NCBI RefSeq assembly: GCF_020991125.1
Contig: NZ_CP087715.1
Span: 558,001-622,000 of the forward strand
Direction of reading: 5' to 3'
From: Microbulbifer celer
GTDB lineage: Bacteria > Pseudomonadota > Gammaproteobacteria > Pseudomonadales > Cellvibrionaceae
Length of the DNA: 64,000 nt
The notes under the pieces are model-generated. The model ran no database searches. It saw only the letters and a list, made by a program, of their open reading frames with translations, and was not told where the DNA came from. How positions within the stretch are numbered: the stretch's first letter is position 1; each line of letters begins with the position of its first letter. Both the position numbers and the translations under genes were made by a program. Positions 1 to 64,000 of the stretch are shown here, piece by piece.

Positions 1-231
1 CAACGGCCAGACCTGCTGGTTCTTGGGCACCGCTGTGAGCGGCCTGAAACCCTGAGCTTCGCCTGGTACCTTTTCCGCGATGGTGAAGTCGTCGAGAAGT
101 TCATGTATCGGCCGGAGCCGCAGCGCGAGATCTCACTGCCCGGGCCGGGGCGCTATGAAGTGCGCTGCTTTGTGCAGGATGAGCACAAGCGTCGGGTCTC
201 GTTTATCGGAGCAGAGGTGGTGCTGCCGTAA
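1..231 (+). CDS. 3' end of an unidentified protein (5' truncated by window)
   Basis: An open frame enters from the left edge and stops at 229-231, leaving 76 C-terminal residues. They alternate hydrophobic and charged residues (for example FAWYLFRDGEVVEKF, then PGRYEVRCFVQD), as expected for a small beta-sandwich or Ig-like domain at the end of a larger protein. The context is a surface polysaccharide locus, so a role in glycan synthesis is possible, but I do not recognise the family from this fragment. The frame reads cleanly from base 1, which supports real coding; the upstream part is outside the window. Confidence 0.6.
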   Translation, partial: QRPDLLVLGHRCERPETLSFAWYLFRDGEVVEKFMYRPEPQREISLPGPGRYEVRCFVQDEHKRRVSFIGAEVVLP

Positions 232-268
232 GACAGTGGCCTCCGCCAGTAGCTCTGCTCAGGTGTGG

Positions 269-394
269 ATGGATGATACCATTTGCCGGGAAGAGCGGGA
301 TGTCGGCGAAGCCTGGTTCAAACAGTACGGCTTCGACCTGGAATATCTGAATTATGAGAAGAGCTTGGATCGCCTGACCCGCAGATCCGTATAG
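269..394 (+). CDS. Short ORF or gene remnant of unknown function
   Basis: Frame 2 is open from before the preceding stop at 231 through to 394. The part from the ATG at 269 encodes 41 residues of protein-like composition (DVGEAWFKQYGFDLEYL, ending SLDRLTRRSV). There is no convincing ribosome-binding site. It could be a very small gene, the displaced C-terminus of the preceding gene after a frameshift, or the tail of a decayed gene. No function is proposed. Confidence 0.25.
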   Translation: MDDTICREERDVGEAWFKQYGFDLEYLNYEKSLDRLTRRSV

Positions 395-452
395 TGGCTA
401 TAGCGCAACATAAGACCATATTGTTATCCTGAAAGATTTCGAGCAGTAATAC

Positions 453-2735
453 ATGTCGACAAAAGAACTCACAAAAATCCAAGCCGACCTGGCGATAAAA
501 CCAGCAATTAACTCTCTTGCCCAGAGCTCCATGTTCTGGAAGCCAGATTACTTGCGCCCCTCATCCTGGCTGGAGCAGGTGCCATTTCTGTTCTGGCTGG
601 TAGAGGCGCTTCAGCCGAAGGCGGCGGTAACATTGGGGTTAGAGTCTGGTGTTTCCCATTTTGCACTGTGTCAGGCGGTTCAGCGGCTTGGGCTGAACAC
701 ACGCTGCTATGCGACTTTTAATGGGCAGGGTGGTGACGAAGCCGTAGATGATGATTCTGTTTCTTCCTATCACGATGCGCACTTCGATAGCTTTTCATCA
801 CTGATGAGGAGTCCAACGGTACAGGCAGCGAGCCGGTTTGAAGATGCCAGTGTGGATTTGTTGTTACTGAATCCTACCGCGGAAGAAGACCTTGAAAGTC
901 TGTTTGCGCGGTGGCACTTCAAACTGTCTTCTCGGAGCGTTGTACTGGTGCGCGGCATTTCCAGGCGGGACCCAAGCTGCGAGACGTTTAGGGCTTTCGA
1001 GGCGCTGTCTAAACGATTCCCTACGTTTGTTTTCCATCATGGAGAGGGGCTGGGTGCCATTTTTGTCGGTTCCGAACAGGCGCCGTTGCTTGCCGGCTTA
1101 GTCAACCAGGGCGAATCCGCTTCCGCGCATCAGGTTGTGCGCGATGTATTTGCCCGCTTGGGGCGCACTTGTAAGGATGCAGTACAGGCGCAGGAGTACT
1201 TGCACAAGGCTGAAGCGCTTGAGGCAAGCCTTGTCGAGCACAAGCGCGAACTGGATCAGCTCAATACCCGCTACGAGTCCAGTCGCTCTGAGCTAGAGGC
1301 TAAACAGCTGGAGGTAGCCGGGTTTGAGCAGCGTATGGAGCTGGCCACTGAGCGCCACGCGCTTGAGCGTGATCGGCTGGCTGAGCGGGTTAGTTTGCTG
1401 CAGGAGTTTCGTGATGAACTCAAGGGCGAAGTGGCACAGCTTCGCCAGCGCCTGGATGAGCAATACCTGCAGGTTAATGAGCGAAATCAGCAGCTGATTC
1501 AATTGCAAGTGTCCTCTGCGGGTCAGTTGCATGATTCTGCTGGTGCCCATCACCATCAGGATGCTCGCAGTCAAGAGTTGGCGAGTGCCGAGGCTGAGGT
1601 CCAGCGGCTCAAAAGTGAGCTGGAGAAGCAGGAAGCGGCAGTAAGCGAAGCGGCGACCCGGCTTGAGGAGGTGCAGCGCGCTCAAGCACAGGAAGAAGCG
1701 CAACATGTCCGCTTGCTGGAGGAGCGTGTTCAACAACTGGAAGGTAATCTTGCTGAGAGCCAGTCTGTTCTAGATGAGCGCTACGGTGAAATTGCGGTAA
1801 TGACGGAGCTACTTGAAAAAGGTGGGCCGCAGGGCGAAGCGCAAGCACAGGCTTTTTCCATAAAGGAAGCGCAGGCAAACCAGCGTATCCGGGATCTCGA
1901 AAGGCAGGTCACGGATCTTAAGGCACAACTTGACGCGAGCGACCGGGATAAGCAGCAGGCGACGAGTGCCCAGCAGGCAATAATTGACCGGCTTACCGAC
2001 GAATTGTCAGCGCAAGCCGCGATCCACAAAGGAGTGCAAAAACAAGCGGAAGGCCTTACCGAAGCACTCCGTGCGGCGGAAAAAAGTATTGCCGAGTACA
2101 GTGACCGTGAGCAGGAAACCAAACACTATCTTGCACAGTTATCGTCCCGGGCACAGGCCCTGGAACATCAGCTGAAAAAAGAAAAGCAGGCCCATCACAC
2201 CATCACGCAGGAACAGTTGCGTTCGGAGGCTCGGGCCAGGTCTCTGGAATCTGAACTGGCCGCGGCAAAGTCTGAGGTAGAGGTGCGCTTCCAGGAGCTG
2301 GCCCTGCTTACTCAGTTGCTCGAAGAGCGGGATGCGGAGTTGCTTTCGGTCAGAGCCGAGCTGGAGCGCGCCACGCACAGTAAACTTGCAATCAAAGACA
2401 GGTCGTTCAGATCCATTGGCCTGCCAGTGGGTAAAAGAACTCGGAAGCTGCGTAAAACAAGGAAGGCCTTGGCGCAAATTGAACAATCCGGTTTATTTGA
2501 TGCGGATTGGTATCTCCGTACCTATCCTGATGTAGCGGAGGACGCGCAGTCAGCTAGCAATCCTTCGTTACACTATCTGAAGTTTGGTGGTTATGAGGGA
2601 CGCAATCCTTCACCTGGTTTTGATAGTCAGTGGTATCTGGATAGCAACCCCGACGTTAAAGACAGCGGTATAAACCCTTTGGTGCATTACGTTAGTATGG
2701 GGCGGCAGGAAGGGCGTACACCCACCCCATACTGA
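453..2735 (+). CDS. Degenerate methyltransferase-like / coiled-coil protein with C-terminal WYL-type repeats
   Basis: A 760-residue protein in three parts. Residues about 35-210 follow the layout of the class I SAM methyltransferases common in polysaccharide clusters (PFLFWLVEALQPKAAVTLG, then GVSHFALCQAV). The acidic and glycine positions expected of a working SAM pocket are replaced: the usual ELGT is TLGL, and the usual LHIDG and FHD segments read LLLLNP and LVRGI. Residues about 235-650 are a long, Gln/Glu-rich coiled coil. The C-terminus (about 679-760) holds two tandem modules of the form FDxxWYLxxxPDV...HYxxxGxxEGRxP, also found in the proteins at 4583 and 5538. A structural or scaffolding role in surface glycan assembly is likelier than methyl transfer; this is inference. 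The ATG at 453 lacks a strong ribosome-binding site. Confidence 0.7.
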   Translation: MSTKELTKIQADLAIKPAINSLAQSSMFWKPDYLRPSSWLEQVPFLFWLVEALQPKAAVTLGLESGVSHFALCQAVQRLGLNTRCYATFNGQGGDEAVDDDSVSSYHDAHFDSFSSLMRSPTVQAASRFEDASVDLLLLNPTAEEDLESLFARWHFKLSSRSVVLVRGISRRDPSCETFRAFEALSKRFPTFVFHHGEGLGAIFVGSEQAPLLAGLVNQGESASAHQVVRDVFARLGRTCKDAVQAQEYLHKAEALEASLVEHKRELDQLNTRYESSRSELEAKQLEVAGFEQRMELATERHALERDRLAERVSLLQEFRDELKGEVAQLRQRLDEQYLQVNERNQQLIQLQVSSAGQLHDSAGAHHHQDARSQELASAEAEVQRLKSELEKQEAAVSEAATRLEEVQRAQAQEEAQHVRLLEERVQQLEGNLAESQSVLDERYGEIAVMTELLEKGGPQGEAQAQAFSIKEAQANQRIRDLERQVTDLKAQLDASDRDKQQATSAQQAIIDRLTDELSAQAAIHKGVQKQAEGLTEALRAAEKSIAEYSDREQETKHYLAQLSSRAQALEHQLKKEKQAHHTITQEQLRSEARARSLESELAAAKSEVEVRFQELALLTQLLEERDAELLSVRAELERATHSKLAIKDRSFRSIGLPVGKRTRKLRKTRKALAQIEQSGLFDADWYLRTYPDVAEDAQSASNPSLHYLKFGGYEGRNPSPGFDSQWYLDSNPDVKDSGINPLVHYVSMGRQEGRTPTPY

Positions 2736-2886
2736 CCGGCTAGTTGGGTACTATCGAAGTCACTATCTACTTGGCGATTTTCTTGATAACCGTTGGGAGG
2801 CTCGTATGGTTTACCCGTGGATGGTGGCCGTTAATCGGTTCTGGCACCTTTAATATTGGTAGGCTGAATCTCCTCGAAGGTTACAC

Positions 2887-4518
2887 ATGAGTTACGCAAG
2901 ATATCCAGGTATCAGGGTCTATTCGACCTTTTCAGATAGTATTCCTGATCTGTATTTCGATGGAATTTTCTATACTCATGATTCGATCGGGGTAGGGCAA
3001 GCTGGCCTGGCTGATTTTCTTTCAAAAAATTCCTTGTATAGTCTGGATGATTTGAGCGAGGGGCGGTTTTGGCTGCTATATAGGAAAAACAATACATATA
3101 AAGTTTGTGCGGATGACTGTGGCCAGGAGGTGATCTTTTACTATCATGTCGATAATATTTGGGCTTTTAGTAATAGTTTCTTGGCTTTAGTCGAGCACTT
3201 GACTGCTCACGACGTTAAATTGCATTTGAATCCAGGTTCGGCCGCGTCGTTCTTCCTTCCTGGAGGTTTCGGCGAGACTTTGATCTCTCATAACAGCGTA
3301 GTGCAGCAGATCAAGGTGCTGCCACGTAATGCGCAGTTGCGTATTGTTGACGGTGTTTTCTCTGTTGAATCTCGGTATCCTTCTTTCGATAAGAAATATC
3401 GCTCAAACAGGGAGATGCCCAATTTAAATGTACTGCAGAGAAATATAGTCAAGTGGCAGGCGCGGTTGCGTGGCCTGGCTGATAACCACTCTTACGATTT
3501 TAGTGTTGAGATTTCAGGGGGGGCTGATTCAAGGCTGCTGTTGGCGCTGCTTCTGAGTTCGGGCGTCGATATTTCCGGTATCAATTTCCTATCAAACCCC
3601 TCTCTTGGAAATGATTATCGGATCGCTGGCCAGCTGGCAAAAAAGTATGGTTTTTCATTGGCGCCAGCTATGAACAGGCAGGCCAATGTTGAGCGCCTTT
3701 CAGCTTTTGAGCAGGTTGAGCTGTACTTGTACGGCAGCCTTGGCGCTTATCATAAAACCTATTTTTCTAGGTTTCGCTATCGCCCAAAGACTTTTCGGCT
3801 GCATGGGGGCGGTGGTGGGCTGTTACGAGATTATTATGGTGGTGAATTTCTTCCATATATCGACAAGTACAATAAATTTTTCCGAGATCAATGTTTATTC
3901 TCTTCCATCAAGGATAACTATAGATCTTGCCTGGAAAGTGCCGGTTATCTTTCTGCCGGCGATCACTACCTGGATTTTCGATGCCGTTTCCACGTTGGGC
4001 GTAATTGGTATAAGTCCAACGAGGCGTGTCTGATCACCCCTTTGATCTCTTCAGATTTACTACGTGAGTACGCAGAGTTGTCACCTGTTGCCCGTTCCAG
4101 GCGATACCTGCATCTTGCTTACTATATGTTGCTTGATCCGGAAATCCTTAGTGTACCTTTTGATGAGGATTGGAAGTCATTTCCCGTTGAAGATGTCGAG
4201 CGAATGCGATCCCATATCTCACAATGGAAGCCCGAGTGGCCAGAGAATGAAGAAGTGAAAGTTTTCTTTGGCGAATCGCCAGAATTGGTGGCATATCCAT
4301 GGGGTGGGGATGAAAAAGGTTCGGTTGATGAGCTTTTGCACGCAGAACTGGAGTATGCGAAAAGTTCTGAGCTTGTGGGAGATTATTTTTCTTCTCGAAG
4401 CCTTGGCGTTCTCGGACGTTCTTCGGACTGGAGAAAATCGGGCAAGCGCCATCGTAATTTAAGTCACGTGGTTCTTTTGAGTAAGCTCGAAGAGTTGGGT
4501 GTTGAAATGGCGGTCTAG
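2887..4518 (+). CDS. Asparagine synthase-like (PP-loop ATPase) protein
   Basis: A 543-residue protein with the PP-loop signature SGGADSR at residues 210-216, as in the synthetase domain of asparagine synthase B-type enzymes. It probably adenylates a carboxylate and transfers an amine, or forms another amide or ligation product, on a surface glycan or small metabolite. It begins MSYARYP, so the N-terminal Cys nucleophile of the glutaminase domain is absent and free ammonia or another donor would be needed. The start is supported by a GAAGG site a few bases upstream. The gene is visibly AT-richer than its neighbours (many ttt, gat, tat codons), which suggests a separate origin. It lies between two genes whose 3' ends are near-duplicates. 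Confidence 0.7.
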   Translation: MSYARYPGIRVYSTFSDSIPDLYFDGIFYTHDSIGVGQAGLADFLSKNSLYSLDDLSEGRFWLLYRKNNTYKVCADDCGQEVIFYYHVDNIWAFSNSFLALVEHLTAHDVKLHLNPGSAASFFLPGGFGETLISHNSVVQQIKVLPRNAQLRIVDGVFSVESRYPSFDKKYRSNREMPNLNVLQRNIVKWQARLRGLADNHSYDFSVEISGGADSRLLLALLLSSGVDISGINFLSNPSLGNDYRIAGQLAKKYGFSLAPAMNRQANVERLSAFEQVELYLYGSLGAYHKTYFSRFRYRPKTFRLHGGGGGLLRDYYGGEFLPYIDKYNKFFRDQCLFSSIKDNYRSCLESAGYLSAGDHYLDFRCRFHVGRNWYKSNEACLITPLISSDLLREYAELSPVARSRRYLHLAYYMLLDPEILSVPFDEDWKSFPVEDVERMRSHISQWKPEWPENEEVKVFFGESPELVAYPWGGDEKGSVDELLHAELEYAKSSELVGDYFSSRSLGVLGRSSDWRKSGKRHRNLSHVVLLSKLEELGVEMAV

Positions 4519-4582
4519 ATAGTTTTATTGGCTGCGCCCGGTGTAAATTTGTGCTGGGGAATTGGATAAAGGCTTGGGAGAA

Positions 4583-5491
4583 ATGAAGAGTCATTCAGAG
4601 TATGGCGAGCGAGAGTGCGACGGGAGCGAGTCTCCCGGTCGGAGCTCCGAGCAAGCGCAAAATGTACAGCACAGCCTCCTCGGCGGCCCCAATTTTGGGC
4701 GGGAAACACTGGCTGCTTCATTTGAAGGGAATGGCCAGAATATAGCAGAGGGTGAGTTTTCGTTGCAGGATGCATTTACCCGAATCGAGCAGCTTGAGGG
4801 GGTACTGGGAGCCGTAAAAATTCAGTTGCAACAAGCACTCGATACCGGTCAGGAGTTTAAGCAGACGCCAGATTACCAGTCGTTGGAAAAACGTCTGACT
4901 CTTGTGGAGAAGGAGAGGGACAGCCTGGGGCAAGAGAACGAAAGGCTGAAAGCAGATCGATTTTTGATGTGCCGGAAGGTGCAAACTTTGCAGTCCAGCC
5001 TTGTAAGTACCAGACGTTCTCTCGCGGAATGCTCCCGCGAATTGCTGAAGAAGGAGAAGTTGCTGGAGGATCAGAGGACAGAGAACGAACGTTCGCAGCG
5101 AAAGAAAAAGTATTGGGGCGCACTCGGCGGAATTGGACGTTTTATTCCCATTAAGGGAGCTGGGTTGTCGAGCAAATTTTTTCTTGGAAAGTATGCCAAA
5201 GATTTGCGCAAACATCGGCATGCTTTGAAAGTGATTGAAGCCTCTGGGCTGTTTGATGCGGACTGGTATCTCCGTACCTATCTGGATGTTGCTGACGATG
5301 TGAAGGCGGCGAGACATCCATCGCTACATTATCTTAAATTTGGCGGTTTTGAAGGGCGTAATCCCAGCTTCGGGTTTGATAGCCAGTGGTATCTCGATAG
5401 CAACGTGGAAGTGAAGGCCAGTGGGATGAATCCCTTGCTACATTATTTGATGAAAGGAAAACAGGAAGGCCGCATGCCGATGCCGTATTGA
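4583..5491 (+). CDS. Coiled-coil protein with C-terminal WYL-type repeats
   Basis: A protein of about 302 residues: a low-complexity N-terminus, a coiled coil (about residues 60-180), a basic stretch, and two C-terminal modules (FDADWYLRTYLDV..., FDSQWYLDSN...). The modules are nearly identical in protein, and close in DNA, to those ending the 760-residue protein at 453-2735. It lacks the methyltransferase-like head of that protein, so it looks like a short paralogue made by duplication. The function is unknown; a partner or scaffold for the adjacent glycosyltransferase, which carries the same modules, is plausible. An in-frame TTG at 4562 is an alternative start; the ATG at 4583 was preferred, with GGGAG just upstream but at short spacing. 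Confidence 0.65.
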   Translation: MKSHSEYGERECDGSESPGRSSEQAQNVQHSLLGGPNFGRETLAASFEGNGQNIAEGEFSLQDAFTRIEQLEGVLGAVKIQLQQALDTGQEFKQTPDYQSLEKRLTLVEKERDSLGQENERLKADRFLMCRKVQTLQSSLVSTRRSLAECSRELLKKEKLLEDQRTENERSQRKKKYWGALGGIGRFIPIKGAGLSSKFFLGKYAKDLRKHRHALKVIEASGLFDADWYLRTYLDVADDVKAARHPSLHYLKFGGFEGRNPSFGFDSQWYLDSNVEVKASGMNPLLHYLMKGKQEGRMPMPY

Positions 5492-5537
5492 GCGGTAAAG
5501 CGTGTAGGTATTAAGGCATGAATAGATTGCAAGTTAA

Positions 5538-8495
5538 ATGGGCCTGAAACGCCTCTGGCGTTGGGCCAGTCAACGTCTTCCGGTTATCTTCGGGCATAGC
5601 AACCGCGCAGGTGGCGAGCCCTTTGACGCTGATTGGTATTTGGAGGCCTATCCGGATGTTGCGCAGGCGGGTATTGACCCATGGTCGCACTATGTCAATC
5701 ACGGCCGCCACGAGGGGCGCCTCCCGGCTCGCAACCGGGCAATAGCCTGGGAATATCATCTGATGCGCGGGGGCGAGTCGCTGATGCTACCTCGACTGGA
5801 GGCACTGACTCGTTCCCGAGAGGCATCTGATCAGGAGCGTTACTACGCCGCCTGGAGCCTGGCGCGCTGGTGCGCTGCCAGAGATGACTGGCGTGGTGCC
5901 GTCAATTACCTTCTCGTATTCCTCGATTCCACTGCACCTTATCCCGTTCATGCTGGCCCGTATTACTTGATGTTGTATGCGGCCTTGCAATGCGGCCGCG
6001 TGGAGATTGCTCGACGGGCGTTCGGTGCGCTGGAGGCGCGCTTTCCCGGGCACCCGGCACTGTTTCTCGCAAGAGCAAATATGTTCAGCGCTTCTGCAGA
6101 CAGTGGGGAGCGGCAGGCGGCAGACCAGCAAAAGCTGGCGGCAATCAATCAACTGTTTGAGTCCCGGAATCTTGTGTCGATCGGGTGCACCCTTGCGGAG
6201 CCTCTGGTACTGGATAACCTGCGTGCGGGTAGTGATTTAACCGCGGCAGGGAGTGTGGACGCCCCGCGGGTATCTGTGGTGGTGCCGGTGTTCAATGCCG
6301 AGCGCACGATCGAGACGGCATTGCGCGCACTTTGCCAGCAGACCTGGCGTAATCTGGAAATACTGGTGGTTAACGATGCCAGTACGGATGGCTCACAACA
6401 GGTGCTGGATGCGTTCGTGAGCGAAACTGGGGTTCGCGCGGGGCTAAACATCCGCCTGCTTTCTCACTCGGTAAATCACGGCGCATATGCGGCGCGTAAC
6501 ACGGCGTTGGTAGCCGCTACAGGCGATTTCATCACCACACACGACAGCGACGACTGGTCTCACCCGCAAAAAATTGAATTGCAGGTACGGGCGCTACTGG
6601 AGGCCCCCGATAAAGTCGCTTCCGTCAGCCACTGGGTGCGGGCCACCGAGTCACTCGAGTTTGGTGCCTGGCACATTGACGACAGCTGGGTTTACCGAAA
6701 CGTTTCTTCGCTGATGGTGCGGCGCTCAGTTGTGGATACGCTGGGATACTGGGACCGGGTGTCGGTCAATGCGGATACTGAGTACTACTATCGTATCCTC
6801 TCTGTATTTGGTGAAGGCGCGATTACGGAAGTGTGCGAGGGAATTCCTCTGGCATTCGGCCGGATTGACAGCGGTTCATTGAGCCGGCGTAGCGATACGC
6901 ATCTGGTCACGCGCTACGGGGGGCTGCGCAAGGACTACGAGGATGCAGCGCGGCGGTGGCATGCGCGTGCGATTCAGGCGTCCGATTTGTACCTGGCCGA
7001 GAATCCCGATAGCCGCCCATTTTTGGCGCCGGCGAAAATGTGCCGGGAAGACAAACCGGTCGTTGACCTGGACCCGCGGGACCAGGTACAGCAATCCGGC
7101 CTGTTCAATAGCGCCTGGTACTTGCGCCAGTACCCGGATGTATGTGACTGCCCTGTGGATCTTTTTGAACATTTCTGGGAAACGGGGTTGGCAGAAGGGC
7201 GCGACCCCGGGCCGGGTTTCAGTGTGTCTGGTTATTTGCGCAAGTACCCGGAGGTGTACAGTTCAGGCCTGAACCCCCTTTATCATTATCTCAGCGTCGG
7301 AAAAGACCTTGGGTATCAGGCTCACCCGATATTCTCCGGTGACTGCGTTAAGCCCTTTGGTGGTTTTCGCCTGCTGGTTTGTGCACACCAGGCGGGTACC
7401 CAGTTATACGGGGCCGAGCGCAGTTTGCTGGACGTGCTGGATGCGTTGAGCCAGTTGGGTGTCGAGGTGGTAGTGACGTTGCCCAGCGCGGTGAATAGCG
7501 AGTACCTTGAGGCAGTCAGGTCAAGTGCACATACCGTAGTGGTATTGCCGTATGGGTGGTGGTTTGGAACTCGAGCCCCTTGCACTGAGACTAAACGCCA
7601 CTTTGCTGACCTGCTAACGCAGTACAATATTCAAGCGGTTTTGGCGAATACATCGGTTCTGGAGGAGCCGTTGCTGGCAGCGAGGGAAATGGGCATCCCC
7701 TCTCTGGTGCATGTGCGGGAGATACCTCAGGCAGACACCTCCTTGTGTCAGATTCTGGGAGCGGATGCTGACGCCGTTGCGGCAAAAGTCCGGAGTCTGG
7801 CGGATATTGTGATGGTCAATTCTGACATCGTAAAACGGTCGATTTCGGTACCTGAGGCAGTGTTGGTTCCCAATATCATTCGACGCGGTAAAATCACGCG
7901 GATTCAGGCTGAAGCCGGCCCGCGTCGGGTGGAGCAGCCGGTTCGGGTTGCCATGTTGAGCAGCAATTTGCCGAAAAAGGGCCTGAACGACTTTGTCGCC
8001 TTGGTTGAGCTGCTCGCAACGCGAATACCTGAAGTAAGGTGTTTTCTGGTTGGCCCAGAAAATATGCACATTGCAAATTTGCGAGAACGACAGCGTGTTT
8101 CGCCACTACTCAAGAATCTCGTATTTTACGGGTATGCCGAAGATCCGGAAGCGGTACTGGCTGAGGTAGATATCGTTGTAAACCTGTCGCAGTTTCAGGA
8201 GTCGTTCGGACGGACCGCGCTCGAAGCTATGGCTGCTGCCCGTCCGGTAATCGGCTACCAATGGGGAGCGCTGCCGGAAGTCATTCTCGACGGGGAAACC
8301 GGTTACCTTGTGCCATTTGGGGATGTTAACGCCGTTGTCGACCGGATCGCTGAATTGGCGGCAAGCCAAAAGCTACGGGAAGTGCTAGGCAGAGCCGGCC
8401 AGCGGCGGGTGCGCGAACATTTCAGCGAAGAGATAATGCAGCGTCAACTTGCTGCGGTATTGGAGCGCGCTAAATCTCTAGCGCCTTCTGTATAG
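5538..8495 (+). CDS. Bifunctional glycosyltransferase (GT2 + GT4) with WYL-type repeats
   Basis: A 985-residue multidomain protein. Residues about 29-63 carry one FDxDWYLxxYPDV module. A helical region follows, then a GT2 (GT-A) domain starting near 244 (RVSVVVPVFNAE) with the nucleotide/metal motif DSDDW at 336-340. Two further modules occupy about 523-600, and a GT4 (GT-B) domain fills the C-terminus, with the family signature FGRTALEAMAAARPVIGY and GALPEVILDGETGYLVP. It should transfer two sugars during assembly of the repeat unit of a surface polysaccharide, acting on a lipid-linked acceptor at the inner membrane. Donor sugars cannot be read from sequence. It sits 46 bases after the preceding gene and 16-43 before the next, consistent with one operon. 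Confidence 0.88.
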   Translation: MGLKRLWRWASQRLPVIFGHSNRAGGEPFDADWYLEAYPDVAQAGIDPWSHYVNHGRHEGRLPARNRAIAWEYHLMRGGESLMLPRLEALTRSREASDQERYYAAWSLARWCAARDDWRGAVNYLLVFLDSTAPYPVHAGPYYLMLYAALQCGRVEIARRAFGALEARFPGHPALFLARANMFSASADSGERQAADQQKLAAINQLFESRNLVSIGCTLAEPLVLDNLRAGSDLTAAGSVDAPRVSVVVPVFNAERTIETALRALCQQTWRNLEILVVNDASTDGSQQVLDAFVSETGVRAGLNIRLLSHSVNHGAYAARNTALVAATGDFITTHDSDDWSHPQKIELQVRALLEAPDKVASVSHWVRATESLEFGAWHIDDSWVYRNVSSLMVRRSVVDTLGYWDRVSVNADTEYYYRILSVFGEGAITEVCEGIPLAFGRIDSGSLSRRSDTHLVTRYGGLRKDYEDAARRWHARAIQASDLYLAENPDSRPFLAPAKMCREDKPVVDLDPRDQVQQSGLFNSAWYLRQYPDVCDCPVDLFEHFWETGLAEGRDPGPGFSVSGYLRKYPEVYSSGLNPLYHYLSVGKDLGYQAHPIFSGDCVKPFGGFRLLVCAHQAGTQLYGAERSLLDVLDALSQLGVEVVVTLPSAVNSEYLEAVRSSAHTVVVLPYGWWFGTRAPCTETKRHFADLLTQYNIQAVLANTSVLEEPLLAAREMGIPSLVHVREIPQADTSLCQILGADADAVAAKVRSLADIVMVNSDIVKRSISVPEAVLVPNIIRRGKITRIQAEAGPRRVEQPVRVAMLSSNLPKKGLNDFVALVELLATRIPEVRCFLVGPENMHIANLRERQRVSPLLKNLVFYGYAEDPEAVLAEVDIVVNLSQFQESFGRTALEAMAAARPVIGYQWGALPEVILDGETGYLVPFGDVNAVVDRIAELAASQKLREVLGRAGQRRVREHFSEEIMQRQLAAVLERAKSLAPSV

Positions 8496-8538
8496 AGAAT
8501 TAAACAAAACGGTGCCGTTTTTTCGGCTGAAGCGTTGT

Positions 8539-9882
8539 ATGTATCAGATTTCCATTGTTCAGCATTCAATGAATACTTCCGAGGTGTCTCGCTGGTGCCT
8601 GGATTTTCCCCGCCAGGGGCAGGCGTGTACGGTCGATTCCCTTTCTGATGGCCTGGTTTTTCAGGGATGGGTTTTGGTGAAAGACGGAGCCGAGGCGGTT
8701 CCGTATCTGAAGCTGAACGGAGAAAAACACTACCTTCCGTTAAACTGCCAGCGGGCAGATGTGATAACAAAGGTGCTCGGAGAATCTGCGGATGGGCACG
8801 CTCAGTTAACCTGTGGGTTTCGGCATACCTTTGCGTTAAAGCAGGATTCCGGAGTCTTCGGCTTTGAGGTGGGCGGCACAGACTTTGATGCAGCTTCCTA
8901 TCGTATTGAAGGCAGCCTGAGAATTCTGGAAGGTGACGAAGGGTGGCTTTATCTGGACAACGACACGAATGAAAGTGTTGAACAATACCAGGGTAACTTG
9001 TTGCTGGATAAAAACGCGCTGAAGGAATGGAAAAGCTATTTGAGCGCATTTACTTCGCTGGCGCTTGAGCAGAATATCAGGCACACGCTGTTGATCGCGC
9101 CATCAAAAGAGATGGTGCTGCCGGAGTTCTATCCACACGAAAAAGGCAGGACTTCGCCGGTTGAACAAGTGGCGGGACTGTCGAAGCCGGAACATAAATT
9201 GGTATATCCGGTCTCACAAATGCGTGCAATGCAGGAGCAGCCGTTCAGAAAATGCGATACACACTGGTCTCCCAAGGGTGCTTTGGTCGGGTTCAAGGCT
9301 GCTCTCGAAGCCCTCGGACTGGATATGGAAGCCGTTGATCGAGTTTTCGAGTCGGATGTGTATCAAGAGTCTGTGCGCGGTGGGGATCTGGGAAATAAAC
9401 TATACCCTCCTCGCCGAGCGCCTGAATGGCTTTTAACGAAAGTGCGTTACCAGAAGTGGGTGGTGTACGACAATCATCTGCCAAATTTGGGCCGGGTGAT
9501 TGTGTTCCTCAATGAAGGTGCACTACTGAATACCAAATGTGTGATCTTTGGTTCTTCTTCCAGTTATTCGTTTTTCAACTATGCGGCTCGTATTTTTTCC
9601 ACTCTGATTTTTGTGCACTCTGCAGGTAGCATTGATGCCGGTCTGTTGGAGATAGAGAAGCCCGAATATGTCCTGGCGCAGACAAATGGCCGGTTTGTTG
9701 TCCGGGCGCCGGTTGTGACTTATGACCTGGAAGCCGAGATGGATGCCAAGTTGGATTTACTCTCGGATACGCAGTTGAAAGACCTCCGAAAAAAGCATCA
9801 AGCTGCTTGTTCTTTGCCCGATGGTTGTCTGAATTTCGATATACCGTCGGTATTTTCGTGCCTACTAACGACGAAAGTCTGA
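8539..9882 (+). CDS. AlgX/AlgJ-like SGNH acyltransferase-type protein
   Basis: About 447 residues. The N-terminal ~90 residues resemble a small beta domain. The central and C-terminal part has the hallmark of the AlgX/AlgJ/DHHW SGNH-like family: DTHW at 240-243 (Asp and His of the catalytic set) and a serine-rich GSSSS at 338-342 where the family's catalytic Ser sits. Relatives O-acetylate alginate or other exopolysaccharides in the periplasm. No signal peptide is obvious here, so either the start is wrong or this member acts in the cytoplasm. Alternative starts are the GTG at 8512 and the ATG at 8569; 8539 was chosen for a weak GAAG upstream. An O-acetyl or related decoration of the capsule is the likeliest role. 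Confidence 0.7.
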   Translation: MYQISIVQHSMNTSEVSRWCLDFPRQGQACTVDSLSDGLVFQGWVLVKDGAEAVPYLKLNGEKHYLPLNCQRADVITKVLGESADGHAQLTCGFRHTFALKQDSGVFGFEVGGTDFDAASYRIEGSLRILEGDEGWLYLDNDTNESVEQYQGNLLLDKNALKEWKSYLSAFTSLALEQNIRHTLLIAPSKEMVLPEFYPHEKGRTSPVEQVAGLSKPEHKLVYPVSQMRAMQEQPFRKCDTHWSPKGALVGFKAALEALGLDMEAVDRVFESDVYQESVRGGDLGNKLYPPRRAPEWLLTKVRYQKWVVYDNHLPNLGRVIVFLNEGALLNTKCVIFGSSSSYSFFNYAARIFSTLIFVHSAGSIDAGLLEIEKPEYVLAQTNGRFVVRAPVVTYDLEAEMDAKLDLLSDTQLKDLRKKHQAACSLPDGCLNFDIPSVFSCLLTTKV

Positions 9883-10061
9883 TTTGTTCTAATTTTCTCC
9901 GATATGTAGCCTGTTTTCCTAACGGTGGCTTGTTTACATGTTGAGCAGAATTAGGGTGCCATTCGCATTATTAGGCAGGTAAAGCCTTGTAAATTTGGTA
10001 CAATCGGCGGCTATTTTTCGAGCGCATCAAGATTTTTTACGGCAGCGACGAGGTACAACTT

Positions 10062-12290
10062 TTGGGGCAGGTAAAGCGGTTGGGTAGAGGCATTCCTCAT
10101 TTTTCCCGGGTTGACCTGCGTCCGGTTGTTAGAAGCTGTTCTGCTTCAGATACGCTGGTTTATGAATCCGATGGTAGCGTGGGGGTTCTCCCTGAAAAGC
10201 CTGGTCATCCAGAATTCGAAGTTCCCGGTCAAAAACTGACCCGCGGCTGGTATATGGCCGAAGTCGAGGTCGAATCTGACCAGAGTTTTATGGATGGTGG
10301 TTTTAAGTTGACCCGTGTTAGTACGGGGCGGTCGCGTACTATGCGGTTACCACTGCGTAGCGGCCGCTTGGCCAAACGATTGATCTGGCTCCGCCACGGT
10401 GACGAAGAGCTGCGATTTTCCCCCATGTGCTGTAGTGGTGCCATCACCATCCGCAAACTCTCCCTGGTGCGCGTCTCACTCCCTTTCGCCCTCAACCGCA
10501 TGGGTTCCCGGTTGTCCCGTCGCTACCTGCCGGTTCCGTCTCAACTGGTAAAACGCTGGGTGGCCTACGATCATACCTTCCACCCCAATGGTGCCCGCGT
10601 CTCCTATGGCGAGTGGGTTCGCCGTATCGAGCCGGCGTTATGGCCGCGGCGCACGTCGGCCGCTCATTCTGTTCGCTTTGCTGTGGTTATGCCAGTCGTT
10701 ACCAAGAGCGATGTCCACAGGCTTCCCCGAACGTTGGAGTCCGTTGCGGCCCAGCGGCATATCGGCAAAGGTCGTGTTTCGGTTTACTTGTTGATATCTG
10801 CTGATTTGGATGGCGCCAGCCGCGCGGCAGTGAACGATCTGGCCGAACGTCGCTCCCGGGTTTCTGTGGTGGAAGCGTCAGAGAGTGTGGTGCTCTCGGA
10901 ACAGTTCCCCGAAACAGATGCGGTGCTTCTCTGCCCCCCAATCGGGGTGTTATCCGAGCAGGCGCTGCACTGTTTTGCCGAGGTATTGCCGCACGTGCCT
11001 TCGGCGCGTTTGATCTATACCGACGAGGATTCCATCAGCGAGGCGGGGCGCCGTGCTGCGCCGAAGTTCAAACCCGGCTGGAATCCGGATCTGCTCTATA
11101 CCCGGAATTATATTGGCGACTGCCTGTTGCTGACTGCCAGTACGCTGCCCGCGTTGCGCGCGATCGATTTTACCGACCCGGCCTGGAGCCTGGATCTGCT
11201 GTTGCAGATCGAGCGGCTGGCGGAGCCGGGCGAGGCGCCTGTGGTGCATATTCCGCGGATGATCTTCCATCGATTTGTGGAGCAATCTCAGAAAACGCTG
11301 TGCGCTGAGCGGTACCTGGCACTGCTTGCCGCGCATTTTGAGGCGTCGGGCTGTGAGGGCGTGACTGTGGAGAGCGAGTCGGAGAGCGGTCTTCCCTCAG
11401 TGCACTGGCCGGTGGGGGCTGAGGAGCCGCTGGTCAGCCTGCTGATTCCCACCCGGGATATGTTGCCGGTATTGAAGCTGTGCGTGGATAGCATCCTGGC
11501 GAAAACCACCTATCGCAATTACGAGATTCTGGTGCTCGATAATCAGAGTGTGGAGCCTGAGACGCTGGCGTATTTCGAGGCGCTGTCGGCGTTGCCCAAC
11601 GTCCGTATCCTGCAATACGACGCGCCCTTCAATTACTCGGCGATCAATAATTTCGGCGTGGAACATGCGCGCGGCGAAATAGTCGGGCTGGTAAACAATG
11701 ATATTGAGGTGATCAACCCGGAGTGGTTGAGTGAAATGGTCGGCCATGCGCGCCGCCCGCAGGTTGGCTGTGTGGGGGCAAAGCTGTTTTACGGGGATGG
11801 CCGTATCCAGCACGCCGGCGTGGTTGTGGGCCTCGGCGGCCTCGCGGGCCATGTGCACAAGTTTCTGCCAGCGGATGCGGCCGGGTACATGAACCGCCTG
11901 CAGTCTACCCAGGCCTTCTCTGCTGTCACTGCAGCCTGTTTGTTAGTGCGCAAAGCGACGTTCGAGGCGGTAGGCGGGCTGAACGAGCGCCATCTGCAGG
12001 TAGCATTCAACGATGTAGACTTCTGCCTGAAAGTGCGGAAAGCCGGCTACCGCAATATCTGGACGCCCCACGCGAGGTTGTATCACCACGAGTCCATCAG
12101 CCGTGGTATCGACAACACGCGGGAAAAGCGGGCCAGGTTTGATCGCGAATCCAGATATTTGCGCAAGGCCTGGGCGGAATACCTCGATAATCCCGGGCGG
12201 GACCCCTATTACAGCCCCTTTCTTACTCACGTAGCAGAGGATTTCTCGCTGGGGCTGAATGAGAAGCGGGATATTCCGCTGTTCCGGTAG
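10062..12290 (+). CDS. Family 2 glycosyltransferase with N-terminal extension
   Basis: A 742-residue protein. The C-terminal GT2 domain begins near residue 458 (SLLIPTRDM) and has the diagnostic LVNNDIEVI, GAKLFYGDGRIQHAG and NDVDFCLKVRKAGYRN segments of rhamnosyl-type and related GT2 enzymes, with acidic residues for metal and base. The first ~210 residues are beta-rich and unassigned; a second GT2-like segment follows from about residue 205 (VRFAVVMPVVTKSDVHRLPR, then IYTDEDSISEAG). The start is a TTG at 10062 preceded by GAGG at suitable spacing. The 179-base gap upstream has a TACAAT hexamer that may be a -10 box, so transcription could restart here. Expected role: sugar transfer in capsule or O-antigen-like polymer synthesis. 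Confidence 0.85.
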   Translation: MGQVKRLGRGIPHFSRVDLRPVVRSCSASDTLVYESDGSVGVLPEKPGHPEFEVPGQKLTRGWYMAEVEVESDQSFMDGGFKLTRVSTGRSRTMRLPLRSGRLAKRLIWLRHGDEELRFSPMCCSGAITIRKLSLVRVSLPFALNRMGSRLSRRYLPVPSQLVKRWVAYDHTFHPNGARVSYGEWVRRIEPALWPRRTSAAHSVRFAVVMPVVTKSDVHRLPRTLESVAAQRHIGKGRVSVYLLISADLDGASRAAVNDLAERRSRVSVVEASESVVLSEQFPETDAVLLCPPIGVLSEQALHCFAEVLPHVPSARLIYTDEDSISEAGRRAAPKFKPGWNPDLLYTRNYIGDCLLLTASTLPALRAIDFTDPAWSLDLLLQIERLAEPGEAPVVHIPRMIFHRFVEQSQKTLCAERYLALLAAHFEASGCEGVTVESESESGLPSVHWPVGAEEPLVSLLIPTRDMLPVLKLCVDSILAKTTYRNYEILVLDNQSVEPETLAYFEALSALPNVRILQYDAPFNYSAINNFGVEHARGEIVGLVNNDIEVINPEWLSEMVGHARRPQVGCVGAKLFYGDGRIQHAGVVVGLGGLAGHVHKFLPADAAGYMNRLQSTQAFSAVTAACLLVRKATFEAVGGLNERHLQVAFNDVDFCLKVRKAGYRNIWTPHARLYHHESISRGIDNTREKRARFDRESRYLRKAWAEYLDNPGRDPYYSPFLTHVAEDFSLGLNEKRDIPLFR

Positions 12291-12332
12291 CGGTCAAATT
12301 ACGCAAACAAAAGGGACCAAAAGGATTTGGCC

Positions 12333-13850
12333 ATGTCAGAAACCACAATCTCATCTCGCCCGCAAACCTCAAGCCACGAGGAGAGGGGTCGGGCTCCCAC
12401 ACTCCACCCGGGCCACATCACCCACCACGGTGCGGTAAACGGTGTCACAGGCTCCTGCCACCAGCTGTTCGCAGACGACAATAATTCCATCCTGATCGAC
12501 TGCGGCCTGTTCCAGGGCGCAGAGACGTCGCCCGGTGGCCGTGGGCAGAATAGCCTGGAAATTGAATTCGATATCACCACAGTGCGTGCGCTGGTGGTGA
12601 CCCATGTGCATATTGATCACGTGGGTCGGATTCCCTACCTGATTGCAGCGGGGTTCCGCGGGCCCATTTACTGTTCCGAGCCCTCTGCCGAGCTGTTGCC
12701 GTTGGTGCTGGAAGATGCGCTCAAAATTGGCTTTACCCGGGACAGGGCGCTGATCGAGAAATTCATCGGCTATGTCCAGAAGCAGTTGCGGCCTTTGCCC
12801 TATAACTGTTGGCAGCCGGTGATAGAGGATTCGGATTGTAGTCTTAGTCTTAGTGTAAGGCTCCAGCGCGCGGGGCATATTCTGGGTTCTGCCTATGTAG
12901 AGTGCGAGTTGGATTGCGGAGCTGGAGCCTTCAGCTTCAAAACAGCTCCGCGGTCCCGGGGCGGGAAACGCCGCATCATATTCTCCGGTGATCTGGGGGC
13001 GCCGAATACTCCGCTGTTGTACGCGCCGAAGGCGCCCTGGGGCTGCGATGAGCTGGTGATCGAGAGCACCTACGGTGACAGGCTGCACCAGAACCGCAAG
13101 GAGCGGGTGCGTATTTTGCAGCGTGCGATTGAGGAGGCGTTGGCAGATGGCGGCAGTGTGCTGATCCCGGCGTTCAGTATCGGTCGCACGCAGGAGCTGT
13201 TGTATGAGCTGGAAGGGGTTATCCACAGCCAGGGTCATGACAATCGCGCGGACAATCCCTGGCGGGATCTGCCGGTGATTGTGGATTCACCATTGGCCAG
13301 CCGTTTTACCGATGTTTACCGGCGCTTGCGCCCATTCTGGGATGCGGAGGCCCGGCAGTTACTCCGCCGCGGCCGCCACCCGCTGAGTTTTGAGCAACTG
13401 ATTACGGTGGACGACCACGAGGCGCACCGCAAGGTGGTGGCGGAGCTTGCCAGCAGCCGGCGCCCGGCCATTGTGATTGCGGCCAGCGGTATGTGCAGTG
13501 GTGGCAGGGTGGTGAACTACCTGAAGGCGATGCTGGAAGACAAACGCCACAACATTCTGTTTGTGGGCTACCAGGCGCGGGGCACGCCGGGGCGGGATAT
13601 TCAAGTCTACGGGCCGCGCAATGGCTATGTGGATCTGGACGGGCAGCGTTACCGGATAGCGGCGGGCGTGGAGACCATCAGCGGCTACTCCGCCCACGCG
13701 GATAAAAATGACCTGCTGGGTTTTATCCGCAAAATGAAAAAACGCCCACAGTGCGTGCGGGTGGTGCACGGGGATGATCGGGCCAAGGCGGCACTGAAGG
13801 CCGAAATTGAGCGGGAGGAGCTGGCGGGGAGTGTGATTGTTCCGCGGTGA
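12333..13850 (+). CDS. MBL-fold / beta-CASP RNA-processing-type nuclease
   Basis: A 505-residue metallo-beta-lactamase fold protein. The metal motif THVHIDHVGR lies near residue 89, followed by GHILGSA, FSGDLG and ESTYGDR, then the beta-CASP region (VDSPLASRFTDVYRR, IAASGMCSGGRVVNYL) and a late ISGYSAHAD histidine motif. This is the layout of RNA exonucleases/endonucleases related to CPSF73 and bacterial MBL-fold exonucleases. The ATG at 12333 follows AAGGA by seven bases and is better than the TTG at 12327. Its presence between glycan genes is unexpected; it may be a passenger or may act on transcript turnover. The substrate is not evident. Confidence 0.88.
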   Translation: MSETTISSRPQTSSHEERGRAPTLHPGHITHHGAVNGVTGSCHQLFADDNNSILIDCGLFQGAETSPGGRGQNSLEIEFDITTVRALVVTHVHIDHVGRIPYLIAAGFRGPIYCSEPSAELLPLVLEDALKIGFTRDRALIEKFIGYVQKQLRPLPYNCWQPVIEDSDCSLSLSVRLQRAGHILGSAYVECELDCGAGAFSFKTAPRSRGGKRRIIFSGDLGAPNTPLLYAPKAPWGCDELVIESTYGDRLHQNRKERVRILQRAIEEALADGGSVLIPAFSIGRTQELLYELEGVIHSQGHDNRADNPWRDLPVIVDSPLASRFTDVYRRLRPFWDAEARQLLRRGRHPLSFEQLITVDDHEAHRKVVAELASSRRPAIVIAASGMCSGGRVVNYLKAMLEDKRHNILFVGYQARGTPGRDIQVYGPRNGYVDLDGQRYRIAAGVETISGYSAHADKNDLLGFIRKMKKRPQCVRVVHGDDRAKAALKAEIEREELAGSVIVPR

Positions 13851-14049
13851 GCGCTTGTGGCATAAGTGGGTATTCACCGCAGAGAGAGATGTAGTACGTG
13901 TTGGCGGGCACATCGGGGCCAGTTTTGGCATAATCGGCACCCATTTGCGCCTGACCAGAAGAATTATCAATTTGATAGAAAGTGATAATGCGTTGATAGT
14001 TGCCGCCTCTCCCACATCTGCCACGTGTGCCAAATCTGAAGGGCACTGG

Positions 14050-14985
14050 ATGGTGGTTGAGGAAAACGCCAATCCATCCTCCGACTACTTCGTGCTGCCC
14101 TATCTGCATGCACAGGGCCACACCGTAGAGCGCCACCGTTTTGCTGACGTGCCGGAGCCCGGTACACTGCGCGGGGCCCATATACTCTTCGTCCGCTATA
14201 TCCCCCCGGCCTGGCGCCGTCTGATTGCGTCTAACCGCGACAAGCTCGCAGGTGTGCACTTCTTTATGGATGACGACCTGTTCAGCTGGTCCTCCTTCTC
14301 CCGTATGCCCCTGCGTTACCAGTGGAAGCTGCTGCGCCTGAGCTGGCGGCACCAGGGCTGGTTGCGTGATATGGACGCGAAGCTGCTGGTATCTACGCCG
14401 TATCTGCAGGCGCGGTATGCGCAGTGGCAGCCGCAGTTGCTGGCGCCGCAGGTACCGGCGGCGCTCGCGCCTCTGGCGCAGCGAACGGACTTTCAGGGCG
14501 AGGGCTCCGGGTCGGTCACGCTTTTTTATCACGGCTCCGCCTCTCACGGCGCAGATCTCAAGTGGTTGCGTCCGGTGATTGCACGGGTGCTGGCGGCGGA
14601 TGCGCGGATTGTGTTTGAGGTGATCGGCAACGCCCGCGTCAATCGCCTGTTCCGTGGGCTGCCCCGGGTGCATGTCGTGCACCCGATGAAGTGGGATGCG
14701 TATCAGTCGCTGCTGCAGCAACCGGGGCGGACTATCGGGCTGGCCCCGTTATTGGACAGTCCGTTTAACCGCGCCCGTTCCCATACCAAATTCCTGGATA
14801 TCACCCTGGCCGGTGCCGTGGGTATTTATGCGGCGGGGACGGTGTACGGCGGTGTGGTCCGCCATAAGGAGAATGGATTGTTGTTGCCGATGGAACAGGA
14901 TGCCTGGGTAGATGGCATTCTGCAGCTGGCCGAGAACGCGCCGATGCGGGCGCGGATGTTGAGCGAGGCCCGCGGATGTCTGTAA
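14050..14985 (+). CDS. GT-B type glycosyltransferase-like protein of the capsule locus
   Basis: About 311 residues. The N-terminus (VVEENANPSSDYFVLPYL) and the C-terminal segment (GLAPLLDSPFNRARSHTKFLDITLAGAVGIYA, then NGLLLP) resemble GT-B enzymes of the GT1/GT4 type that appear next to kpsC/kpsS genes. The ATG at 14050 is preceded by GAAGGG and gives the N-terminus typical of such proteins. A frame extension back to 13837 exists but overlaps the nuclease gene. Its 3' end overlaps kpsC by ten bases, indicating translational coupling. It probably adds a sugar early in capsule assembly. Confidence 0.7.
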   Translation: MVVEENANPSSDYFVLPYLHAQGHTVERHRFADVPEPGTLRGAHILFVRYIPPAWRRLIASNRDKLAGVHFFMDDDLFSWSSFSRMPLRYQWKLLRLSWRHQGWLRDMDAKLLVSTPYLQARYAQWQPQLLAPQVPAALAPLAQRTDFQGEGSGSVTLFYHGSASHGADLKWLRPVIARVLAADARIVFEVIGNARVNRLFRGLPRVHVVHPMKWDAYQSLLQQPGRTIGLAPLLDSPFNRARSHTKFLDITLAGAVGIYAAGTVYGGVVRHKENGLLLPMEQDAWVDGILQLAENAPMRARMLSEARGCL

Positions 14986-17039
14986 TTGGTTATTGCGTGC
15001 GTGGCCCGAAGCGGATTCCCTACCTCGATGCGTTGTTGGAAGCCCGCAGCCGCTATTTTGTGTCGCGCCCGCCGCGGGAGCTCACCCATATTGCGGGCTG
15101 GGGGCGCAAGCCCACGGCGGCGCGCGCGCGCAAAATTGCTGCGCAGTCGGGGTTGCCCTATGTAAGTCTTGAAGATGGATTTCTGCGCTCGTTCGGTCTC
15201 GGGGTGGATGGCGCGCCGCTGCACAGTCTGGTGGTGGATCACTCCGGGATTTATTACGACGCCACGCAGCCGAGCGATCTGGAATCGTTGATTCTGGATG
15301 CGGCATTTGCGCATGACGAACTGACCCGCGCGCGCCGGTGCATGGATTTGCTGCGCCAGAATCGTCTGTCCAAGTACAACACTGCACCGGATTACCCCGT
15401 CACCTGGCCGGACGAGCGACCGCGGGTTCTGGTGGTGGATCAGACTTTTGATGATGCGGCGGTGACTTATGGTGGCGCCGATGCCGATAGCTTCATCGCC
15501 ATGCTGGATGCCGCGATTGCGGAAAATCCGGATGCTGAGATTGTCGTCAAAGTGCACCCGGATGTCATTGTCGGGAAAAAGCGCGGTTACCTGGTGCAGG
15601 CGGCAGAACGGCGCGGTTGTCGGCTGTGGTCGGAAGACATCAACCCCTGGGCACTGCTGAATGCGGTGGAAAAGGTGTATGTGGTCACCAGTCAGTATGG
15701 GTTTGATGCGCTACTTGCCGGGGTGCCGGTACGCTGTTTCGGTGTGCCGTTTTATGCCGGATGGGGGCTGACGGAAGATACTCAATCCTGCTCGCGCCGG
15801 GGCGCGCCGCGCTCGCTGGAGCAGGTTTTTACCGCTGCTTATTTGCGCTACTGTCGCTATATCAACCCGTATACCGGCCGGCGCTGTACCCTGGAGGAGA
15901 CCATCCGCCTGATTGCTGAACAGAAGCGTCAGGCCGAGCGCCTGCGCGGGCCGTGGTTGGCACTGGGGTTTTCGCCCTGGAAGCGCGGCTTTGTGCCGGA
16001 TTTTCTTGCGCGGCCAACGCGCCTACGCTTTGTGCGCCGTGAGTTTGATGCGCTGGGTGCGCTGTCGCCAGGTACCCGGATTGCGGCCTGGGCCAGCAGT
16101 TTGCCTGAAGGTCTTGTCTCCAAATGCGGTAAGCGCGGTCTGGGCCTGTGGCGCCTGGAAGACGGTTTCTTGCGCTCGGTGGGGCTCGGCTCTGACCTGG
16201 TGCGGCCTTTATCCCTGGTGCTGGATCAGCAGGGTATTTACTACGATGCCTCGCAGCCATCGGCGCTGGAGACCCTGCTGAGGGAGACGGTGTTCACCGG
16301 GGAACTACGCACCCGGGCGGCAAACCTGCGCGAGCTCCTGGTCACCCGGCAGTTGAGTAAATACAACGTGGGGGCCGAAAATACGGCGACCGACTTCGGG
16401 TTTCCCTCTGACCGTGTCACCATTTTGGTACCCGGTCAGGTTGAGACGGATGCCTCGATTGCCCATGGCTCCCCATGGTTGAAATCCAACCGTCAGTTGC
16501 TGGCGCAGGTGCGCCGTGCAAATCCCGATGCGTACATTGTCTACAAACCGCACCCGGATGTAACGGCTGGTGGCCGCGTGGGAGAGTTGGGGGTGCCTGA
16601 TGGTGATCTTTATGATCAACTGGTAACCGATGCGCCCATGCCGGCGCTGCTGGCACAAGTGGATGCGGTGCACACGCTGAGCTCGCTGAGTGGCTTTGAG
16701 GCGCTACTGCGAGGAGTCAGGGTTGTCACCTATGGGCTGCCGTTCTATGCCGGCTGGGGGTTGACCGAGGACCGGTTACTGAGCCCGCAACAGGGCGGGC
16801 TGGAGGAGCTGGCCGCTGTGCGCCGTTGCCAGAGAGCCCGCGGCCGCACGCTGACCCTGGATGAGCTGGTGGCGGCAACCTTGATTCTGTATCCCTCGTA
16901 TGTGGATCCGCACAGTGGAGATATTGTGGATGTAGAGACGGCGGTGCAGATACTGCAGGCGCAAAGGTCGGCCGCGAATGATGGTGGGTGGCGGCAGTCT
17001 ATTTACCGCAAGGTGCGCAATCGGTTTTTTAGACGCTAA
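14976..17039 (+). CDS. kpsC: Capsule beta-Kdo transferase, KpsC-like (two modules)
   Basis: 687 residues forming two repeated halves, each with the KpsC signature: LEDGFLRSFGLG...GIYYDA in the first and LEDGFLRSVGLG...GIYYDA in the second, and each later containing KxHPDV and a FYAGWGLTED segment. In group 2 capsule systems KpsC alternates with KpsS to build the poly-beta-Kdo linker on a phosphatidylglycerol-type lipid at the inner face of the cytoplasmic membrane. The full-length two-module form is present. Transporter genes (KpsM/T/D/E-like) are not in the window and must lie elsewhere if the export route is of that kind. Confidence 0.92.
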   Translation: MSVIGYCVRGPKRIPYLDALLEARSRYFVSRPPRELTHIAGWGRKPTAARARKIAAQSGLPYVSLEDGFLRSFGLGVDGAPLHSLVVDHSGIYYDATQPSDLESLILDAAFAHDELTRARRCMDLLRQNRLSKYNTAPDYPVTWPDERPRVLVVDQTFDDAAVTYGGADADSFIAMLDAAIAENPDAEIVVKVHPDVIVGKKRGYLVQAAERRGCRLWSEDINPWALLNAVEKVYVVTSQYGFDALLAGVPVRCFGVPFYAGWGLTEDTQSCSRRGAPRSLEQVFTAAYLRYCRYINPYTGRRCTLEETIRLIAEQKRQAERLRGPWLALGFSPWKRGFVPDFLARPTRLRFVRREFDALGALSPGTRIAAWASSLPEGLVSKCGKRGLGLWRLEDGFLRSVGLGSDLVRPLSLVLDQQGIYYDASQPSALETLLRETVFTGELRTRAANLRELLVTRQLSKYNVGAENTATDFGFPSDRVTILVPGQVETDASIAHGSPWLKSNRQLLAQVRRANPDAYIVYKPHPDVTAGGRVGELGVPDGDLYDQLVTDAPMPALLAQVDAVHTLSSLSGFEALLRGVRVVTYGLPFYAGWGLTEDRLLSPQQGGLEELAAVRRCQRARGRTLTLDELVAATLILYPSYVDPHSGDIVDVETAVQILQAQRSAANDGGWRQSIYRKVRNRFFRR

Positions 17040-17093
17040 ACGGGCCGCACCGAACGCCATCCCATAGAAACGATAATCACGACTGGGTATCAC

Positions 17094-18125
17094 GTGAACG
17101 TCCGATTCTTCAAGAAATTCTATTTATTGCCGAAATGGCTACTGGAGCTGCTGTCGTGGGGCAAAAGCTTCAAAAATAACCCGATAATCGGCAGCTATTG
17201 GCTGAACCGCTGCGGCTTACACGTCGTGCGAATAGTGATCGCTCATGGACTTTTCCGCTTCCGGCTATTACTGCTGTCTCCTCTGGTGTCGGCTGAAGAT
17301 CGGCGTCATTTTCGCCAGCACGGTTTTATCCTCAAGCACAACTTTCTGCCGGAGGGCGATTTCAACCAGTTGGCGCGCGAATTGCAGAGCTATACGGGCC
17401 AGGTCCGGGAGTTTGTGGAGGGCACCACACTGACCCAGCGGGTGTTCATTACTGCCCGGGAGCGCGCGCAGATGCCTGCCATGGGGGCGCTGGTGGAGAA
17501 CCCCGGTTTAGACCGGCTGATGCGGTATTGCTCGTCCAAGAATCGGCGGCCACTGTACTACGTGGAAAACCTGTGTAACCACGCCAATGTGGCACCGCGG
17601 CCAGACCCGCAGCGGGATTTACACGCGGATACTTTTCATCCATGTGTAAAAGGCTGGTTATATATTGACGCCACGAGCGAGAGCAACGGGCCGTTTATTT
17701 ATGTGCCGGGTTCCCACCGCCTGAGCTGGCGGCGGCTGAAGTGGGAGTATCGCCAGAGCCTGGAGGCCTGTAAGCAAGGGGCGCGGCGCGACCCGGGCCG
17801 ATATTGGGATGGTTCTTTTCGGGTAAGTGCGGCGGACCTTGAGGTGATGGGCTTTGAGCCCAGGGCTTTCCGGGTGCCCGCCAATACCCTGGTGGTGGCG
17901 AATGTGTATGGTTTCCACAGTCGTGGGGAGGCTTCGGAACCGTCGCACCGTATGACGGTCTGGATGCAGGCGCGGGACAACCCGTTCAACCCGCTGTTTA
18001 CCCCGTGGCCGAAAGCGACCGCAAGCGCATTTGAGTGGGGGTGGTCGAAAGTGCTGACAAAGCTGGACCGCGCGAAGCTGGCGAGTGGCGAGCAGCGCAA
18101 TTTCGCAGGAAGATTTTCCCGCTGA
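17094..18125 (+). CDS. PhyH-family Fe(II)/2-oxoglutarate dioxygenase-like protein
   Basis: A 343-residue phytanoyl-CoA dioxygenase family protein. The iron facial triad is visible: HAD in LHADTFH near residue 176 and a distal His in YGFHSRGE near 273, with an Arg soon after (SHRMTVW) that would bind the 2-oxoglutarate carboxylate. YVPGSHRLSW is typical of the family. The N-terminus is hydrophobic and basic, suggesting membrane association. Lying between kpsC and kpsS, it may hydroxylate a lipid or sugar of the capsule precursor; the substrate is unknown. The start is a GTG at 17094 with no strong ribosome-binding site. Confidence 0.8.
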   Translation: MNVRFFKKFYLLPKWLLELLSWGKSFKNNPIIGSYWLNRCGLHVVRIVIAHGLFRFRLLLLSPLVSAEDRRHFRQHGFILKHNFLPEGDFNQLARELQSYTGQVREFVEGTTLTQRVFITARERAQMPAMGALVENPGLDRLMRYCSSKNRRPLYYVENLCNHANVAPRPDPQRDLHADTFHPCVKGWLYIDATSESNGPFIYVPGSHRLSWRRLKWEYRQSLEACKQGARRDPGRYWDGSFRVSAADLEVMGFEPRAFRVPANTLVVANVYGFHSRGEASEPSHRMTVWMQARDNPFNPLFTPWPKATASAFEWGWSKVLTKLDRAKLASGEQRNFAGRFSR

Positions 18126-18159
18126 ACCGCTTTTGCGCTGGCTTTGGCCCGTTTAGCCC

Positions 18160-18188
18160 AAGACACTCCAGTGCCGTTTCTGTATAGT
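18160..18188 (+). promoter_or_regulatory. Candidate sigma-70 promoter for kpsS
   Basis: AAGACA (18160-18165, four of six matches to the -35 consensus) and TATAGT (18183-18188, five of six to the -10) are separated by exactly 17 bases. They lie just past the end of the dioxygenase gene and about 105 bases before the kpsS start, leaving a structured leader. Read by eye only. Confidence 0.45.
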
Positions 18189-18213
18189 CTGGCACGTTTA
18201 GGATTTGAACAAG

Positions 18214-18280
18214 GTGTGGGCTTTATCCACACATAATAATGAGGGATGCTCCATGGGGCAGCAAAAATTTGCTGTGGAGC
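18214..18280 (+). promoter_or_regulatory. Two hairpins in the kpsS leader
   Basis: The first hairpin is GTGTGG (18214-18219) paired with CCACAC (18227-18232) around a seven-base loop. The second is stronger: GCTCCA (18248-18253) pairs with TGGAGC (18275-18280), and CAGCAAA (18259-18265) with TTTGCTG (18268-18274), leaving a TGGGG bulge. The second ends a few bases before the GGGGA ribosome-binding site of kpsS, so it could influence translation. No T-run follows, so a terminator is unlikely. No known RNA family was recognised. Confidence 0.4.
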
Positions 18281-18293
18281 CTAGTGGGGAATA

Positions 18294-19541
18294 ATGTCAG
18301 GGGTCGTATTCTTGCAAGGACCGCATGGTCCTTTCTTTGCGCGTTGCGCCCGGTATTACTCCGAGCGCGGGCTGCAAACACATAAGATCAACTTTAACGG
18401 TGGGGACCGCCTGTACGGCTGGGCCGACCATCAGGTGGACTACACCGGTGGGCCCGCGGGCTGGCCAGAGTATCTCGCCGGCTATCTGCGTCAGCACGAT
18501 ATCCATGCCGTCATCGTGTATGGCGACTGTCGCTATTACCACCGCGAAGCGCGCGCCGTGTGCGAAGCGCAGGGCATTTCCTTCTGGGCCTTTGAAGAAG
18601 GCTACCTGAGACCGGACTTTGTCACCCTGGAGCAGGGGGGCGTGAACGGCTTTTCCGGTGTCGACTGGTCGGCGGAAGCGGTCGACTCGTATCGCCCGCA
18701 CGGCCGCACTCACAGCGTGCGTGTTGGCCAGACCTTCTGGCAGCGGGCCAGGTTTGCGATTGCGTATTATCTGGTGGCGCGCTTTTTCTGCCGTGAGTTT
18801 CCCGGTTACCGCCATCATCGCCCACGCACCTGGCTGCAGGAGGGGGGCTGTTGGCTGAAGAGCCTGGTACGTAAGTGTTGGTACAAAATCAGCCAGCGCA
18901 AATACCTCGCGTCTCTGGTGGAACGTCACAGCGGTGAGTTTTACCTGTTTGCCCTGCAGACCCAGGACGATTTCCAGATCCGCGAACACTCGGATTACGA
19001 CAGCATCGACGATTCTATTGTCGAGGTGATTCGCTCCTTTTCTGAAGGTGCTGCGGAGCATGAACTGCTGGTCATCAAGCACCACCCGATGGACCGGGGT
19101 TTTTGCCATTATGGGGGGGTGATCCAACGGCTGGTACGGGAGCATCAGTTGGATGGCCGTGTGGTCTACTGCCACGATCTGCACCTGCCTACCTTGCTCG
19201 CGCACGCCAAAGGGTTGATTTCGATCAACAGCACGGTCGGTATTTCCGGGCTGTTGCATAAGACGCCGACCATCGCGCTCGGCCGTGCATTGTACGATTT
19301 GCCGGGGCTCACCCATCAGGGCGCGCTGAGCACTTTCTGGCAGGCCGCTGATCCGGTAGATCCTCAGTTCTTCCAGCGCTTCCGCACCTATCTATACGAG
19401 CGCACCCAGCTGGATGGCAGCTTTGTCAAAGATATGGACTATGCGGTAGAGCAGGCCTGGTTGCGTATGGCGCCGGTACTGGCTTCCGATCTCGAGCCTG
19501 TGCCACAGGCGGAAGAAGAGAAAGAATACGTCGCGGCCTGA
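18294..19541 (+). CDS. kpsS: Capsule beta-Kdo transferase, KpsS-like
   Basis: 415 residues matching the KpsS/LipB family: the N-terminus VVFLQGPHGPFFARCA, then VYGDCRYYH, FWAFEEGYLRPDF, and late VIKHHPMDRG and ISINSTVGISGL segments. KpsS adds the first beta-Kdo to the lipid acceptor, after which KpsC extends the linker. The ATG at 18294 follows GTGGGGA closely. It has its own candidate promoter and a hairpin-rich leader, so it may be expressed partly apart from kpsC. It is the last gene of the polysaccharide locus here. Confidence 0.9.
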   Translation: MSGVVFLQGPHGPFFARCARYYSERGLQTHKINFNGGDRLYGWADHQVDYTGGPAGWPEYLAGYLRQHDIHAVIVYGDCRYYHREARAVCEAQGISFWAFEEGYLRPDFVTLEQGGVNGFSGVDWSAEAVDSYRPHGRTHSVRVGQTFWQRARFAIAYYLVARFFCREFPGYRHHRPRTWLQEGGCWLKSLVRKCWYKISQRKYLASLVERHSGEFYLFALQTQDDFQIREHSDYDSIDDSIVEVIRSFSEGAAEHELLVIKHHPMDRGFCHYGGVIQRLVREHQLDGRVVYCHDLHLPTLLAHAKGLISINSTVGISGLLHKTPTIALGRALYDLPGLTHQGALSTFWQAADPVDPQFFQRFRTYLYERTQLDGSFVKDMDYAVEQAWLRMAPVLASDLEPVPQAEEEKEYVAA

Positions 19542-19555
19542 CGGTAGTTCACCCC

Positions 19556-19632
19556 GGTCATCCCGCTCAAGACACCGTCATCCCGGCCCCGGATCAAACG
19601 TCACCCCGGACTCGATCCGGGGCGGGCATGAC
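19556..19632. repeat. REP-like palindromic repeats (GTCATCCCGG family)
   Basis: This stretch holds several imperfect copies of a GTCATCCCGG / GTCACCCCGG unit. One forms a clear palindrome: CCCCGGA (19604-19610), loop CTCGA, TCCGGGG (19616-19622), followed by GGGCATGACA. It resembles the dispersed extragenic palindromes at 23382-23401 and 25671-25694. The stem could also slow or end transcription from kpsS, although no T-run follows. Confidence 0.55.
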
Positions 19633-19939
19633 ACAATTCCCGGATCGATCAAAAATTAAACTGGCACTCTTCCGTCAAACTGGTAGACTGCGCAGCCTCT
19701 TGTCCCCACACGCCCAAAAACGGCCACGCGCCTGCAACGGGCCCCCGAGCGGGACATTAGTCAAATGGGTAACAGACCTCCTCGCCACAGGCCCCTGTCT
19801 CTGAGTTGAATGAGCTTGCAATAGCCGGTGCTATTAATGGGCTTCTTCGCCTTGCCCAGCAATCTTCAGTCGTGCGCTATGGTTATCCCCATGGGGTAAG
19901 CGCCGACTCGGCTCCTATGTATATTCAAGTGAACTCAAT
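19633..19939 (+). promoter_or_regulatory. Long gene-free leader upstream of deaD
   Basis: About 300 bases without a supported gene lie between the REP-like block and deaD. Cold-shock helicase genes often carry long 5' untranslated leaders, so this may be one; that is inference. CCCCATGGGG (near 19888-19897) is a small palindrome. I see no recognised RNA motif or clear promoter, and no good ribosome-binding site directly before the ATG at 19940. Confidence 0.3.
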
Positions 19940-21694
19940 ATGACCGACAACTCCGCACCTGCTGGTTTTGACCAGCTGGGCCTGCCTACGCAACTTCTCG
20001 AAGCCGTTACCAAACTGGGTTACGAAACCCCGTCTCCCATCCAGGAAAAGACCATCCCGTCACTGTTGAACGGGCGCGATGTACTGGGCCAGGCCCAGAC
20101 CGGTACCGGTAAAACCGCCGCTTTCGCATTGCCTTTGCTGGCGAACCTGGATCTGAAAAGCAAGCGTCCCCAGGCCCTGGTACTGGCACCCACCCGCGAG
20201 CTGGCCATCCAGGTGGCCGAGGCTTGCCAGTCTTACGCGGCCAACCTCAAAGGTTTCCATGTTGCGCCCATCTATGGTGGTGCCGACTACCGCGGCCAGA
20301 TCCAGCAGTTGAAGCGCGGTGTGCAACTGGTTGTGGGCACCCCGGGCCGGGTGATGGACCACATGCGCAAGGGCACCCTGGACCTGTCCGGCCTGAAAAC
20401 CCTGGTACTCGACGAAGCCGACGAAATGCTGCGCATGGGCTTTATCGACGACGTGGAGTGGGTACTGGAACAGATTCCCGATGAGCGCCAGATCGCGCTG
20501 TTCTCCGCCACCATGCCGAAGGAAATCGCCCGCATCGCGCGCGAACACCTGAACGACCCGGTGGACGTGAAAATCAAGGTCAAAACTGAGACCGCCGATA
20601 CCATCCGCCAGCGCTACTGGCCGGTGGGCGGCCTGCACAAGCTGGACGCGCTGACCCGGATTCTGGAAGCAGAGCCGGTGGACGGCACCATCATCTTCGT
20701 GCGCACCAAGAACACCACCGTAGAGCTGGCCGATAAGCTTGCCGCCCGCGGTTTTGCCAGTGCTGCCCTGAACGGTGATATGGCACAGAACCTGCGCGAG
20801 CAGGTGATCGACAAGCTGAAAAAAGGCAAACTGGATATCGTGGTCGCCACCGACGTGGCCGCCCGCGGTCTGGATGTGAAGCGCATCAGCCACGTGATCA
20901 ACTACGACATTCCCTACGATACCGAAGCGTACATCCACCGTATCGGTCGAACCGGCCGCGCCGGTCGCGAAGGCGATGCCATCCTGTTCGTAGCGCCCCG
21001 TGAGCGCCGTATGCTGCGCGTGATCGAGCGTGCCACCAAGAAGCCGATCGAGCGTCTGGAGTTGCCCACCGCCAAGGCCGTGAATGCCTCGCGCATGGAA
21101 AAATTTCGTCAGCGTATTACCGAGACGCTGGATGGTCGCGAAGACCTGGCCCCGTTCCGCGATCTGGTAGACCAGTATCTGTCAGAAAACGAAGTGGATC
21201 CGTTGGACGTAGCCGCCGCACTGGCCTCCATGGCCCAGGGCGACCAGCCGCTACTGCTGGACGAGCGTGAGCCGAAACAGCGCGACTTCAATGACCGCGG
21301 CGACCGCGACTTTGATGATCGCAAACGCAACAAGCGCGACAAGAAAGGCTTCGATAAGCAGAAGCACGTTGGCCCGCCGGACGAAGGCAAAGAGCGCTTC
21401 CGTATTGAAGTAGGCCGCGAACACGGCGTGCGTCCGGGTAGCGTCGTGGGTGCCATCGCCAACGAAGTGGATCTCGACAGCTCGCACATTGGCCGTATCG
21501 AAATCTACCCCGATTACACCACCGTGGACCTGCCGGAAGGCATGCCCAAGGAAATTTTCAATCACCTGAAAAAGGTACGGGTAAACGGCCGACCGATGAA
21601 TATTGCCAAGTTCACCGAGCAAGGCGGTGGCGGCAAAGGCGGCAAGCCGCCGTTCGCCGCGAAAAAGCGCAAGCCGAAGAAACCGCGCGACTAA
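19940..21694 (+). CDS. deaD: DEAD-box ATP-dependent RNA helicase DeaD/CsdA
   Basis: 584 residues with the full helicase core: the Q-motif region near the start (YETPSPIQEKTIP), Walker A AQTGTGKT (about 52-59), PTRELAIQV, TPGRVMDHM, DEAD within VLDEADEML, SAT, and HRIGRTGRAGR. A charged linker leads to a C-terminal RNA-binding domain of the DbpA/CsdA type (FRIEVGREHGVRPGSVVGAI). It should unwind structured RNA during ribosome assembly and at low temperature. Length and tail fit CsdA/DeaD better than RhlE or SrmB. It is a single gene ending in a strong terminator. Confidence 0.95.
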   Translation: MTDNSAPAGFDQLGLPTQLLEAVTKLGYETPSPIQEKTIPSLLNGRDVLGQAQTGTGKTAAFALPLLANLDLKSKRPQALVLAPTRELAIQVAEACQSYAANLKGFHVAPIYGGADYRGQIQQLKRGVQLVVGTPGRVMDHMRKGTLDLSGLKTLVLDEADEMLRMGFIDDVEWVLEQIPDERQIALFSATMPKEIARIAREHLNDPVDVKIKVKTETADTIRQRYWPVGGLHKLDALTRILEAEPVDGTIIFVRTKNTTVELADKLAARGFASAALNGDMAQNLREQVIDKLKKGKLDIVVATDVAARGLDVKRISHVINYDIPYDTEAYIHRIGRTGRAGREGDAILFVAPRERRMLRVIERATKKPIERLELPTAKAVNASRMEKFRQRITETLDGREDLAPFRDLVDQYLSENEVDPLDVAAALASMAQGDQPLLLDEREPKQRDFNDRGDRDFDDRKRNKRDKKGFDKQKHVGPPDEGKERFRIEVGREHGVRPGSVVGAIANEVDLDSSHIGRIEIYPDYTTVDLPEGMPKEIFNHLKKVRVNGRPMNIAKFTEQGGGGKGGKPPFAAKKRKPKKPRD

Positions 21695-21723
21695 CGGTTT
21701 TTCGCATACCGGCGCGTAAAACA

Positions 21724-21755
21724 GAAAGGGCACCTATTTGGTGCCCTTTCTTGTT
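21724..21755. terminator. Bidirectional rho-independent terminator
   Basis: GAAAGGGCACC (21724-21734), loop TATTT, GGTGCCCTTTC (21740-21750): an 11-base perfect stem followed by TTGTTT on the + strand and preceded by A-rich sequence, so it can serve both strands. It lies between the convergent deaD and cytochrome b561 genes. Confidence 0.88.
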
Positions 21756-21769
21756 TCTGTGTACTTAAC

Positions 21770-22318
21770 TTATTTGGTTTTCCCAAACGGCAACATCTGC
21801 CGCAACGTATTGTCTTTGATGATCAGGTGATGCCAGAGCGCACCACCGATATGCAGCACCAGTAATACCAGCAACGCATTCCACAAAAACTCTTTATGTA
21901 AAAATGCCAGCTGCTTGGCCAGGTCGATATTCTTGGTGACAAAGCTCGGCAGGTCGAACAGCCAGAATAGAGTGGTATCCCGCCCCGCAAACTGGCGCAT
22001 CAACAGGCCTGTCAGGGGCATGCCCAGCATGATGATGTACATCAGGCTCTGTACCAGTAGCGAGACTGGCTTCTGGAAGGCGCTGCCGTGAAGAGTGGGG
22101 CGGCCGTGGGTGGCACGCCAGTAGAGGCGGAACAGGCCGAGAAGCAGCACAGAGAAGCCCAGGGAGAAGTGCAGCACCATCCACCAGCCGCGCATGGGGT
22201 CGTCCTTCTCGTAAAACTCATGCAGCTCGACCGAGCCCCACGCAAACAGAATAAAGAAGGCAATCAGCCAGTGCAGGGTTTTGATGGACTTGCTCCAGCT
22301 GTTGGGTGTGGATGCCAT
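21770..22318 (-). CDS. Cytochrome b561 family protein
   Basis: 182 residues with four predicted membrane helices and the histidines expected for two b-type hemes (TLHWLIAFFILFAW, MVLHFSLGFSVLLLG, then LAFLHKEFLWN and LLVLHIGGALWHHLI). Such proteins pass electrons between quinol and a periplasmic acceptor or superoxide. The ATG at 22318 is preceded by AAGGAG at ideal spacing. It stands alone, convergent with deaD and in the same direction as metR, 40 bases downstream of it. Confidence 0.88.
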   Translation of the reverse strand: MASTPNSWSKSIKTLHWLIAFFILFAWGSVELHEFYEKDDPMRGWWMVLHFSLGFSVLLLGLFRLYWRATHGRPTLHGSAFQKPVSLLVQSLMYIIMLGMPLTGLLMRQFAGRDTTLFWLFDLPSFVTKNIDLAKQLAFLHKEFLWNALLVLLVLHIGGALWHHLIIKDNTLRQMLPFGKTK

Positions 22319-22359
22319 AGGGTTCTCCTTGTGATTATTACGTTTTTATTAACTGCAGT

Positions 22360-23277
22360 TTATGCACTGCGTACGCCGTTGAGATTGGCAAAACAGGTAT
22401 TCCGCGCGGTGGTGAAGAAGTCCTGTAAAAATGCCTGCTCCAGCATCTCCTCCCGCACCGCTGCGTAGAGTGTACTCCAAAGTCCATTTTTCCCCAGTCT
22501 AAGCGAAGCAACCAATCCTTTCTGTAAGTATTCGTAAAGCGCCCAGTTAGGAAGTGCACACACACCGCGCCCGCTGACGACCAGTTGCACCATCATCACC
22601 GTCAGTTCCGCGGTGCGCACGGACGCGGGCTCCACATCCGCGGGGTCGAGGAAGTGCTGAAAAATATCCAGCCGTTCCCGCTCTACGGGATAGGTGATCT
22701 GTACCTCCTCGGCCAGGTCTTCCGGCGCTACCCACTTCTTCTCAGCCAGCGGATGTTTGCGGCTGATGGCAAGACACATCTCAAAGCTGAACAGGGGCTC
22801 GTAGTGAATGCCCTTCAGGGACTCGTCCGGGTTGCTGGTTACCACCAGGTCCAGGTCTCCCCGCACCAGTGCTGGCAGCGGTGCAAAATTGAAGCCACTG
22901 GAGAGATCCAGCTCCACTTCCGGCCAGTCGTCGCGGTAGGCGTCCAGCGTTGGCATCAGCCATTGATAGCAGCTGTGACATTCGATGGCGATATTCAACC
23001 GCCCCGCATTCCCGGATGCCAGCCGTGCCAGATCCCGCTGAGCCACGGCGACTCTCGGCAATACCTCATCCGCCAGTTGCAGCAGCCGTAGTCCGGCGCT
23101 GGTAAAGCGCAACGGGCGGGACTTGCGCACAAACAGGGTCTGCTCGTGGCGGTCTTCAAGCTCCCGGAACAGGTGGGAGAGGGCAGATTGGGTGAGGTGC
23201 AGCCGCTCGGCAGCGCGCACCATGCTGCCGGTTTCCCGCAGTGTCGCGAGGGCCTTCAGGTGTCTGAATTCGATCAT
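22360..23277 (-). CDS. metR: LysR-type activator of methionine genes, MetR
   Basis: 305 residues very close to MetR throughout: the N-terminal winged helix (HLTQSALSHLFRELEDR), LFVRKSRPLRFTSAG, IAIECHSCYQWL in the effector domain, and LWSTLYAAVRE near the end. MetR uses homocysteine as co-effector to activate metE and related genes. It is divergently placed from metE, the classical arrangement, so both promoters share the 146-base gap. I could not find a clean TGAA-N5-TTCA site by eye in that gap. Confidence 0.93.
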   Translation of the reverse strand: MIEFRHLKALATLRETGSMVRAAERLHLTQSALSHLFRELEDRHEQTLFVRKSRPLRFTSAGLRLLQLADEVLPRVAVAQRDLARLASGNAGRLNIAIECHSCYQWLMPTLDAYRDDWPEVELDLSSGFNFAPLPALVRGDLDLVVTSNPDESLKGIHYEPLFSFEMCLAISRKHPLAEKKWVAPEDLAEEVQITYPVERERLDIFQHFLDPADVEPASVRTAELTVMMVQLVVSGRGVCALPNWALYEYLQKGLVASLRLGKNGLWSTLYAAVREEMLEQAFLQDFFTTARNTCFANLNGVRSA

Positions 23278-23381
23278 CGATCAATCTACTTTAGGTAAAT
23301 TCAAGTTGTGGGCAAAAAATATGAAATTGATTGAATATCACTGCGCCCTCAGAATCAACCCTGAATTAACCATCACTCGTC

Positions 23382-23401
23382 ATACCGGCGGAAGCCGGTA
23401 T
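23382..23401. repeat. REP-like palindrome in the metE leader
   Basis: ATACCGGC (23382-23389), tetraloop GGAA, GCCGGTAT (23394-23401), flanked by GTC and CCAG: the widespread GTCATACCGGCGGAAGCCGG type of extragenic repeat. It sits 22 bases before the metE start, so it is likely transcribed in the 5' leader. Confidence 0.6.
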
Positions 23402-23423
23402 CCAGAAGAGACAGGGAACAGAC

Positions 23424-25658
23424 ATGGCACAGACACATATCCTCGGCTACCCACGCATCGGCGCACAGCGTGAACTGAAGCGTGCGCAGGAAGCCTACTG
23501 GAAAGGCGACATCGATCAGAAAGCCCTATTGGCGGCAGGTTCTCAAGTGCGCAGCAAAAACTGGCAGGCGCAGCAGAGCGCGGGGTTGGCGCTCACTACA
23601 GTGGGGGACTTCGCGTGGTACGACCAGGTGCTGAACCACTCGCTGATGTTCGGTGTGGTGCCGGAACGCTTTGCCGACGGGGCCGCCGACAACAAACTCG
23701 ACCAGTACTTCCGCCTCGCCCGCGGCCGCGCGCCCTCCGGCGAGCCGGTGGCGGCCAATGCGATGACAAAGTGGTTCGACACCAACTACCACTACCTGGT
23801 GCCGGAGTTCAGCGCCGACCAGAATTTTGAACTGGATGCTGAATGGCTGCTGGCGGAAGTGGAGGAAGCACAGCAACTGGGCCACAACGTCAAACCCGTC
23901 GTCATCGGTCCGCTAACCTATCTGTGGCTGGGCCGAGGTGTGGATAACGCTCTGGACCTGCTGCCAAAGCTGTTGCCCTGCTACCAGCAGTTGCTGGTCG
24001 AATTGGCAGATGTCGCCGCCCAATGGGTACAGATTGACGAGCCCATCCTCGGCCTGGATTTGCCTGCCGAATGGCGCGATGCATTTGCCGCGACTTACGC
24101 GACCCTGGGCAAAGCCAGCGGTAGCAAGCTGTTGCTGGCCACTTACTTTTCCGCGCTGGAGGAAAATCTGCCACTGGCATTCGGGCTGCCGGTGGATGGG
24201 GTACACATTGACGCTGTGCGCGCGCCGCAAGACGTGGCGCCTGCTGCAAAGCTGTTGAATGACGAGCAGGTGCTGTCAGTCGGTGTGATCAACGGCCGCA
24301 ACGTCTGGCGTACCGATCTGGCCCGCTGGCAAAAAGAACTGCAGCCGCTCGCGGAAAAGTTCGGCGACCGCCTGTGGGTTTCAGCGAGCTGTTCGCTGTT
24401 GCACTGTCCTGTAGACCTGGAAACCGAGACCGGGCTCGCTGATGCGCACAAGCAGAAACTGGCCTACAGCCGCCAGAAACTGGATGAACTGAACACTCTG
24501 CAGCAGGCTCTGAAACCCGGCGCTGACGCATTACCGGCATTTACCAAAACCGAAAGCCGCAGTGAAGCGGAAGTGCGTGCAGAGCTTGATAGCACCTGGC
24601 GGGCGCAGAAATATCCACAGCGCGCCGAGGTGCAGCGCGAGCGCTGGCAGCTGCCATTGCTGCCGACTACCACCATTGGTTCTTTCCCGCAGACCGATGT
24701 GTTGCGTCAGGTACGTCGCCAGTTCCGCAATGGCGAGATCTCCGAGCAGGACTATAACCAGCACCTGCGCGCGGAAATTGCCGAGGCCGTTCGCCGTCAG
24801 GAAATTCTCGGTCTGGATGTGCTGGTCCATGGCGAAGCCGAGCGCAACGACATGGTGGAGTATTTTGGTGAGCAGCTGGACGGATTTGTCCACACCGGCA
24901 ACGGCTGGGTGCAGAGCTACGGCTCTCGCTGTGTGAAGCCGCCGATTATCGCCGGGGATATCTCCCGCCCGAATGCGATGACCGTGGAGTGGAGCAAGTA
25001 CGCCCAGAGTCTGAGCAAAAAACCGGTAAAAGGGATGTTGACCGGCCCGGTGACGATTCTGAACTGGTCCTTTCCGCGTGAAGATGTCCCCCGTGCTGTC
25101 AGTTGCCTGCAGATTGCCAAGGCACTGCGGGAAGAGGTGCTGGATCTGGAATCTGCCGGTATTGGCATCATCCAGATCGACGAGCCGGCACTGCGTGAAG
25201 GGGTGCCCCTGCGGGCTTCCGGCCACGATGATTACTTTGCCTGGGCAGTGGGCTGCTTCCGCTACACCTGCAGTGAAGTGCAAGCGGAAACCCAGATCCA
25301 TACCCACATGTGTTATTCCAACTTCAACACCATTATGGATGCGATTGTGGCGTTGGACGCGGATGTCATCACCATTGAGTCCGCGCGCTCCGACCTGCGC
25401 CTGCTGCAGGCATTTGCCGGCGACGAAGGCGGTTACCCCAATGAAATCGGCCCGGGTATTTACGACATCCACTCCCCCAATGTGCCGGATCGTGCCGAGC
25501 TGGTGACGCGTTTGCAGCAATTGCTTGAAGTGATTCCGTTGGAAAAACTCTGGGTAAACCCGGACTGCGGCCTGAAAACCCGCAACTGGTCTGAGGTGGG
25601 GGCGGCGTTGCTGAATATGGTAGAAGCGACACGCACCGTGCGTGCGGAAGTGGCTTGA
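23424..25658 (+). CDS. metE: Cobalamin-independent methionine synthase MetE
   Basis: 744 residues, normal for MetE, which moves a methyl group from 5-methyltetrahydropteroyl-triglutamate to homocysteine. The N-terminal half starts THILGYPRIGAQRELK. The C-terminal half holds the zinc and homocysteine ligands in HTHMCYSNF and NPDCGLKTR, and TTTIGSFPQT marks the second barrel. The ATG at 23424 follows AGGGA at six bases. It is a single gene divergent from its activator metR. A strong palindrome follows the stop. Confidence 0.97.
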   Translation: MAQTHILGYPRIGAQRELKRAQEAYWKGDIDQKALLAAGSQVRSKNWQAQQSAGLALTTVGDFAWYDQVLNHSLMFGVVPERFADGAADNKLDQYFRLARGRAPSGEPVAANAMTKWFDTNYHYLVPEFSADQNFELDAEWLLAEVEEAQQLGHNVKPVVIGPLTYLWLGRGVDNALDLLPKLLPCYQQLLVELADVAAQWVQIDEPILGLDLPAEWRDAFAATYATLGKASGSKLLLATYFSALEENLPLAFGLPVDGVHIDAVRAPQDVAPAAKLLNDEQVLSVGVINGRNVWRTDLARWQKELQPLAEKFGDRLWVSASCSLLHCPVDLETETGLADAHKQKLAYSRQKLDELNTLQQALKPGADALPAFTKTESRSEAEVRAELDSTWRAQKYPQRAEVQRERWQLPLLPTTTIGSFPQTDVLRQVRRQFRNGEISEQDYNQHLRAEIAEAVRRQEILGLDVLVHGEAERNDMVEYFGEQLDGFVHTGNGWVQSYGSRCVKPPIIAGDISRPNAMTVEWSKYAQSLSKKPVKGMLTGPVTILNWSFPREDVPRAVSCLQIAKALREEVLDLESAGIGIIQIDEPALREGVPLRASGHDDYFAWAVGCFRYTCSEVQAETQIHTHMCYSNFNTIMDAIVALDADVITIESARSDLRLLQAFAGDEGGYPNEIGPGIYDIHSPNVPDRAELVTRLQQLLEVIPLEKLWVNPDCGLKTRNWSEVGAALLNMVEATRTVRAEVA

Positions 25659-25670
25659 TCAAAGTAATCC

Positions 25671-25694
25671 GGGCTCCTGCGCAGGCAGGAGCCC
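25671..25694. repeat. REP-like perfect palindrome after metE
   Basis: GGGCTCCTGC (25671-25680), loop GCAG, GCAGGAGCCC (25685-25694): a perfect 10-base stem between the convergent metE and agaA genes, flanked by ATCC and CAGTGATGGG as in dispersed extragenic palindromes. It has no T-run, so it may be a repeat that also acts as a weak transcript end or 3' stabiliser. Confidence 0.6.
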
Positions 25695-25747
25695 AGTGAT
25701 GGGAGAACAAATCTGGAACGGGAAAAGCAGTAGAACTCGCGGGTAAC

Positions 25748-26935
25748 TCAAGCAAAATCCACCAGGCTGGGCTCCAGTTTTTCTGACCAGAATATCGGCC
25801 GCCCTGCCACGAATGTCGCCTCGACTGCTCCCTGTTCATTGAGTGCGGCAAAGTCCGCACTCTTGCCCTCCGCAATGGAGCCGGTGTAGTGGTCAATACC
25901 GAGGAATTTTGCCGGCGACAGACTGGCCATATGAATCGCATCGCGAAACTCGATACCCGCCAACTGATGCAGGTTGGCTGCTGCGCGTTCCAGCGTCAGG
26001 GTGCTGCCGGCCAGCGAGCCGCTATCCGTTCTCGCGACCCCGGCTTCCAGGTTGATCTCCATTTTTCCCAGCTTGTAGCGTCCGTCAGACAGACCTCCAG
26101 CGTTGATGCAGTCGCTGATCAGTGTAATTCGGGAAGGGTCTTTCAGTTTACAGATCATCTGCAGAATGGCCGGGTGCAAGTGTACCCCATCGGCAATCAC
26201 TTCCACGTTGGCCTCATGCACCAGCACCGCACCGGTACAGCCCGGCTCCCGGTGGTGAATACCGCGCATGCCGTTGAATACGTGTACACCGCCACATGCG
26301 CCTGCGTCCAGCGCTGCGCGTGTCTTGTCGTAGGTTGCATCGGTATGGCCGAGCATCACCTTGATGCCGTGTTCATGCAGGTAGGGAATAATTTCCATGG
26401 CGCCGTCCACTTCGGGTGCCAGCGCGACCACCTTCAGTTGTCCGTGTGAGGCTTCAATCAGAGCATCCATGCGCTCTCGGGTGGGGGCGAGAAAGTAGTG
26501 ATCGTTGTGTGCACCTTTGTGTTCACTGGCGAAAAACAGGCCTTCGCTATAGCCGCCCAATACTTGCGCGCCGGGCTGCACGGTTTGTGCGGCGCGTCCC
26601 AGATTATCCATTGCGGCGAGGGTTTCCTCCCAACTGCTGGTCACTGTGGTGGCAAGAAATCCTGTGACACCGTGCCGGGCGAGGGAGCGGGAGATGGTTT
26701 CGATGGCATCGGGGGTCGCGTCCATTACGTCACAGCCGTCGCGGCCGTGAATATGCAGGTCGATCAATCCGGGAACCAGCGTGGTGTCCGGCAGTTCGAT
26801 CAGCGGCAAATCATTATTCATTACATCGGTAATGGCAGCCACTCTTCCGTTTGCAATATGCAGAAAGTGGTCTTCCAATTCGGCTGATTCGGTGAGGGTT
26901 ATTTTCGGACGCAGGTAATAATCTGATGTCTTCAT
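25748..26935 (-). CDS. agaA: N-acetylgalactosamine-6-phosphate deacetylase (AgaA/NagA family)
   Basis: 395 residues of the NagA amidohydrolase family. Metal ligands are visible: the HxH of LIDLHIHG, Glu in YSEGLF, His in LGHTDATY and HVFNGM, and the catalytic Asp in LISDC. Retaining HxH suggests a binuclear metal centre, unlike E. coli NagA, which lacks that pair. It removes acetate from GalNAc-6-P (or GlcNAc-6-P). Its operon with agaS, kbaZ, agaK and an AgaR-type regulator argues for the galactosamine substrate. Its start overlaps the end of the kinase gene by four bases. It is last in the leftward operon. Confidence 0.88.
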   Translation of the reverse strand: MKTSDYYLRPKITLTESAELEDHFLHIANGRVAAITDVMNNDLPLIELPDTTLVPGLIDLHIHGRDGCDVMDATPDAIETISRSLARHGVTGFLATTVTSSWEETLAAMDNLGRAAQTVQPGAQVLGGYSEGLFFASEHKGAHNDHYFLAPTRERMDALIEASHGQLKVVALAPEVDGAMEIIPYLHEHGIKVMLGHTDATYDKTRAALDAGACGGVHVFNGMRGIHHREPGCTGAVLVHEANVEVIADGVHLHPAILQMICKLKDPSRITLISDCINAGGLSDGRYKLGKMEINLEAGVARTDSGSLAGSTLTLERAAANLHQLAGIEFRDAIHMASLSPAKFLGIDHYTGSIAEGKSADFAALNEQGAVEATFVAGRPIFWSEKLEPSLVDFA

Positions 26936-27849
26936 GATTGTCTTTCCATCATTTGCCGCGCGAGTAACGCGGCACCGCGTGCGCCACTGGCGTCGCCAAA
27001 TTTGGGCGGGGTGATTGGTGGTGACTGAAACCCGGCAAATAGATGCGCCTCGATTGCCTCGGGTAAATCGCGATACATTTCCTCGATGCGGGAAAGGCCT
27101 CCGCCGATGACAATAATGTCCGGATCGTGGGCCATGACCAGATTGGCGAAAGCCGCGCCCAGCAGATCCTTATGAGTTTCCCGGGTGACGATGGCATTTG
27201 CATCGCCGTTTCGCCAGTGTTGTACGATTTGGGGGACCGTCAGGGATTCCCCGCACAGATAATGGTGCAGGTTGGTGAGGCCCGGACCGGCAATATAGGG
27301 CTCGAGACAACCCGTCAAGCCGCAGCCGCAACGGAGAACGGGGAGTTGGTACTTTTTGCGCAGGTGGGCCGGGAGTGGATGATGACCGTACTCCCCAGCG
27401 ATACCCTGTCGACTTCGATAAAGTCGTCCATTTATGACCAGCCCGCCGGCTGCACCGGTCCCCAGCACTGCACCATAGACATGGGCGTGGCCTTTACCGG
27501 CACCGTCGTGGGCTTCAGAGAGTGCAAACAGGCGGCAGTCGTTTTCTATTGCCACCGGGCGCTGCAGGCGCTCGCCGAGAGATGCCGCTACCTGTTTACC
27601 GGTGGCGCAGGGGATATTGGCGGAAAGGGATTTTCCCTCTGCGTCGATCAGGCCGGGCATGCCCACCCCGAGGGCGCCCGGCTCGCCATGGCGCACATCG
27701 GCGGCCTCCACCAGCGATACCAGCGCATCAATGAATGCCGGGTAATCCTCAGTGGGCGTGGCAATACGCTCACTGTACTGAAGGTGCAGTGCAGTATCGA
27801 AGCAGGTGAACTCGATCTTGGTGCCGCCGATGTCCAGACCGTAAATCAA
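26932..27849 (-). CDS. agaK: ROK-family N-acetylhexosamine kinase, probable GalNAc kinase
   Basis: 305 residues of the ROK family: phosphate-binding GLDIGGTK at the N-terminus, ENDCRLFALSE with the catalytic Asp, the GEYGHHPLP sugar-binding motif, and the zinc motif CGCGLTGCLE. ROK kinases phosphorylate GlcNAc, ManNAc or GalNAc at C6. Placed between agaS and agaA with four-base overlaps on both sides, it should make GalNAc-6-P from sugar brought in unphosphorylated by the MFS permease at 35764, as in the kinase-dependent pathway known in Shewanella. No PTS genes are present, which fits. Confidence 0.87.
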   Translation of the reverse strand: MIYGLDIGGTKIEFTCFDTALHLQYSERIATPTEDYPAFIDALVSLVEAADVRHGEPGALGVGMPGLIDAEGKSLSANIPCATGKQVAASLGERLQRPVAIENDCRLFALSEAHDGAGKGHAHVYGAVLGTGAAGGLVINGRLYRSRQGIAGEYGHHPLPAHLRKKYQLPVLRCGCGLTGCLEPYIAGPGLTNLHHYLCGESLTVPQIVQHWRNGDANAIVTRETHKDLLGAAFANLVMAHDPDIIVIGGGLSRIEEMYRDLPEAIEAHLFAGFQSPPITPPKFGDASGARGAALLARQMMERQS

Positions 27850-28976
27850 CGTTTGCTATCCCCATCAAAAGGGTAAAGGGCTACACCTTGCACCACGCGA
27901 TTGACCTCGCCGGTGGGGCAGGGGTTGTCCGGGGTAATACCCAACTGCAACGACTTGTAGAAGGCTAGGGTCTGGGCAAACACAATGTAGTAGAGCGATA
28001 GCCAGGCATCCTCAAGGGCGCTGCTATCGGCGAGTGCCGCCGGGGATTCTATCCACGCGGCGGTACCGTCGCGCTGCAGTTCCGAGAGTAGGTCGTCATC
28101 ATAGCGGCGACAGTATGGATCGTTACTCTGGAAAAGTACCACCAGGGTTTTGTCGTCCAGCATTGACTTGGGGCCGTGACGGAAACCGAGGGGGCTCTCC
28201 GCGTGGCAGTCCACCTGGCCGGCGGTGAGTTCGAGCATTTTCAGCGCGGCCTCGGTGGCGATACCTTTTAGTCCGCCGGCACCGAGGAAGACCACACGCT
28301 TGAAGTCATGCTGTGCCAATGTATGAATCGCCTCGAGTTGTGACGATAGTAACGTGCGGGTAGCGGCCAATAGTTTCGGCAGTTGTGCTGATTGCGGGAC
28401 AAAAATACCCAGGGTCGTCAGCAACATGGCAGTGAAACTGCTGGTCATGGCAAAACTCTGATCGAGTGTTGCCTCCGGCATCAGCAGCGAGTAGCTGTTG
28501 TTGCTGTTCTGGGCCCGGGCAGCCAGTTTCCCGTCGCGATTGCAGGTAATCACCAGGTGAAAACACTCATCCACGCACTGGTTGGCGAGATCATAAGCGC
28601 CAACGCTTTCCGGGCTGTTCCCGGAGCGGGCGTAGGAAATCAGCAGGGTGGGGACCTGGCGCAGTAGGTAGTCCTGAGGGTGGCTCACCAGATCGGTGGT
28701 ACTGATGGCTTCAACCCGGCGCTCCAGGCAGCGGGTTAGGTAGGGGGCCAGGGTCTCACCGATATAAGCCGACGTGCCGGCGCCGGTAAGAATAATACGC
28801 AGGTCGCTGCGCTGCAGCACGGGCTGAAGCCAGGCCGCGATTTGCTGACGTTGCGCGTCAATAATTGCCGAGGTTTGCTCCCAGGTTTCCGGTTGCTGCG
28901 TGATCTCCTGCGCGGTATGTAGACCGTTGTACTCACGCAGTTCGGCAGCATCGCTATTCAGAATTTTATACATCAT
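27846..28976 (-). CDS. agaS: Galactosamine-6-phosphate deaminase/isomerase AgaS
   Basis: 376 residues with two SIS domains (TGAGTSAYIGE near 65 and SYARSGNSPESVGA near 115, then FLGAGGLKGIATEAALKM). AgaS turns GalN-6-P into tagatose-6-P plus ammonia. The SIS layout and length match AgaS rather than GlmS, which would carry a glutaminase domain. An AGGA site lies five bases before the ATG at 28976. It follows kbaZ by 12 bases and overlaps agaK by four. Confidence 0.92.
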   Translation of the reverse strand: MMYKILNSDAAELREYNGLHTAQEITQQPETWEQTSAIIDAQRQQIAAWLQPVLQRSDLRIILTGAGTSAYIGETLAPYLTRCLERRVEAISTTDLVSHPQDYLLRQVPTLLISYARSGNSPESVGAYDLANQCVDECFHLVITCNRDGKLAARAQNSNNSYSLLMPEATLDQSFAMTSSFTAMLLTTLGIFVPQSAQLPKLLAATRTLLSSQLEAIHTLAQHDFKRVVFLGAGGLKGIATEAALKMLELTAGQVDCHAESPLGFRHGPKSMLDDKTLVVLFQSNDPYCRRYDDDLLSELQRDGTAAWIESPAALADSSALEDAWLSLYYIVFAQTLAFYKSLQLGITPDNPCPTGEVNRVVQGVALYPFDGDSKR

Positions 28977-28988
28977 TGTTGTCCTGTA

Positions 28989-30263
28989 TTACTGCTTCCA
29001 GCAGGCGTTGGCGTAGGTCGAGGTCACCTGGCGAATGCGCGCCTTGATGAGCGAGCGGGGATCGTTTGCAAGCTGTCCCTCACGGACCTGTCGATACTCC
29101 TCGGGGAAAAACTGACTGAGTAGCGGCAGCGGAATGGAGGCGGACGAGAGGTTGTCCAGCAGTTGGTCCACCGCGCCGTTGACGTCCTTATCGGGCCAGT
29201 AATAGCGAATGCGATCACTGTAACTGTAGCGTCGGTACAGTGGCTGGCGATCCGGCGCGACTTCGTAAAAGCTCTGCCAGTAGCGGGGCTCCGCTTGCAT
29301 GCGTTGGTCGCATACTGTCCGCAATGCGGATTTTTTCGGGATAGTCGGCAGCTCGTCTTCGATATAGCTGAGGGCGAACAGGGCTTCGCGCAGGGCAAAG
29401 GTCAGTTGTGGCCCAACTTTGAGTATCGCAAAGTGATCGCGCACCAACTGGTTATAATTGCGCTGGGTCTGGTAGTCGGTGGAGTGAGCCTCGAAGGCAA
29501 TGCCGTCGGTTTCCTGGACAAGCGCTTTTAATTTTGTGGCCTTGCGCGGCTGGTAGTCGATCACGGAGGTGTGGTCGAACTCCACTCCGGGCTGTACTAC
29601 AAGGGCGATGACACGGGCCCAGGCATCTTCCAGGTTGCGTTGCGCGAAGGCACTGCGATGCAGCTCGATGGTATGGCGCGCATGGGCGGGCTCGGTGACT
29701 TCGAGCTCGGTAATTTCCTCCTTCGCGCCACCGGGTGGCGGGACCTCTGTGCCGATGACGTAAAACACTTTACCCGTTTTGCCGTGGCGCGCGGCGGCCT
29801 CTTCGGCGGCGCGACACAGGTCTGCTGCGCGCTCGGCAATAATTTCGTCGGCCAACGGCAGGGTGTCGTCGGCGCAGGGCATGCTGCAATCCAGGTGAAT
29901 TTTGCTGAAGCCGGCGGACACGTAGGCGTCCACCAGTTCAATCGCCTTGGTCATGGCATCGGCGGCGGGCTCGGTCTGCCAGCACACCGGGCCAAGGTGG
30001 TCGCCGCCGAGTATGATCCCAGCGTTATCCAGTCCGATCTGTGCCGCCAGTGTCATGACGTAGTCGTAAAAATCTGCCGGCCGCATACCGGTGTAACCGC
30101 CAAACTGATTGACCTGGTTGGCGGTGGCCTCGATCAGGAGCGGGGTGCCGTCTGCCTTTGCCTGTTCCATTGCGGCCTCCAGAACCAGACCGTGCGCGGA
30201 GCAGATGGCATAAATGCCCCGCGGCGCGCCCTGGAGGTTGGTCCTGATCAATTGTTGCAACAT
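28989..30263 (-). CDS. kbaZ: Tagatose-bisphosphate aldolase-associated protein, KbaZ/GatZ family
   Basis: 424 residues, close to KbaZ in length and sequence (RGIYAICSAHGLVLEAA, ATANQVNQFGGYTGM, GGDHLGP, KIHLDCSM, QPGVEFDH). In E. coli KbaZ/GatZ stabilises the class II aldolase KbaY/GatY; in Shewanella-type GalNAc pathways the AgaZ homologue has been described as the tagatose-6-phosphate kinase. No KbaY-type aldolase gene is in this operon, so this protein may be the kinase, with the aldolase step served by an enzyme encoded elsewhere. It starts 37 bases after agaR. Confidence 0.88.
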   Translation of the reverse strand: MLQQLIRTNLQGAPRGIYAICSAHGLVLEAAMEQAKADGTPLLIEATANQVNQFGGYTGMRPADFYDYVMTLAAQIGLDNAGIILGGDHLGPVCWQTEPAADAMTKAIELVDAYVSAGFSKIHLDCSMPCADDTLPLADEIIAERAADLCRAAEEAAARHGKTGKVFYVIGTEVPPPGGAKEEITELEVTEPAHARHTIELHRSAFAQRNLEDAWARVIALVVQPGVEFDHTSVIDYQPRKATKLKALVQETDGIAFEAHSTDYQTQRNYNQLVRDHFAILKVGPQLTFALREALFALSYIEDELPTIPKKSALRTVCDQRMQAEPRYWQSFYEVAPDRQPLYRRYSYSDRIRYYWPDKDVNGAVDQLLDNLSSASIPLPLLSQFFPEEYRQVREGQLANDPRSLIKARIRQVTSTYANACWKQ

Positions 30264-30300
30264 GTTGAATCCTTTTGTTGGTCACTCTTTGGCATGGGAG

Positions 30301-31071
30301 TCAGTCGACGATAATGACCCTGACGCCGGCTTCGGAGAGCACTTCGTGAAAGGCTTCCGGAATGCCGCTGTCAGTAATCAGGGTGTCGATATCACTGAAT
30401 TCACAGATCTTGTGTACGCCGGAGCGTTTGAATTTCGAAGAGTCCGTCACCGCAATTACCCGGCGGGCTACTTTGCACATCAGGCGGTTCAGATTGGCTT
30501 CGTGTTCGAAGTGGGTGGTGATACCGCCCTGGAAGTCGATACCATCCACACCGAGAAATACTTTGTCGAAGTGATAGCACTGCAAGGTGTCTTCTGCGGC
30601 CCTGCCGTAGAACGATAAAGATTTTTTGCGCAGTGTCCCCCCTGTCATCAGCACTTCCACGCCGTCGGCGTCTACCAGCTGTTGTGCCACATTAAGGCCG
30701 TTGGTCATCACTACCAGACGACGGAAGTCGTGCAGCTGGCTGGCGATTTCTGCGGTGGTAGTGCCGGAGTCGAGGATGATGGTGTCCTGCTCCTGAATTT
30801 CCTTTGCTGCCGTGGCTGCCAGATGGCGTTTGATGTCGAGGTGTTCGGTCACTTTCTCCCGCACCGAGAGTTCCGGACTGACACGATTGCTCGCCACTGC
30901 GCCACCGCGGGTGCGTACCAGCAAGCCCTTTTGATGGAGGTAGTTGAGGTCGCCACGAATGGTCACCGTCGATACGCCGTAGGTTTTCGCGAGTTCCGGT
31001 ACCATGACGCGTCCTGCATCAATGGTTTTCTGGACGATGTCGTGTCTGCGTTCAATGGTGTTCGTTGTCAT
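30301..31071 (-). CDS. agaR: DeoR-family repressor of GalNAc genes, AgaR
   Basis: 256 residues closely following AgaR: a winged helix-turn-helix (ELAKTYGVSTVTIRGDLNYL), then the DeoR sensor domain (TIILDSGTTTAEIA, VMTNGLNVAQQL, TGGTLRKKSLSFYG, FLGVDGID, VTDSSKF). It should release its operators when a GalNAc-derived phosphosugar binds. It is first in the leftward operon and faces the GH109 gene across a 254-base gap rich in TTTC-type half-sites that match the known AgaR operator pattern, so it probably controls both directions. Confidence 0.9.
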   Translation of the reverse strand: MTTNTIERRHDIVQKTIDAGRVMVPELAKTYGVSTVTIRGDLNYLHQKGLLVRTRGGAVASNRVSPELSVREKVTEHLDIKRHLAATAAKEIQEQDTIILDSGTTTAEIASQLHDFRRLVVMTNGLNVAQQLVDADGVEVLMTGGTLRKKSLSFYGRAAEDTLQCYHFDKVFLGVDGIDFQGGITTHFEHEANLNRLMCKVARRVIAVTDSSKFKRSGVHKICEFSDIDTLITDSGIPEAFHEVLSEAGVRVIIVD

Positions 31072-31107
31072 GGTGCTGCTTTCACTAGGTTTCCTGTCAT
31101 TCTACGC

Positions 31108-31136
31108 AACTTTCATTTGCTTTCAATCGAAAGTTT
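31108..31136. promoter_or_regulatory. Candidate AgaR operator 1
   Basis: AACTTTC (31108-31114) and GAAAGTT (31129-31135) form an inverted repeat, and the segment reads CTTTCATTTGCTTTC between them. This fits the TTTC-RTTT-YRTTTY pattern known for E. coli AgaR. It lies 37 bases upstream of agaR. Confidence 0.6.
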
Positions 31137-31146
31137 ATTTTCAGAT

Positions 31147-31167
31147 CCTTTCATTTCATTTAATTCC
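31147..31167. promoter_or_regulatory. Candidate AgaR operator 2
   Basis: CCTTTCATTTCATTTAATTC follows the E. coli AgaR consensus core (MMTTTCRTTTYRTTTY) with one mismatch by eye. A further half-site, AGTGAAAGTTTTTGAAG, lies at 31227-31243 near the GH109 gene. Together they suggest cooperative control of both divergent operons. Confidence 0.65.
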
Positions 31168-31325
31168 ATTTAAAACAGTAACTTATGTTTGGAAAATAGA
31201 TCTGAATGCCGGTCTTTCTGAATGATAGTGAAAGTTTTTGAAGCTTTTTTTTGTTGAACCGCTGGTTTCGGTTGGTTATTGTCAAACCCAGTGAACACCG
31301 CTTACTGGAGCTGAGGTAAAAAATA

Positions 31326-32696
31326 ATGAATGAAATAGATCGTCGAAAGTTTCTGAAAGCCGGCGTGACCGCCGTTGCAGCCACTGCGGCTGCCGGATGT
31401 GCCACCTCCCAAGGCTCTGGCGCCATGCTCCGGGCAAAGGGGCAGAAATCTGTGATGGGCCTCGTAGTCCCGCCGATGGAGACGGTAAGAGTTGGTTTTA
31501 TCGGTGTTGGCGAGCGTGGTGTGGGCGCGGTAAAGCATTTCTGCAATATCGACGGTGTGGAGATCAAGGCAATCTGTGACACCGATCAGCAAGTGCTGGA
31601 TCGCTCACTCAATCTGGTGGTGGAAAAGGGGCTGCCCAAGCCCGCCGCCTACGGCAAGCACGAACATGCCTACCGTGACATGCTGGCACAGAACGACATC
31701 GATATCGTCATCATCTCAACGCCCTGGCGCTGGCATACGCCAATGGCAGTGGACACCATGTTGAGCGGCAAGCACGCCATGGTGGAAGTGCCGGCGGCCA
31801 CGACGCTGGAAGAGTGTTGGCAGCTGGTAAATACCGCAGAGAAAACGCAGAAAAACTGCATGATGCTTGAGAACGTCTGTTACGGGCGTGACGAGTTGAT
31901 GGCTCTGAATATGGTGCGCATGGGGCTGTTCGGTGACCTGCTGCACGGTGAAGCTTCTTACATTCATGAGTTGCGCTGGCAGATGAAGGAGGTGCATCGC
32001 AAGACCGGCTCCTGGCGGACCAAATGGCATTCGCTGCGCGATGCCAACCTCTACCCGACCCATGGCCTGGGTCCCATCGCTCAGTATATGAATATCAACC
32101 GCGGTGACCGTTTCGACTACCTCTCATCCATGAGCAGCCCCGCACTAGGCCGCGCCGCCTACGCGAAAAAAGAGTTCCCGGCAGAGCACCTGCGCAACCG
32201 GGTGGAATATATCGCGGGTGATATCAATACCAGCCTGATCAAAACCGTGAAAGGGCGGACCATTATGGTCCAGCACGATACCACCACACCTCGTCCCTAT
32301 ACCCGTCATAACCATATTCAGGGTACCAATGGCGTGCTCGCCGGTTTCCCGAATCGTATTGCCCTGGAAGAGGGTGGCCGCAAGAGCTACCACGAGTGGG
32401 ATTACGATATGGACTACTGGTACGAAAAGTACGACCACCCGCTGTGGAGTCGGATGGGTAAAGAAGCCGAACGTAATGGTGGTCACGGCGGTATGGATTT
32501 CCTGATGTTCTGGCGCATGGTGTATTGCCTGCGCAATGGTCAGCCGCTGGATCAGGATGTATACGATGCAGCCGCCTGGTCCGCGGTAACGCCGCTGTCC
32601 GAAGTGTCCGTCAAGGACCGGGGAAACAGCAAGGACTTCCCAGACTTCACCCGAGGTGGGTGGGAAACCGGCATACCGCTTGGTGTTGTGAGCTGA
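31326..32696 (+). CDS. GH109-type alpha-N-acetylgalactosaminidase (Gfo/Idh/MocA fold)
   Basis: 456 residues. The N-terminus has a Tat-like signal (DRRKFLKAG, then a hydrophobic stretch) ending in the lipobox-like AAGCA, so it is probably exported folded with its cofactor and may be lipid-anchored. A Rossmann motif [12 protein letters not shown] follows, and then the GH109 hallmark region [17 protein letters not shown] with the catalytic His, [12 protein letters not shown] and HGGMDFL. GH109 enzymes use bound NAD to cleave alpha-linked terminal GalNAc by a redox-elimination route. It is divergent from agaR and upstream of the TonB receptor and permease, so it likely releases GalNAc in the periplasm. 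GAGG lies nine bases before the ATG. Confidence 0.88.
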
Positions 32697-32728
32697 TACC
32701 CGGCCAGCTCCCCGCTCGACCTGATTTA

Positions 32729-32756
32729 ACCGGCTGAACCGGCCGGTGCTCTTTTT
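32729..32756 (+). terminator. Rho-independent terminator after the GH109 gene
   Basis: ACCGGC (32729-32734), seven-base loop, GCCGGT (32742-32747), then GCTC and TTTTT (32752-32756). The stem is short but GC-rich. It implies that the receptor gene has its own promoter in 32757-32859 or is reached by read-through. Confidence 0.55.
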
Positions 32757-32859
32757 AGAAAACCGTTATTTGCCTGATTAAAGGTGAAGGGGCCGTTGTA
32801 CGCCTGCAGTTTGTGCGCTGCGGCTGATTAAAACTACACATAACAATAATTTTGGGTAT

Positions 32860-35700
32860 ATGGATATGATCAACAAGAAAAGAAACACTCTTAGCCTGGT
32901 CATCGGTGCGCTGGTCATGGTATCGCAGGCGTTCGCTCAGGAAACTGACACCGAAGAACGTAAAGATGAAAAAGAATCCTCGACCTACACCGAAGTGGAA
33001 GAGATTCAAGTCACCGGCATTCGCAGTAGTATCAAAACCTCACTGGAGATGAAACGGGACTCCATCAATGTGATGGACTCCATTGTTGCTGAAGATATTG
33101 GCAAGTTCCCCGATCAAAACATTGCTGAGGCGCTTCAACGCATGAGTGGTATTACGATTACCCGTAATGCTGGTGAAGGGCAGAAGGTGACTGTACGCGG
33201 TCTTGGCGGAGACTATAACGTAACCACGATCAACGGTCGTCGCATGGCTTCCGAGCACAGCAGCCGCGACTTTAACTACGATCTGATTGCAGCAGAGCTG
33301 CTGAAGGGCGTTGAGGTGTACAAGTCGCCGGTCGCTAAAACCCAGGAAGGTGGTATCGGCTCCGTCATCAATATTCGCACCCGTCGCCCGATGGATTTCC
33401 CCGGCGCCGTTTTCCAGGCTTCCGCGAAAGGCATTTACGAGGACCGTACCCAGGATATCAATCCGCAGGCGTCGTTCCTGGTCAGTAACACGTTTTTCGA
33501 TGGCAGGTTCGGCGCGCTGCTGACCGCGGTTTACTCCGAGCGGACACTGCGTACCGACGGCTATGAAGGGGAAGGCTTCTACAACGAAACCGATGAAGAC
33601 TGGATCACCGTACGTCAGGATATGAACGGGGATGGCGAATTTGATCCGACGGTTGATGGCGAGTACGGAACGATTATTCCCGGCTACGTGCGCTATACCA
33701 ACTGGCAGGATACCCGTGAGCGGATTGGTGCCAGCCTGGCCTTGCAGTGGCGCCCTCGTGATGACATCGAAGTAAATCTCGACAGTATTTACTCTTCATA
33801 CAACACCAATGGTGAGGAGTACCAGATTTCATTCGTTACTTACGATGAAGACTGGACGCCGGGCATCCCGGATGTGACAGACCTGGGGTTTAACGATGAA
33901 GGACTGGTGAACTCTCTGACTCTGACCAATGGCGCGATGGCTGAACTGCTGAACACCTCGCTGCCTCGCGAGACAGAAACCTATCAGGTTGGTACTAATG
34001 TTGCCTGGGATGTGAATGATACTCTCACACTGGCTTTTGACCTTTCACACTCCCAGTCCACCAACGCGAACGATGGTGACAATCGCTATATCGTTGCCCG
34101 CGGGTTTGTCGACGAAATCAATATCGATCAGTCTGGCGGAAATCTACTGCCGGATATCACCATGACGCCGGCGCTCTCCCACACCTCTCCATTCGGGGCG
34201 CACTATAGCTATAACTCGGGCGATGAGATTGCGGACAAGGTTTCCGAGTTCCGCTTTGACGGTACCTGGAACCCGGAAGTGGAACTCGTTTCCTCGGTGA
34301 ATTTCGGCCTTAACTTCGGTGAACAGGCGAAAGACCGGAAAGCATACAGCTCTCCAAATGCATCTATTTTCAGTAACGCGGGGGCGCAATTCGAATTCTA
34401 CCCGGAATATGACCCCGATATGTCTGCGGCGGAAAACATCGGCGGCTTTGATCTGTTCCGCCTGCCGGCGGATATTCTGGTGGCACCGCGCTTCGATGAT
34501 TTCCTGGATGGAGAACCCGGTAATCATCCTGCGCCTTGGGCCAGTTTCGACTACGACAAGCTGTTTGCCTTCTACGAGAGTATCAGCCCCGGGGCGGCGA
34601 ATGATTTGATCGCTGCGCAGTTCCGCCCTAACGACTCATACGAAGTGGGAGAGGAAACTCTGGCGGTTTACTTGCAGACCGATTTTGAAAGCAACTTGCT
34701 GGGACTGCCTTATACCCTGAATCTCGGTGTGCGGGCCATCGAGACTACCGCTACCAGTAGCGGTTTCTCCCTGGATCCGGACGCGGTTCGGTTTGAACCC
34801 AATACGGACCCAGATTCCGCGCAAGAACTTCAGTATGTTGGCGAGCTGGCGGACTATCAATACGAAATGGACTTCGATGACCGTTATACCGATGTACTGC
34901 CGAGCATGAACTTTAAATGGGATCTGCGCGAAGATCTGGTATACCGCTTGAGTGCGGCTAAGGTCATCACTCGCCCGAGCATTGATTCACTCAAGGCTTA
35001 CAGCTATGTAAACCTGCGAGAGTACGAACTCTACGCTTCCAATCCGGGGCTTGAGCCAATGCGCGCGAATCAGTTGGACACCGCATTGGAATGGTATTTC
35101 TCTGATTACGGTGCCCTTACCGGCGCGCTGTTCTTCAAGGATATCGAGTCCTTTACCGAATACGGGCGCAATGGCACTCGCACCATCGATGGTTACGAGT
35201 TTGATGTATACAGCTCCATCAACGGTGACGATGGTGCGAAAGTACGTGGTGCTGAGCTGGCTTACCAGCAGGCATTCACGGACCTGTTGCCAGGTATTTG
35301 GGATGGCCTGGGCGTACAGCTGAACTACACCTATGTGGACAGCGAGTATGAGAGTGCGGAGCGCCGCCAGTTGGGCTTGCCATTTGCGGGTATGCCGAAG
35401 AATTCCTATAACGCCGTAGTGTACTATGAGCGCTCGGGAATTCAGGCGCGCCTGGCTTACAACTGGCGCGGCAAGGTGATGACCAACGCGGAAGCCTGGG
35501 GTGGTCCCAGCTGGGATGCCGACTACGGCCAGTATGACTTGAGCGCCGCTTACGATTGGAATGACAACGTGAACTTTCAGTTCAGCATCAACAACCTGAC
35601 CAATGAACGCAGCTGGAGCTATATTGCAAGGCCCGATCAGGTTGCTGGTCTGGAGCGCTTCGGTCGCCTGTTCAACCTGGGTGTCAATGCCAACTTCTAA
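32860..35700 (+). CDS. TonB-dependent outer membrane receptor, probably for GalNAc-containing glycans
   Basis: 946 residues. A signal peptide (LVIGALVMVSQAFA, cut before QET), a TonB box-like EEIQVTGIR near residue 50, a plug domain (IAEALQRMSGITITR, VTVRGLGGDYNVTTINGR), a 22-strand-type barrel and a terminal Phe. It matches the large carbohydrate receptors of the TonB-dependent receptor type found in marine gammaproteobacteria. Position between the glycosidase and the permease of the GalNAc locus suggests it imports GalNAc oligosaccharides, like the AgaO-type receptor proposed in Shewanella. The ATG at 32866 is an alternative start. Confidence 0.9.
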   Translation: MDMINKKRNTLSLVIGALVMVSQAFAQETDTEERKDEKESSTYTEVEEIQVTGIRSSIKTSLEMKRDSINVMDSIVAEDIGKFPDQNIAEALQRMSGITITRNAGEGQKVTVRGLGGDYNVTTINGRRMASEHSSRDFNYDLIAAELLKGVEVYKSPVAKTQEGGIGSVINIRTRRPMDFPGAVFQASAKGIYEDRTQDINPQASFLVSNTFFDGRFGALLTAVYSERTLRTDGYEGEGFYNETDEDWITVRQDMNGDGEFDPTVDGEYGTIIPGYVRYTNWQDTRERIGASLALQWRPRDDIEVNLDSIYSSYNTNGEEYQISFVTYDEDWTPGIPDVTDLGFNDEGLVNSLTLTNGAMAELLNTSLPRETETYQVGTNVAWDVNDTLTLAFDLSHSQSTNANDGDNRYIVARGFVDEINIDQSGGNLLPDITMTPALSHTSPFGAHYSYNSGDEIADKVSEFRFDGTWNPEVELVSSVNFGLNFGEQAKDRKAYSSPNASIFSNAGAQFEFYPEYDPDMSAAENIGGFDLFRLPADILVAPRFDDFLDGEPGNHPAPWASFDYDKLFAFYESISPGAANDLIAAQFRPNDSYEVGEETLAVYLQTDFESNLLGLPYTLNLGVRAIETTATSSGFSLDPDAVRFEPNTDPDSAQELQYVGELADYQYEMDFDDRYTDVLPSMNFKWDLREDLVYRLSAAKVITRPSIDSLKAYSYVNLREYELYASNPGLEPMRANQLDTALEWYFSDYGALTGALFFKDIESFTEYGRNGTRTIDGYEFDVYSSINGDDGAKVRGAELAYQQAFTDLLPGIWDGLGVQLNYTYVDSEYESAERRQLGLPFAGMPKNSYNAVVYYERSGIQARLAYNWRGKVMTNAEAWGGPSWDADYGQYDLSAAYDWNDNVNFQFSINNLTNERSWSYIARPDQVAGLERFGRLFNLGVNANF

Positions 35701-35713
35701 CTTCCTCCTTTGC

Positions 35714-35742
35714 GCCCGGTTTTGTCAATAACCGGGCTTTTC
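35714..35742 (+). terminator. Terminator or attenuator between receptor and permease genes
   Basis: GCCCGGTT (35714-35721), eight-base loop, AACCGGGC (35730-35737), then TTTTCTCTC. A perfect eight-base stem lies 13 bases after the receptor stop and 22 before the permease start. It would lower permease transcription relative to the receptor, a common way to balance outer and inner membrane transporters. Confidence 0.8.
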
Positions 35743-35763
35743 TCTCTATTCCCGGATATTCAT

Positions 35764-37131
35764 GTGAGTACAGCAACTGTTCAACAAGACGCGCCAGGTG
35801 CGCGCAGCAGCTTCTTTCCAATGGCGATTATTGGAATGTTGTTTTTTATTTTCGGGTTTGTGACCTGGCTGAATGGGTCGTTGATTCCGTTTCTTCGAAT
35901 CCTTTGCGAACTAAACGAGTTCCAGGCGTTGTTTGTAACTTTTGCGTTTTACATCGCCTATACCGTTATGGCGCTACCGATGTCGATGATTCTGCGCCGA
36001 ACCGGCTACAGAGACGGCATGGCCATTGGCCTCGGGATAATGGCGATGGCGTCGCTGGTGTTTATTCCCGCAGCACAACTGGGTAGTTATCCTGTATTCC
36101 TGTTGGCGCTATTCGGCCTCGGTGCCGGTTTGACGATTCTGCAGACTGCATCTAACCCCTACGTGGTGAGAGTCGGTCCCGCTGAAAGTGCAGCTACCCG
36201 AATTGCCGTGATGGGGATTATCAACAAGAGTGCCGGAGTCCTGGCGCCGCTGGTGTTTACGGCGTTGGTGTTCTCCGGGCTGGCCGACTTTAACTCTCAA
36301 GCGATTGCCAGTCTGGATGAATCGACGCGTAGTGCCAGGCTGGATGAGGTTGCCAACCGTCTGGTGATGCCCTACATCTACATGGCAGGCCTGTTGTTCC
36401 TGCTCGTAGGTCTGGTTAAATATTCCCGCCTTCCGGAAATCGAGGAGGAGGAGGTAATGGAAACTGCTGGGCAGTACACCGGAGTTTGGCAGTTCCCCCA
36501 GGTAGTTCTCGGTGCGCTGGCTCTGTTTGCCTACATCGGTGTCGAGGTGATTGCCGGTGATACTATTGGTCTTTACGGTGAAGAGCTGGGGCTTTCCAAT
36601 TTTTCTTCTCTTACCTCCTACACCATGGTGTTTATGGTATTTGGATATGTGCTCGGTATTGTCTGTATTCCTCGCTGGATCAGCCAGCAGCAGGCGCTTG
36701 TGGGGTCCGCGGTTGCCGGTGGCTTATGTGTCCTCGGTGTCATATTCGGCTCGCAGGAAACCAGTGCCCTGGCAACCGGACTGTGGGGCTGGACCGGCTT
36801 CCCGGTAGTACCCAACAGCGTCTTTTTTGTTGCCTTGATGGGGCTGGCCCACGCATTGGTGTGGCCTACGATCTGGCCATTGGCGTTGAGCGGGGTGGGA
36901 AAGTTTACCGCTCAGGCATCGGCGCTACTGATAATGGGGATTGCGGGCGGTGCGGTGATTCCTCTGATATTTGGCAAGCTCGCGGCACTTTCAGGGACGG
37001 TGATTGCTGGTTACTGGATCGCACTCCCCTGCTATCTGTTTATTCTTTTTTACGCACTCAAAGGGCACAAACTCAAAACGTGGCCATGCAGCACCCGTCC
37101 ACCTGATGGAGACAAGGGCGTCGGACGATGA
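35764..37131 (+). CDS. agaP: MFS sugar permease, NagP/AgaP (FucP-like) family
   Basis: About 455 residues with 12 membrane segments. The N-terminal helices (MLFFIFGFVTWLNGSLIPFL, then LQTASNPYVVRVGP and RIAVMGIINKSAG) are typical of the FucP-like NagP permeases of marine gammaproteobacteria, which import N-acetylhexosamines with protons. In this operon the substrate should be GalNAc, which is then phosphorylated by the ROK kinase. The start is a GTG at 35764; an apparent TTG at 35710 would place the terminator inside the gene. The assignment to GalNAc rests on context. Confidence 0.88.
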   Translation: MSTATVQQDAPGARSSFFPMAIIGMLFFIFGFVTWLNGSLIPFLRILCELNEFQALFVTFAFYIAYTVMALPMSMILRRTGYRDGMAIGLGIMAMASLVFIPAAQLGSYPVFLLALFGLGAGLTILQTASNPYVVRVGPAESAATRIAVMGIINKSAGVLAPLVFTALVFSGLADFNSQAIASLDESTRSARLDEVANRLVMPYIYMAGLLFLLVGLVKYSRLPEIEEEEVMETAGQYTGVWQFPQVVLGALALFAYIGVEVIAGDTIGLYGEELGLSNFSSLTSYTMVFMVFGYVLGIVCIPRWISQQQALVGSAVAGGLCVLGVIFGSQETSALATGLWGWTGFPVVPNSVFFVALMGLAHALVWPTIWPLALSGVGKFTAQASALLIMGIAGGAVIPLIFGKLAALSGTVIAGYWIALPCYLFILFYALKGHKLKTWPCSTRPPDGDKGVGR

Positions 37132-37316
37132 TCATTGCGATCAGTCCATGAACCGATCGGTCCGCTTGTGAATGTGCCTCAGAGTAATCCCTACTTTTTC
37201 ACTCCGGTAACCTTGCCTGAGTGACCTTCTATGGCGGGCCTTGCGCCCACTTGCTAAAGTGAGGTCCCGGGAGGATTGGAGTTTCCTCCTGGGCCTACTT
37301 TCGGAATCCTTTGCGA

Positions 37317-38624
37317 CTATGCGTAACAATCCCGCGTCATATTCTCGACGCGATCCGCGTGCACGATGACATTGTCTTCAATCCGCACGCCACCGAATGG
37401 ACGCAGTTTTTCCACCTTGTCCCAGTTCACTTCATCCGCGAGGGTGGACTCCTTGCGCTCCGCCAGCAGGCTTTCAATAAAGTACAGGCCGGGCTCGATA
37501 GTGAATACCTGATTCTCCTCCACCGTGCGTGTAGTGCGCAGGAACGGGAACTGTGCCGGCGGTTTTGTGGTGCCGCCTTCCGGGCCACTCTGGTGGCCAC
37601 CGACATCGTGTACCTGCAGGCCGAGGAAGTGCCCCAGACCGTGGGGCATGAAGGTGCCGGTGAGGCCGGATTCCACCGCGCTTTCCGGCGAGGTTTTGAT
37701 GACACCGAACTGTTGTAACAGCTCGCCAATTTTGTGGTGACAGTCCCGGTGCAGGTCCGGGTAAGCGGTGCCCGGCTTCAGACCCGCAACCAGTTCCTTT
37801 TCTTTCTGGTGCATCGCTGCCACCAGCTCGGCGAATTCACCATCGCGGTAGGCGTAGCTGCGGGTGATGTCTGCACAGTAACCGTGGCAATCGGCACCGG
37901 CATCGATCAGGAAGCTGCGGCGTTCACTCTCCGGCAGTTGCTCGGTCGAGAGGTGGGTGTAGTGCAGGATTGCGCCGTGCTCATTAAGGCCGACGATGTT
38001 GCCATAGGGCATCTGGTTTTCACCCTGGCCGGCCGCTTTCAGATAGGCTAGGTTGATTTCGAATTCACTGGCTCCCGCGCGGAAGGCTTCTTCTGCGGCT
38101 TTATGGGCACGTACGGCGATACGGTTGGCTTCCCGCAGACATTCAAACTCGTAAGGGGTTTTGTAGGCCCGCGCCCAATGCAGGCGGTCGATCAGGTGCT
38201 GCGGGTTGCGCTCGCCAATTTCCCAGCCGTCCAGCTTCGCGGTCTCACCGATAAAGGCTGCGTCTTCACCGGACAGGAAGGCTTTCGCCTCATCCGGTTT
38301 GGCCAGCAGTTCGATATCGAATGCATCGCTCCAGAAGGTCTGGGGTGCCGGCGGCACGTAGTGCCAGAAATCCACCGGGCGATAGAACAGCAGCTTGGGC
38401 TTCTGCCCGCGACGGTAGATCACCCAACTGTGGGGGTTGTCTGTGACCGGCACCAGCGCCTTGAACTGTGGGTTGACCCTGAACGGATAGTAGTTGTCGT
38501 CCAGAAACTGTACCGAGGGTGCACCGCTGAAGACATTCAGGGTTTCAAAGCCGCACTGCTCGAGGATCTCATCGTAGCGTTCGCGCAGGGTGGCCAGGTG
38601 TTCGCTGAAAAGTTGCTTGTCCAT
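37317..38624 (-). CDS. pepQ: Xaa-Pro dipeptidase PepQ
   Basis: 435 residues, normal for PepQ, a cytosolic metallopeptidase of the pita-bread fold that cleaves X-Pro dipeptides and also some organophosphates. The N-terminal domain includes FLDDNYYPFRVNPQFK. The metal ligands lie in IDAGADCHGYCADITRSY, MPHGLGHFLGLQVHDVGG, TIEPGLYFI and GVRIEDN. It is a single gene, convergent with the permease gene and divergent from purU, 132 bases away. Confidence 0.95.
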   Translation of the reverse strand: MDKQLFSEHLATLRERYDEILEQCGFETLNVFSGAPSVQFLDDNYYPFRVNPQFKALVPVTDNPHSWVIYRRGQKPKLLFYRPVDFWHYVPPAPQTFWSDAFDIELLAKPDEAKAFLSGEDAAFIGETAKLDGWEIGERNPQHLIDRLHWARAYKTPYEFECLREANRIAVRAHKAAEEAFRAGASEFEINLAYLKAAGQGENQMPYGNIVGLNEHGAILHYTHLSTEQLPESERRSFLIDAGADCHGYCADITRSYAYRDGEFAELVAAMHQKEKELVAGLKPGTAYPDLHRDCHHKIGELLQQFGVIKTSPESAVESGLTGTFMPHGLGHFLGLQVHDVGGHQSGPEGGTTKPPAQFPFLRTTRTVEENQVFTIEPGLYFIESLLAERKESTLADEVNWDKVEKLRPFGGVRIEDNVIVHADRVENMTRDCYA

Positions 38625-38756
38625 AAAGCCCCTAGTTTGCGTTGGAAAAGGGTGTTCGAGTGCGTGTTATTTGATCAATAAATCGCCTGCGTGACAGGTA
38701 CACGCTTGCGCATAGTGTATAGTCAGCACTCTGAATAATTAGTCTGTTTTTTAGCC

Positions 38757-39593
38757 ATGGAAAAGAAGATACTGCTGACCGATTGCCCGGACGCAAAAGG
38801 CCTGATCGCCAAGATCACCAACATCTGTTACAAGCACCAGCTGAACGTTACCAAGAACGATGAGTTTGTGGATCGCGCTCAGGGGCGCTTCTTCATGCGC
38901 ACTGCGCTGGAGGGGAACTTCAACGATACCACGCTGCTCGAAGACCTCGACCTGGCGCTGCCAGAAGGCGCCGAACGCAAGCTGGTGCCCAGCGGCCGCA
39001 AGCGGGTCGTTTTGATGGTCACCAAAGAAGCGCATTGCCTCGGCGATATTCTGATGAAGTGTTATTCCGGCGCACTGGATGTGGAGATCGCCGCGGTCAT
39101 TGGCAACCACAATAATCTGCAGCCTCTGGTGGAAAAGTTTGATATCCCTTTCCATTGGGTACCGGCGGATAACCTTGAGCGAGCGCAGCACGAGGAGCAG
39201 GTGATTGAACTGGTGGACCGCTATGCGCCGGACTACCTGATTCTGGCGAAATATATGCGGGTGTTGAATCCGGAGTTTGTCGCGCATTATCAAAAGCGCA
39301 TCATCAATATCCATCATTCCTTCCTGCCCGCTTTTATCGGTGCCAAGCCCTATCAACAGGCATTTGAGCGAGGAGTAAAGATCATCGGCGCGACGGCACA
39401 CTTTGTGACCGATGATCTCGATGAAGGTCCGATCATCGAGCAGGACGTAATCCATGTGGATCACGGATACTCGGCGGAAGCCATGTCCAGCGCCGGGCGC
39501 GATGTGGAAAAGCAGGTGCTGAGCCGTGCCTTGCAGCTGGTACTGGAAGAACGGGTATTCATTCACGGGAACCGCACCGTAGTATTTAAATAA
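38757..39593 (+). CDS. purU: Formyltetrahydrofolate deformylase PurU
   Basis: 278 residues: an N-terminal ACT domain (LLTDCPDAKGLIAKITNIC, residues 1-80) that in relatives binds glycine and methionine, then a formyltransferase-fold hydrolase domain with the catalytic His in NIHHSFLPAF and Asp in DDLDEGPIIEQD. It releases formate from 10-formyl-THF and balances one-carbon pools. gcvP and metE, also one-carbon genes, lie within 20 kb but are not linked in an operon with it. Confidence 0.95.
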   Translation: MEKKILLTDCPDAKGLIAKITNICYKHQLNVTKNDEFVDRAQGRFFMRTALEGNFNDTTLLEDLDLALPEGAERKLVPSGRKRVVLMVTKEAHCLGDILMKCYSGALDVEIAAVIGNHNNLQPLVEKFDIPFHWVPADNLERAQHEEQVIELVDRYAPDYLILAKYMRVLNPEFVAHYQKRIINIHHSFLPAFIGAKPYQQAFERGVKIIGATAHFVTDDLDEGPIIEQDVIHVDHGYSAEAMSSAGRDVEKQVLSRALQLVLEERVFIHGNRTVVFK

Positions 39594-39639
39594 TTAGTGC
39601 TCAAAAATTCAGGAATCATAGAAAGCATCGGGGAAATGC

Positions 39640-40041
39640 ATGTCTAACTATCTACCTTTGCAGACTTCGCTCGCAGCTGTTCTGCTGCTTTCACTGGGGG
39701 GGTGCGCCAGTGGTCCCAAAGCACCCAACCCGGGGCTGAAAGAGTCTTTTCATACCGAGATTTCGGCAAACGGCTCCAAGCGTTTTACGTATTCTCTGGA
39801 AATGGCCGCACCGCAATTGCGTGGCCCCTATACGCAGCAACCGACCAGGCGCGGCGATATGACGATGGGGGCAAACCGTCGCCGAGGTAACGGCAGATCT
39901 GGGGTGGATATTGATCACGCGTTGAATCTCAAGTTGCGAGAATCCGGTTTCTGTCGCGATGGTTTCTTTGTGATTGATCGGGTGGTCTCCCGGCTCGGGG
40001 GGGAGGTGCGTGGCGAGTGTCGGGAGGGCGTCGAGCGTTAA
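39640..40041 (+). CDS. Small predicted lipoprotein of unknown function
   Basis: 133 residues. The N-terminus has a hydrophobic stretch ending in the lipobox LGGC (AAVLLLSLGGCASG), so it should be lipid-anchored after cleavage before Cys. The mature part is basic and has Cys residues in SGFCRDGFFV and GECREG that could form a disulfide. GGGGAA precedes the ATG at good spacing. It follows purU by 46 bases and may be cotranscribed, but I recognise no family. Confidence 0.7.
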   Translation: MSNYLPLQTSLAAVLLLSLGGCASGPKAPNPGLKESFHTEISANGSKRFTYSLEMAAPQLRGPYTQQPTRRGDMTMGANRRRGNGRSGVDIDHALNLKLRESGFCRDGFFVIDRVVSRLGGEVRGECREGVER

Positions 40042-40336
40042 TCTGATTTTTGTATCAATTTGTATTCCAGGGAAACTTTGAGTGAGCCTGCAGTGCGTTC
40101 ACGTCCCGCCGGCAAGGGCTTTCAGGGGTGCCCTGGACATTCGTACCAACTTCACCTTTTGCGCAGAATGATCGTTTTCTGCCATAGCGTCACCCTATCA
40201 GCCTGATTGCCTAAGCCTTTTTGAATACCTTATCCAGTTTTATTTTGCGTGTATATATTTATAGTTGGGATGTTTTTGTCCATTTAAGAGACTTTAGTGT
40301 TAAATTTTTGCTAATCGTAGCTTCCCGCCTCCTGTC

Positions 40337-40350
40337 TTGATCTGGATCAT
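40337..40350. promoter_or_regulatory. FNR/ANR-type binding site
   Basis: TTGAT-CTGG-ATCAT matches the FNR/ANR consensus TTGAT-N4-ATCAA at nine of ten fixed positions. It lies about 350 bases upstream of the V4R gene. Oxygen-linked control would suit a neighbour encoding an MHYT domain, but the distance to the gene leaves the target uncertain. Confidence 0.5.
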
Positions 40351-40544
40351 TTTTGCTCGCTTTGTTGTGTGTTTGAACGTAATTAACAAGTTTTGTTTGC
40401 ACTAAAGTCACGCAATTCAACTTGGTCGCATGCGTTTGACTGTGGGTTCATATTGATCAATGGCGCGCATCTCCTCCAATTTGACGATTCAGCCGCTGGC
40501 AGCTAAAAATAAGAAAACCTTTTCCTGGAGTTGGGGAGAGATCT

Positions 40545-40598
40545 GTGATCGCTTTCGCAATCTGGGCGGCAGGATGCTTGTTCATGAATAACGGATAG
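40545..40598 (+). CDS. Possible 17-residue hydrophobic small protein or leader peptide
   Basis: A GTG start at 40545 is preceded by GGGGAG at six bases, among the better ribosome-binding sites nearby. The product would be MIAFAIWAAGCLFMNNG, short and strongly hydrophobic, ending at TAG 40596-40598. A small hairpin (AGGTG...CACCT, 40597-40612) follows. It could be a membrane micropeptide, a leader peptide, or chance. Confidence 0.2.
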   Translation: MIAFAIWAAGCLFMNNG

Positions 40599-40695
40599 GT
40601 GGAAATACACCTGATCGGGTATTAGAAAAATATAACAACAGACAGTTAGCTCTACGTGATTTAGTTCTACGTGATAAAGAAAACAAGGGTCACTT

Positions 40696-41484
40696 ATGGA
40701 CGTTGAAGTTACCGTATTTTCCGATAAGAAAGACGGCCTGCTGCGGGAAATGGGCGTTGTGGTGATCGAATGTGGTTTTACATTGCACCGCCAGCGGATG
40801 ATGTCTTCCCCTAACGGCGTAGAGCTCTGGTTGAAGCTGAGCGGAGAACAGGGGCGGTTACTGGAGTTGGAAGACCGACTGAGCTCCCATCCGTTAGTGA
40901 ATGGATTCGAGGCGAACCATTTATTGACCGATAGTACTCAGCCCCCCAGGCCGGCAAGACCTGTGCCCAGTACCACCGCAGCCGGTCGCCGGCCTGCCGC
41001 ACCCACAGCGCGCCCCAGGCGCAGACCTTCCTCTGCGGCTCCCGCGATCGACATTATTGAACCCGTGTTGCCGAGGCTGGCAAAAAGTTACCCAAAAATA
41101 TTCCCGCAATTGCTGGATTTGCAGGATCAGGTCCATGAAGATCAGTGGGGCCCAAGTCTCAAGTTTATCGGTGTGCGTGTCGGGGCTTGGGTGTACAAAA
41201 GAGATTACGCTTTGGGTGGACAATTGGATCTAAAAAGCGCAATGCGTCAGATCGCCTTGCCTGCAATGCGCTCACTGCTTCCGACCGAAACCAGAGATTT
41301 TGCGATATACATCAAGAACAATCCTTTCTGTCTCCCCGGAACCCAATGCCGCAATGGAGACTTCTTTTGTGGTTTTCTACAGGGACTCTTACACGAAGCT
41401 GGTGCAAGTAGCCGGGTGGTAGTGCGAGAGGTTCAGTGCCGCAGCGAGGGTGCACAGGAATGTGTTTTTGAAGTGGCGGATTGA
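40696..41484 (+). CDS. ACT-like plus V4R domain protein
   Basis: 262 residues. Residues 1-75 look like an ACT or regulatory beta-alpha-beta domain (VEVTVFSDKKDGLLREMGVV). A Pro/Ala/Arg-rich linker spans about 80-115. The C-terminal domain is V4R (4-vinyl reductase-like), with conserved cysteines in FCLPGTQCRNGDFFCGFLQG and VQCRSEGAQECVFEV. V4R domains bind small hydrophobic ligands or, with such Cys sets, metal or heme-related ligands. It is 81 bases upstream of an MHYT gene, so the pair may sense a diatomic gas or small molecule together. Specific function unknown. Confidence 0.65.
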   Translation: MDVEVTVFSDKKDGLLREMGVVVIECGFTLHRQRMMSSPNGVELWLKLSGEQGRLLELEDRLSSHPLVNGFEANHLLTDSTQPPRPARPVPSTTAAGRRPAAPTARPRRRPSSAAPAIDIIEPVLPRLAKSYPKIFPQLLDLQDQVHEDQWGPSLKFIGVRVGAWVYKRDYALGGQLDLKSAMRQIALPAMRSLLPTETRDFAIYIKNNPFCLPGTQCRNGDFFCGFLQGLLHEAGASSRVVVREVQCRSEGAQECVFEVAD

Positions 41485-41565
41485 TTTCAGATGAGGGTCA
41501 CCGGGAATACTCGGTGAGTCTGTTTATAAAAGGGTAATACGGAATAACTATAGTGGGGATGAATT

Positions 41566-42303
41566 ATGGAAGCTGAATATAATCCTGTGCTGGTTGCACT
41601 TTCGTTTATCGTCTCGGTACTCGGTTCTTATACGGCTCTGCAATTGGCTGTTGCGATTCCGCAGGCCAGTGATGGTGTTGAAAAGAGAAATGCCATTATC
41701 AAGGCCGGTGTTGCTATGGGTGGTGGTGCTATCTGGACCATGCACTTTATTGCGATGCTGGCATACGACATGGGCATGTCTGTTACCTACGATGTGTTTC
41801 TGACCGTACTGTCTGCGGTGGTCGCCATGGCCGCCTGCTCGGTGGGGCTGGCAGTTGCGGGTATTGGCCTTTTTACTTTTGATAAGTTATTGCCCGCAGG
41901 TATTTTCATGGGCTGTGGTGTAGCGGGTATGCACTATATGGGCATGGCGGCCATGCTGATGCCGATGGAGGTCAGTTATAACCTGAACATCCTGATTCTT
42001 TCCGTAATCATTGGTGTGCTCGCGTCCTGTGCGGCGCTGTGGATGGCTTTTCATATGCGCGGCAAGCTGCAGGTGCTGGGAAGCTCCATTTTAATGGGTG
42101 CTGCGGTGTGCGGTATGCACTATACCGGTATGGCAGCAGCCCGCTACGAGCATACCAATGTGGTGCCGGAAAGTTGGTTCGCCGGTGCACTGGGTGGCGA
42201 ATATCTGGGTATCAGTATTTTTGCGGTTACCGTCAGCCTGCTGTTGCTGACCCTGGCGATCGGTAGTCACCGTCGCCGTCAGCGGGAAGAGCTCGCAATC
42301 TGA
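41566..42303 (+). CDS. Stand-alone MHYT domain membrane protein
   Basis: 245 residues with seven predicted membrane helices and the three MHYT-type motifs: MHFIAM, MHYMGM and MHYTGM. The domain is thought to bind copper and sense O2, CO or NO at the outer face of the membrane. Most MHYT proteins carry GGDEF/EAL or kinase output domains; this one has none, so it likely passes its signal to a partner. The V4R protein just upstream is the best candidate. A strong terminator follows. Confidence 0.88.
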   Translation: MEAEYNPVLVALSFIVSVLGSYTALQLAVAIPQASDGVEKRNAIIKAGVAMGGGAIWTMHFIAMLAYDMGMSVTYDVFLTVLSAVVAMAACSVGLAVAGIGLFTFDKLLPAGIFMGCGVAGMHYMGMAAMLMPMEVSYNLNILILSVIIGVLASCAALWMAFHMRGKLQVLGSSILMGAAVCGMHYTGMAAARYEHTNVVPESWFAGALGGEYLGISIFAVTVSLLLLTLAIGSHRRRQREELAI

Positions 42304-42390
42304 CAATTCCGGCTGGCCGCTTGCGGTGGCCAGCTCGGCCTGATTTCTCTTCGCTCTCTTCCCCCCAATACTTGAGGGTGGGGCGAAAAT

Positions 42391-42420
42391 AAAAAGCCGG
42401 AGCAGTGCTCCGGCTTTTTT
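42391..42420. terminator. Bidirectional rho-independent terminator
   Basis: GCCGGAGC (42396-42403), loop AGT, GCTCCGGC (42407-42414), with AAAAA before and TTTTTT after. It ends the MHYT transcript on + and the gcvP transcript on -. Confidence 0.93.
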
Positions 42421-42438
42421 GTTTCAGGCTGACATGAG

Positions 42439-45342
42439 TCAGTCCATATAGCTCTCGATCGGCGGGCAGGAACAGATCAGGTTGCGGTCCCCGTACACAT
42501 TGTCGATACGGTTGGACGCCGGCCACACCTTGTGGTGTTTCAACCACGCTGCCGGACGGGCGGCCACTTCACGGCTGTAGGCGTGGTCCCACTCGTCGGT
42601 CATCACGTCATCCTGGGTATGCGGGGCGTTGTGCAGGGGGTTGTCTTCCGCGGTGTACTTGCCGTTGGCAACGTCGTCCGCTTCCTGGCGGATGGTGGTC
42701 ATGGCCTGTACAAAGCGGTCCAGCTCTTCCTGGGCCTCACTTTCGGTGGGCTCGATCATCAGGGTGCCGGCTACCGGGAAGGACATGGTGGGCGCGTGGA
42801 AACCGAAGTCCATCAGGCGCTTGGCTATGTCTTCCTCGGTAATGCCACTGGCTTCCTTCAGAGGGCGCAGGTCGATCAGGCATTCGTGGGCAATAAAGCC
42901 GTTGCTGCCTTTGTACAATAGCGGGTAGTGCTCGCTCAGTTTTTTCGCCATGTAGTTGGCATTCAGGATCGCGGTCTCGGTGGCGAGTTTCATGCCCTGC
43001 TTGCCCATCATACGGATATACATCCAGCTGATCGGCAGGATGCTGGCGGACCCCCAGGGAGCGGCGGAAATAGTGCCGTTGACCGGGTCGTTGCCGGGTA
43101 CTTCGGTGACCGGGTGACCGGCCAGGTAGGGCTTCAGGTGTTCGCCCACGGCGATCGGGCCCATGCCGGGGCCGCCGCCACCGTGGGGGATACAGAAGGT
43201 CTTGTGCAGGTTCAGGTGGGATACGTCGCCACCGAACTTGCCCGGGGCTGCCACGCCGATCAGGGCATTCATGTTGGCGCCGTCGATATAGACCTGGCCA
43301 CCGGCATCGTGGATCAGTTCGCAGATCTCGCGGATGCCTTCCTCGAATACCCCGTGGGTGGATGGGTAGGTGACCATCAGCGCGGCGATGCGGTCGCCGT
43401 GCTCCGCTACCTTCGCCTTCAGGTCTTCAACATCCACGTTGCCTTTTTTGTCGCAGGCAACCACGACCACCTTCATGCTCACCATCATCGCGGAAGCGGG
43501 GTTGGTGCCGTGGGCGGAGGCGGGGATCAGGCAGATATCGCGCTGGCTTTCGCCCTTGGCTTCCAGGTATTTCTTGATCGCGACCAGGCCGGCGTATTCG
43601 CCCTGGGAGCCGGCGTTGGGCTGCAGGCTCACGGCGTCGTAACCGGTACAGGCGGCGAGCATCTGTTCCAGCTGCCTGAACATTTCGCGGTAGCCCTCGG
43701 TCTGGTCTGCGGGGGCGAATGGGTGCAGCTTGCCGAATTCCGGCCAGGTCACCGGGATCATTTCCGCGGTGGCATTCAGCTTCATGGTGCAGGAGCCGAG
43801 GGGAATCATGGAGTGGTTCAGCGCGATATCCTTGGACTCCAGGGTCTTCAGGTAGCGCAGCATCTCGGTTTCCGAGTGATGCGTGTTGAATACCGGATGG
43901 GTCAGGAATTCACTTTCGCGCTTCAGGTTTGCCGGAACGCCGGCGGGGCCCTTGGCTGCCAGCTCGCTGTCGATCTTTTCCAGGTCCAGGCCATGCTCAT
44001 GATCGCTGGCGCTGCCCGTGAAAATGTCGAGCAGCTCAGACACGTCCGCCAGTTTGGTGGTTTCGTTCAGGCTGATACCCAGAGCGTCATCGCCGACCTT
44101 GCGCAGGTTGATCTCTGCAGCGATGGCGCGATCAAAAATATCGGACTGCTTGCCACCCACGAAGACGGTGAGGGTGTCGAACCAGCTGTCGTGGGTCAGG
44201 CTCAGGCCTTTTTCTTTCAGGCCTGCGGCGAGGATATCAGTGAGGCGCTGGATGCGTGCGGCGATGGTTTTGAGACCTTCAGGGCCGTGATAGACCGCGT
44301 AGAAGGCGCTCATTACCGCCAGCAGTACCTGGGAGGTGCAGATGTTGGAGTTGGCCTTCTCGCGGCGGATATGCTGCTCGCGGGTCTGCATCGCCATGCG
44401 CAGGGCACGTTTGCCCTTGCTGTCTACGGACACACCGATGATGCGGCCGGGGGCGGAGCGTTTGTAGGCTTCCCGGAAGGCGAAGAAGCCGGCGTGTGGA
44501 CCGCCGTAGCCCATGGGGATACCAAAGCGCTGGTTACAGCCTACCACCACGTCTGCGCCCATTTCCCCCGGGGCTTTCAGCGCCACCAGGCTCATCAGGT
44601 CTGCGGCCACGGTGACCAGGGCGCCGGCATCGTGCACCTTGGTGATCAGGTCAGTGAGGTCGCGCACCACACCGGTGGAACCGGGGTACTGGAACAGGGC
44701 GCCGAACAGTTCTGCCGGCAGGTCACTTTCAGGGTTGCCTACCAGCACCTCGAAGCCGAAGTGCTCGGCGCGGGTTTTCACCACCGCAATGGTCTGCGGG
44801 TGGCAGTCTTCGTCCACAAAGAAGACGTTGGATTTGTTGCGCTTCACCTGGCGTTTGCACATGGCCATGGCTTCCGCCGCGGCGGTGCCTTCGTCCAGCA
44901 TGGAGGCGTTGGCCAGTTCCATGCCGGTGAGATCCATGATCATCTGCTGGAAGTTCAGCAGGCCTTCCAGGCGGCCTTGGGCAATTTCCGGCTGGTAGGG
45001 GGTGTAGGCGGTGTACCAGCCCGGGTTTTCCAGCACATTGCGCAGGATCACGTTGGGGGTGATGGTGTCGTGGTAGCCCATACCGATAAAGGTGCGGTAG
45101 ATCTTGTTGCGGCCGGCCAGGGCCTTCAGCTCAGCCAGAGCCTCTTGCTCATCCACCGCCTCTGCCAGATCCAGATCACCCTGTTTGCGAATGGCGGCGG
45201 GCACGGTCTTTTCGATCAGCTCGTCGAGAGACGCCACACCGAGGGTATCCAGCATGGACTGGGTCTGGGCGTCGTCGGGGCCGATATGGCGGCGAATAAA
45301 GGCGTCGTGTTGTTCCAACTGCTTGAGCGAGGGCTGGGTCAT
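42439..45342 (-). CDS. gcvP: Glycine dehydrogenase (decarboxylating), GcvP
   Basis: 967 residues, full length for the single-chain P-protein of the glycine cleavage system. The N-terminal half ([38 protein letters not shown]) and C-terminal half are both intact. The PLP-binding Lys is in [20 protein letters not shown]. With GcvT, GcvH and Lpd it splits glycine to CO2, ammonia and a methylene-THF unit. gcvT and gcvH are not adjacent here. No glycine riboswitch was recognised upstream. Confidence 0.97.
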
Positions 45343-45825
45343 AGTGGATGAATTCCTGTTAACACTCAGTGGATTGCCGGTATTGATTGCCGGGGTATTG
45401 TTACTGGAGTGCAGTTTCTGGCGTTTTTAATTGCTGAAGTCTGTAACGGTAAAAATCAGTACCGGTAAAAAATAGCAAAGTGCTGGACGTCCGGTCTCGG
45501 AGCACCCGGTAGGGCGCGCATCTTAGCAATGGGCCGCAAGACGGGCAATTGAGTACGCTTGTGGTTGGAAATATGCTGGGACTGGGAGTGAATTGTGACG
45601 AATATCCTGTTTTGGCACGGTTGGCGTTATTTTATACTGCTATGGGCACGCCTGGGGAGGCGCAGCCCGGAGGATTAACCATAATAGTTGAATACAATAA
45701 TGATGGTTGTCCGTCACTGTGCCCGGCATTCATATGTGCACCGCACATTGGCCGCGGACGTTACCGGATTACTGGATGCGGATTTCGGGGGCTCAGCTGT
45801 GCTACCACCGGCCAACCTGACTAGT
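45343..45825. promoter_or_regulatory. Divergent intergenic region between gcvP and the GGDEF gene
   Basis: About 480 bases between divergent genes. It holds a TATACT hexamer (45633-45638) that may be a -10 box for the GGDEF gene, and a GGAGGA at 45669-45674 that looks like a ribosome-binding site but has no ATG at proper spacing. Small ORFs here have poor support. No riboswitch was recognised. Confidence 0.3.
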
Positions 45826-47574
45826 ATGAGACACCACACTAGCCTGCGCTTAAAAGCCTGCCTTATTTCCCTCTTGCTCGTAGTGGCCATGTGCCTGTTC
45901 TTTATTCTCCTGGGTAACGGGAGCCTGCAGCTGTTGCTGGAGAAAAATCGCGAAAACCGCTACTACAACTTTCAGTTTCAGGTGGCCGGACTGATGGAGC
46001 AGTCCCGTCAGGAGGTTGTGCAGCTGGCGGAGCTGATTGCCCTCAACGATCAGGGCAGGGTAGCCAGCCGTGAGGAAATCCGCAGCGCCATGGACAGACA
46101 GTGGAGCCTGCTGGAGTACAGTTGGAAGTTGCAATCCATCAAAGTATACAGTCGCGCCGCAACGGCACCGCTGACCTGGGGGGCCCCGGGAGAACACCTC
46201 TCCAGCAAGCAGGTGGAACAGGTGCTGCTGCACGGCAATTCCCTGGAACAGATCCACTGCACGCATATCTGTGTTCAGAGCCTGGCGGTGCCGGTGCGCG
46301 CACGCGGTGGTGATTATGTATTGCAGCTGGATCGCGCCATGTCCCACCAGCTGCAGAAATTCCGTGATATGACCGGGTCCGATATCGGCATTCTCTCCGA
46401 TGTGCGCCGGGAAGGGAGGGTTGCGGGGGAGGGCAGTTATCTCAAGTCCTGGGGCAGAGAAGTGCTGGCGCTGACGTCCCGGGACCGACTGCTGCCGCTG
46501 CTGTACCAGGTTTCGCGCGAAAGCGCGGATCTGCCCCGGCTGGAAGACTCGCGTATTTACCAGCTGAACAACCGTGATTACGACGTCAAAACCATGGGGA
46601 TCAACGCCAGTATGGGCGGCGCGCAATTTGTATTTGTGGACGATGTGTCTGGTCAGGTGCTGCACATTCGCGAATCCCTGCAATTACTACTGCTGTTCTC
46701 GGTACTGGGCGCCCTGATCTTCAGCGCTGCGGTAGCCGGCACCCTGTGGAATCCCATCGTGCGCCTGCGCCGCCTGGCCCAGGCACTGCCACTATTGACC
46801 AACGGGCGCTTTGATGAAGCCCGGCGTTTGATTCAACCTGTGCAGAAAAATCTGGACCGGTTCGATGAACTCGATGTGCTGGATAACACCGGTCTGACGA
46901 TGTGCGATCAGCTGGAAGACATGAATGAAATGGTCGGTCGCAAAACTGCGCAGCTGGAACAGATCGCCATGCACGACAGTCTTACCGGGCTGGATAACCG
47001 CTACAGTCTGCTGGAACAATTGGAGAACTATCTGTCTCAATTCCAGCGGGACGAATCCGGCAATGAGAATTTAACGGGTCCCGCGGAGCAAGGGTACCTG
47101 TTCTTTATCGATCTCGATGACTTTAAACAGGTGAATGATTGCCTGGGGCACCACAGTGGGGATGAGCTGTTGTGCATCATCGCCAAGCGATTGTTGAGTG
47201 TGATGCGCTGTGGCGATGTGGTGGCGCGTCTTGGTGGCGATGAGTTTTGTGTCTTCGTGCGGCATCTTTCCGATGCGGACACCCACCGCGCGCTGGCGGA
47301 GAAGATGTTGGAGGCGGTTGCCAAACCGGTAAAACTGGTGGGCAATATGGTGGAAGTCACCATGAGCGTGGGCGTGGTGGCGATAGAAAACCAGAGCGAG
47401 ACACTGGAATCCCTGCTGCAGAAGGCGGATATGGCGATGTATCACGCCAAGCGCAACGGCAAAAATAAATATCAGCTGTATTCCCCGGGCCTGCCAACGC
47501 TCTCTGACGTGCCCTCGAAAAAAGGCGCCGCGTCCGCCACTACACTGGAACTTATCAGCGCTCAGCCGCGCTAA
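45826..47574 (+). CDS. Membrane-bound diguanylate cyclase (GGDEF)
   Basis: About 582 residues. Membrane helix 1 (about residues 10-32), a periplasmic sensor of roughly 250 residues containing a CTHIC cysteine pair, helix 2 (about 286-309), a HAMP-like linker, and a GGDEF domain with the intact GGDEF motif at 470-474. The inhibitory site RxxD is present (RCGD) five residues before it, so product inhibition by c-di-GMP is expected. There is no EAL domain. It should make c-di-GMP in response to an unknown periplasmic signal. An in-frame TTG at 45688 would add 46 residues; the ATG at 45826 puts the first helix at the N-terminus. Confidence 0.88.
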   Translation: MRHHTSLRLKACLISLLLVVAMCLFFILLGNGSLQLLLEKNRENRYYNFQFQVAGLMEQSRQEVVQLAELIALNDQGRVASREEIRSAMDRQWSLLEYSWKLQSIKVYSRAATAPLTWGAPGEHLSSKQVEQVLLHGNSLEQIHCTHICVQSLAVPVRARGGDYVLQLDRAMSHQLQKFRDMTGSDIGILSDVRREGRVAGEGSYLKSWGREVLALTSRDRLLPLLYQVSRESADLPRLEDSRIYQLNNRDYDVKTMGINASMGGAQFVFVDDVSGQVLHIRESLQLLLLFSVLGALIFSAAVAGTLWNPIVRLRRLAQALPLLTNGRFDEARRLIQPVQKNLDRFDELDVLDNTGLTMCDQLEDMNEMVGRKTAQLEQIAMHDSLTGLDNRYSLLEQLENYLSQFQRDESGNENLTGPAEQGYLFFIDLDDFKQVNDCLGHHSGDELLCIIAKRLLSVMRCGDVVARLGGDEFCVFVRHLSDADTHRALAEKMLEAVAKPVKLVGNMVEVTMSVGVVAIENQSETLESLLQKADMAMYHAKRNGKNKYQLYSPGLPTLSDVPSKKGAASATTLELISAQPR

Positions 47575-47807
47575 TTGGCGTCATCCCCTTCCTCTTTCAA
47601 TGCCGCTGGCTTCGGGGAGCGGTTGGCTGGTCTATTCTTTTTATAGCCCTGTATCAAATCGATAGATGGATATTGGTTCCGGAATACCCCACCCGGAAAC
47701 GTCGCGCAGGAATGGGCTGAACAGCAAAAAATGCGACAGAAAGGGCTCGACAGAAAAGGAAAACACCGGCCACAAGCCGGTAACAGGATAGGAAGTCCAA
47801 CTGCAAC

Positions 47808-48035
47808 ATGGCGAGTAAAATCTACACCACCCGAGATGAGCTGCTGGGCAGTTATCTGCGCAACCTTCTGGAGTCTGCCGGGTATTCGGTGCTGACTCAG
47901 CACACCCGTACGGAATCCTCTACAGAGTCCGGGCTGAACAGCCTGGACTGGTGCTCCGAACTCTGGCTGATACGGGATTCGGAATTGGCCAATGCGCGGG
48001 AGTTATTACAGGAAGCGCTGGCAGACAGTGCCTGA
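47808..48035 (+). CDS. Small DUF2007-like protein
   Basis: 75 residues: KIYTTRDELLGSYLRNLLESAGY at the start and ELWLIRDSELANARELLQEAL at the end give the beta-alpha-beta plus beta-alpha layout of DUF2007 family proteins, sometimes called prokaryotic signal-transducing proteins. Their role is not established. It follows the GGDEF gene by 233 bases and is convergent with argS. The ATG lacks a clear ribosome-binding site. Confidence 0.65.
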   Translation: MASKIYTTRDELLGSYLRNLLESAGYSVLTQHTRTESSTESGLNSLDWCSELWLIRDSELANARELLQEALADSA

Positions 48036-48111
48036 CGCGCCCCCGGTAACCTCGATCGCTCTTATGTTCGAACGTCCTTCGGTTTAAGCATTGGTATAAA
48101 CAGCAGCCGCG

Positions 48112-49848
48112 TTACATCTGTTCCAGTACTTCAATACCCAGCAAGTCGAGGCCAGTGGCCAGCGTACGTGCCACCAGATCACACAATTGCAGACGGCTCA
48201 GTTTCTCTTCTTCGCTTACCCCTTCTTTTAATACCGGACAGGCCTCGTAAAAGGCCATGTAGGCACTCGCCAGATCGTACAGGTAAGTACACAGCACGTG
48301 CGGGAAGGTATCTCTGGCCACCTGCTCCAGCACTTCGCTGAACTGGTTCAGCTTGATCGCCAACGTGCGCTCGGCATCGGTACCGAGAATAATCTCGCTT
48401 TTCAGGTCTGAAGGATCCACACCGGCGCGACGGAAAATACTGCGTACCCGGGTGTAAGCGTACTGCAGATAGGGAGCAGTGTTGCCCTCGAACGCCAGCA
48501 TTGAGTCCCAGTTGAACACGTAATCGTTGGTGCGGGTTTTGCTGAGATCGGCATACTTCACGGCACCGATGCCCACCACGCGGCCGATCAGCTCGCGCTC
48601 TTCCTGGCTCAGGTCGGGGTTCTTTTCCGCGACCAGTGCAGTGGCGCGCTCTACCGCTTCATCCAGCAGGGCCGCCAGCTTCACAGTGCCTCCGGTGCGG
48701 GTTTTGAAAGGCTTGCCGTCTTCACCCATCATGGTGCCGAACGCGCAGTGTTCCAGAGTGACCGATTCCGGCAGGAAGCCGGCTTTGCGCGCGGTGGTAA
48801 AGGCCTGCTGCAGGTGCAGGGACTGACGCGCATCCACCACAATCACGATGCGGTCCGCTTTCAATTGATTGGCGCGGTAGCGGATACCGGCCAGGTCGGT
48901 GGTGGCGTAGAGATAGCCACCGCCTTTCTTGCGGATGATCATCGGGCTGGGGTTGCCTTCCTTGTCCGCCATCTCCTCCAGAAAGACCACGATCGCGCCC
49001 TGGTCTTCTACGGCGATACCGCGATCCAGCAGTTCCTGCACCAGTACCGGGAGGTCGTCGTTGTAACGGCTCTCGCCGTAAACGTCTTCCCGCTTCAGGG
49101 TAACGTTCAGCTTGTCGTAGATCTCTTCGCTGTGGCTGATGGAGATATCGATAAACTGCTGCCACAGTTTCAAGCACTCGGGGTCGCCGCCCTGGAGCTT
49201 GACCACATACTCCCGAGCGCGGTCGGCAAAGCCTTCCTCTTCGTCGAAGCGGACTTTGGCTTCGCGGTAGAACACTTCGAGGTCCGCCAACGCGACGGCC
49301 GCGTCTTCTTTCTGAATCTGGTCCGACAGGTGCGCCAGTAGCATGCCGAACTGGGTACCCCAGTCGCCCATATGGTTCTGGCGGATGACCCTGTGCCCCT
49401 GGAATTCCAGCAGGCGGGCCAGGGCGTCACCGATAATGGTGGAGCGCAGGTGGCCCACGTGCATTTCTTTGGCGAGGTTGGGGGCGGAATAGTCCAGTAC
49501 GATGGTCTGGGGTTCTTCGACGCTGGCGATATTCAGGTGTTCATCAGCGTGGGCTGCGGCCAGGGCCTTGCCCAGCCAGGTGTCACTCAGGTGGATATTG
49601 ATGAAACCGGGACCGGCAATTTCCACCTTCTCGATCATGTCTCCTTTATCCAGGTTTTCCACAATCTTCGCCGCCAGCTCGCGGGGGTTGGTGCCCACTT
49701 TCTTGGCGGCGGCCATGGCGCCATTGGCCTGGTAGTCCCCGAAGCCCGCTTTCTTTGCTGGTGCCACTGACGGGCTGCATTCGGCTGGGATACCCGCGGC
49801 GGTCATGGCGGTCTGGAAGATGTCGTTGAGCTGCTGGCGAATATTCAT
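48112..49848 (-). CDS. argS: Arginyl-tRNA synthetase
   Basis: 578 residues, the standard length. Additional N-terminal domain ([15 protein letters not shown]...), class I signature [29 protein letters not shown] in place of a typical KMSKS, and the C-terminal helical anticodon domain with the usual DALR features. It charges tRNA-Arg, and needs tRNA for activation. The open frame continues 47 codons upstream to 49989 with Pro/His-rich, non-conserved sequence, so the ATG at 49848 is chosen. Confidence 0.96.
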
Positions 49849-50069
49849 AGGAAACGGTGGGTCCAGGTGGAAATTCAGAGGCAATGAATAAGGGGAAGGC
49901 GGGATTTTAATGTGCGGGGGCGGCTTTGCAACCGGCGGTGTCCGGATAGCGGTTCGCGCGCGGGGGTGGAGATGGTGATGCGTCGGCAAAAATGGGATGA
50001 AAATACTGCCACGGTCATGCTGGGGTCAGATTTGTCTTGATAATAGAGGTTCGTGCTGTACAATAATTA

Positions 50070-50092
50070 TTAATGATAATGGTTATCATTAA
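50070..50092. promoter_or_regulatory. Fur box
   Basis: TTAATGATAA-TGG-TTATCATTAA is an almost perfect palindrome and matches the Fur consensus (GATAATGATAATCATTATC) closely. It is 17 bases before the AraC gene start at 50109, so Fe-Fur should repress that gene, and possibly argS promoter elements on the other side are nearby. Confidence 0.85.
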
Positions 50093-50108
50093 GGCTAAGG
50101 ATCAAAAA

Positions 50109-51110
50109 ATGGATTTGTCAGGTCTCGAGCCCGTTGACTGCGCACCGTTCAGTGTTGCAGATCACTATCTGATGGAAAGGGGAAGTGAACAGGGAAAGTG
50201 GCACCGGGTGTCATTGCCGCCGGAAAAGGGGGCGACGGAATTTATCACCTGCCGTATCTGTGAGGATATCTCGCTTACACGCAGTCTCTGCACCTTTGTC
50301 AGTCCCTTCCTGTCTCGCGTGTGTTACCCGATGGACACCACCCTGCTGGTTTTCGGCTTCCGGGGGCGTAGCGCCATTGGCTTTTCCGAGGACGATCTCT
50401 CCCACGTGGTCAGGCCCGGCGACGTCTGGATGGTCAATACCGGAGGCGAGGCTCTGTACCGTTACACACCGGCGCACGACCTGAGTGAAATGGTGGTGAT
50501 CAAGTATGCCACCCGCCGAATCGGCTTCGTGTTCCCGCAACAGACGCGGGCCGTGCTTCGCGGTGACCGCCCGTGGATTGTGCGGCTGGGCTATCAGGAG
50601 TCCAACGACTCCTGGATATCCGATCTGCTGAACAACGGCTTTACCTCCTCACTGGACTGTCTGCGGGCGGAAGCCCGGGCCCTGGATGTGCTGGCGCGCT
50701 GGCTGCGGCCGCTGACCGATACGGTGGATGAGGCCCGTGTAGCCCCGGGTATCGAAGGGGACCCGCACCTGGAGCAGGCCATCCGCCTGCTCACAAGGGA
50801 TCTCGCGGCAACCCCTTCTCTGGAAGAACTGTCCCGGGTTCTGGGGATGAGCCACACCCGACTGAATCGCGCCTTCAAGCGCGCGTTTGGCAAAACCGTG
50901 TTCAGCTGGCTGCGGGACTATCGCCTCGCGCGCGCGCGCGCAGCATTGAAAGACGGTCACCGCAGTATTACGGATATCGCCTTTCAATGCGGTTTCAGTA
51001 GTGCCAGTCATTTTTCCCAATCGTTCAAACAGTGTTATGGCTGCACACCGGTGGAATTCCGCAGCAGCCGCAAATTGCAGGAAGTCTATTGTGAATATGG
51101 AACCCGCTGA
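50109..51110 (+). CDS. Iron-regulated AraC-family transcriptional regulator (PchR-like)
   Basis: 333 residues. N-terminal sensing region of about 220 residues and C-terminal double helix-turn-helix (SLEELSRVLGMSHTRLNRAF and SITDIAFQCGFSSASHFSQS) typical of AraC. Size and layout resemble PchR-type regulators that sense siderophores. AAGGA lies seven bases before the ATG at 50109; the upstream in-frame ATG at 50073 falls within the Fur box and is rejected. It overlaps the MFS gene start, so the two are cotranscribed and likely cofunction in iron or secondary metabolite export. Confidence 0.85.
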   Translation: MDLSGLEPVDCAPFSVADHYLMERGSEQGKWHRVSLPPEKGATEFITCRICEDISLTRSLCTFVSPFLSRVCYPMDTTLLVFGFRGRSAIGFSEDDLSHVVRPGDVWMVNTGGEALYRYTPAHDLSEMVVIKYATRRIGFVFPQQTRAVLRGDRPWIVRLGYQESNDSWISDLLNNGFTSSLDCLRAEARALDVLARWLRPLTDTVDEARVAPGIEGDPHLEQAIRLLTRDLAATPSLEELSRVLGMSHTRLNRAFKRAFGKTVFSWLRDYRLARARAALKDGHRSITDIAFQCGFSSASHFSQSFKQCYGCTPVEFRSSRKLQEVYCEYGTR

Positions 51111-52335
51111 GCGCCCGGCGCAGAAAGTCGGGCTGGGCCTGTTGCTCGCCATCCTGGTGGCCAATGGTGTCGCCCACAGTGTATTTGTCATTGCGATGCC
51201 GATTATCGGCCGTCAACTGGGTCTGGCCGACGTGCAGACCGGCGTGATCCTCACCGTTTCCGCCGTCGTCATGATGCTTGCCGCGCCCTCCTGGGGGCGC
51301 TACAGCGAACGGGCCGGGCGGCGCGCGGTGGTGGCGGCCGGTATTCTCGCGAGCGGGATTTTCCTGTTGGCGGTTGCCGGGGTGGTATTTCTGCGCCAGA
51401 GCCTGCTGCTCACGCTGCCGCTCACCTTTTGCCTGCTGTTCGGTTTGCGTCTGCTACAAGCGGTTGGTGTTGGCGGTGTGATGCCGGCTTCCCAGGCCTA
51501 CGTGGCGGATGCCACCGGGCGCGCAGCGCGGACACGTGGAATGGGCTTGATGGGGGCGGCTTTCGGGGCCGGAACCATTCTCGGAGGGGCTGCGGCGGCG
51601 ATACTCGGTCAGTGGGTGGCCGTACCGGGGCTACTGGGGCTGGGAGTACTGTTGCTGCTGGTATGGTGGGGGCTGTGTCGCCGTCTGCCGGAAATCCGGC
51701 AACCCGTGCCGGGTCGCATGGCGGAGCGGGGTGCGCTGCCCTACGCAACGCTGTGGCCCATGCTGTTGCTGACATTTTGCGCGCTGTTGATATACGGCAT
51801 GTTGCAACAGGTGATCGGGTTGCGCCTGCAGGATCAGTTCGGCTACAGCAGCGCCGAGGCGCTGCGCGCAACCGGAATCGCGATGATGTTGACCATGGCG
51901 GTGATGGTGATTGTGCAACTTGGGTTCCTGCGCTTCTTTGACTGGCCGGCGGTGCGCGTGCTGCGATGGGGTTGCAGCTTGTTGGTACTGGCGCTGATGT
52001 TGGCCACATTCAGCAACGGTTACGGTCAGTTGCTGATAAGCATGGTTTTGGTGGGGGGCGCGATGGGGTTGGTGTTCCCGGGTAATCTCGCTCTCCTGAG
52101 CCTGGCGGTGGGCGCGAATGCCCAGGGGCGCATTGCCGGTGTCAACGGCGTGAGCAAGGGGTTGGGCCTGGCGCTGGGGCCGGTGAGCGGCGCAGCGCTG
52201 CACCAGTTTTCTGTGTCGGCGCCGTTTGTGTTGGGAATAGTGCTGGCACTGGTCATGGTGCTGCTTGCCTTCTGGGGCTCCTACCCCGAGAAGGCGGGCA
52301 CTCTACTGGAATGCGACGGGGCAGGGCAGATCTGA
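51091..52335 (+). CDS. MFS efflux transporter, possibly a siderophore or metabolite exporter
   Basis: About 414 residues with 12 membrane helices and the MFS motif A region (GRYSERAGRRAVV) of the drug:H+ antiporter type. It starts inside the AraC gene: a GTG at 51091 sits six bases after AGGAAG; the ATG at 51097 is the alternative. Fur-box control through the operon and the regulator partner suggest export of an iron-binding product. Its 3' end overlaps the convergent acyl-CoA dehydrogenase by 33 bases. Whether it exports the product of the cluster at 52303-64000 is untested. Confidence 0.83.
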   Translation: MNMEPAERPAQKVGLGLLLAILVANGVAHSVFVIAMPIIGRQLGLADVQTGVILTVSAVVMMLAAPSWGRYSERAGRRAVVAAGILASGIFLLAVAGVVFLRQSLLLTLPLTFCLLFGLRLLQAVGVGGVMPASQAYVADATGRAARTRGMGLMGAAFGAGTILGGAAAAILGQWVAVPGLLGLGVLLLLVWWGLCRRLPEIRQPVPGRMAERGALPYATLWPMLLLTFCALLIYGMLQQVIGLRLQDQFGYSSAEALRATGIAMMLTMAVMVIVQLGFLRFFDWPAVRVLRWGCSLLVLALMLATFSNGYGQLLISMVLVGGAMGLVFPGNLALLSLAVGANAQGRIAGVNGVSKGLGLALGPVSGAALHQFSVSAPFVLGIVLALVMVLLAFWGSYPEKAGTLLECDGAGQI

Positions 52336-53487
52336 TTTGTAAACGTTCTGCGCCACAATATCGCGGTGGATTTCGGAGGTGCCGTCAATGATGCGATACA
52401 GACGCGCATCCCGGTAGAAACTCTCCACCAGGCTGTCCTCGTGGCAGCCGCTGCCGCCGAATATCTGCAATGCGCGATCGGCGACCCGTCCCAGGGTTTC
52501 TGTAGTAAATACCTTCACCGCGGAGATATCCGCGCGGATTGCCCGGTCTGTTGCGCCCGCAGCGGCATCTATGTTTACGGCTGTTTGCATCAACAGCGCG
52601 CGCGCCGCGGCGATTTCGATGGCGCTGTCGGCGATCATCTGTCGCACCGGGCCAAACTCTCCGATGGTTTTGCCGAACTGCCGGCGGTTTGTCGCATGTT
52701 GTTTCATCAGGTGCAACAGCCGCTGGCACTTGCCCACCGCACGTGCGCCGACCTTGGCCAGACGCGCTTTTCCCAGTGTATCGCCGAGCATCCTGAAACC
52801 GTTGTTCAGTTCTCCGAGCAGGGCTCCAGGGGGCAGTTCGATATCGTGAAACAGCAACTCCCGGTGGCTGGTCCCGCGGAAACCCATCATGTGGAACGTT
52901 TTTCCCAGCTCGAACCCGGGTAGATCCCTGTCGACCAGAAACAGGGAAATGCCGCGGGCCCCCAGGCCGGGCTCGGTGACCGCCGCGACGATAAAGAAAT
53001 CGCAGAATTCCGCATCACTGGTGAAATGCTTTGTGCCGGAGAGGCGCCAGCCATTGGTGGTTTTCTCGACGCGGGTGCGGATGGCAGCGGCATCGGAGCC
53101 CGCTTCCGGTTCCGATACCGCGAGGCCGCAGAAACGTTCGCCGCGGACACTGGGAAGCAGGTAGCGTTCGATCTGTTCCCCGCTTCCCGACGCCAGGCAC
53201 TCGTAAACATTTCCTCCTGCGCGGCGGGCGAGAATTTCCTTGGTGGCTCCCAGTTGCTCTTGCAGCAATATGTTTTCCACCGTGGAAAACCCCTGGCCGC
53301 CAAACTGTTTGCCGATATTGCCGGCAAACAAGCCCGCGACACGGGCTTTTTCCACAATGGTGTTTGAGACGCCAAGCGATAACCCGCGCTCCGTTTCAAG
53401 GCCTGCTTCCAGTGGCAGGAGTTCTTTTTTGACAAACAGGCGTGCCCGTTCGACCAGTTCCCGCTGCGATTGGCTGATGGGATTCAC
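52303..53487 (-). CDS. Acyl-CoA dehydrogenase-like flavoprotein
   Basis: 394 residues with the full acyl-CoA dehydrogenase fold: N-terminal helices, FAD-contact region (CGLAVSEPEAGSDAAAIRT), WRLSGTKHFTSDA, RRQFGKTIGEFGPVRQMIAD, and the C-terminal QIFGGSGCHEDS...RIIDGTSEIHR. The catalytic Glu of medium-chain enzymes (in YEGT) is Asp368 here. A GTG start at 53487 follows GGAG by nine bases. It is the last gene of the leftward operon, directly after the PigE-like gene. Expected role: making a 2,3-unsaturated acyl thioester, as TamP does for tambjamine, or oxidising another carrier-bound acyl group as PigA does. Confidence 0.88.
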   Translation of the reverse strand: MNPISQSQRELVERARLFVKKELLPLEAGLETERGLSLGVSNTIVEKARVAGLFAGNIGKQFGGQGFSTVENILLQEQLGATKEILARRAGGNVYECLASGSGEQIERYLLPSVRGERFCGLAVSEPEAGSDAAAIRTRVEKTTNGWRLSGTKHFTSDAEFCDFFIVAAVTEPGLGARGISLFLVDRDLPGFELGKTFHMMGFRGTSHRELLFHDIELPPGALLGELNNGFRMLGDTLGKARLAKVGARAVGKCQRLLHLMKQHATNRRQFGKTIGEFGPVRQMIADSAIEIAAARALLMQTAVNIDAAAGATDRAIRADISAVKVFTTETLGRVADRALQIFGGSGCHEDSLVESFYRDARLYRIIDGTSEIHRDIVAQNVYKSDLPCPVAFQ

Positions 53488-53506
53488 TGAGATTTGCTCC
53501 GTTCAA

Positions 53507-56017
53507 TTAATCCAGAAACGTCGACATGTCTCTACAGACATTGTCGAAAGCGAGAATGAACTGGGAGGCCTCCGCTTCGGTCAGCACCAACGGTGGCTGG
53601 ATACGCATGATGCGGTTGCTGTTGGCCGTCAGGAAGGTGAGGATGCCATGCTCTTGGGACAGCTTGCTGACGAAGCGCAGTACGAACATGTCCTGCATAC
53701 TGGATTCCAGTTCCGCAATGGCCTTGTCCAGGTGACGCTTGGCACTGTCCGGTAGCATGCGGTAGCTGCTGCGGGGGGTCCAGGGAAGACGGTGGGCGAG
53801 TTCCTGTACCGTGGATTCGATACTGCCCTCGAAAGACTGGCAGAATTCGATGGCCAGCATCAGCCCGCGTCCGCGCACCGCGTGTATGAAGGGGTACTGG
53901 GCGGCAATTTCACGCAGCGCGTCGAGCAACCGGGCGCCGACAAGCCGCGCATTTTCCGCGAGGTTTTCCTCCTCGATAACATCCAGTGTCGCCAGTGCCG
54001 TTGCCGCTGCCAGATTGCCGCCACCAAAGGTGGAGGTGTGCAGAATACAGCGGTCGATACTGCCGTAGGCCGTGTCCCAGAGCGTTGGCGAACACAGCGT
54101 TGCGCCGATGGGAATGGCGCCGCCGGACAGGGATTTCGACAGCACCAGAATATCCGGTACAACGTTTTCCCATTCGCAGCAGAACAGTTTGCCGGTGCGC
54201 CCCAGGCCCGTTTGCACTTCGTCGAGAATCAGCAGGGCGCCGTAGTGTGTGCACAGCCTGCGCACCTCACTCAGGTAACCGTCGGCCGGAACAATAGCCC
54301 CGCCTTCCCCCTGAATGGGTTCGATCACCAGCGCCCGCACATCGCCTCTGCGCAGTTCGGTTTCGAGAGATTCGAGACAACCGAACGGAATTTCGCTGCA
54401 CTGGGGCAGCAGTGGCTCGAAGGCATTGCGGTGCCGCTGGCGTCCGGTTACCGAGAGCGCGCCGAGGGTCTTGCCGTGGTAGCCGTTCTCGCAGTACAGC
54501 AGGCGCCCGCCGTCGGTGGCCGCCAGTGCGAGTTTGATGGCGGCCTCCACGGCCTCGGTGCCCGAGTTGCTGAAAAATACCCGCGACAGGTCGCCGGGAG
54601 CCAGCTGGCTCAGACGCTCCGCCAGCAGGGTGGTGTGGTAGGGCACGGAGACATACTGCACGAACGTCGGGTGTCCCGCTGTCAGGTATGCCTGGATGGC
54701 CGCGGTGACCTGGGGGTGATTGTGGCCGGTATTCAGGCAGCCGTAGCCGGCAACGAAATCCAGGTAGCGGGTGCCGTCCAGATCCGTCAACGTGCAGCCA
54801 CTGCCGGACTGGAAGACGCGCTCGCAGTGGTTGAACTGGTAGAACTCGGCAAGTAGCGGATTGATGTGGCGGCGGAAGCGCGCCAGGCTTGCTTCGCGTT
54901 GCTCCCCATGGTTCAACGCCATGGCACTTTGGTTACCGCTGCGGTGGTGTGGCTGCAGCTCGCGGTAGTGTTCGTCGCCGATGCGTTCGCCGCCACTGGC
55001 CATGGGACCGGTGGTAAATCCGTGTTTCTGCGCGAGTGCGCCGATTTCCAGCACCTTTTCCGGTGGCAGAACCCGGCCGAGGGAATAGTTGTCGCGGCGA
55101 CCTTCCAGGGACAGGATCAGGGTTTCCGCCAGGCAACCGTTCATAAACATTTTCGGGGCGAAGTTGCCGGCAGCCTCACCGAAACTGACTTCCGGCCCCG
55201 CGGATATCAGGCCACCGTCGATCAGCAGGATATCGCTGCGGACGCTCTGCACCGGTAGCACATCCCGCGGCAGGGCCGCATCCACCACCACACTGCCCGA
55301 TTGCAATTTGGCCGGGTCGATCACTCCCCCGGTGGAGGTGGCGGCGACGTAGAAACGGTGGGTGTCGTAGCAATCTTCCATGCGATTGCTCAGCCGGATG
55401 ATGGAGTGAAACGCCTGCGGGATATAGCCGAGAAGTTGTTCGCGTTTTTCAGCTCCCCCCCGGTGTACCAGCGTCAGGCGACAACCCTGTTCGAGAAGGA
55501 GCAGGGCAATTGCCAGCGCGATAGAGCCCGGAAACCCGACTACTGCCACTTCCGCGTCCGCCGGAGAAACGCCGAGCTTTTCCATGGCCTGCAACAGGTT
55601 CCGGTAGGCGGCGTAGGCGGTGAGGGAATTACCGGTGGTTACCGGGATCTTTACTTTTTCCGCAGTATTTACCCCGCGGTTGCCGACAATGCCGGTAAAA
55701 CCACCCAGACCGACGATCTCCGCCCCGCGCGCTTTCAGGTCTTCGATTCCCGCCTCCACGCGCCGCGCCACGGCGCGGGGGTCGGCCAGCATTTCCTCGG
55801 CAGTCAGCGGCATGTAGTCGACGATGCCACTGCAGCGGGCGCCGGTGCTGCTCACCACTTCATCCAGTGCGAAGAAGGGAACAAGGTTGCGCCACTGCCA
55901 CAGCTCCGGAGAAAAACCCCGGTCCTGTTCGCGAAAACTGCGCTCGGTCAGGTCGATCAATTTGGCGTGGCGTTTGAGACCCACCGACGTGGGGTGGGCG
56001 ATAAATCCGAATTTCAT
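53507..56017 (-). CDS. PigE/TamH-like fusion: acyl-thioester reductase + class III aminotransferase
   Basis: 836 residues. Residues 1-345 resemble cyanobacterial acyl-ACP reductase: FGFIAHPTS, GLGGFTGIV, VTTGNSLTAY, the NAD(P) motif VVGFPGS (159-165), and MNGCLAETLILSLEG, whose Cys295 aligns with the Cys that forms the acyl thioester there. Residues about 370-836 are a class III PLP aminotransferase (SNSGTEAVEAAIKLA, LILDEVQTGLGRTG) with Lys628 in VLSKSLSGG. This order and length match PigE of prodigiosin (reductase head, aminotransferase from about residue 370) and TamH of tambjamine. It should reduce an acyl or enoyl thioester to an aldehyde and transaminate an aldehyde. The ATG at 56017 follows GGGAAG; a GTG at 56062 would overlap the PigD-like gene. 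Confidence 0.85.
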   Translation of the reverse strand: MKFGFIAHPTSVGLKRHAKLIDLTERSFREQDRGFSPELWQWRNLVPFFALDEVVSSTGARCSGIVDYMPLTAEEMLADPRAVARRVEAGIEDLKARGAEIVGLGGFTGIVGNRGVNTAEKVKIPVTTGNSLTAYAAYRNLLQAMEKLGVSPADAEVAVVGFPGSIALAIALLLLEQGCRLTLVHRGGAEKREQLLGYIPQAFHSIIRLSNRMEDCYDTHRFYVAATSTGGVIDPAKLQSGSVVVDAALPRDVLPVQSVRSDILLIDGGLISAGPEVSFGEAAGNFAPKMFMNGCLAETLILSLEGRRDNYSLGRVLPPEKVLEIGALAQKHGFTTGPMASGGERIGDEHYRELQPHHRSGNQSAMALNHGEQREASLARFRRHINPLLAEFYQFNHCERVFQSGSGCTLTDLDGTRYLDFVAGYGCLNTGHNHPQVTAAIQAYLTAGHPTFVQYVSVPYHTTLLAERLSQLAPGDLSRVFFSNSGTEAVEAAIKLALAATDGGRLLYCENGYHGKTLGALSVTGRQRHRNAFEPLLPQCSEIPFGCLESLETELRRGDVRALVIEPIQGEGGAIVPADGYLSEVRRLCTHYGALLILDEVQTGLGRTGKLFCCEWENVVPDILVLSKSLSGGAIPIGATLCSPTLWDTAYGSIDRCILHTSTFGGGNLAAATALATLDVIEEENLAENARLVGARLLDALREIAAQYPFIHAVRGRGLMLAIEFCQSFEGSIESTVQELAHRLPWTPRSSYRMLPDSAKRHLDKAIAELESSMQDMFVLRFVSKLSQEHGILTFLTANSNRIMRIQPPLVLTEAEASQFILAFDNVCRDMSTFLD

Positions 56018-56052
56018 GTTGCTTCCCGGTTGTGGAACTGTTGTGGGCCGTT

Positions 56053-58518
56053 TTATCCGCACTCGGCTCGGTGCCAGGCGGATTCCGATAGCAGGCTGAG
56101 ACCGTCTCCATCTGAATCGTGCGCGATCAGCACTTCGGCGATATTCACCGCGCCGCGCCGTGTGATCATGGTGTGTAGATGCTGTGTGTCGCAGGTATTG
56201 AAGCGATGGTGGTATACCGGTACATCGCCACTGGATTGCACGAAATCACCGGTGTCCAGTCGCGCGGGCACCACCACCTGGCTGCCGTCTTTGCTCGAAC
56301 TGCGCGCGTCCAGATAGGTTCGAATCATCGACAGAACGCCATTACACAGATAAAAGAGGTTCACGCTGATGTGGTCGCGTCGCGGATTGTTAGCCAGCGC
56401 CTCTGCCAGCCGGTGGTGGATGTCAGGGACCAGGGCGCGGGCGCCGTCGCCGATGAACGCAAGTACATTGTGTCGGCTGGTGCGGGCGATGTAGGGCAGC
56501 GCGGACAGTGCATCGCCCATCAGCGCGCGCCCGTACCAGCCGGAAAACCCGGGATCCGTGCGCGGAATATTTCGCAGTGCGGAAAGGCCGCCGCGCCCCA
56601 CGTCATATACGCCGGTGTAGCGATAGTTTTCCTCTTGTATCAGGCGGTGAACCAGTTTTCCCATGTGCATGGTGAAATAGCTGGCAGACATGGGCAGGGT
56701 GTCGAGGTAGTCCACCGGCACCCCCTCTTCCATTTGCTGGACCTTGTGCAGTGCCTCTCGACGGAGCGCCAACACTTGTGGGTCCACGTCCAGCCGCTGC
56801 AGCACGGTATCGAGAAATTCGTTGAGGGAAAGTGACAGCGCAATATCGGTGAAAGGCGATATATGCGCGGTGTTTTTATTGACCTGCACAATCCGCAGGT
56901 TGCGCGCTAGTTTGCTGTCGGAAAATGGCGTGGCTGCCTGATCTATTTTGCTTTTCAGGAAAAAGAGACACTGGGATTCGACGTCGTGCAGCTTTCCGTT
57001 CTGGTGCAGAAAGTGATAGAGCCTGCGGCTGAAGGCGTAGACGCCACAGGCGCCCAGATAGTTTGGATTGGGGGTGCCGTCTTCGTAGGGAGAGACCGAG
57101 CCCGGGTGCGTCAGTGCATCTGCCAGACCGATCCCCGCGCGCTCCGCGATCTGGTAAACCTGTTTTCGCTGTGCGGCGGAGAGTGGGCCGCAGTACCACA
57201 GCAGGCGGGTGCGCGAGTGGTTGATGATTTCTACCGCCGCATCGATCTGTGCTTCCCGTTGTGAGTTGCCGGCCGCATCTGCTACAGCGGCGATGCGCGG
57301 AGCGGGTATTTCCAGCGCCACATGCTCCTTGCTTTCGAGTACGCCGGGTGTGGCAAAAATGAATACCGGCCCCGGCTCGTCCCGCAGCCGGGCCAGGGCG
57401 CGCCCCAGTTGCGCGGGGATGTCTTTGCGCTCGTGGATATAGAAATGGGGAATACCGCGCGCTGCGATTACCTGGCGTCCGTCCGTCTCGGGATCGAGCG
57501 TACCCTGGAAGGCGTACCAGGACTGTTCGGGGCTGTCGGCGCAGATGATCAGTCCCGGTGCGCGGGCTCTGTGGAGATTGGAGAGAGTGCCGCGAAACTC
57601 ATCGATCATGCCTGAGGTCACCGTGATGACGTAGGCCCTTTGGTATAGCTGCCATCCCGCCAGTGCGCCTGCGGCGAGGCTGTGTTCATTGTTGCCGGTC
57701 AGACAGCGGGGTGCCTGTGTAGTGGTGTCGTCACTGCTGAGGCGGTGCATAGAGCGGATGAAGTTGGCCACCATGGAGCCGGTGTAATAGTGGAAATCCC
57801 AGTGCGCCGGCCAGTTTGTCTGCATAAAGCCATAGATACCGGTGGCGAGCGCTACGGGATCATCAGCGGCTTTCAACGCGCGCGCCAGTATCTTATTCAG
57901 ATAGCAGAAATCCAGATGATCCAACAGCAGTTTGAGCAGGCCGGCGCGGTCCGTTTCCGGCATATTCCGATGAACCCGCAGCTTGATACTGCCGTCCACA
58001 TAGCCCAGCGCATCATCCAGTTCGCGCATGGGAATCAGCAGGTTTTTCGAGTGGGGTGACAGGCGGCTGACGCGGCAGTGACGACTGAGGACGGTGAAGG
58101 GATCCGGCGCGTCGTCGCGATGGGTATGGGGGAAGGGCACGCATTCGGTATCTACAAAGAAAATATCGAATGTCGCCGGGTTGGCGGTAAGCGTGCACAC
58201 GGCATCGTCCAGGCTGGTGTACTGCCGCAGGGAAAACGTGAAGCGGTTTTTTCTGCCAGTGTGCGAGAAAAACTGCCGGGCCTGGTGGCTGGTCGCGGAG
58301 AATAATTCTGCCTGGCTGCAGTTGCTGTAACCGGCATTCGCGTTCACGGTGTATTGCGCGCGCACTTCTGCGACCTCGCCCGTCGATGAAACACCAACCG
58401 TTTCACCCGAATCCTGGATGGCGTGCAGAAACGTCATCACCTGATCCAGGTCTTCGCGCAATAGCAATTTGTCCGAGACTACACAAATTCCGATTTCGTG
58501 GTTTTCGGTCCTGTTCAT
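56053..58518 (-). CDS. PigD-like thiamine diphosphate-dependent carboligase
   Basis: 821 residues, near PigD in size. The ThDP PYR domain has a Glu in CLTGNNEHSLAAGALAGW (Glu278), positioned as the cofactor-activating Glu. The PP domain holds the diphosphate/Mg motif GDG (690-692) followed about 30 residues later by CNG. The N-terminal ~200 residues are a separate domain, as in PigD-type enzymes. PigD decarboxylates pyruvate and adds the acetyl unit to carbon 3 of 2-octenal (a Stetter reaction). AAGGG precedes the ATG at 58518. Its position directly upstream of the PigE-like gene repeats the pigD-pigE order. The substrate chain length is unknown; other acyloin-forming ThDP roles are possible. 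Confidence 0.82.
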   Translation of the reverse strand: MNRTENHEIGICVVSDKLLLREDLDQVMTFLHAIQDSGETVGVSSTGEVAEVRAQYTVNANAGYSNCSQAELFSATSHQARQFFSHTGRKNRFTFSLRQYTSLDDAVCTLTANPATFDIFFVDTECVPFPHTHRDDAPDPFTVLSRHCRVSRLSPHSKNLLIPMRELDDALGYVDGSIKLRVHRNMPETDRAGLLKLLLDHLDFCYLNKILARALKAADDPVALATGIYGFMQTNWPAHWDFHYYTGSMVANFIRSMHRLSSDDTTTQAPRCLTGNNEHSLAAGALAGWQLYQRAYVITVTSGMIDEFRGTLSNLHRARAPGLIICADSPEQSWYAFQGTLDPETDGRQVIAARGIPHFYIHERKDIPAQLGRALARLRDEPGPVFIFATPGVLESKEHVALEIPAPRIAAVADAAGNSQREAQIDAAVEIINHSRTRLLWYCGPLSAAQRKQVYQIAERAGIGLADALTHPGSVSPYEDGTPNPNYLGACGVYAFSRRLYHFLHQNGKLHDVESQCLFFLKSKIDQAATPFSDSKLARNLRIVQVNKNTAHISPFTDIALSLSLNEFLDTVLQRLDVDPQVLALRREALHKVQQMEEGVPVDYLDTLPMSASYFTMHMGKLVHRLIQEENYRYTGVYDVGRGGLSALRNIPRTDPGFSGWYGRALMGDALSALPYIARTSRHNVLAFIGDGARALVPDIHHRLAEALANNPRRDHISVNLFYLCNGVLSMIRTYLDARSSSKDGSQVVVPARLDTGDFVQSSGDVPVYHHRFNTCDTQHLHTMITRRGAVNIAEVLIAHDSDGDGLSLLSESAWHRAECG

Positions 58519-58539
58519 AATTTCCCTTGTGACCGTTCG

Positions 58540-59628
58540 TTAGATAGTGTCTGGATCAATGGCGCCAGCGGCAATTAACAGCGCCTGCAACAGAAAAAAA
58601 TATCCCCACGCGGTCTCACCCAGCGTTTCCCCGCCGGCGGTTCCGCGAAAGCTGCAACCGAAAAAGCGGGCTTCGCCGCTGGATGTATTCCAGGAGAAGA
58701 AAGGGGAATCGAGCAACTGTTGCAAAAGTCGGGTGGCGCGATCGCGCCAGTGGTTGTCGCCCCCATCGAGTTTGTACATCGCGATGGCGGTAATCAGTGT
58801 GGCGGATGGGTCCGGTATTACCGGATCGCCGTCTTGCTGGCTGGGAGGAAAGTCCTGCCCGTGGCGCTGCCACCAGAGATCGCAGTGGCGCTCGGCCAGG
58901 TCGCGGTACTGCGAATCCCACAGCCGCGCCGCGGAGGCCAGGCCCAGCAGTCCCCAACTGTTCCCCCGCGCCCACTGGCCGGCGCGCCCCAGGGGGCGTG
59001 CGCCGGCCGTGTCGATGCTGGCATTGGTGTAAAAATTGCCGTCATCCGCCAACAGGTGCTGGGTGACACTGCGGGCATGGCGGCGCGCGCTGTCGCGCGT
59101 GTTCTCGTCGCCGTACTGGAGCAGGCGCAGAAGAGCGGCGAAGGCGTCGACGTTGAGTGTTCGGGGGCCGTTCGGCCCGCCGCCAAGCGCGCTTCCGAGA
59201 GGGTAAAAGGACAGCCGTTCATTGAAACTCTGGGCCAGGGCGCGGGCCGCGGCGGCGGCCAGTTCCCGACACGATGGATGGTTGAACAGGGCGATACCGG
59301 GCGCCGTCGCATACCAGAAGATCATGCTGCGAAACTGGGTGTCCTGGTGCAGTTTGGCGGCTAGTTGTCTGCAGATGGACAGCGCCCGTGCGCGGTCAGC
59401 GGCGCGCCCGCTCAGGTGTGCCTGCAGCCACCAGCATCCGCTCCAGAAACCGCCCATCCAGGAGCCGCCGGCAGACAGTTGCCACTGCGGATTGTGCTGC
59501 TCGCGGAACAGCGGCACCGCGTCGCCACAGTCCTCCGCCAGGCGCGACAGGTAGCGCCCGATGGCGCGGGCGCATGAGCGGGGCGCGGTGGCGGGTTTGG
59601 CGACGGTGGCTTGCGCGGAAGTGGTCAT
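58540..59628 (-). CDS. GH88/GH105-like (alpha/alpha)6-barrel protein
   Basis: 362 residues. GGSWMGGFWSGCWWLQAHLSG, LNVDAFAALLRLLQYG and WARGNSWGLLGLASAA recall unsaturated glucuronyl/rhamnogalacturonyl hydrolases (GH88/GH105), including an Asp in the segment where those enzymes keep a catalytic Asp. No signal peptide is evident. In a cluster otherwise devoted to acyl and ThDP chemistry it is out of place: it might remove a sugar from a glycosylated product, or be a non-hydrolytic member of the fold. It overlaps the MFS gene by four bases, so it is part of the operon. Confidence 0.7.
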   Translation of the reverse strand: MTTSAQATVAKPATAPRSCARAIGRYLSRLAEDCGDAVPLFREQHNPQWQLSAGGSWMGGFWSGCWWLQAHLSGRAADRARALSICRQLAAKLHQDTQFRSMIFWYATAPGIALFNHPSCRELAAAAARALAQSFNERLSFYPLGSALGGGPNGPRTLNVDAFAALLRLLQYGDENTRDSARRHARSVTQHLLADDGNFYTNASIDTAGARPLGRAGQWARGNSWGLLGLASAARLWDSQYRDLAERHCDLWWQRHGQDFPPSQQDGDPVIPDPSATLITAIAMYKLDGGDNHWRDRATRLLQQLLDSPFFSWNTSSGEARFFGCSFRGTAGGETLGETAWGYFFLLQALLIAAGAIDPDTI

Positions 59629-60857
59629 TGCGGCTGCGCCTCCCCGGGCAGGTTTCGGCGCAGATACTCAGCCAGCAAGCCACAAAGCAGGCCGCTGAGC
59701 ACGAGGAGGACCACCAGCCCGAGCCAGCCGCTGAGATAGCCGGAGTTGGCAGCCAGTTGTCCGAACAGCAGAGAACCGCACGCGAGGCCGGAGAAAAAGG
59801 CCGCGGACACCATCCCGGAGGCCTGGGTGACGGAGCCGAATTCCGGGCCCTTCACCAGCATGCCCATGGCGATGGCGTTGCTGGCAACGATGCTGAGACC
59901 GATGCCCGCCACGCCGGTGTAGAGCAACCACAGATGATCCGCTGCGACGGAGGCGGTGACGCAGACCGCTGCGACTGCGACGGCGACCAGAGTGAGCAGG
60001 CACAGCGCCTGGTTATCGAAGCGGGCGGCGATGGGAGTCAGAGCAATGCGGGACAACATGCCTGTCACCCCGAACAAAGTAACGAGCTGCGCCGCCTCCC
60101 GCGGGCCCAACCCCAGACTGATGCCGAACGCCGGCACGGCGGTCACATAGGCTGATAGCACCGCACCGATACAACCCTGGGCGAGCATCAACAGCACCAG
60201 CGGCCGATTGGGCGGCGCCAGACTCAGTTGTGCGCGGTGCGCGACGCGCGGTGGGGCGAGTGCGGCCGCCGCCAGTGCACCCAGCAGTGCTGCGGGCACC
60301 AGGGACAGAAAGGCCGCCCGCCAACTCCAGCCGGCGGCAATGACCGGCAGCACCAGCCCCGCGAACAGGGCTGCCAGTTGCACGCCGGACTGCTTCAGTC
60401 CCACCATGCCCGCCCGCTTTGCCGGGGGGATCCGCAGGGCGATCAACTGGTTGGTGACTGGATTGGCGGTGGCCTGGGAGAGGCCGCAGATCGCTACGCT
60501 GGCGACGAGCAATGGCAGTGAGTCGGCCCTGCTTATCAACAGAAAAGACAGTGCCACGGCAAAGAAATGCAGTGCGAAGCTGACCCTGAGTCCGAGCCGG
60601 TCGACAATGCTTCCCGCAAACAGCGATAGCAGTGCGGCGAGCCCAAACGAGGCCAGCACCAGATAACCGAGAGATTCGACTGCAACACCGAGATCCGCGG
60701 ACACGTAGGCGCCGAGACTGCCGGTAGCGTAGAGAATCAGCATCGGCAGGGCCATGGCCAGCAGTAGTACTGTACCAGTGGCGGACATCGCAAGCCCCTT
60801 TACGGGCCTTGGTGCCGGTGACTCCGCCCGGGCCGACGGCGATGGCGATGGGGGCAT
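59625..60857 (-). CDS. MFS transporter of the PigD/PigE-like operon
   Basis: 410 residues, 12 predicted membrane helices after a Pro-rich cytoplasmic start (PSPSPSARAESPAPRP). It resembles MFS_1 efflux proteins (GSIVDRLGLRVSFALH is the motif A loop). GAGG lies about nine bases before the ATG at 60857. Located inside the biosynthetic operon, with the adenylating enzyme 28 bases upstream and the GH88-like gene overlapping downstream, it probably exports the product or a precursor. Confidence 0.85.
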   Translation of the reverse strand: MPPSPSPSARAESPAPRPVKGLAMSATGTVLLLAMALPMLILYATGSLGAYVSADLGVAVESLGYLVLASFGLAALLSLFAGSIVDRLGLRVSFALHFFAVALSFLLISRADSLPLLVASVAICGLSQATANPVTNQLIALRIPPAKRAGMVGLKQSGVQLAALFAGLVLPVIAAGWSWRAAFLSLVPAALLGALAAAALAPPRVAHRAQLSLAPPNRPLVLLMLAQGCIGAVLSAYVTAVPAFGISLGLGPREAAQLVTLFGVTGMLSRIALTPIAARFDNQALCLLTLVAVAVAAVCVTASVAADHLWLLYTGVAGIGLSIVASNAIAMGMLVKGPEFGSVTQASGMVSAAFFSGLACGSLLFGQLAANSGYLSGWLGLVVLLVLSGLLCGLLAEYLRRNLPGEAQPQ

Positions 60858-60885
60858 AGTGTATTCCTCACTTCTCCGCGTGGTA

Positions 60886-62547
60886 TCAGATGGCCAGCGG
60901 CAGGGGTTCGCCGGCAGTGTCGCCGAGGGAGGCGGCGCCCGCCGCCAGCGCGCGTTTGTCCACCTTGCCTGCCGGCGTCATCGGTAATTGGCGATGGAAC
61001 TGCAGGTACTCAGGAAGCTTGTTGACTTCCAGTCCGCGGGATTTGAGGAACTCGCCCAGCTCGCGCAGTGACATGCGCTCTGCCCCCTCGCGCAGGGTCA
61101 GGCAGATACACACGCGCTGCCCCATTTCCGCGTCCGGCACCGGTACGCAGGCGACGCTGACGACGTCGGGATGCGCGGTGGCAGTCTGCTCGATCTGCAG
61201 CGGGCTGATATTGGAGCCTCCGCGGATGATGACGTCCTTTTTGCGTCCCAACAGGACCAGATTGCCCGCATCGTCGATGCGACCGAGATCGCCGGTATAC
61301 ACCCAGCCCTGTTCGTCGCGGTGACTGCGGTCCAGTTCCGGTGCGTTCACGTATTGCATTGGAGAGAGTGGGCCACGGCCGGCGATCTCGCCGATTTCGC
61401 CCCGGGGCAGGGGCTGGCGCTCGTCATCAACGATGCGGATGTCACAGACACTGGGGTTGGGTTTGCCGATAGACGCACTCAGTGTTTCCGGCGAGTCGTC
61501 CAGGGTGTGATGACAGTTGATTCCGTCGGCGGAGCCATAAAGGCCGATCAGTGGGCAGCCGAAAGCGCGCACGCAGCGGTCGCGGGTGGCGGTATCCATG
61601 GCCGCGCCTCCGCTTACCAGCGCGGTGAGGCACGACAGGTCCAGCTGCTGAAGTTCCGGCGCGACGGCCATGCGCTGAAACATGGTGGGTACGCCGAGGA
61701 TATGGGTAGGTTTGTGCTGTGCAATGGCGTCGATGGCCGCTTCCGCGCTGAATTCCGGCAGCACCACAATGGAGCCGCCCAGCCATGCGAGCACTCCACA
61801 GGTGGCGCTGGAGCCAAACGCGGTGCCCAGGGGCATCAGGTATAGGGCGCGAAATTCCTGTTCCGGCATTTTCATCCGCTCCAGGAAGCGGCCGCGTCCT
61901 CCCAGCAGGGCGTTGTGGGAATACGCCACCAATTTGGGCTCGGATTCGGTGCCGGATGAAATGAGGAAGCGCGCCGGGGCGTCCGCATTGACCGCTTCAG
62001 GTTCGGTGAGGGGGGCAGCCTGCAGCAGATCATCGAAGCTGCGCCAGGGGCCTGAATCCGGATTTTCGCCGTGTACCACCAGTACCCGCAGGGAGAGCGC
62101 CACGCGGCGCACGTCGTCGACAATCTCACAGTAGTCGATGTCCCGGTGACGCCGGTCCACGATCACGGCACGGGCGTCGGTGCGTTTCAGTACCGATTCC
62201 ATATCCAGCCGACCGCGACCCGCGGGCATAGGGCAGGCAATGGCACCGAGGGCCGCGCACGCCAGATCGATCGCGCACGACCGCCAGCTGTTGGCCATCT
62301 GGTAGACAACGACATCGCCGTTGACGATACCGAGCTCCTTGAAACTGCCGGCAATCCTTTCTGCTGCCTCCCGCAACTGCGCGTAGCTGGTAATGCCGTC
62401 GGGCTCCAGCACCGCCGGGGTATCCGGTAGGTCTCCCGCTTTGCTGCAGAACATTTGATACACACTGCGGTTAGGGTAGTAGCCCGCTTTTTTCCATTCT
62501 TCCCGAAGGGTAGCGGGAACGAGATCCAAAAGGCCGGTGTGGTTCAT
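60886..62547 (-). CDS. AMP-dependent acyl-CoA/acyl-carrier ligase (ANL family)
   Basis: 553 residues of the ANL superfamily. The phosphate-binding core motif is SSGTESEPKLVAYSH (197-211), a variant of the usual TSGTTGxPKG with Glu and Ser replacing Thr-Gly. YGSADG (A5-like), VYTGDLGRID (A7/A8) and RKKDVIIRGGSNISP follow, and the A10 Lys is Lys528 in PMTPAGKVDK. It resembles medium-chain or aryl-acid CoA ligases. In the operon it should activate the fatty acid that feeds the dehydrogenase and the PigE-like reductase, as TamT does for tambjamine. It overlaps the upstream CoA-transferase gene by four bases. Confidence 0.87.
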   Translation of the reverse strand: MNHTGLLDLVPATLREEWKKAGYYPNRSVYQMFCSKAGDLPDTPAVLEPDGITSYAQLREAAERIAGSFKELGIVNGDVVVYQMANSWRSCAIDLACAALGAIACPMPAGRGRLDMESVLKRTDARAVIVDRRHRDIDYCEIVDDVRRVALSLRVLVVHGENPDSGPWRSFDDLLQAAPLTEPEAVNADAPARFLISSGTESEPKLVAYSHNALLGGRGRFLERMKMPEQEFRALYLMPLGTAFGSSATCGVLAWLGGSIVVLPEFSAEAAIDAIAQHKPTHILGVPTMFQRMAVAPELQQLDLSCLTALVSGGAAMDTATRDRCVRAFGCPLIGLYGSADGINCHHTLDDSPETLSASIGKPNPSVCDIRIVDDERQPLPRGEIGEIAGRGPLSPMQYVNAPELDRSHRDEQGWVYTGDLGRIDDAGNLVLLGRKKDVIIRGGSNISPLQIEQTATAHPDVVSVACVPVPDAEMGQRVCICLTLREGAERMSLRELGEFLKSRGLEVNKLPEYLQFHRQLPMTPAGKVDKRALAAGAASLGDTAGEPLPLAI

Positions 62548-64000
62548 GAGAATCTCCAGGGTGGGGTGACACGAGTGTAAGAATCCGTATGCAAGTCGCC
62601 GTTAAAGTGCGATTGCTGCGGCAGATCGCGCAGATTTTCGATGACAAGGTTCCCGTATGCCTCTGCTAGTGGCGGTTCCAGCAGTGGCGTGTCCATACGG
62701 CAGGCGTGCAGGTGGGGCTGGCCAAGCAGTGTGGCTGCGCCCAACAGCGAGGTGTTTGCCTCACCGCCGCGGTGACAGAAACTCCTGCTCAACAAGCCCA
62801 GCAGCACGCCCTGGGCTGCGAGGATGCCGCCGAGCAGATCCAACGCGGTGAACAGGGTGCCGCCGCCGTGGCCTCCGGTGCGACCGATCAGGTCGGCCAG
62901 GCCAGAGTAGGCCTGCACCGTGAAATCTGTGCCGGGGATATCCAGCGCACCGTCCAGCTGTCCCCAGGCCCCGGCGTGGGTGTACACAAGGCCGGGACTG
63001 GCCGCGGCCAGCTGCCGGTAATCCAGCCCCAATTCTTCTGCTTTGCCCGGGGCCCAGTTGTGCAGGAACACCTGCGCATCAGAAACCAGCTCCACCAGTT
63101 GCGCGCGCCCGGCTGCGCTCTTGATGTCGATCTCAATCACTTCTTTGTGGTGATTGAGGGCGTCGAAGCGCGCGGAGCAATCCGCCACCAGTGGCGGCAT
63201 ACCCCGCAATGGATCCCCGCCGGGTGGCTCTATGCGGATGACCCGCGCGCCGAGCAGGCTCAGCAGGTGTCCTGCCATCGGGCCCTGAATACGGCGGCAG
63301 GATTCCACCACCGTCAGTCCGCTCAGGGGCAGATCCTGCCCGCGGGGCGGCGGCAGTGGTGTATCGGTCGGCGTTGCCGGATGCAACTGCCAGGGGCCTG
63401 ATTGCAGCAGTTCCTCGACGTCGCTGTCGCGCGCGCGCTCCTCAATGGTGCGCTGTCGGCACAGGGCGACACCGGCCTCACTGCAGATGCGAGTGACCTG
63501 GGCGAAGCTCAGTTTCGCCAGACGCTTGTGCAGGCGTTCGGGCAGCGGACAGATACCTTTGGCATAGCGCTGCAGGAAGGACTGCCAGCCTCTGCCTGCT
63601 TCCACCGGTTCCAGTCCCAGCGCGTCGCACAGCCGGCGCCAGGGATCGGCGGAAAGCGTTTCCAGCTCGAAGCGCACGCCGTCCGCGGATCGGAACGGCG
63701 GCCGCAGCCCCGCGTCGTGGTGCCCGGGCAGGATTTCCTCCGCATCTTCCCCGGTGGTCGCACCGGCGAGGTACTGACCGGCGCAGAGCAACCCGGCGGA
63801 CGCCATGGATACCCGGCTGCGGGAAATGCCCAGGCCGCGGCGGCGTGCCAGAGCCGTTGCGAGGCAGGCCTGGAGTGCCAGCGTTGCGGAGACGGTAGAC
63901 AGGTAGGGCAGTGGAATCGGCTGAGCCTTACCTGTTGCCCGGCCGTGCACCGACATCAGTCCGGTAGCCGCCTGCAGGGTAGTTTCACAACCGGCGCGCT
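62544..64000 (-). CDS. Tandem family III (CaiB/BaiF) CoA-transferase, N-terminus outside window
   Basis: The frame is open to the right edge, so this is a 5'-truncated gene of at least 485 residues; an ATG at 63956 is internal. The first visible part (LQAATGLMSVHGRATG, LALQACLATALARRRG) is the second half of a CaiB-type module, ending in a typical C-terminal helical segment. A second module begins at SGLTVVESCRRIQGPMAGHL with the RIEPPGGDPLRG CoA-binding loop and an Asp in TALDLLGG that aligns with the catalytic Asp of formyl-CoA transferase. At the same place the first module appears to have Ser. The protein should move CoA between carboxylic acids, or isomerise an acyl-CoA, in the same pathway as the ligase. 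Confidence 0.78.
   Translation of the reverse strand, partial: RAGCETTLQAATGLMSVHGRATGKAQPIPLPYLSTVSATLALQACLATALARRRGLGISRSRVSMASAGLLCAGQYLAGATTGEDAEEILPGHHDAGLRPPFRSADGVRFELETLSADPWRRLCDALGLEPVEAGRGWQSFLQRYAKGICPLPERLHKRLAKLSFAQVTRICSEAGVALCRQRTIEERARDSDVEELLQSGPWQLHPATPTDTPLPPPRGQDLPLSGLTVVESCRRIQGPMAGHLLSLLGARVIRIEPPGGDPLRGMPPLVADCSARFDALNHHKEVIEIDIKSAAGRAQLVELVSDAQVFLHNWAPGKAEELGLDYRQLAAASPGLVYTHAGAWGQLDGALDIPGTDFTVQAYSGLADLIGRTGGHGGGTLFTALDLLGGILAAQGVLLGLLSRSFCHRGGEANTSLLGAATLLGQPHLHACRMDTPLLEPPLAEAYGNLVIENLRDLPQQSHFNGDLHTDSYTRVTPPWRFS

Follow-up and report, generated by a model that had tools for sequence, protein, structure and literature searches.

What might a PigD/PigE-type gene pair produce when it lies outside a prodigiosin gene cluster? 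This question is raised by seven leftward genes of Microbulbifer celer at the right edge of the window, which here denotes the whole stretch of 64,000 nucleotides that was analysed (contig NZ_CP087715.1, positions 558,001 to 622,000). No gap between these genes is longer than 28 bases, a limit that rises to 35 when the first ATG (56017) is taken as start of the fusion gene, in agreement with the preliminary description of this DNA.

Site and gene content of the insert

The seven genes are part of a larger insert, which reaches to the left across an AraC and an MFS gene (50073-52335) and to the right of position 64000 across five whole genes and the remainder of the CoA-transferase gene (Table 1). 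The interval between argS and sbcB measures 20,060 bases and is filled by 14 genes (an insert of ~20 kb); in all seven congeners checked the spacing is only ~146-185 bases. Probably, this block is a metallophore cluster of the pdt type that was gained by horizontal transfer and yields two kinds of product, a thiocarboxylate and an alkylpyrroline. In the ORF calls some genes were masked by antisense ORFs, and several surfaced only in later scans. The TonB receptor scores 121 bits against the siderophore receptor model TIGR01783, under its cut-off of 223.5.

Table 1. Features of the argS-sbcB insert; coordinates beyond 64000 continue the window numbering (L009 position + 61999).
Feature	Position	Strand	Basis and remarks
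Fur-box-like operator (candidate)	50069..50093	.	precedes AraC gene; 16/19 to Fur consensus
AraC-type regulator	50073..51110	+	leftmost insert gene; Pfam HTH_18 8e-26; real start probably 50109
MFS transporter 1	51001..52335	+	Pfam MFS_1 1e-47
Acyl-CoA dehydrogenase 'A'	52303..53487	-	Pfam
PigE-like thioester reductase-aminotransferase fusion	53507..56062	-	NF053554, 1373 bits
PigD-like ThDP enzyme	56053..58518	-	NF053552, 662 bits
GH88-fold (alpha/alpha)6 protein	58540..59628	-	no Pfam match; structure model
MFS transporter 2	59625..60857	-	Pfam MFS_1 3e-30
AMP-dependent acid-CoA ligase	60886..62547	-	Pfam AMP-binding
Type III CoA-transferase, 583 aa	62544..64000, continuing to 64295	-	Pfam CoA_transf_3, 2 stretches
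Sulfur carrier	64488-64760	-	Pfam ThiS 3e-18; uncapped GG end
JAMM protease	64835-65245	-	Pfam Prok-JAB 2e-27
MoeB-rhodanese	65271-66476	-	Pfam ThiF + Rhodanese
TonB receptor	66657-68666	+	TonB receptor barrel (Pfam)
O-methyltransferase	68673-69692	+	Pfam Methyltransf_2 6e-13; right end of insert

The candidate Fur site is the best in 82 kb, the best matches in ten shuffles reaching 13-14 of the 19 positions of the Fur consensus. The AraC genes of G078 and Hahella ganghwensis are preceded by comparable sites, scoring 16 and 15, while none scoring at least 14 was found before AraC in G108 or anywhere in the Pseudomonas loci scanned, and no Fur box with up to three mismatches lies within the right-hand stretch L009. 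The AraC regulator itself is 96% identical in G078 and 61% in G108. The cluster is probably controlled by AraC, and probably by Fur as well.

The PigD-like and PigE-like enzymes

The fusion protein exceeds the cut-off of the NCBIfam PigE model (1373 versus 850 bits), matches PDB chain 4PPM across residues 16-851 (E 7e-287) and retains Cys310 and the PLP lysine Lys643 of PigE, as do all eight aligned sequences. For the ThDP enzyme, the PigD model was the sole model matched, at 662 bits and thus below its cut-off of 950. The PigD proteins of a Pseudomonas (671 bits) and the H. ganghwensis (691 bits) thioacid locus likewise remain below 950, and two members of the prodigiosin clade reach 1259 and 1383 bits. 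In the tree, the window enzyme is placed with full support (100/100) in a clade with PigD of Hahella and Pseudomonas thioacid loci, apart from the prodigiosin clade. The pair is genuine and appears to be intact.

A PigC query against the genome of M. celer (G000) gave no more than partial matches (35% identity), which is what a PEP synthase would be expected to show. Because PigC is absent apart from these matches, a prodigiosin cluster beyond the edge of the window was rejected. In line with this, no prodigiosin genes were recognised among the ORFs of L009, which instead hold the thioacid genes, the TonB receptor and the O-methyltransferase; the pair thus lies outside a prodigiosin context, as had been claimed.

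PigD acts on an enoyl thioester, and PigE afterwards reduces and transaminates (PMC8341465), which revises the earlier order of enal formation followed by acetyl addition. The pyrroline suggested in the preliminary description is supported, with 2-methyl-3-alkyl-1-pyrroline as the likely product of the window pair.

The thioacid module and its conservation

By sequence family, the ligase, CoA-transferase, sulfur carrier, JAMM protease and MoeB-rhodanese form a thiocarboxylate (thioacid) module like that of the metallophore PDTC (pyridine-2,6-dithiocarboxylic acid). The ligase adjoins a type III CoA-transferase with a conserved Asp457 within a PGTDF motif (catalytic assignment by motif), and the GG-ended carrier is accompanied by JAMM and a MoeB-type activator. 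Homologues of PdtF, G, H, I and J, parts named in PMC1779556, thus occur together, and the ligase would take the role of PdtJ/PtmA3, the CoA-transferase that of PdtI/PtmU4. The ligase shares 55-69% identity with ligases adjoining the CoA-transferase in H. ganghwensis, G108, Pseudomonas, Hahella sp. HN01 and genome G132. The C-terminal domain of the two CoA_transf_3 stretches is clear, but 17 and 45 residues present in G108 are missing. MoeB-rhodanese matches at E 1e-60 were found in 32 of 144 family genomes; within the genus they are restricted to G000, G078 and G108, in addition to a weaker one at a different locus in G103, a distribution on which a housekeeping function was rejected. The thioplatensimycin study points to capped sulfur carriers (PMC6006322), whereas the carrier of this cluster already ends in GG, so that JAMM is not needed for uncapping and its role is less certain.

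Originally, ligase and CoA-transferase were taken to activate a fatty acid, from which the dehydrogenase would form an enoyl ester and PigD/PigE a pyrroline, without any sulfur. The tight, co-directional packing of the genes fits such a linear route, as does the match of dehydrogenase 'A' to ordinary acyl-CoA dehydrogenases with known structures. However, the genes for carrier, JAMM and MoeB-rhodanese come next in the same orientation and accompany those for ligase and CoA-transferase; moreover, prodigiosin-type loci gave no CoA-transferase match and ligase matches of only 21-27%. Since HN01 and G132 possess the thioacid module without adjoining PigD/PigE, the two enzymes do not appear to activate a fatty acid, and the linear route is quite improbable. 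The same two loci speak against the idea that the ring of the thiocarboxylate, and not a lipid pyrroline, is what PigD/PigE assemble. Although the pair shares the cluster and the insert has no other obvious ring-forming enzyme, dipicolinate has a linear C7 chain, which beta-acetylation does not yield, and this origin of the ring is highly improbable.

Contigs were scanned by exact peptide patterns, which miss divergent relatives; 76 stretches matched and 22 loci were kept. All 14 genes occur in identical order in H. ganghwensis and M. harenosus, and 13 of them in G108, where the TonB gene was not found. The Pseudomonas loci (e.g. L036, L083-L086) carry only PigD and PigE between an MFS gene and MoeB-rhodanese. 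Pfam bears out their MFS, methyltransferase, TonB receptor and AraC labels; the TonB receptor gene sits outside the regulator in G408, and none lies in the stretches read of G163 and G482. Where matched, the AraC, TonB receptor and methyltransferase proteins of the M. celer cluster are 21-29% identical to those of the Pseudomonas loci scanned, in which the MFS protein preceding PigD gave no match. MFS transporter 2 has relatives in other thioacid loci.

Among 348 Pseudomonas genomes, PigD was found in 17, the GH88-fold protein in 18 and both in 16 (p 1.7e-24, which is overstated because related species are counted as independent). The context was read in 11 of these 16 (G145, G146, G147, G149, G150, G163, G393, G399, G408, G482 and G491); in G189, G281, G311, G334 and G419 both genes lie on one contig, ~11-12 kb apart. 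G359 and G425, with a GH88-fold match and without PigD, were rejected because their locus is a different one, with identities of 27% for the ligase and 33% for the dehydrogenase; G283 has PigD/PigE, and the 20 kb read there contain no thioacid gene. In class-wide samples, PigD and the GH88-fold protein were each confined to the M. celer genome (1/369). A plasmid collection held six PigD records, of which the one examined has an annotation layout resembling a prodigiosin cluster, and two CoA-transferase records, the one examined being a stretch without annotated features.

Eighteen thioacid loci with PigD were read; in each of them PigD/PigE are direct neighbours of the thioacid genes, and in 17 both sets share a strand. 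This proximity might reflect a single hybrid, in which the thiocarboxylate is linked to the alkylpyrroline or borne by it to give a lipid-tailed N,S metal chelator. The GH88-fold protein in 16 of 17 PigD-bearing Pseudomonas genomes points the same way, as does a methyltransferase relative, which G000, G078, G108 and H. ganghwensis carry in their loci and of which none turned up in the parts read of the PigD-free loci HN01 and G132. However, the gene sets lie on opposite strands in G399, and PDTC-type compounds and free alkylpyrrolines are separate products of strains F113 and DSM 3601 in published work, which makes a hybrid unlikely.

The predicted model of the GH88-fold protein (pLDDT 85) superimposes with a TM score of 0.79 on 2fv0 and 1vd5. 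Asp88 and Asp149 of unsaturated glucuronyl hydrolase (UGL) are regarded as catalytic; the position of Asp149 is kept as Asp161, but that of Asp88 is occupied by Ser101 (each invariant in 8/8 aligned sequences). A function as sugar enzyme was rejected on the latter exchange, and the protein is probably re-purposed.

Dehydrogenase 'A' shares 27-33% identity with dehydrogenase 'B' of the Pseudomonas, HN01 and G132 loci, which is 52-56% identical among these groups; the best match of 'B' in the M. celer genome is 33%, and the cluster dehydrogenase reaches ~30%. Since the M. celer variant lacks 'B', PDTC itself is not assured as its product. The marine variant with a different acyl-CoA dehydrogenase is new in this analysis.

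Proposed products and comparison with known systems

The locus is probably best read as a metallophore cluster of the pdt type that includes a branch to alkylpyrrolines. In the sequences, this reading is based on the content and order of the genes, the conserved residues, the site of insertion and the co-occurrence; by analogy, it draws on the published thioacid chemistry of PtmA3/PtmU4, the PigD/PigE chemistry and the presence of both metabolite types in the same strains. We infer production by this strain, the acid that is thiolated and the roles of GH88-fold protein and methyltransferase. In the thiocarboxylate branch, MoeB-rhodanese would load sulfur onto the GG end of the carrier, with JAMM assisting in some way; the ligase would form the CoA ester of a carboxylic acid, and the CoA-transferase would exchange CoA for sulfur. 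The resulting thiocarboxylic acid, PDTC or a relative, could be exported by MFS and retrieved through the TonB receptor, with AraC and probably Fur as regulators. In the second branch, a 2-enoyl thioester from dehydrogenase 'A' or ordinary fatty-acid metabolism would receive the acetyl of pyruvate at its beta carbon from the PigD-like enzyme, followed by thioester reduction and transamination by the PigE-like enzyme and ring closure to 2-methyl-3-alkyl-1-pyrroline. It is conceivable, if rather on the unlikely side, that the thiocarboxylate metallophore of the marine variant is a new one, which is linked to the alkylpyrroline or acts together with it; such an N,S chelator with a lipid tail might be held at the cell surface.

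The pdt order of Pseudomonas F113 is given as pdtCKPELMFGHIJON, with L and M between E and F, in PMC3570484 and PMC7415375; 14 locus tags stand beside the 13 letters. The Pseudomonas loci read have a matching gene set in a fitting order, with PigD/PigE in slots L/M. By position, PdtL would be PigD-like and PdtM PigE-like. According to PMC7415375 and PMC7911646, F113 produces derivatives of PDTC as well as 3,4-dihydro-5-methyl-4-alkyl-2H-pyrroles, and wheat extract increases the two groups of compounds; in the former source, PDTC itself was not detected, and compounds 25, 26 and 29 of the same network came from all four strains studied, three without listed pdt. The literature also connects P. 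putida DSM 3601 with PDTC and with alkylpyrrolines. As the 2-methyl-3-alkyl-1-pyrroline skeleton was reported from Pseudomonas in 1986 (a title cited in PMC7415375) and again in 2020-2021 and gene content and order fit published pdt, the term new pathway was too strong. The alkyl chains C11, C13:1 and C15:1 correspond arithmetically to C14, C16:1 and C18:1 acyl groups minus three carbons, the same loss as for the amyl group of MAP from C8. The accessible text of the 2020-2021 papers names no genes for these compounds. The gene-metabolite link, which is new in this analysis and concerns predicted products, offers a directly testable genetic origin for them and points to a use of PigD/PigE chemistry in a metallophore cluster and not in a pigment. 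Furthermore, the curated prodigiosin PigE model also accepts metallophore-cluster enzymes, and the GH88-fold protein is a recurring part of these clusters.

Compared with known systems, the M. celer cluster shares with the F113 pdt cluster the carrier, JAMM, MoeB-rhodanese, CaiB-type transferase and AMP-ligase (PdtH, G, F, I and J), together with genes for a regulator, a receptor, MFS, a methyltransferase and a dehydrogenase, and two genes corresponding to slots L/M. It differs in block order, in dehydrogenase 'A' instead of 'B' and in its weakly related AraC, TonB receptor and methyltransferase, the likeness being judged by protein family and gene position. The prodigiosin branch to 2-methyl-3-amylpyrrole likewise has adjacent PigD and PigE homologues, with PigE over the cut-off and its residues kept, whereas the window PigD is under the cut-off and in a separate clade, with no PigC and other neighbours. 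UGL of family GH88 shares fold and Asp149 position with the window protein, in contrast to the invariant Ser and the metabolic context. In PtmA3-PtmU4 (thioplatensimycin), QbsL/K and YtkG/F, a ligase also lies next to a type III CoA-transferase with conserved Asp and is served by a sulfur-carrier system; the carrier genes of the platensimycin producer are located elsewhere, whereas in M. celer they are found within the cluster, with an uncapped carrier and PigD/PigE added.

Composition and insertion site of the cluster

The seven leftward genes of the preliminary description are present in the window, and its enzyme calls and prediction of a pyrroline product proved good. The reductase-aminotransferase fusion reaches 1373 bits with the NCBIfam PigE model (cut-off 850), and its residues 16–851 are aligned by PDB chain 4PPM (E 7e-287), an entry titled 'Aminotransferase' which we take to be PigE. 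For the ThDP enzyme, PigD is the sole NCBIfam model matched, with 662 bits under a cut-off of 950. The wider context extends beyond the window: the sulfur carrier, JAMM protease and MoeB-rhodanese protein of a thioacid module, which also comprises the CoA-transferase and AMP-ligase, are encoded past its edge. The complete cluster is probably a thiocarboxylate metallophore cluster of the type of pdt, the cluster for pyridine-2,6-dithiocarboxylic acid (PDTC), combined with a PigD/PigE alkylpyrroline branch, both products being predicted.

Features of the window cluster and of related loci
Feature	Location	Strand	Detail
PigE-like fusion	window 53507–56062	-	
PigD-like ThDP enzyme	window 56053–58518	-	
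CoA-transferase	past window edge into L009 (genome continuation)		583 aa
Sulfur carrier	beyond 64000, after CoA-transferase		90 aa, ThiS family, GG end
JAMM-family protease	beyond 64000, after sulfur carrier		
ThiF-rhodanese (MoeB-rhodanese) protein	beyond 64000, after JAMM protease		
TonB receptor, then O-methyltransferase	beyond 64000, after ThiF-rhodanese	opposite to CoA-transferase	
Exonuclease gene, taken as sbcB	after O-methyltransferase		
PigE, Hahella ganghwensis	L034:12456-14960		
AraC, H. ganghwensis	L034:17536-18538		two adjacent ORFs (draft assembly)
PigE, Pseudomonas	L037:12028-14565		
PigD/PigE, Pseudomonas G283	L080:10651-15617		thioacid type
Thioacid core, Hahella sp. HN01	L065:2723-14430		PigD/PigE-free
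PigD/PigE, Microbulbifer halophilus	L019:12159-19425 (= L053)		prodigiosin clade
CoA-transferase/AMP-ligase fusion, G132	L026:11635-15246		1203 aa
MMPL transporter and LolA-like gene, congener G108	L018:5778-8902		downstream of cluster
MoeB-type region, congener G103	L032:2472-9384		

In the window genome, a single contig of 4.35 Mb on which the window spans 558001–622000, the matches to argS and sbcB are 20,060 bases apart, the distance being 146–185 bases in all seven single-contig congeners chosen. The insert comprises 14 genes, AraC through methyltransferase, and homology to five empty sites ends at both of its flanks; its G+C content is 0.61, with 0.56 in the left and 0.59 in the right flank. 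In G108 the cluster is situated about 7 kb away from an intact argS-sbcB pair, and its PigE and PigD cluster with those of H. ganghwensis, not with those of the window (tree support 100/100). Site and grouping together point to horizontal transfer of the cluster.

Relatives and gene contexts of PigD and PigE

Scanning genome contigs with a PigD alignment yielded 22 loci. PigD and PigE occur together with thioacid genes in ten of them, namely those of M. harenosus and H. ganghwensis plus eight Pseudomonas loci. Of the remaining twelve, ten display a prodigiosin-type gene layout, with PigC confirmed by NCBIfam in Hahella sp. HN01 only, and the loci of M. halophilus and Streptomyces belong to neither group. 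PigD of M. harenosus is 91% identical to that of the window. H. ganghwensis possesses all 14 genes in window order and orientation, and 13 of 14 were found in G108, where the TonB gene was not found in the cluster. Within the genus, PigD is limited at E 1e-30 to the window genome, M. harenosus, G108 and G077, and MoeB-rhodanese at E 1e-60 to the first three plus a weaker locus in G103. Trees that include long branches set the thioacid-locus proteins apart with 100/100 support, 12 PigE against 11 others and 12 PigD against 12. All three thioacid-locus PigE scored (window, H. ganghwensis, Pseudomonas) lie far over the cut-off of NF053554, the prodigiosin PigE equivalog, so that such genes may get labelled prodigiosin enzymes; all three thioacid-locus PigD scored fall under that of the PigD model.

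Of 348 Pseudomonas genomes, 17 contain PigD (E 1e-50), 18 contain the GH88-fold protein (E 1e-20) and 16 contain both; the hypergeometric p of 1.7e-24 is overstated, related species being counted as independent. Gene context was inspected in 11 of these 16; G359 and G425 hold only a distant GH88-fold gene in a different context. Hahella sp. HN01 and G132 possess a thioacid core that is accompanied by dehydrogenase 'B', an MFS transporter, the GH88-fold protein and a TonB receptor, with PigD/PigE absent beside it.

Further arrangements were observed. HN01 carries its PigD/PigE in a separate prodigiosin cluster (L048). In G283, PigD/PigE lie beside a PLP-dependent decarboxylase gene (Pfam PF00282), and no thioacid gene was found across the surrounding 20 kb. 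PigD/PigE of M. halophilus adjoin arginine decarboxylase, with neither a thioacid gene nor a prodigiosin layout seen nearby, and are possibly a further context; ornithine and arginine are likely amino donors of PigE (PMC8341465). Streptomyces melanogenes (L054), an actinobacterium, contains a very divergent PigD-like ORF on a long branch.

Thioacid module and marine variant

The window module retains Asp457 of the CoA-transferase within PGTDF, the carrier GG, the JAMM signature and the MoeB and rhodanese cysteines, which are presumably the catalytic positions. Two features are less typical: the CoA-transferase lacks 17 and 45 C-terminal-domain residues present in G108, and all five carrier sequences aligned have an uncapped GG terminus. 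This leaves no cap for the JAMM protease to remove, whereas evidence from the published thioacid system favours capped carriers (Dong et al. 2018, PMC6006322). In G132 the CoA-transferase and AMP-ligase are fused. The G103 region, judged by eye, contains ORFs sized like the MMPL/LolA-like pair of G108. Close to them lie a gene of MoeB type, a small ORF of carrier size and a large one resembling a ketosynthase, perhaps another sulfur-carrier pathway.

Marine clusters (window, M. harenosus, G108, H. ganghwensis) carry dehydrogenase 'A' (62–96% identity among themselves) in place of 'B', for which identity across the Pseudomonas, HN01 and G132 groups is 52–56%; A is 27–33% identical to B, and the HN01 'B' enzyme as query found nothing above 34% in the four marine genomes. 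Judged from sequence, the marine clusters may therefore use a different thiolated acid or a different source of the enoyl ester. The predicted structure of the GH88-fold protein (pLDDT 85) matches unsaturated glucuronyl hydrolase with a TM of 0.79, but has Ser at the position of Asp88 while retaining Asp149. A Fur-box-like operator precedes the window AraC (16/19, top score in 82 kb; shuffles peak at 14), with matches of 16 in M. harenosus and 15 in H. ganghwensis; G108 shows no score of at least 14 ahead of its AraC gene, and the scanned Pseudomonas loci show none anywhere. Scores of that level also occur by chance, since G132 shows 15 within the carrier gene.

Comparison with pdt clusters and known alkylpyrrolines

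No paper mentioning both PigD and thiocarboxyl was found in the main texts of the open-access papers searched, a collection lacking most subscription journals. According to PMC7415375, Pseudomonas F113 is the sole producer among four strains of compounds 27, 28 and 30–32 and the sole one listed with pdt, and compounds 25, 26 and 29, also in this network, come from all four. PMC7415375 further gives P. putida DSM 3601 as source of the 1986 pyrrolines, a strain that, according to reference lists, a study of PDTC and zinc names in its title. Wheat root extract raises both PDTC derivatives and alkylpyrrolines (PMC7911646). The alkylpyrrolines share their ring skeleton with the PigE product (PMC8341465). 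By our arithmetic, chains of 11, 13 and 15 carbons equal C14, C16 and C18 enoyl minus three (compare the amyl of 2-methyl-3-amylpyrrole, from C8), and would be the expected PigD/PigE output from ordinary fatty acids.

As named for pdt, PdtF is an E1-rhodanese, PdtG a JAB, PdtH a ThiS/MoaD-like, PdtI a CaiB-like protein and PdtJ an AMP-ligase (PMC1779556), and the F113 cluster is given as pdtCKPELMFGHIJON, 14 locus tags against 13 letters (PMC3570484, PMC7415375); pdtL and pdtM would be expected within PSF113_2605-2618. Pseudomonas layouts vary: the receptor lies outside the regulator in G408, and none was seen in the stretches of G163 and G482 that were read. G399 (L081) has receptor, methyltransferase, MFS, PigD and PigE on one strand, and JAMM, carrier, transferase, ligase, dehydrogenase, MFS and GH88-fold protein on the other. 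Two Pseudomonas loci (L085, L086) show 14 genes in the order AraC, TonB receptor, methyltransferase, MFS, PigD, PigE, MoeB-rhodanese, JAMM, carrier, CoA-transferase, ligase, dehydrogenase, MFS and GH88-fold protein, PigD and PigE being the sole genes separating MFS from MoeB-rhodanese. With pdt C, K and E presumably encoding regulator, receptor and permease, this position would assign L as PigD and M as PigE in F113, by gene order.
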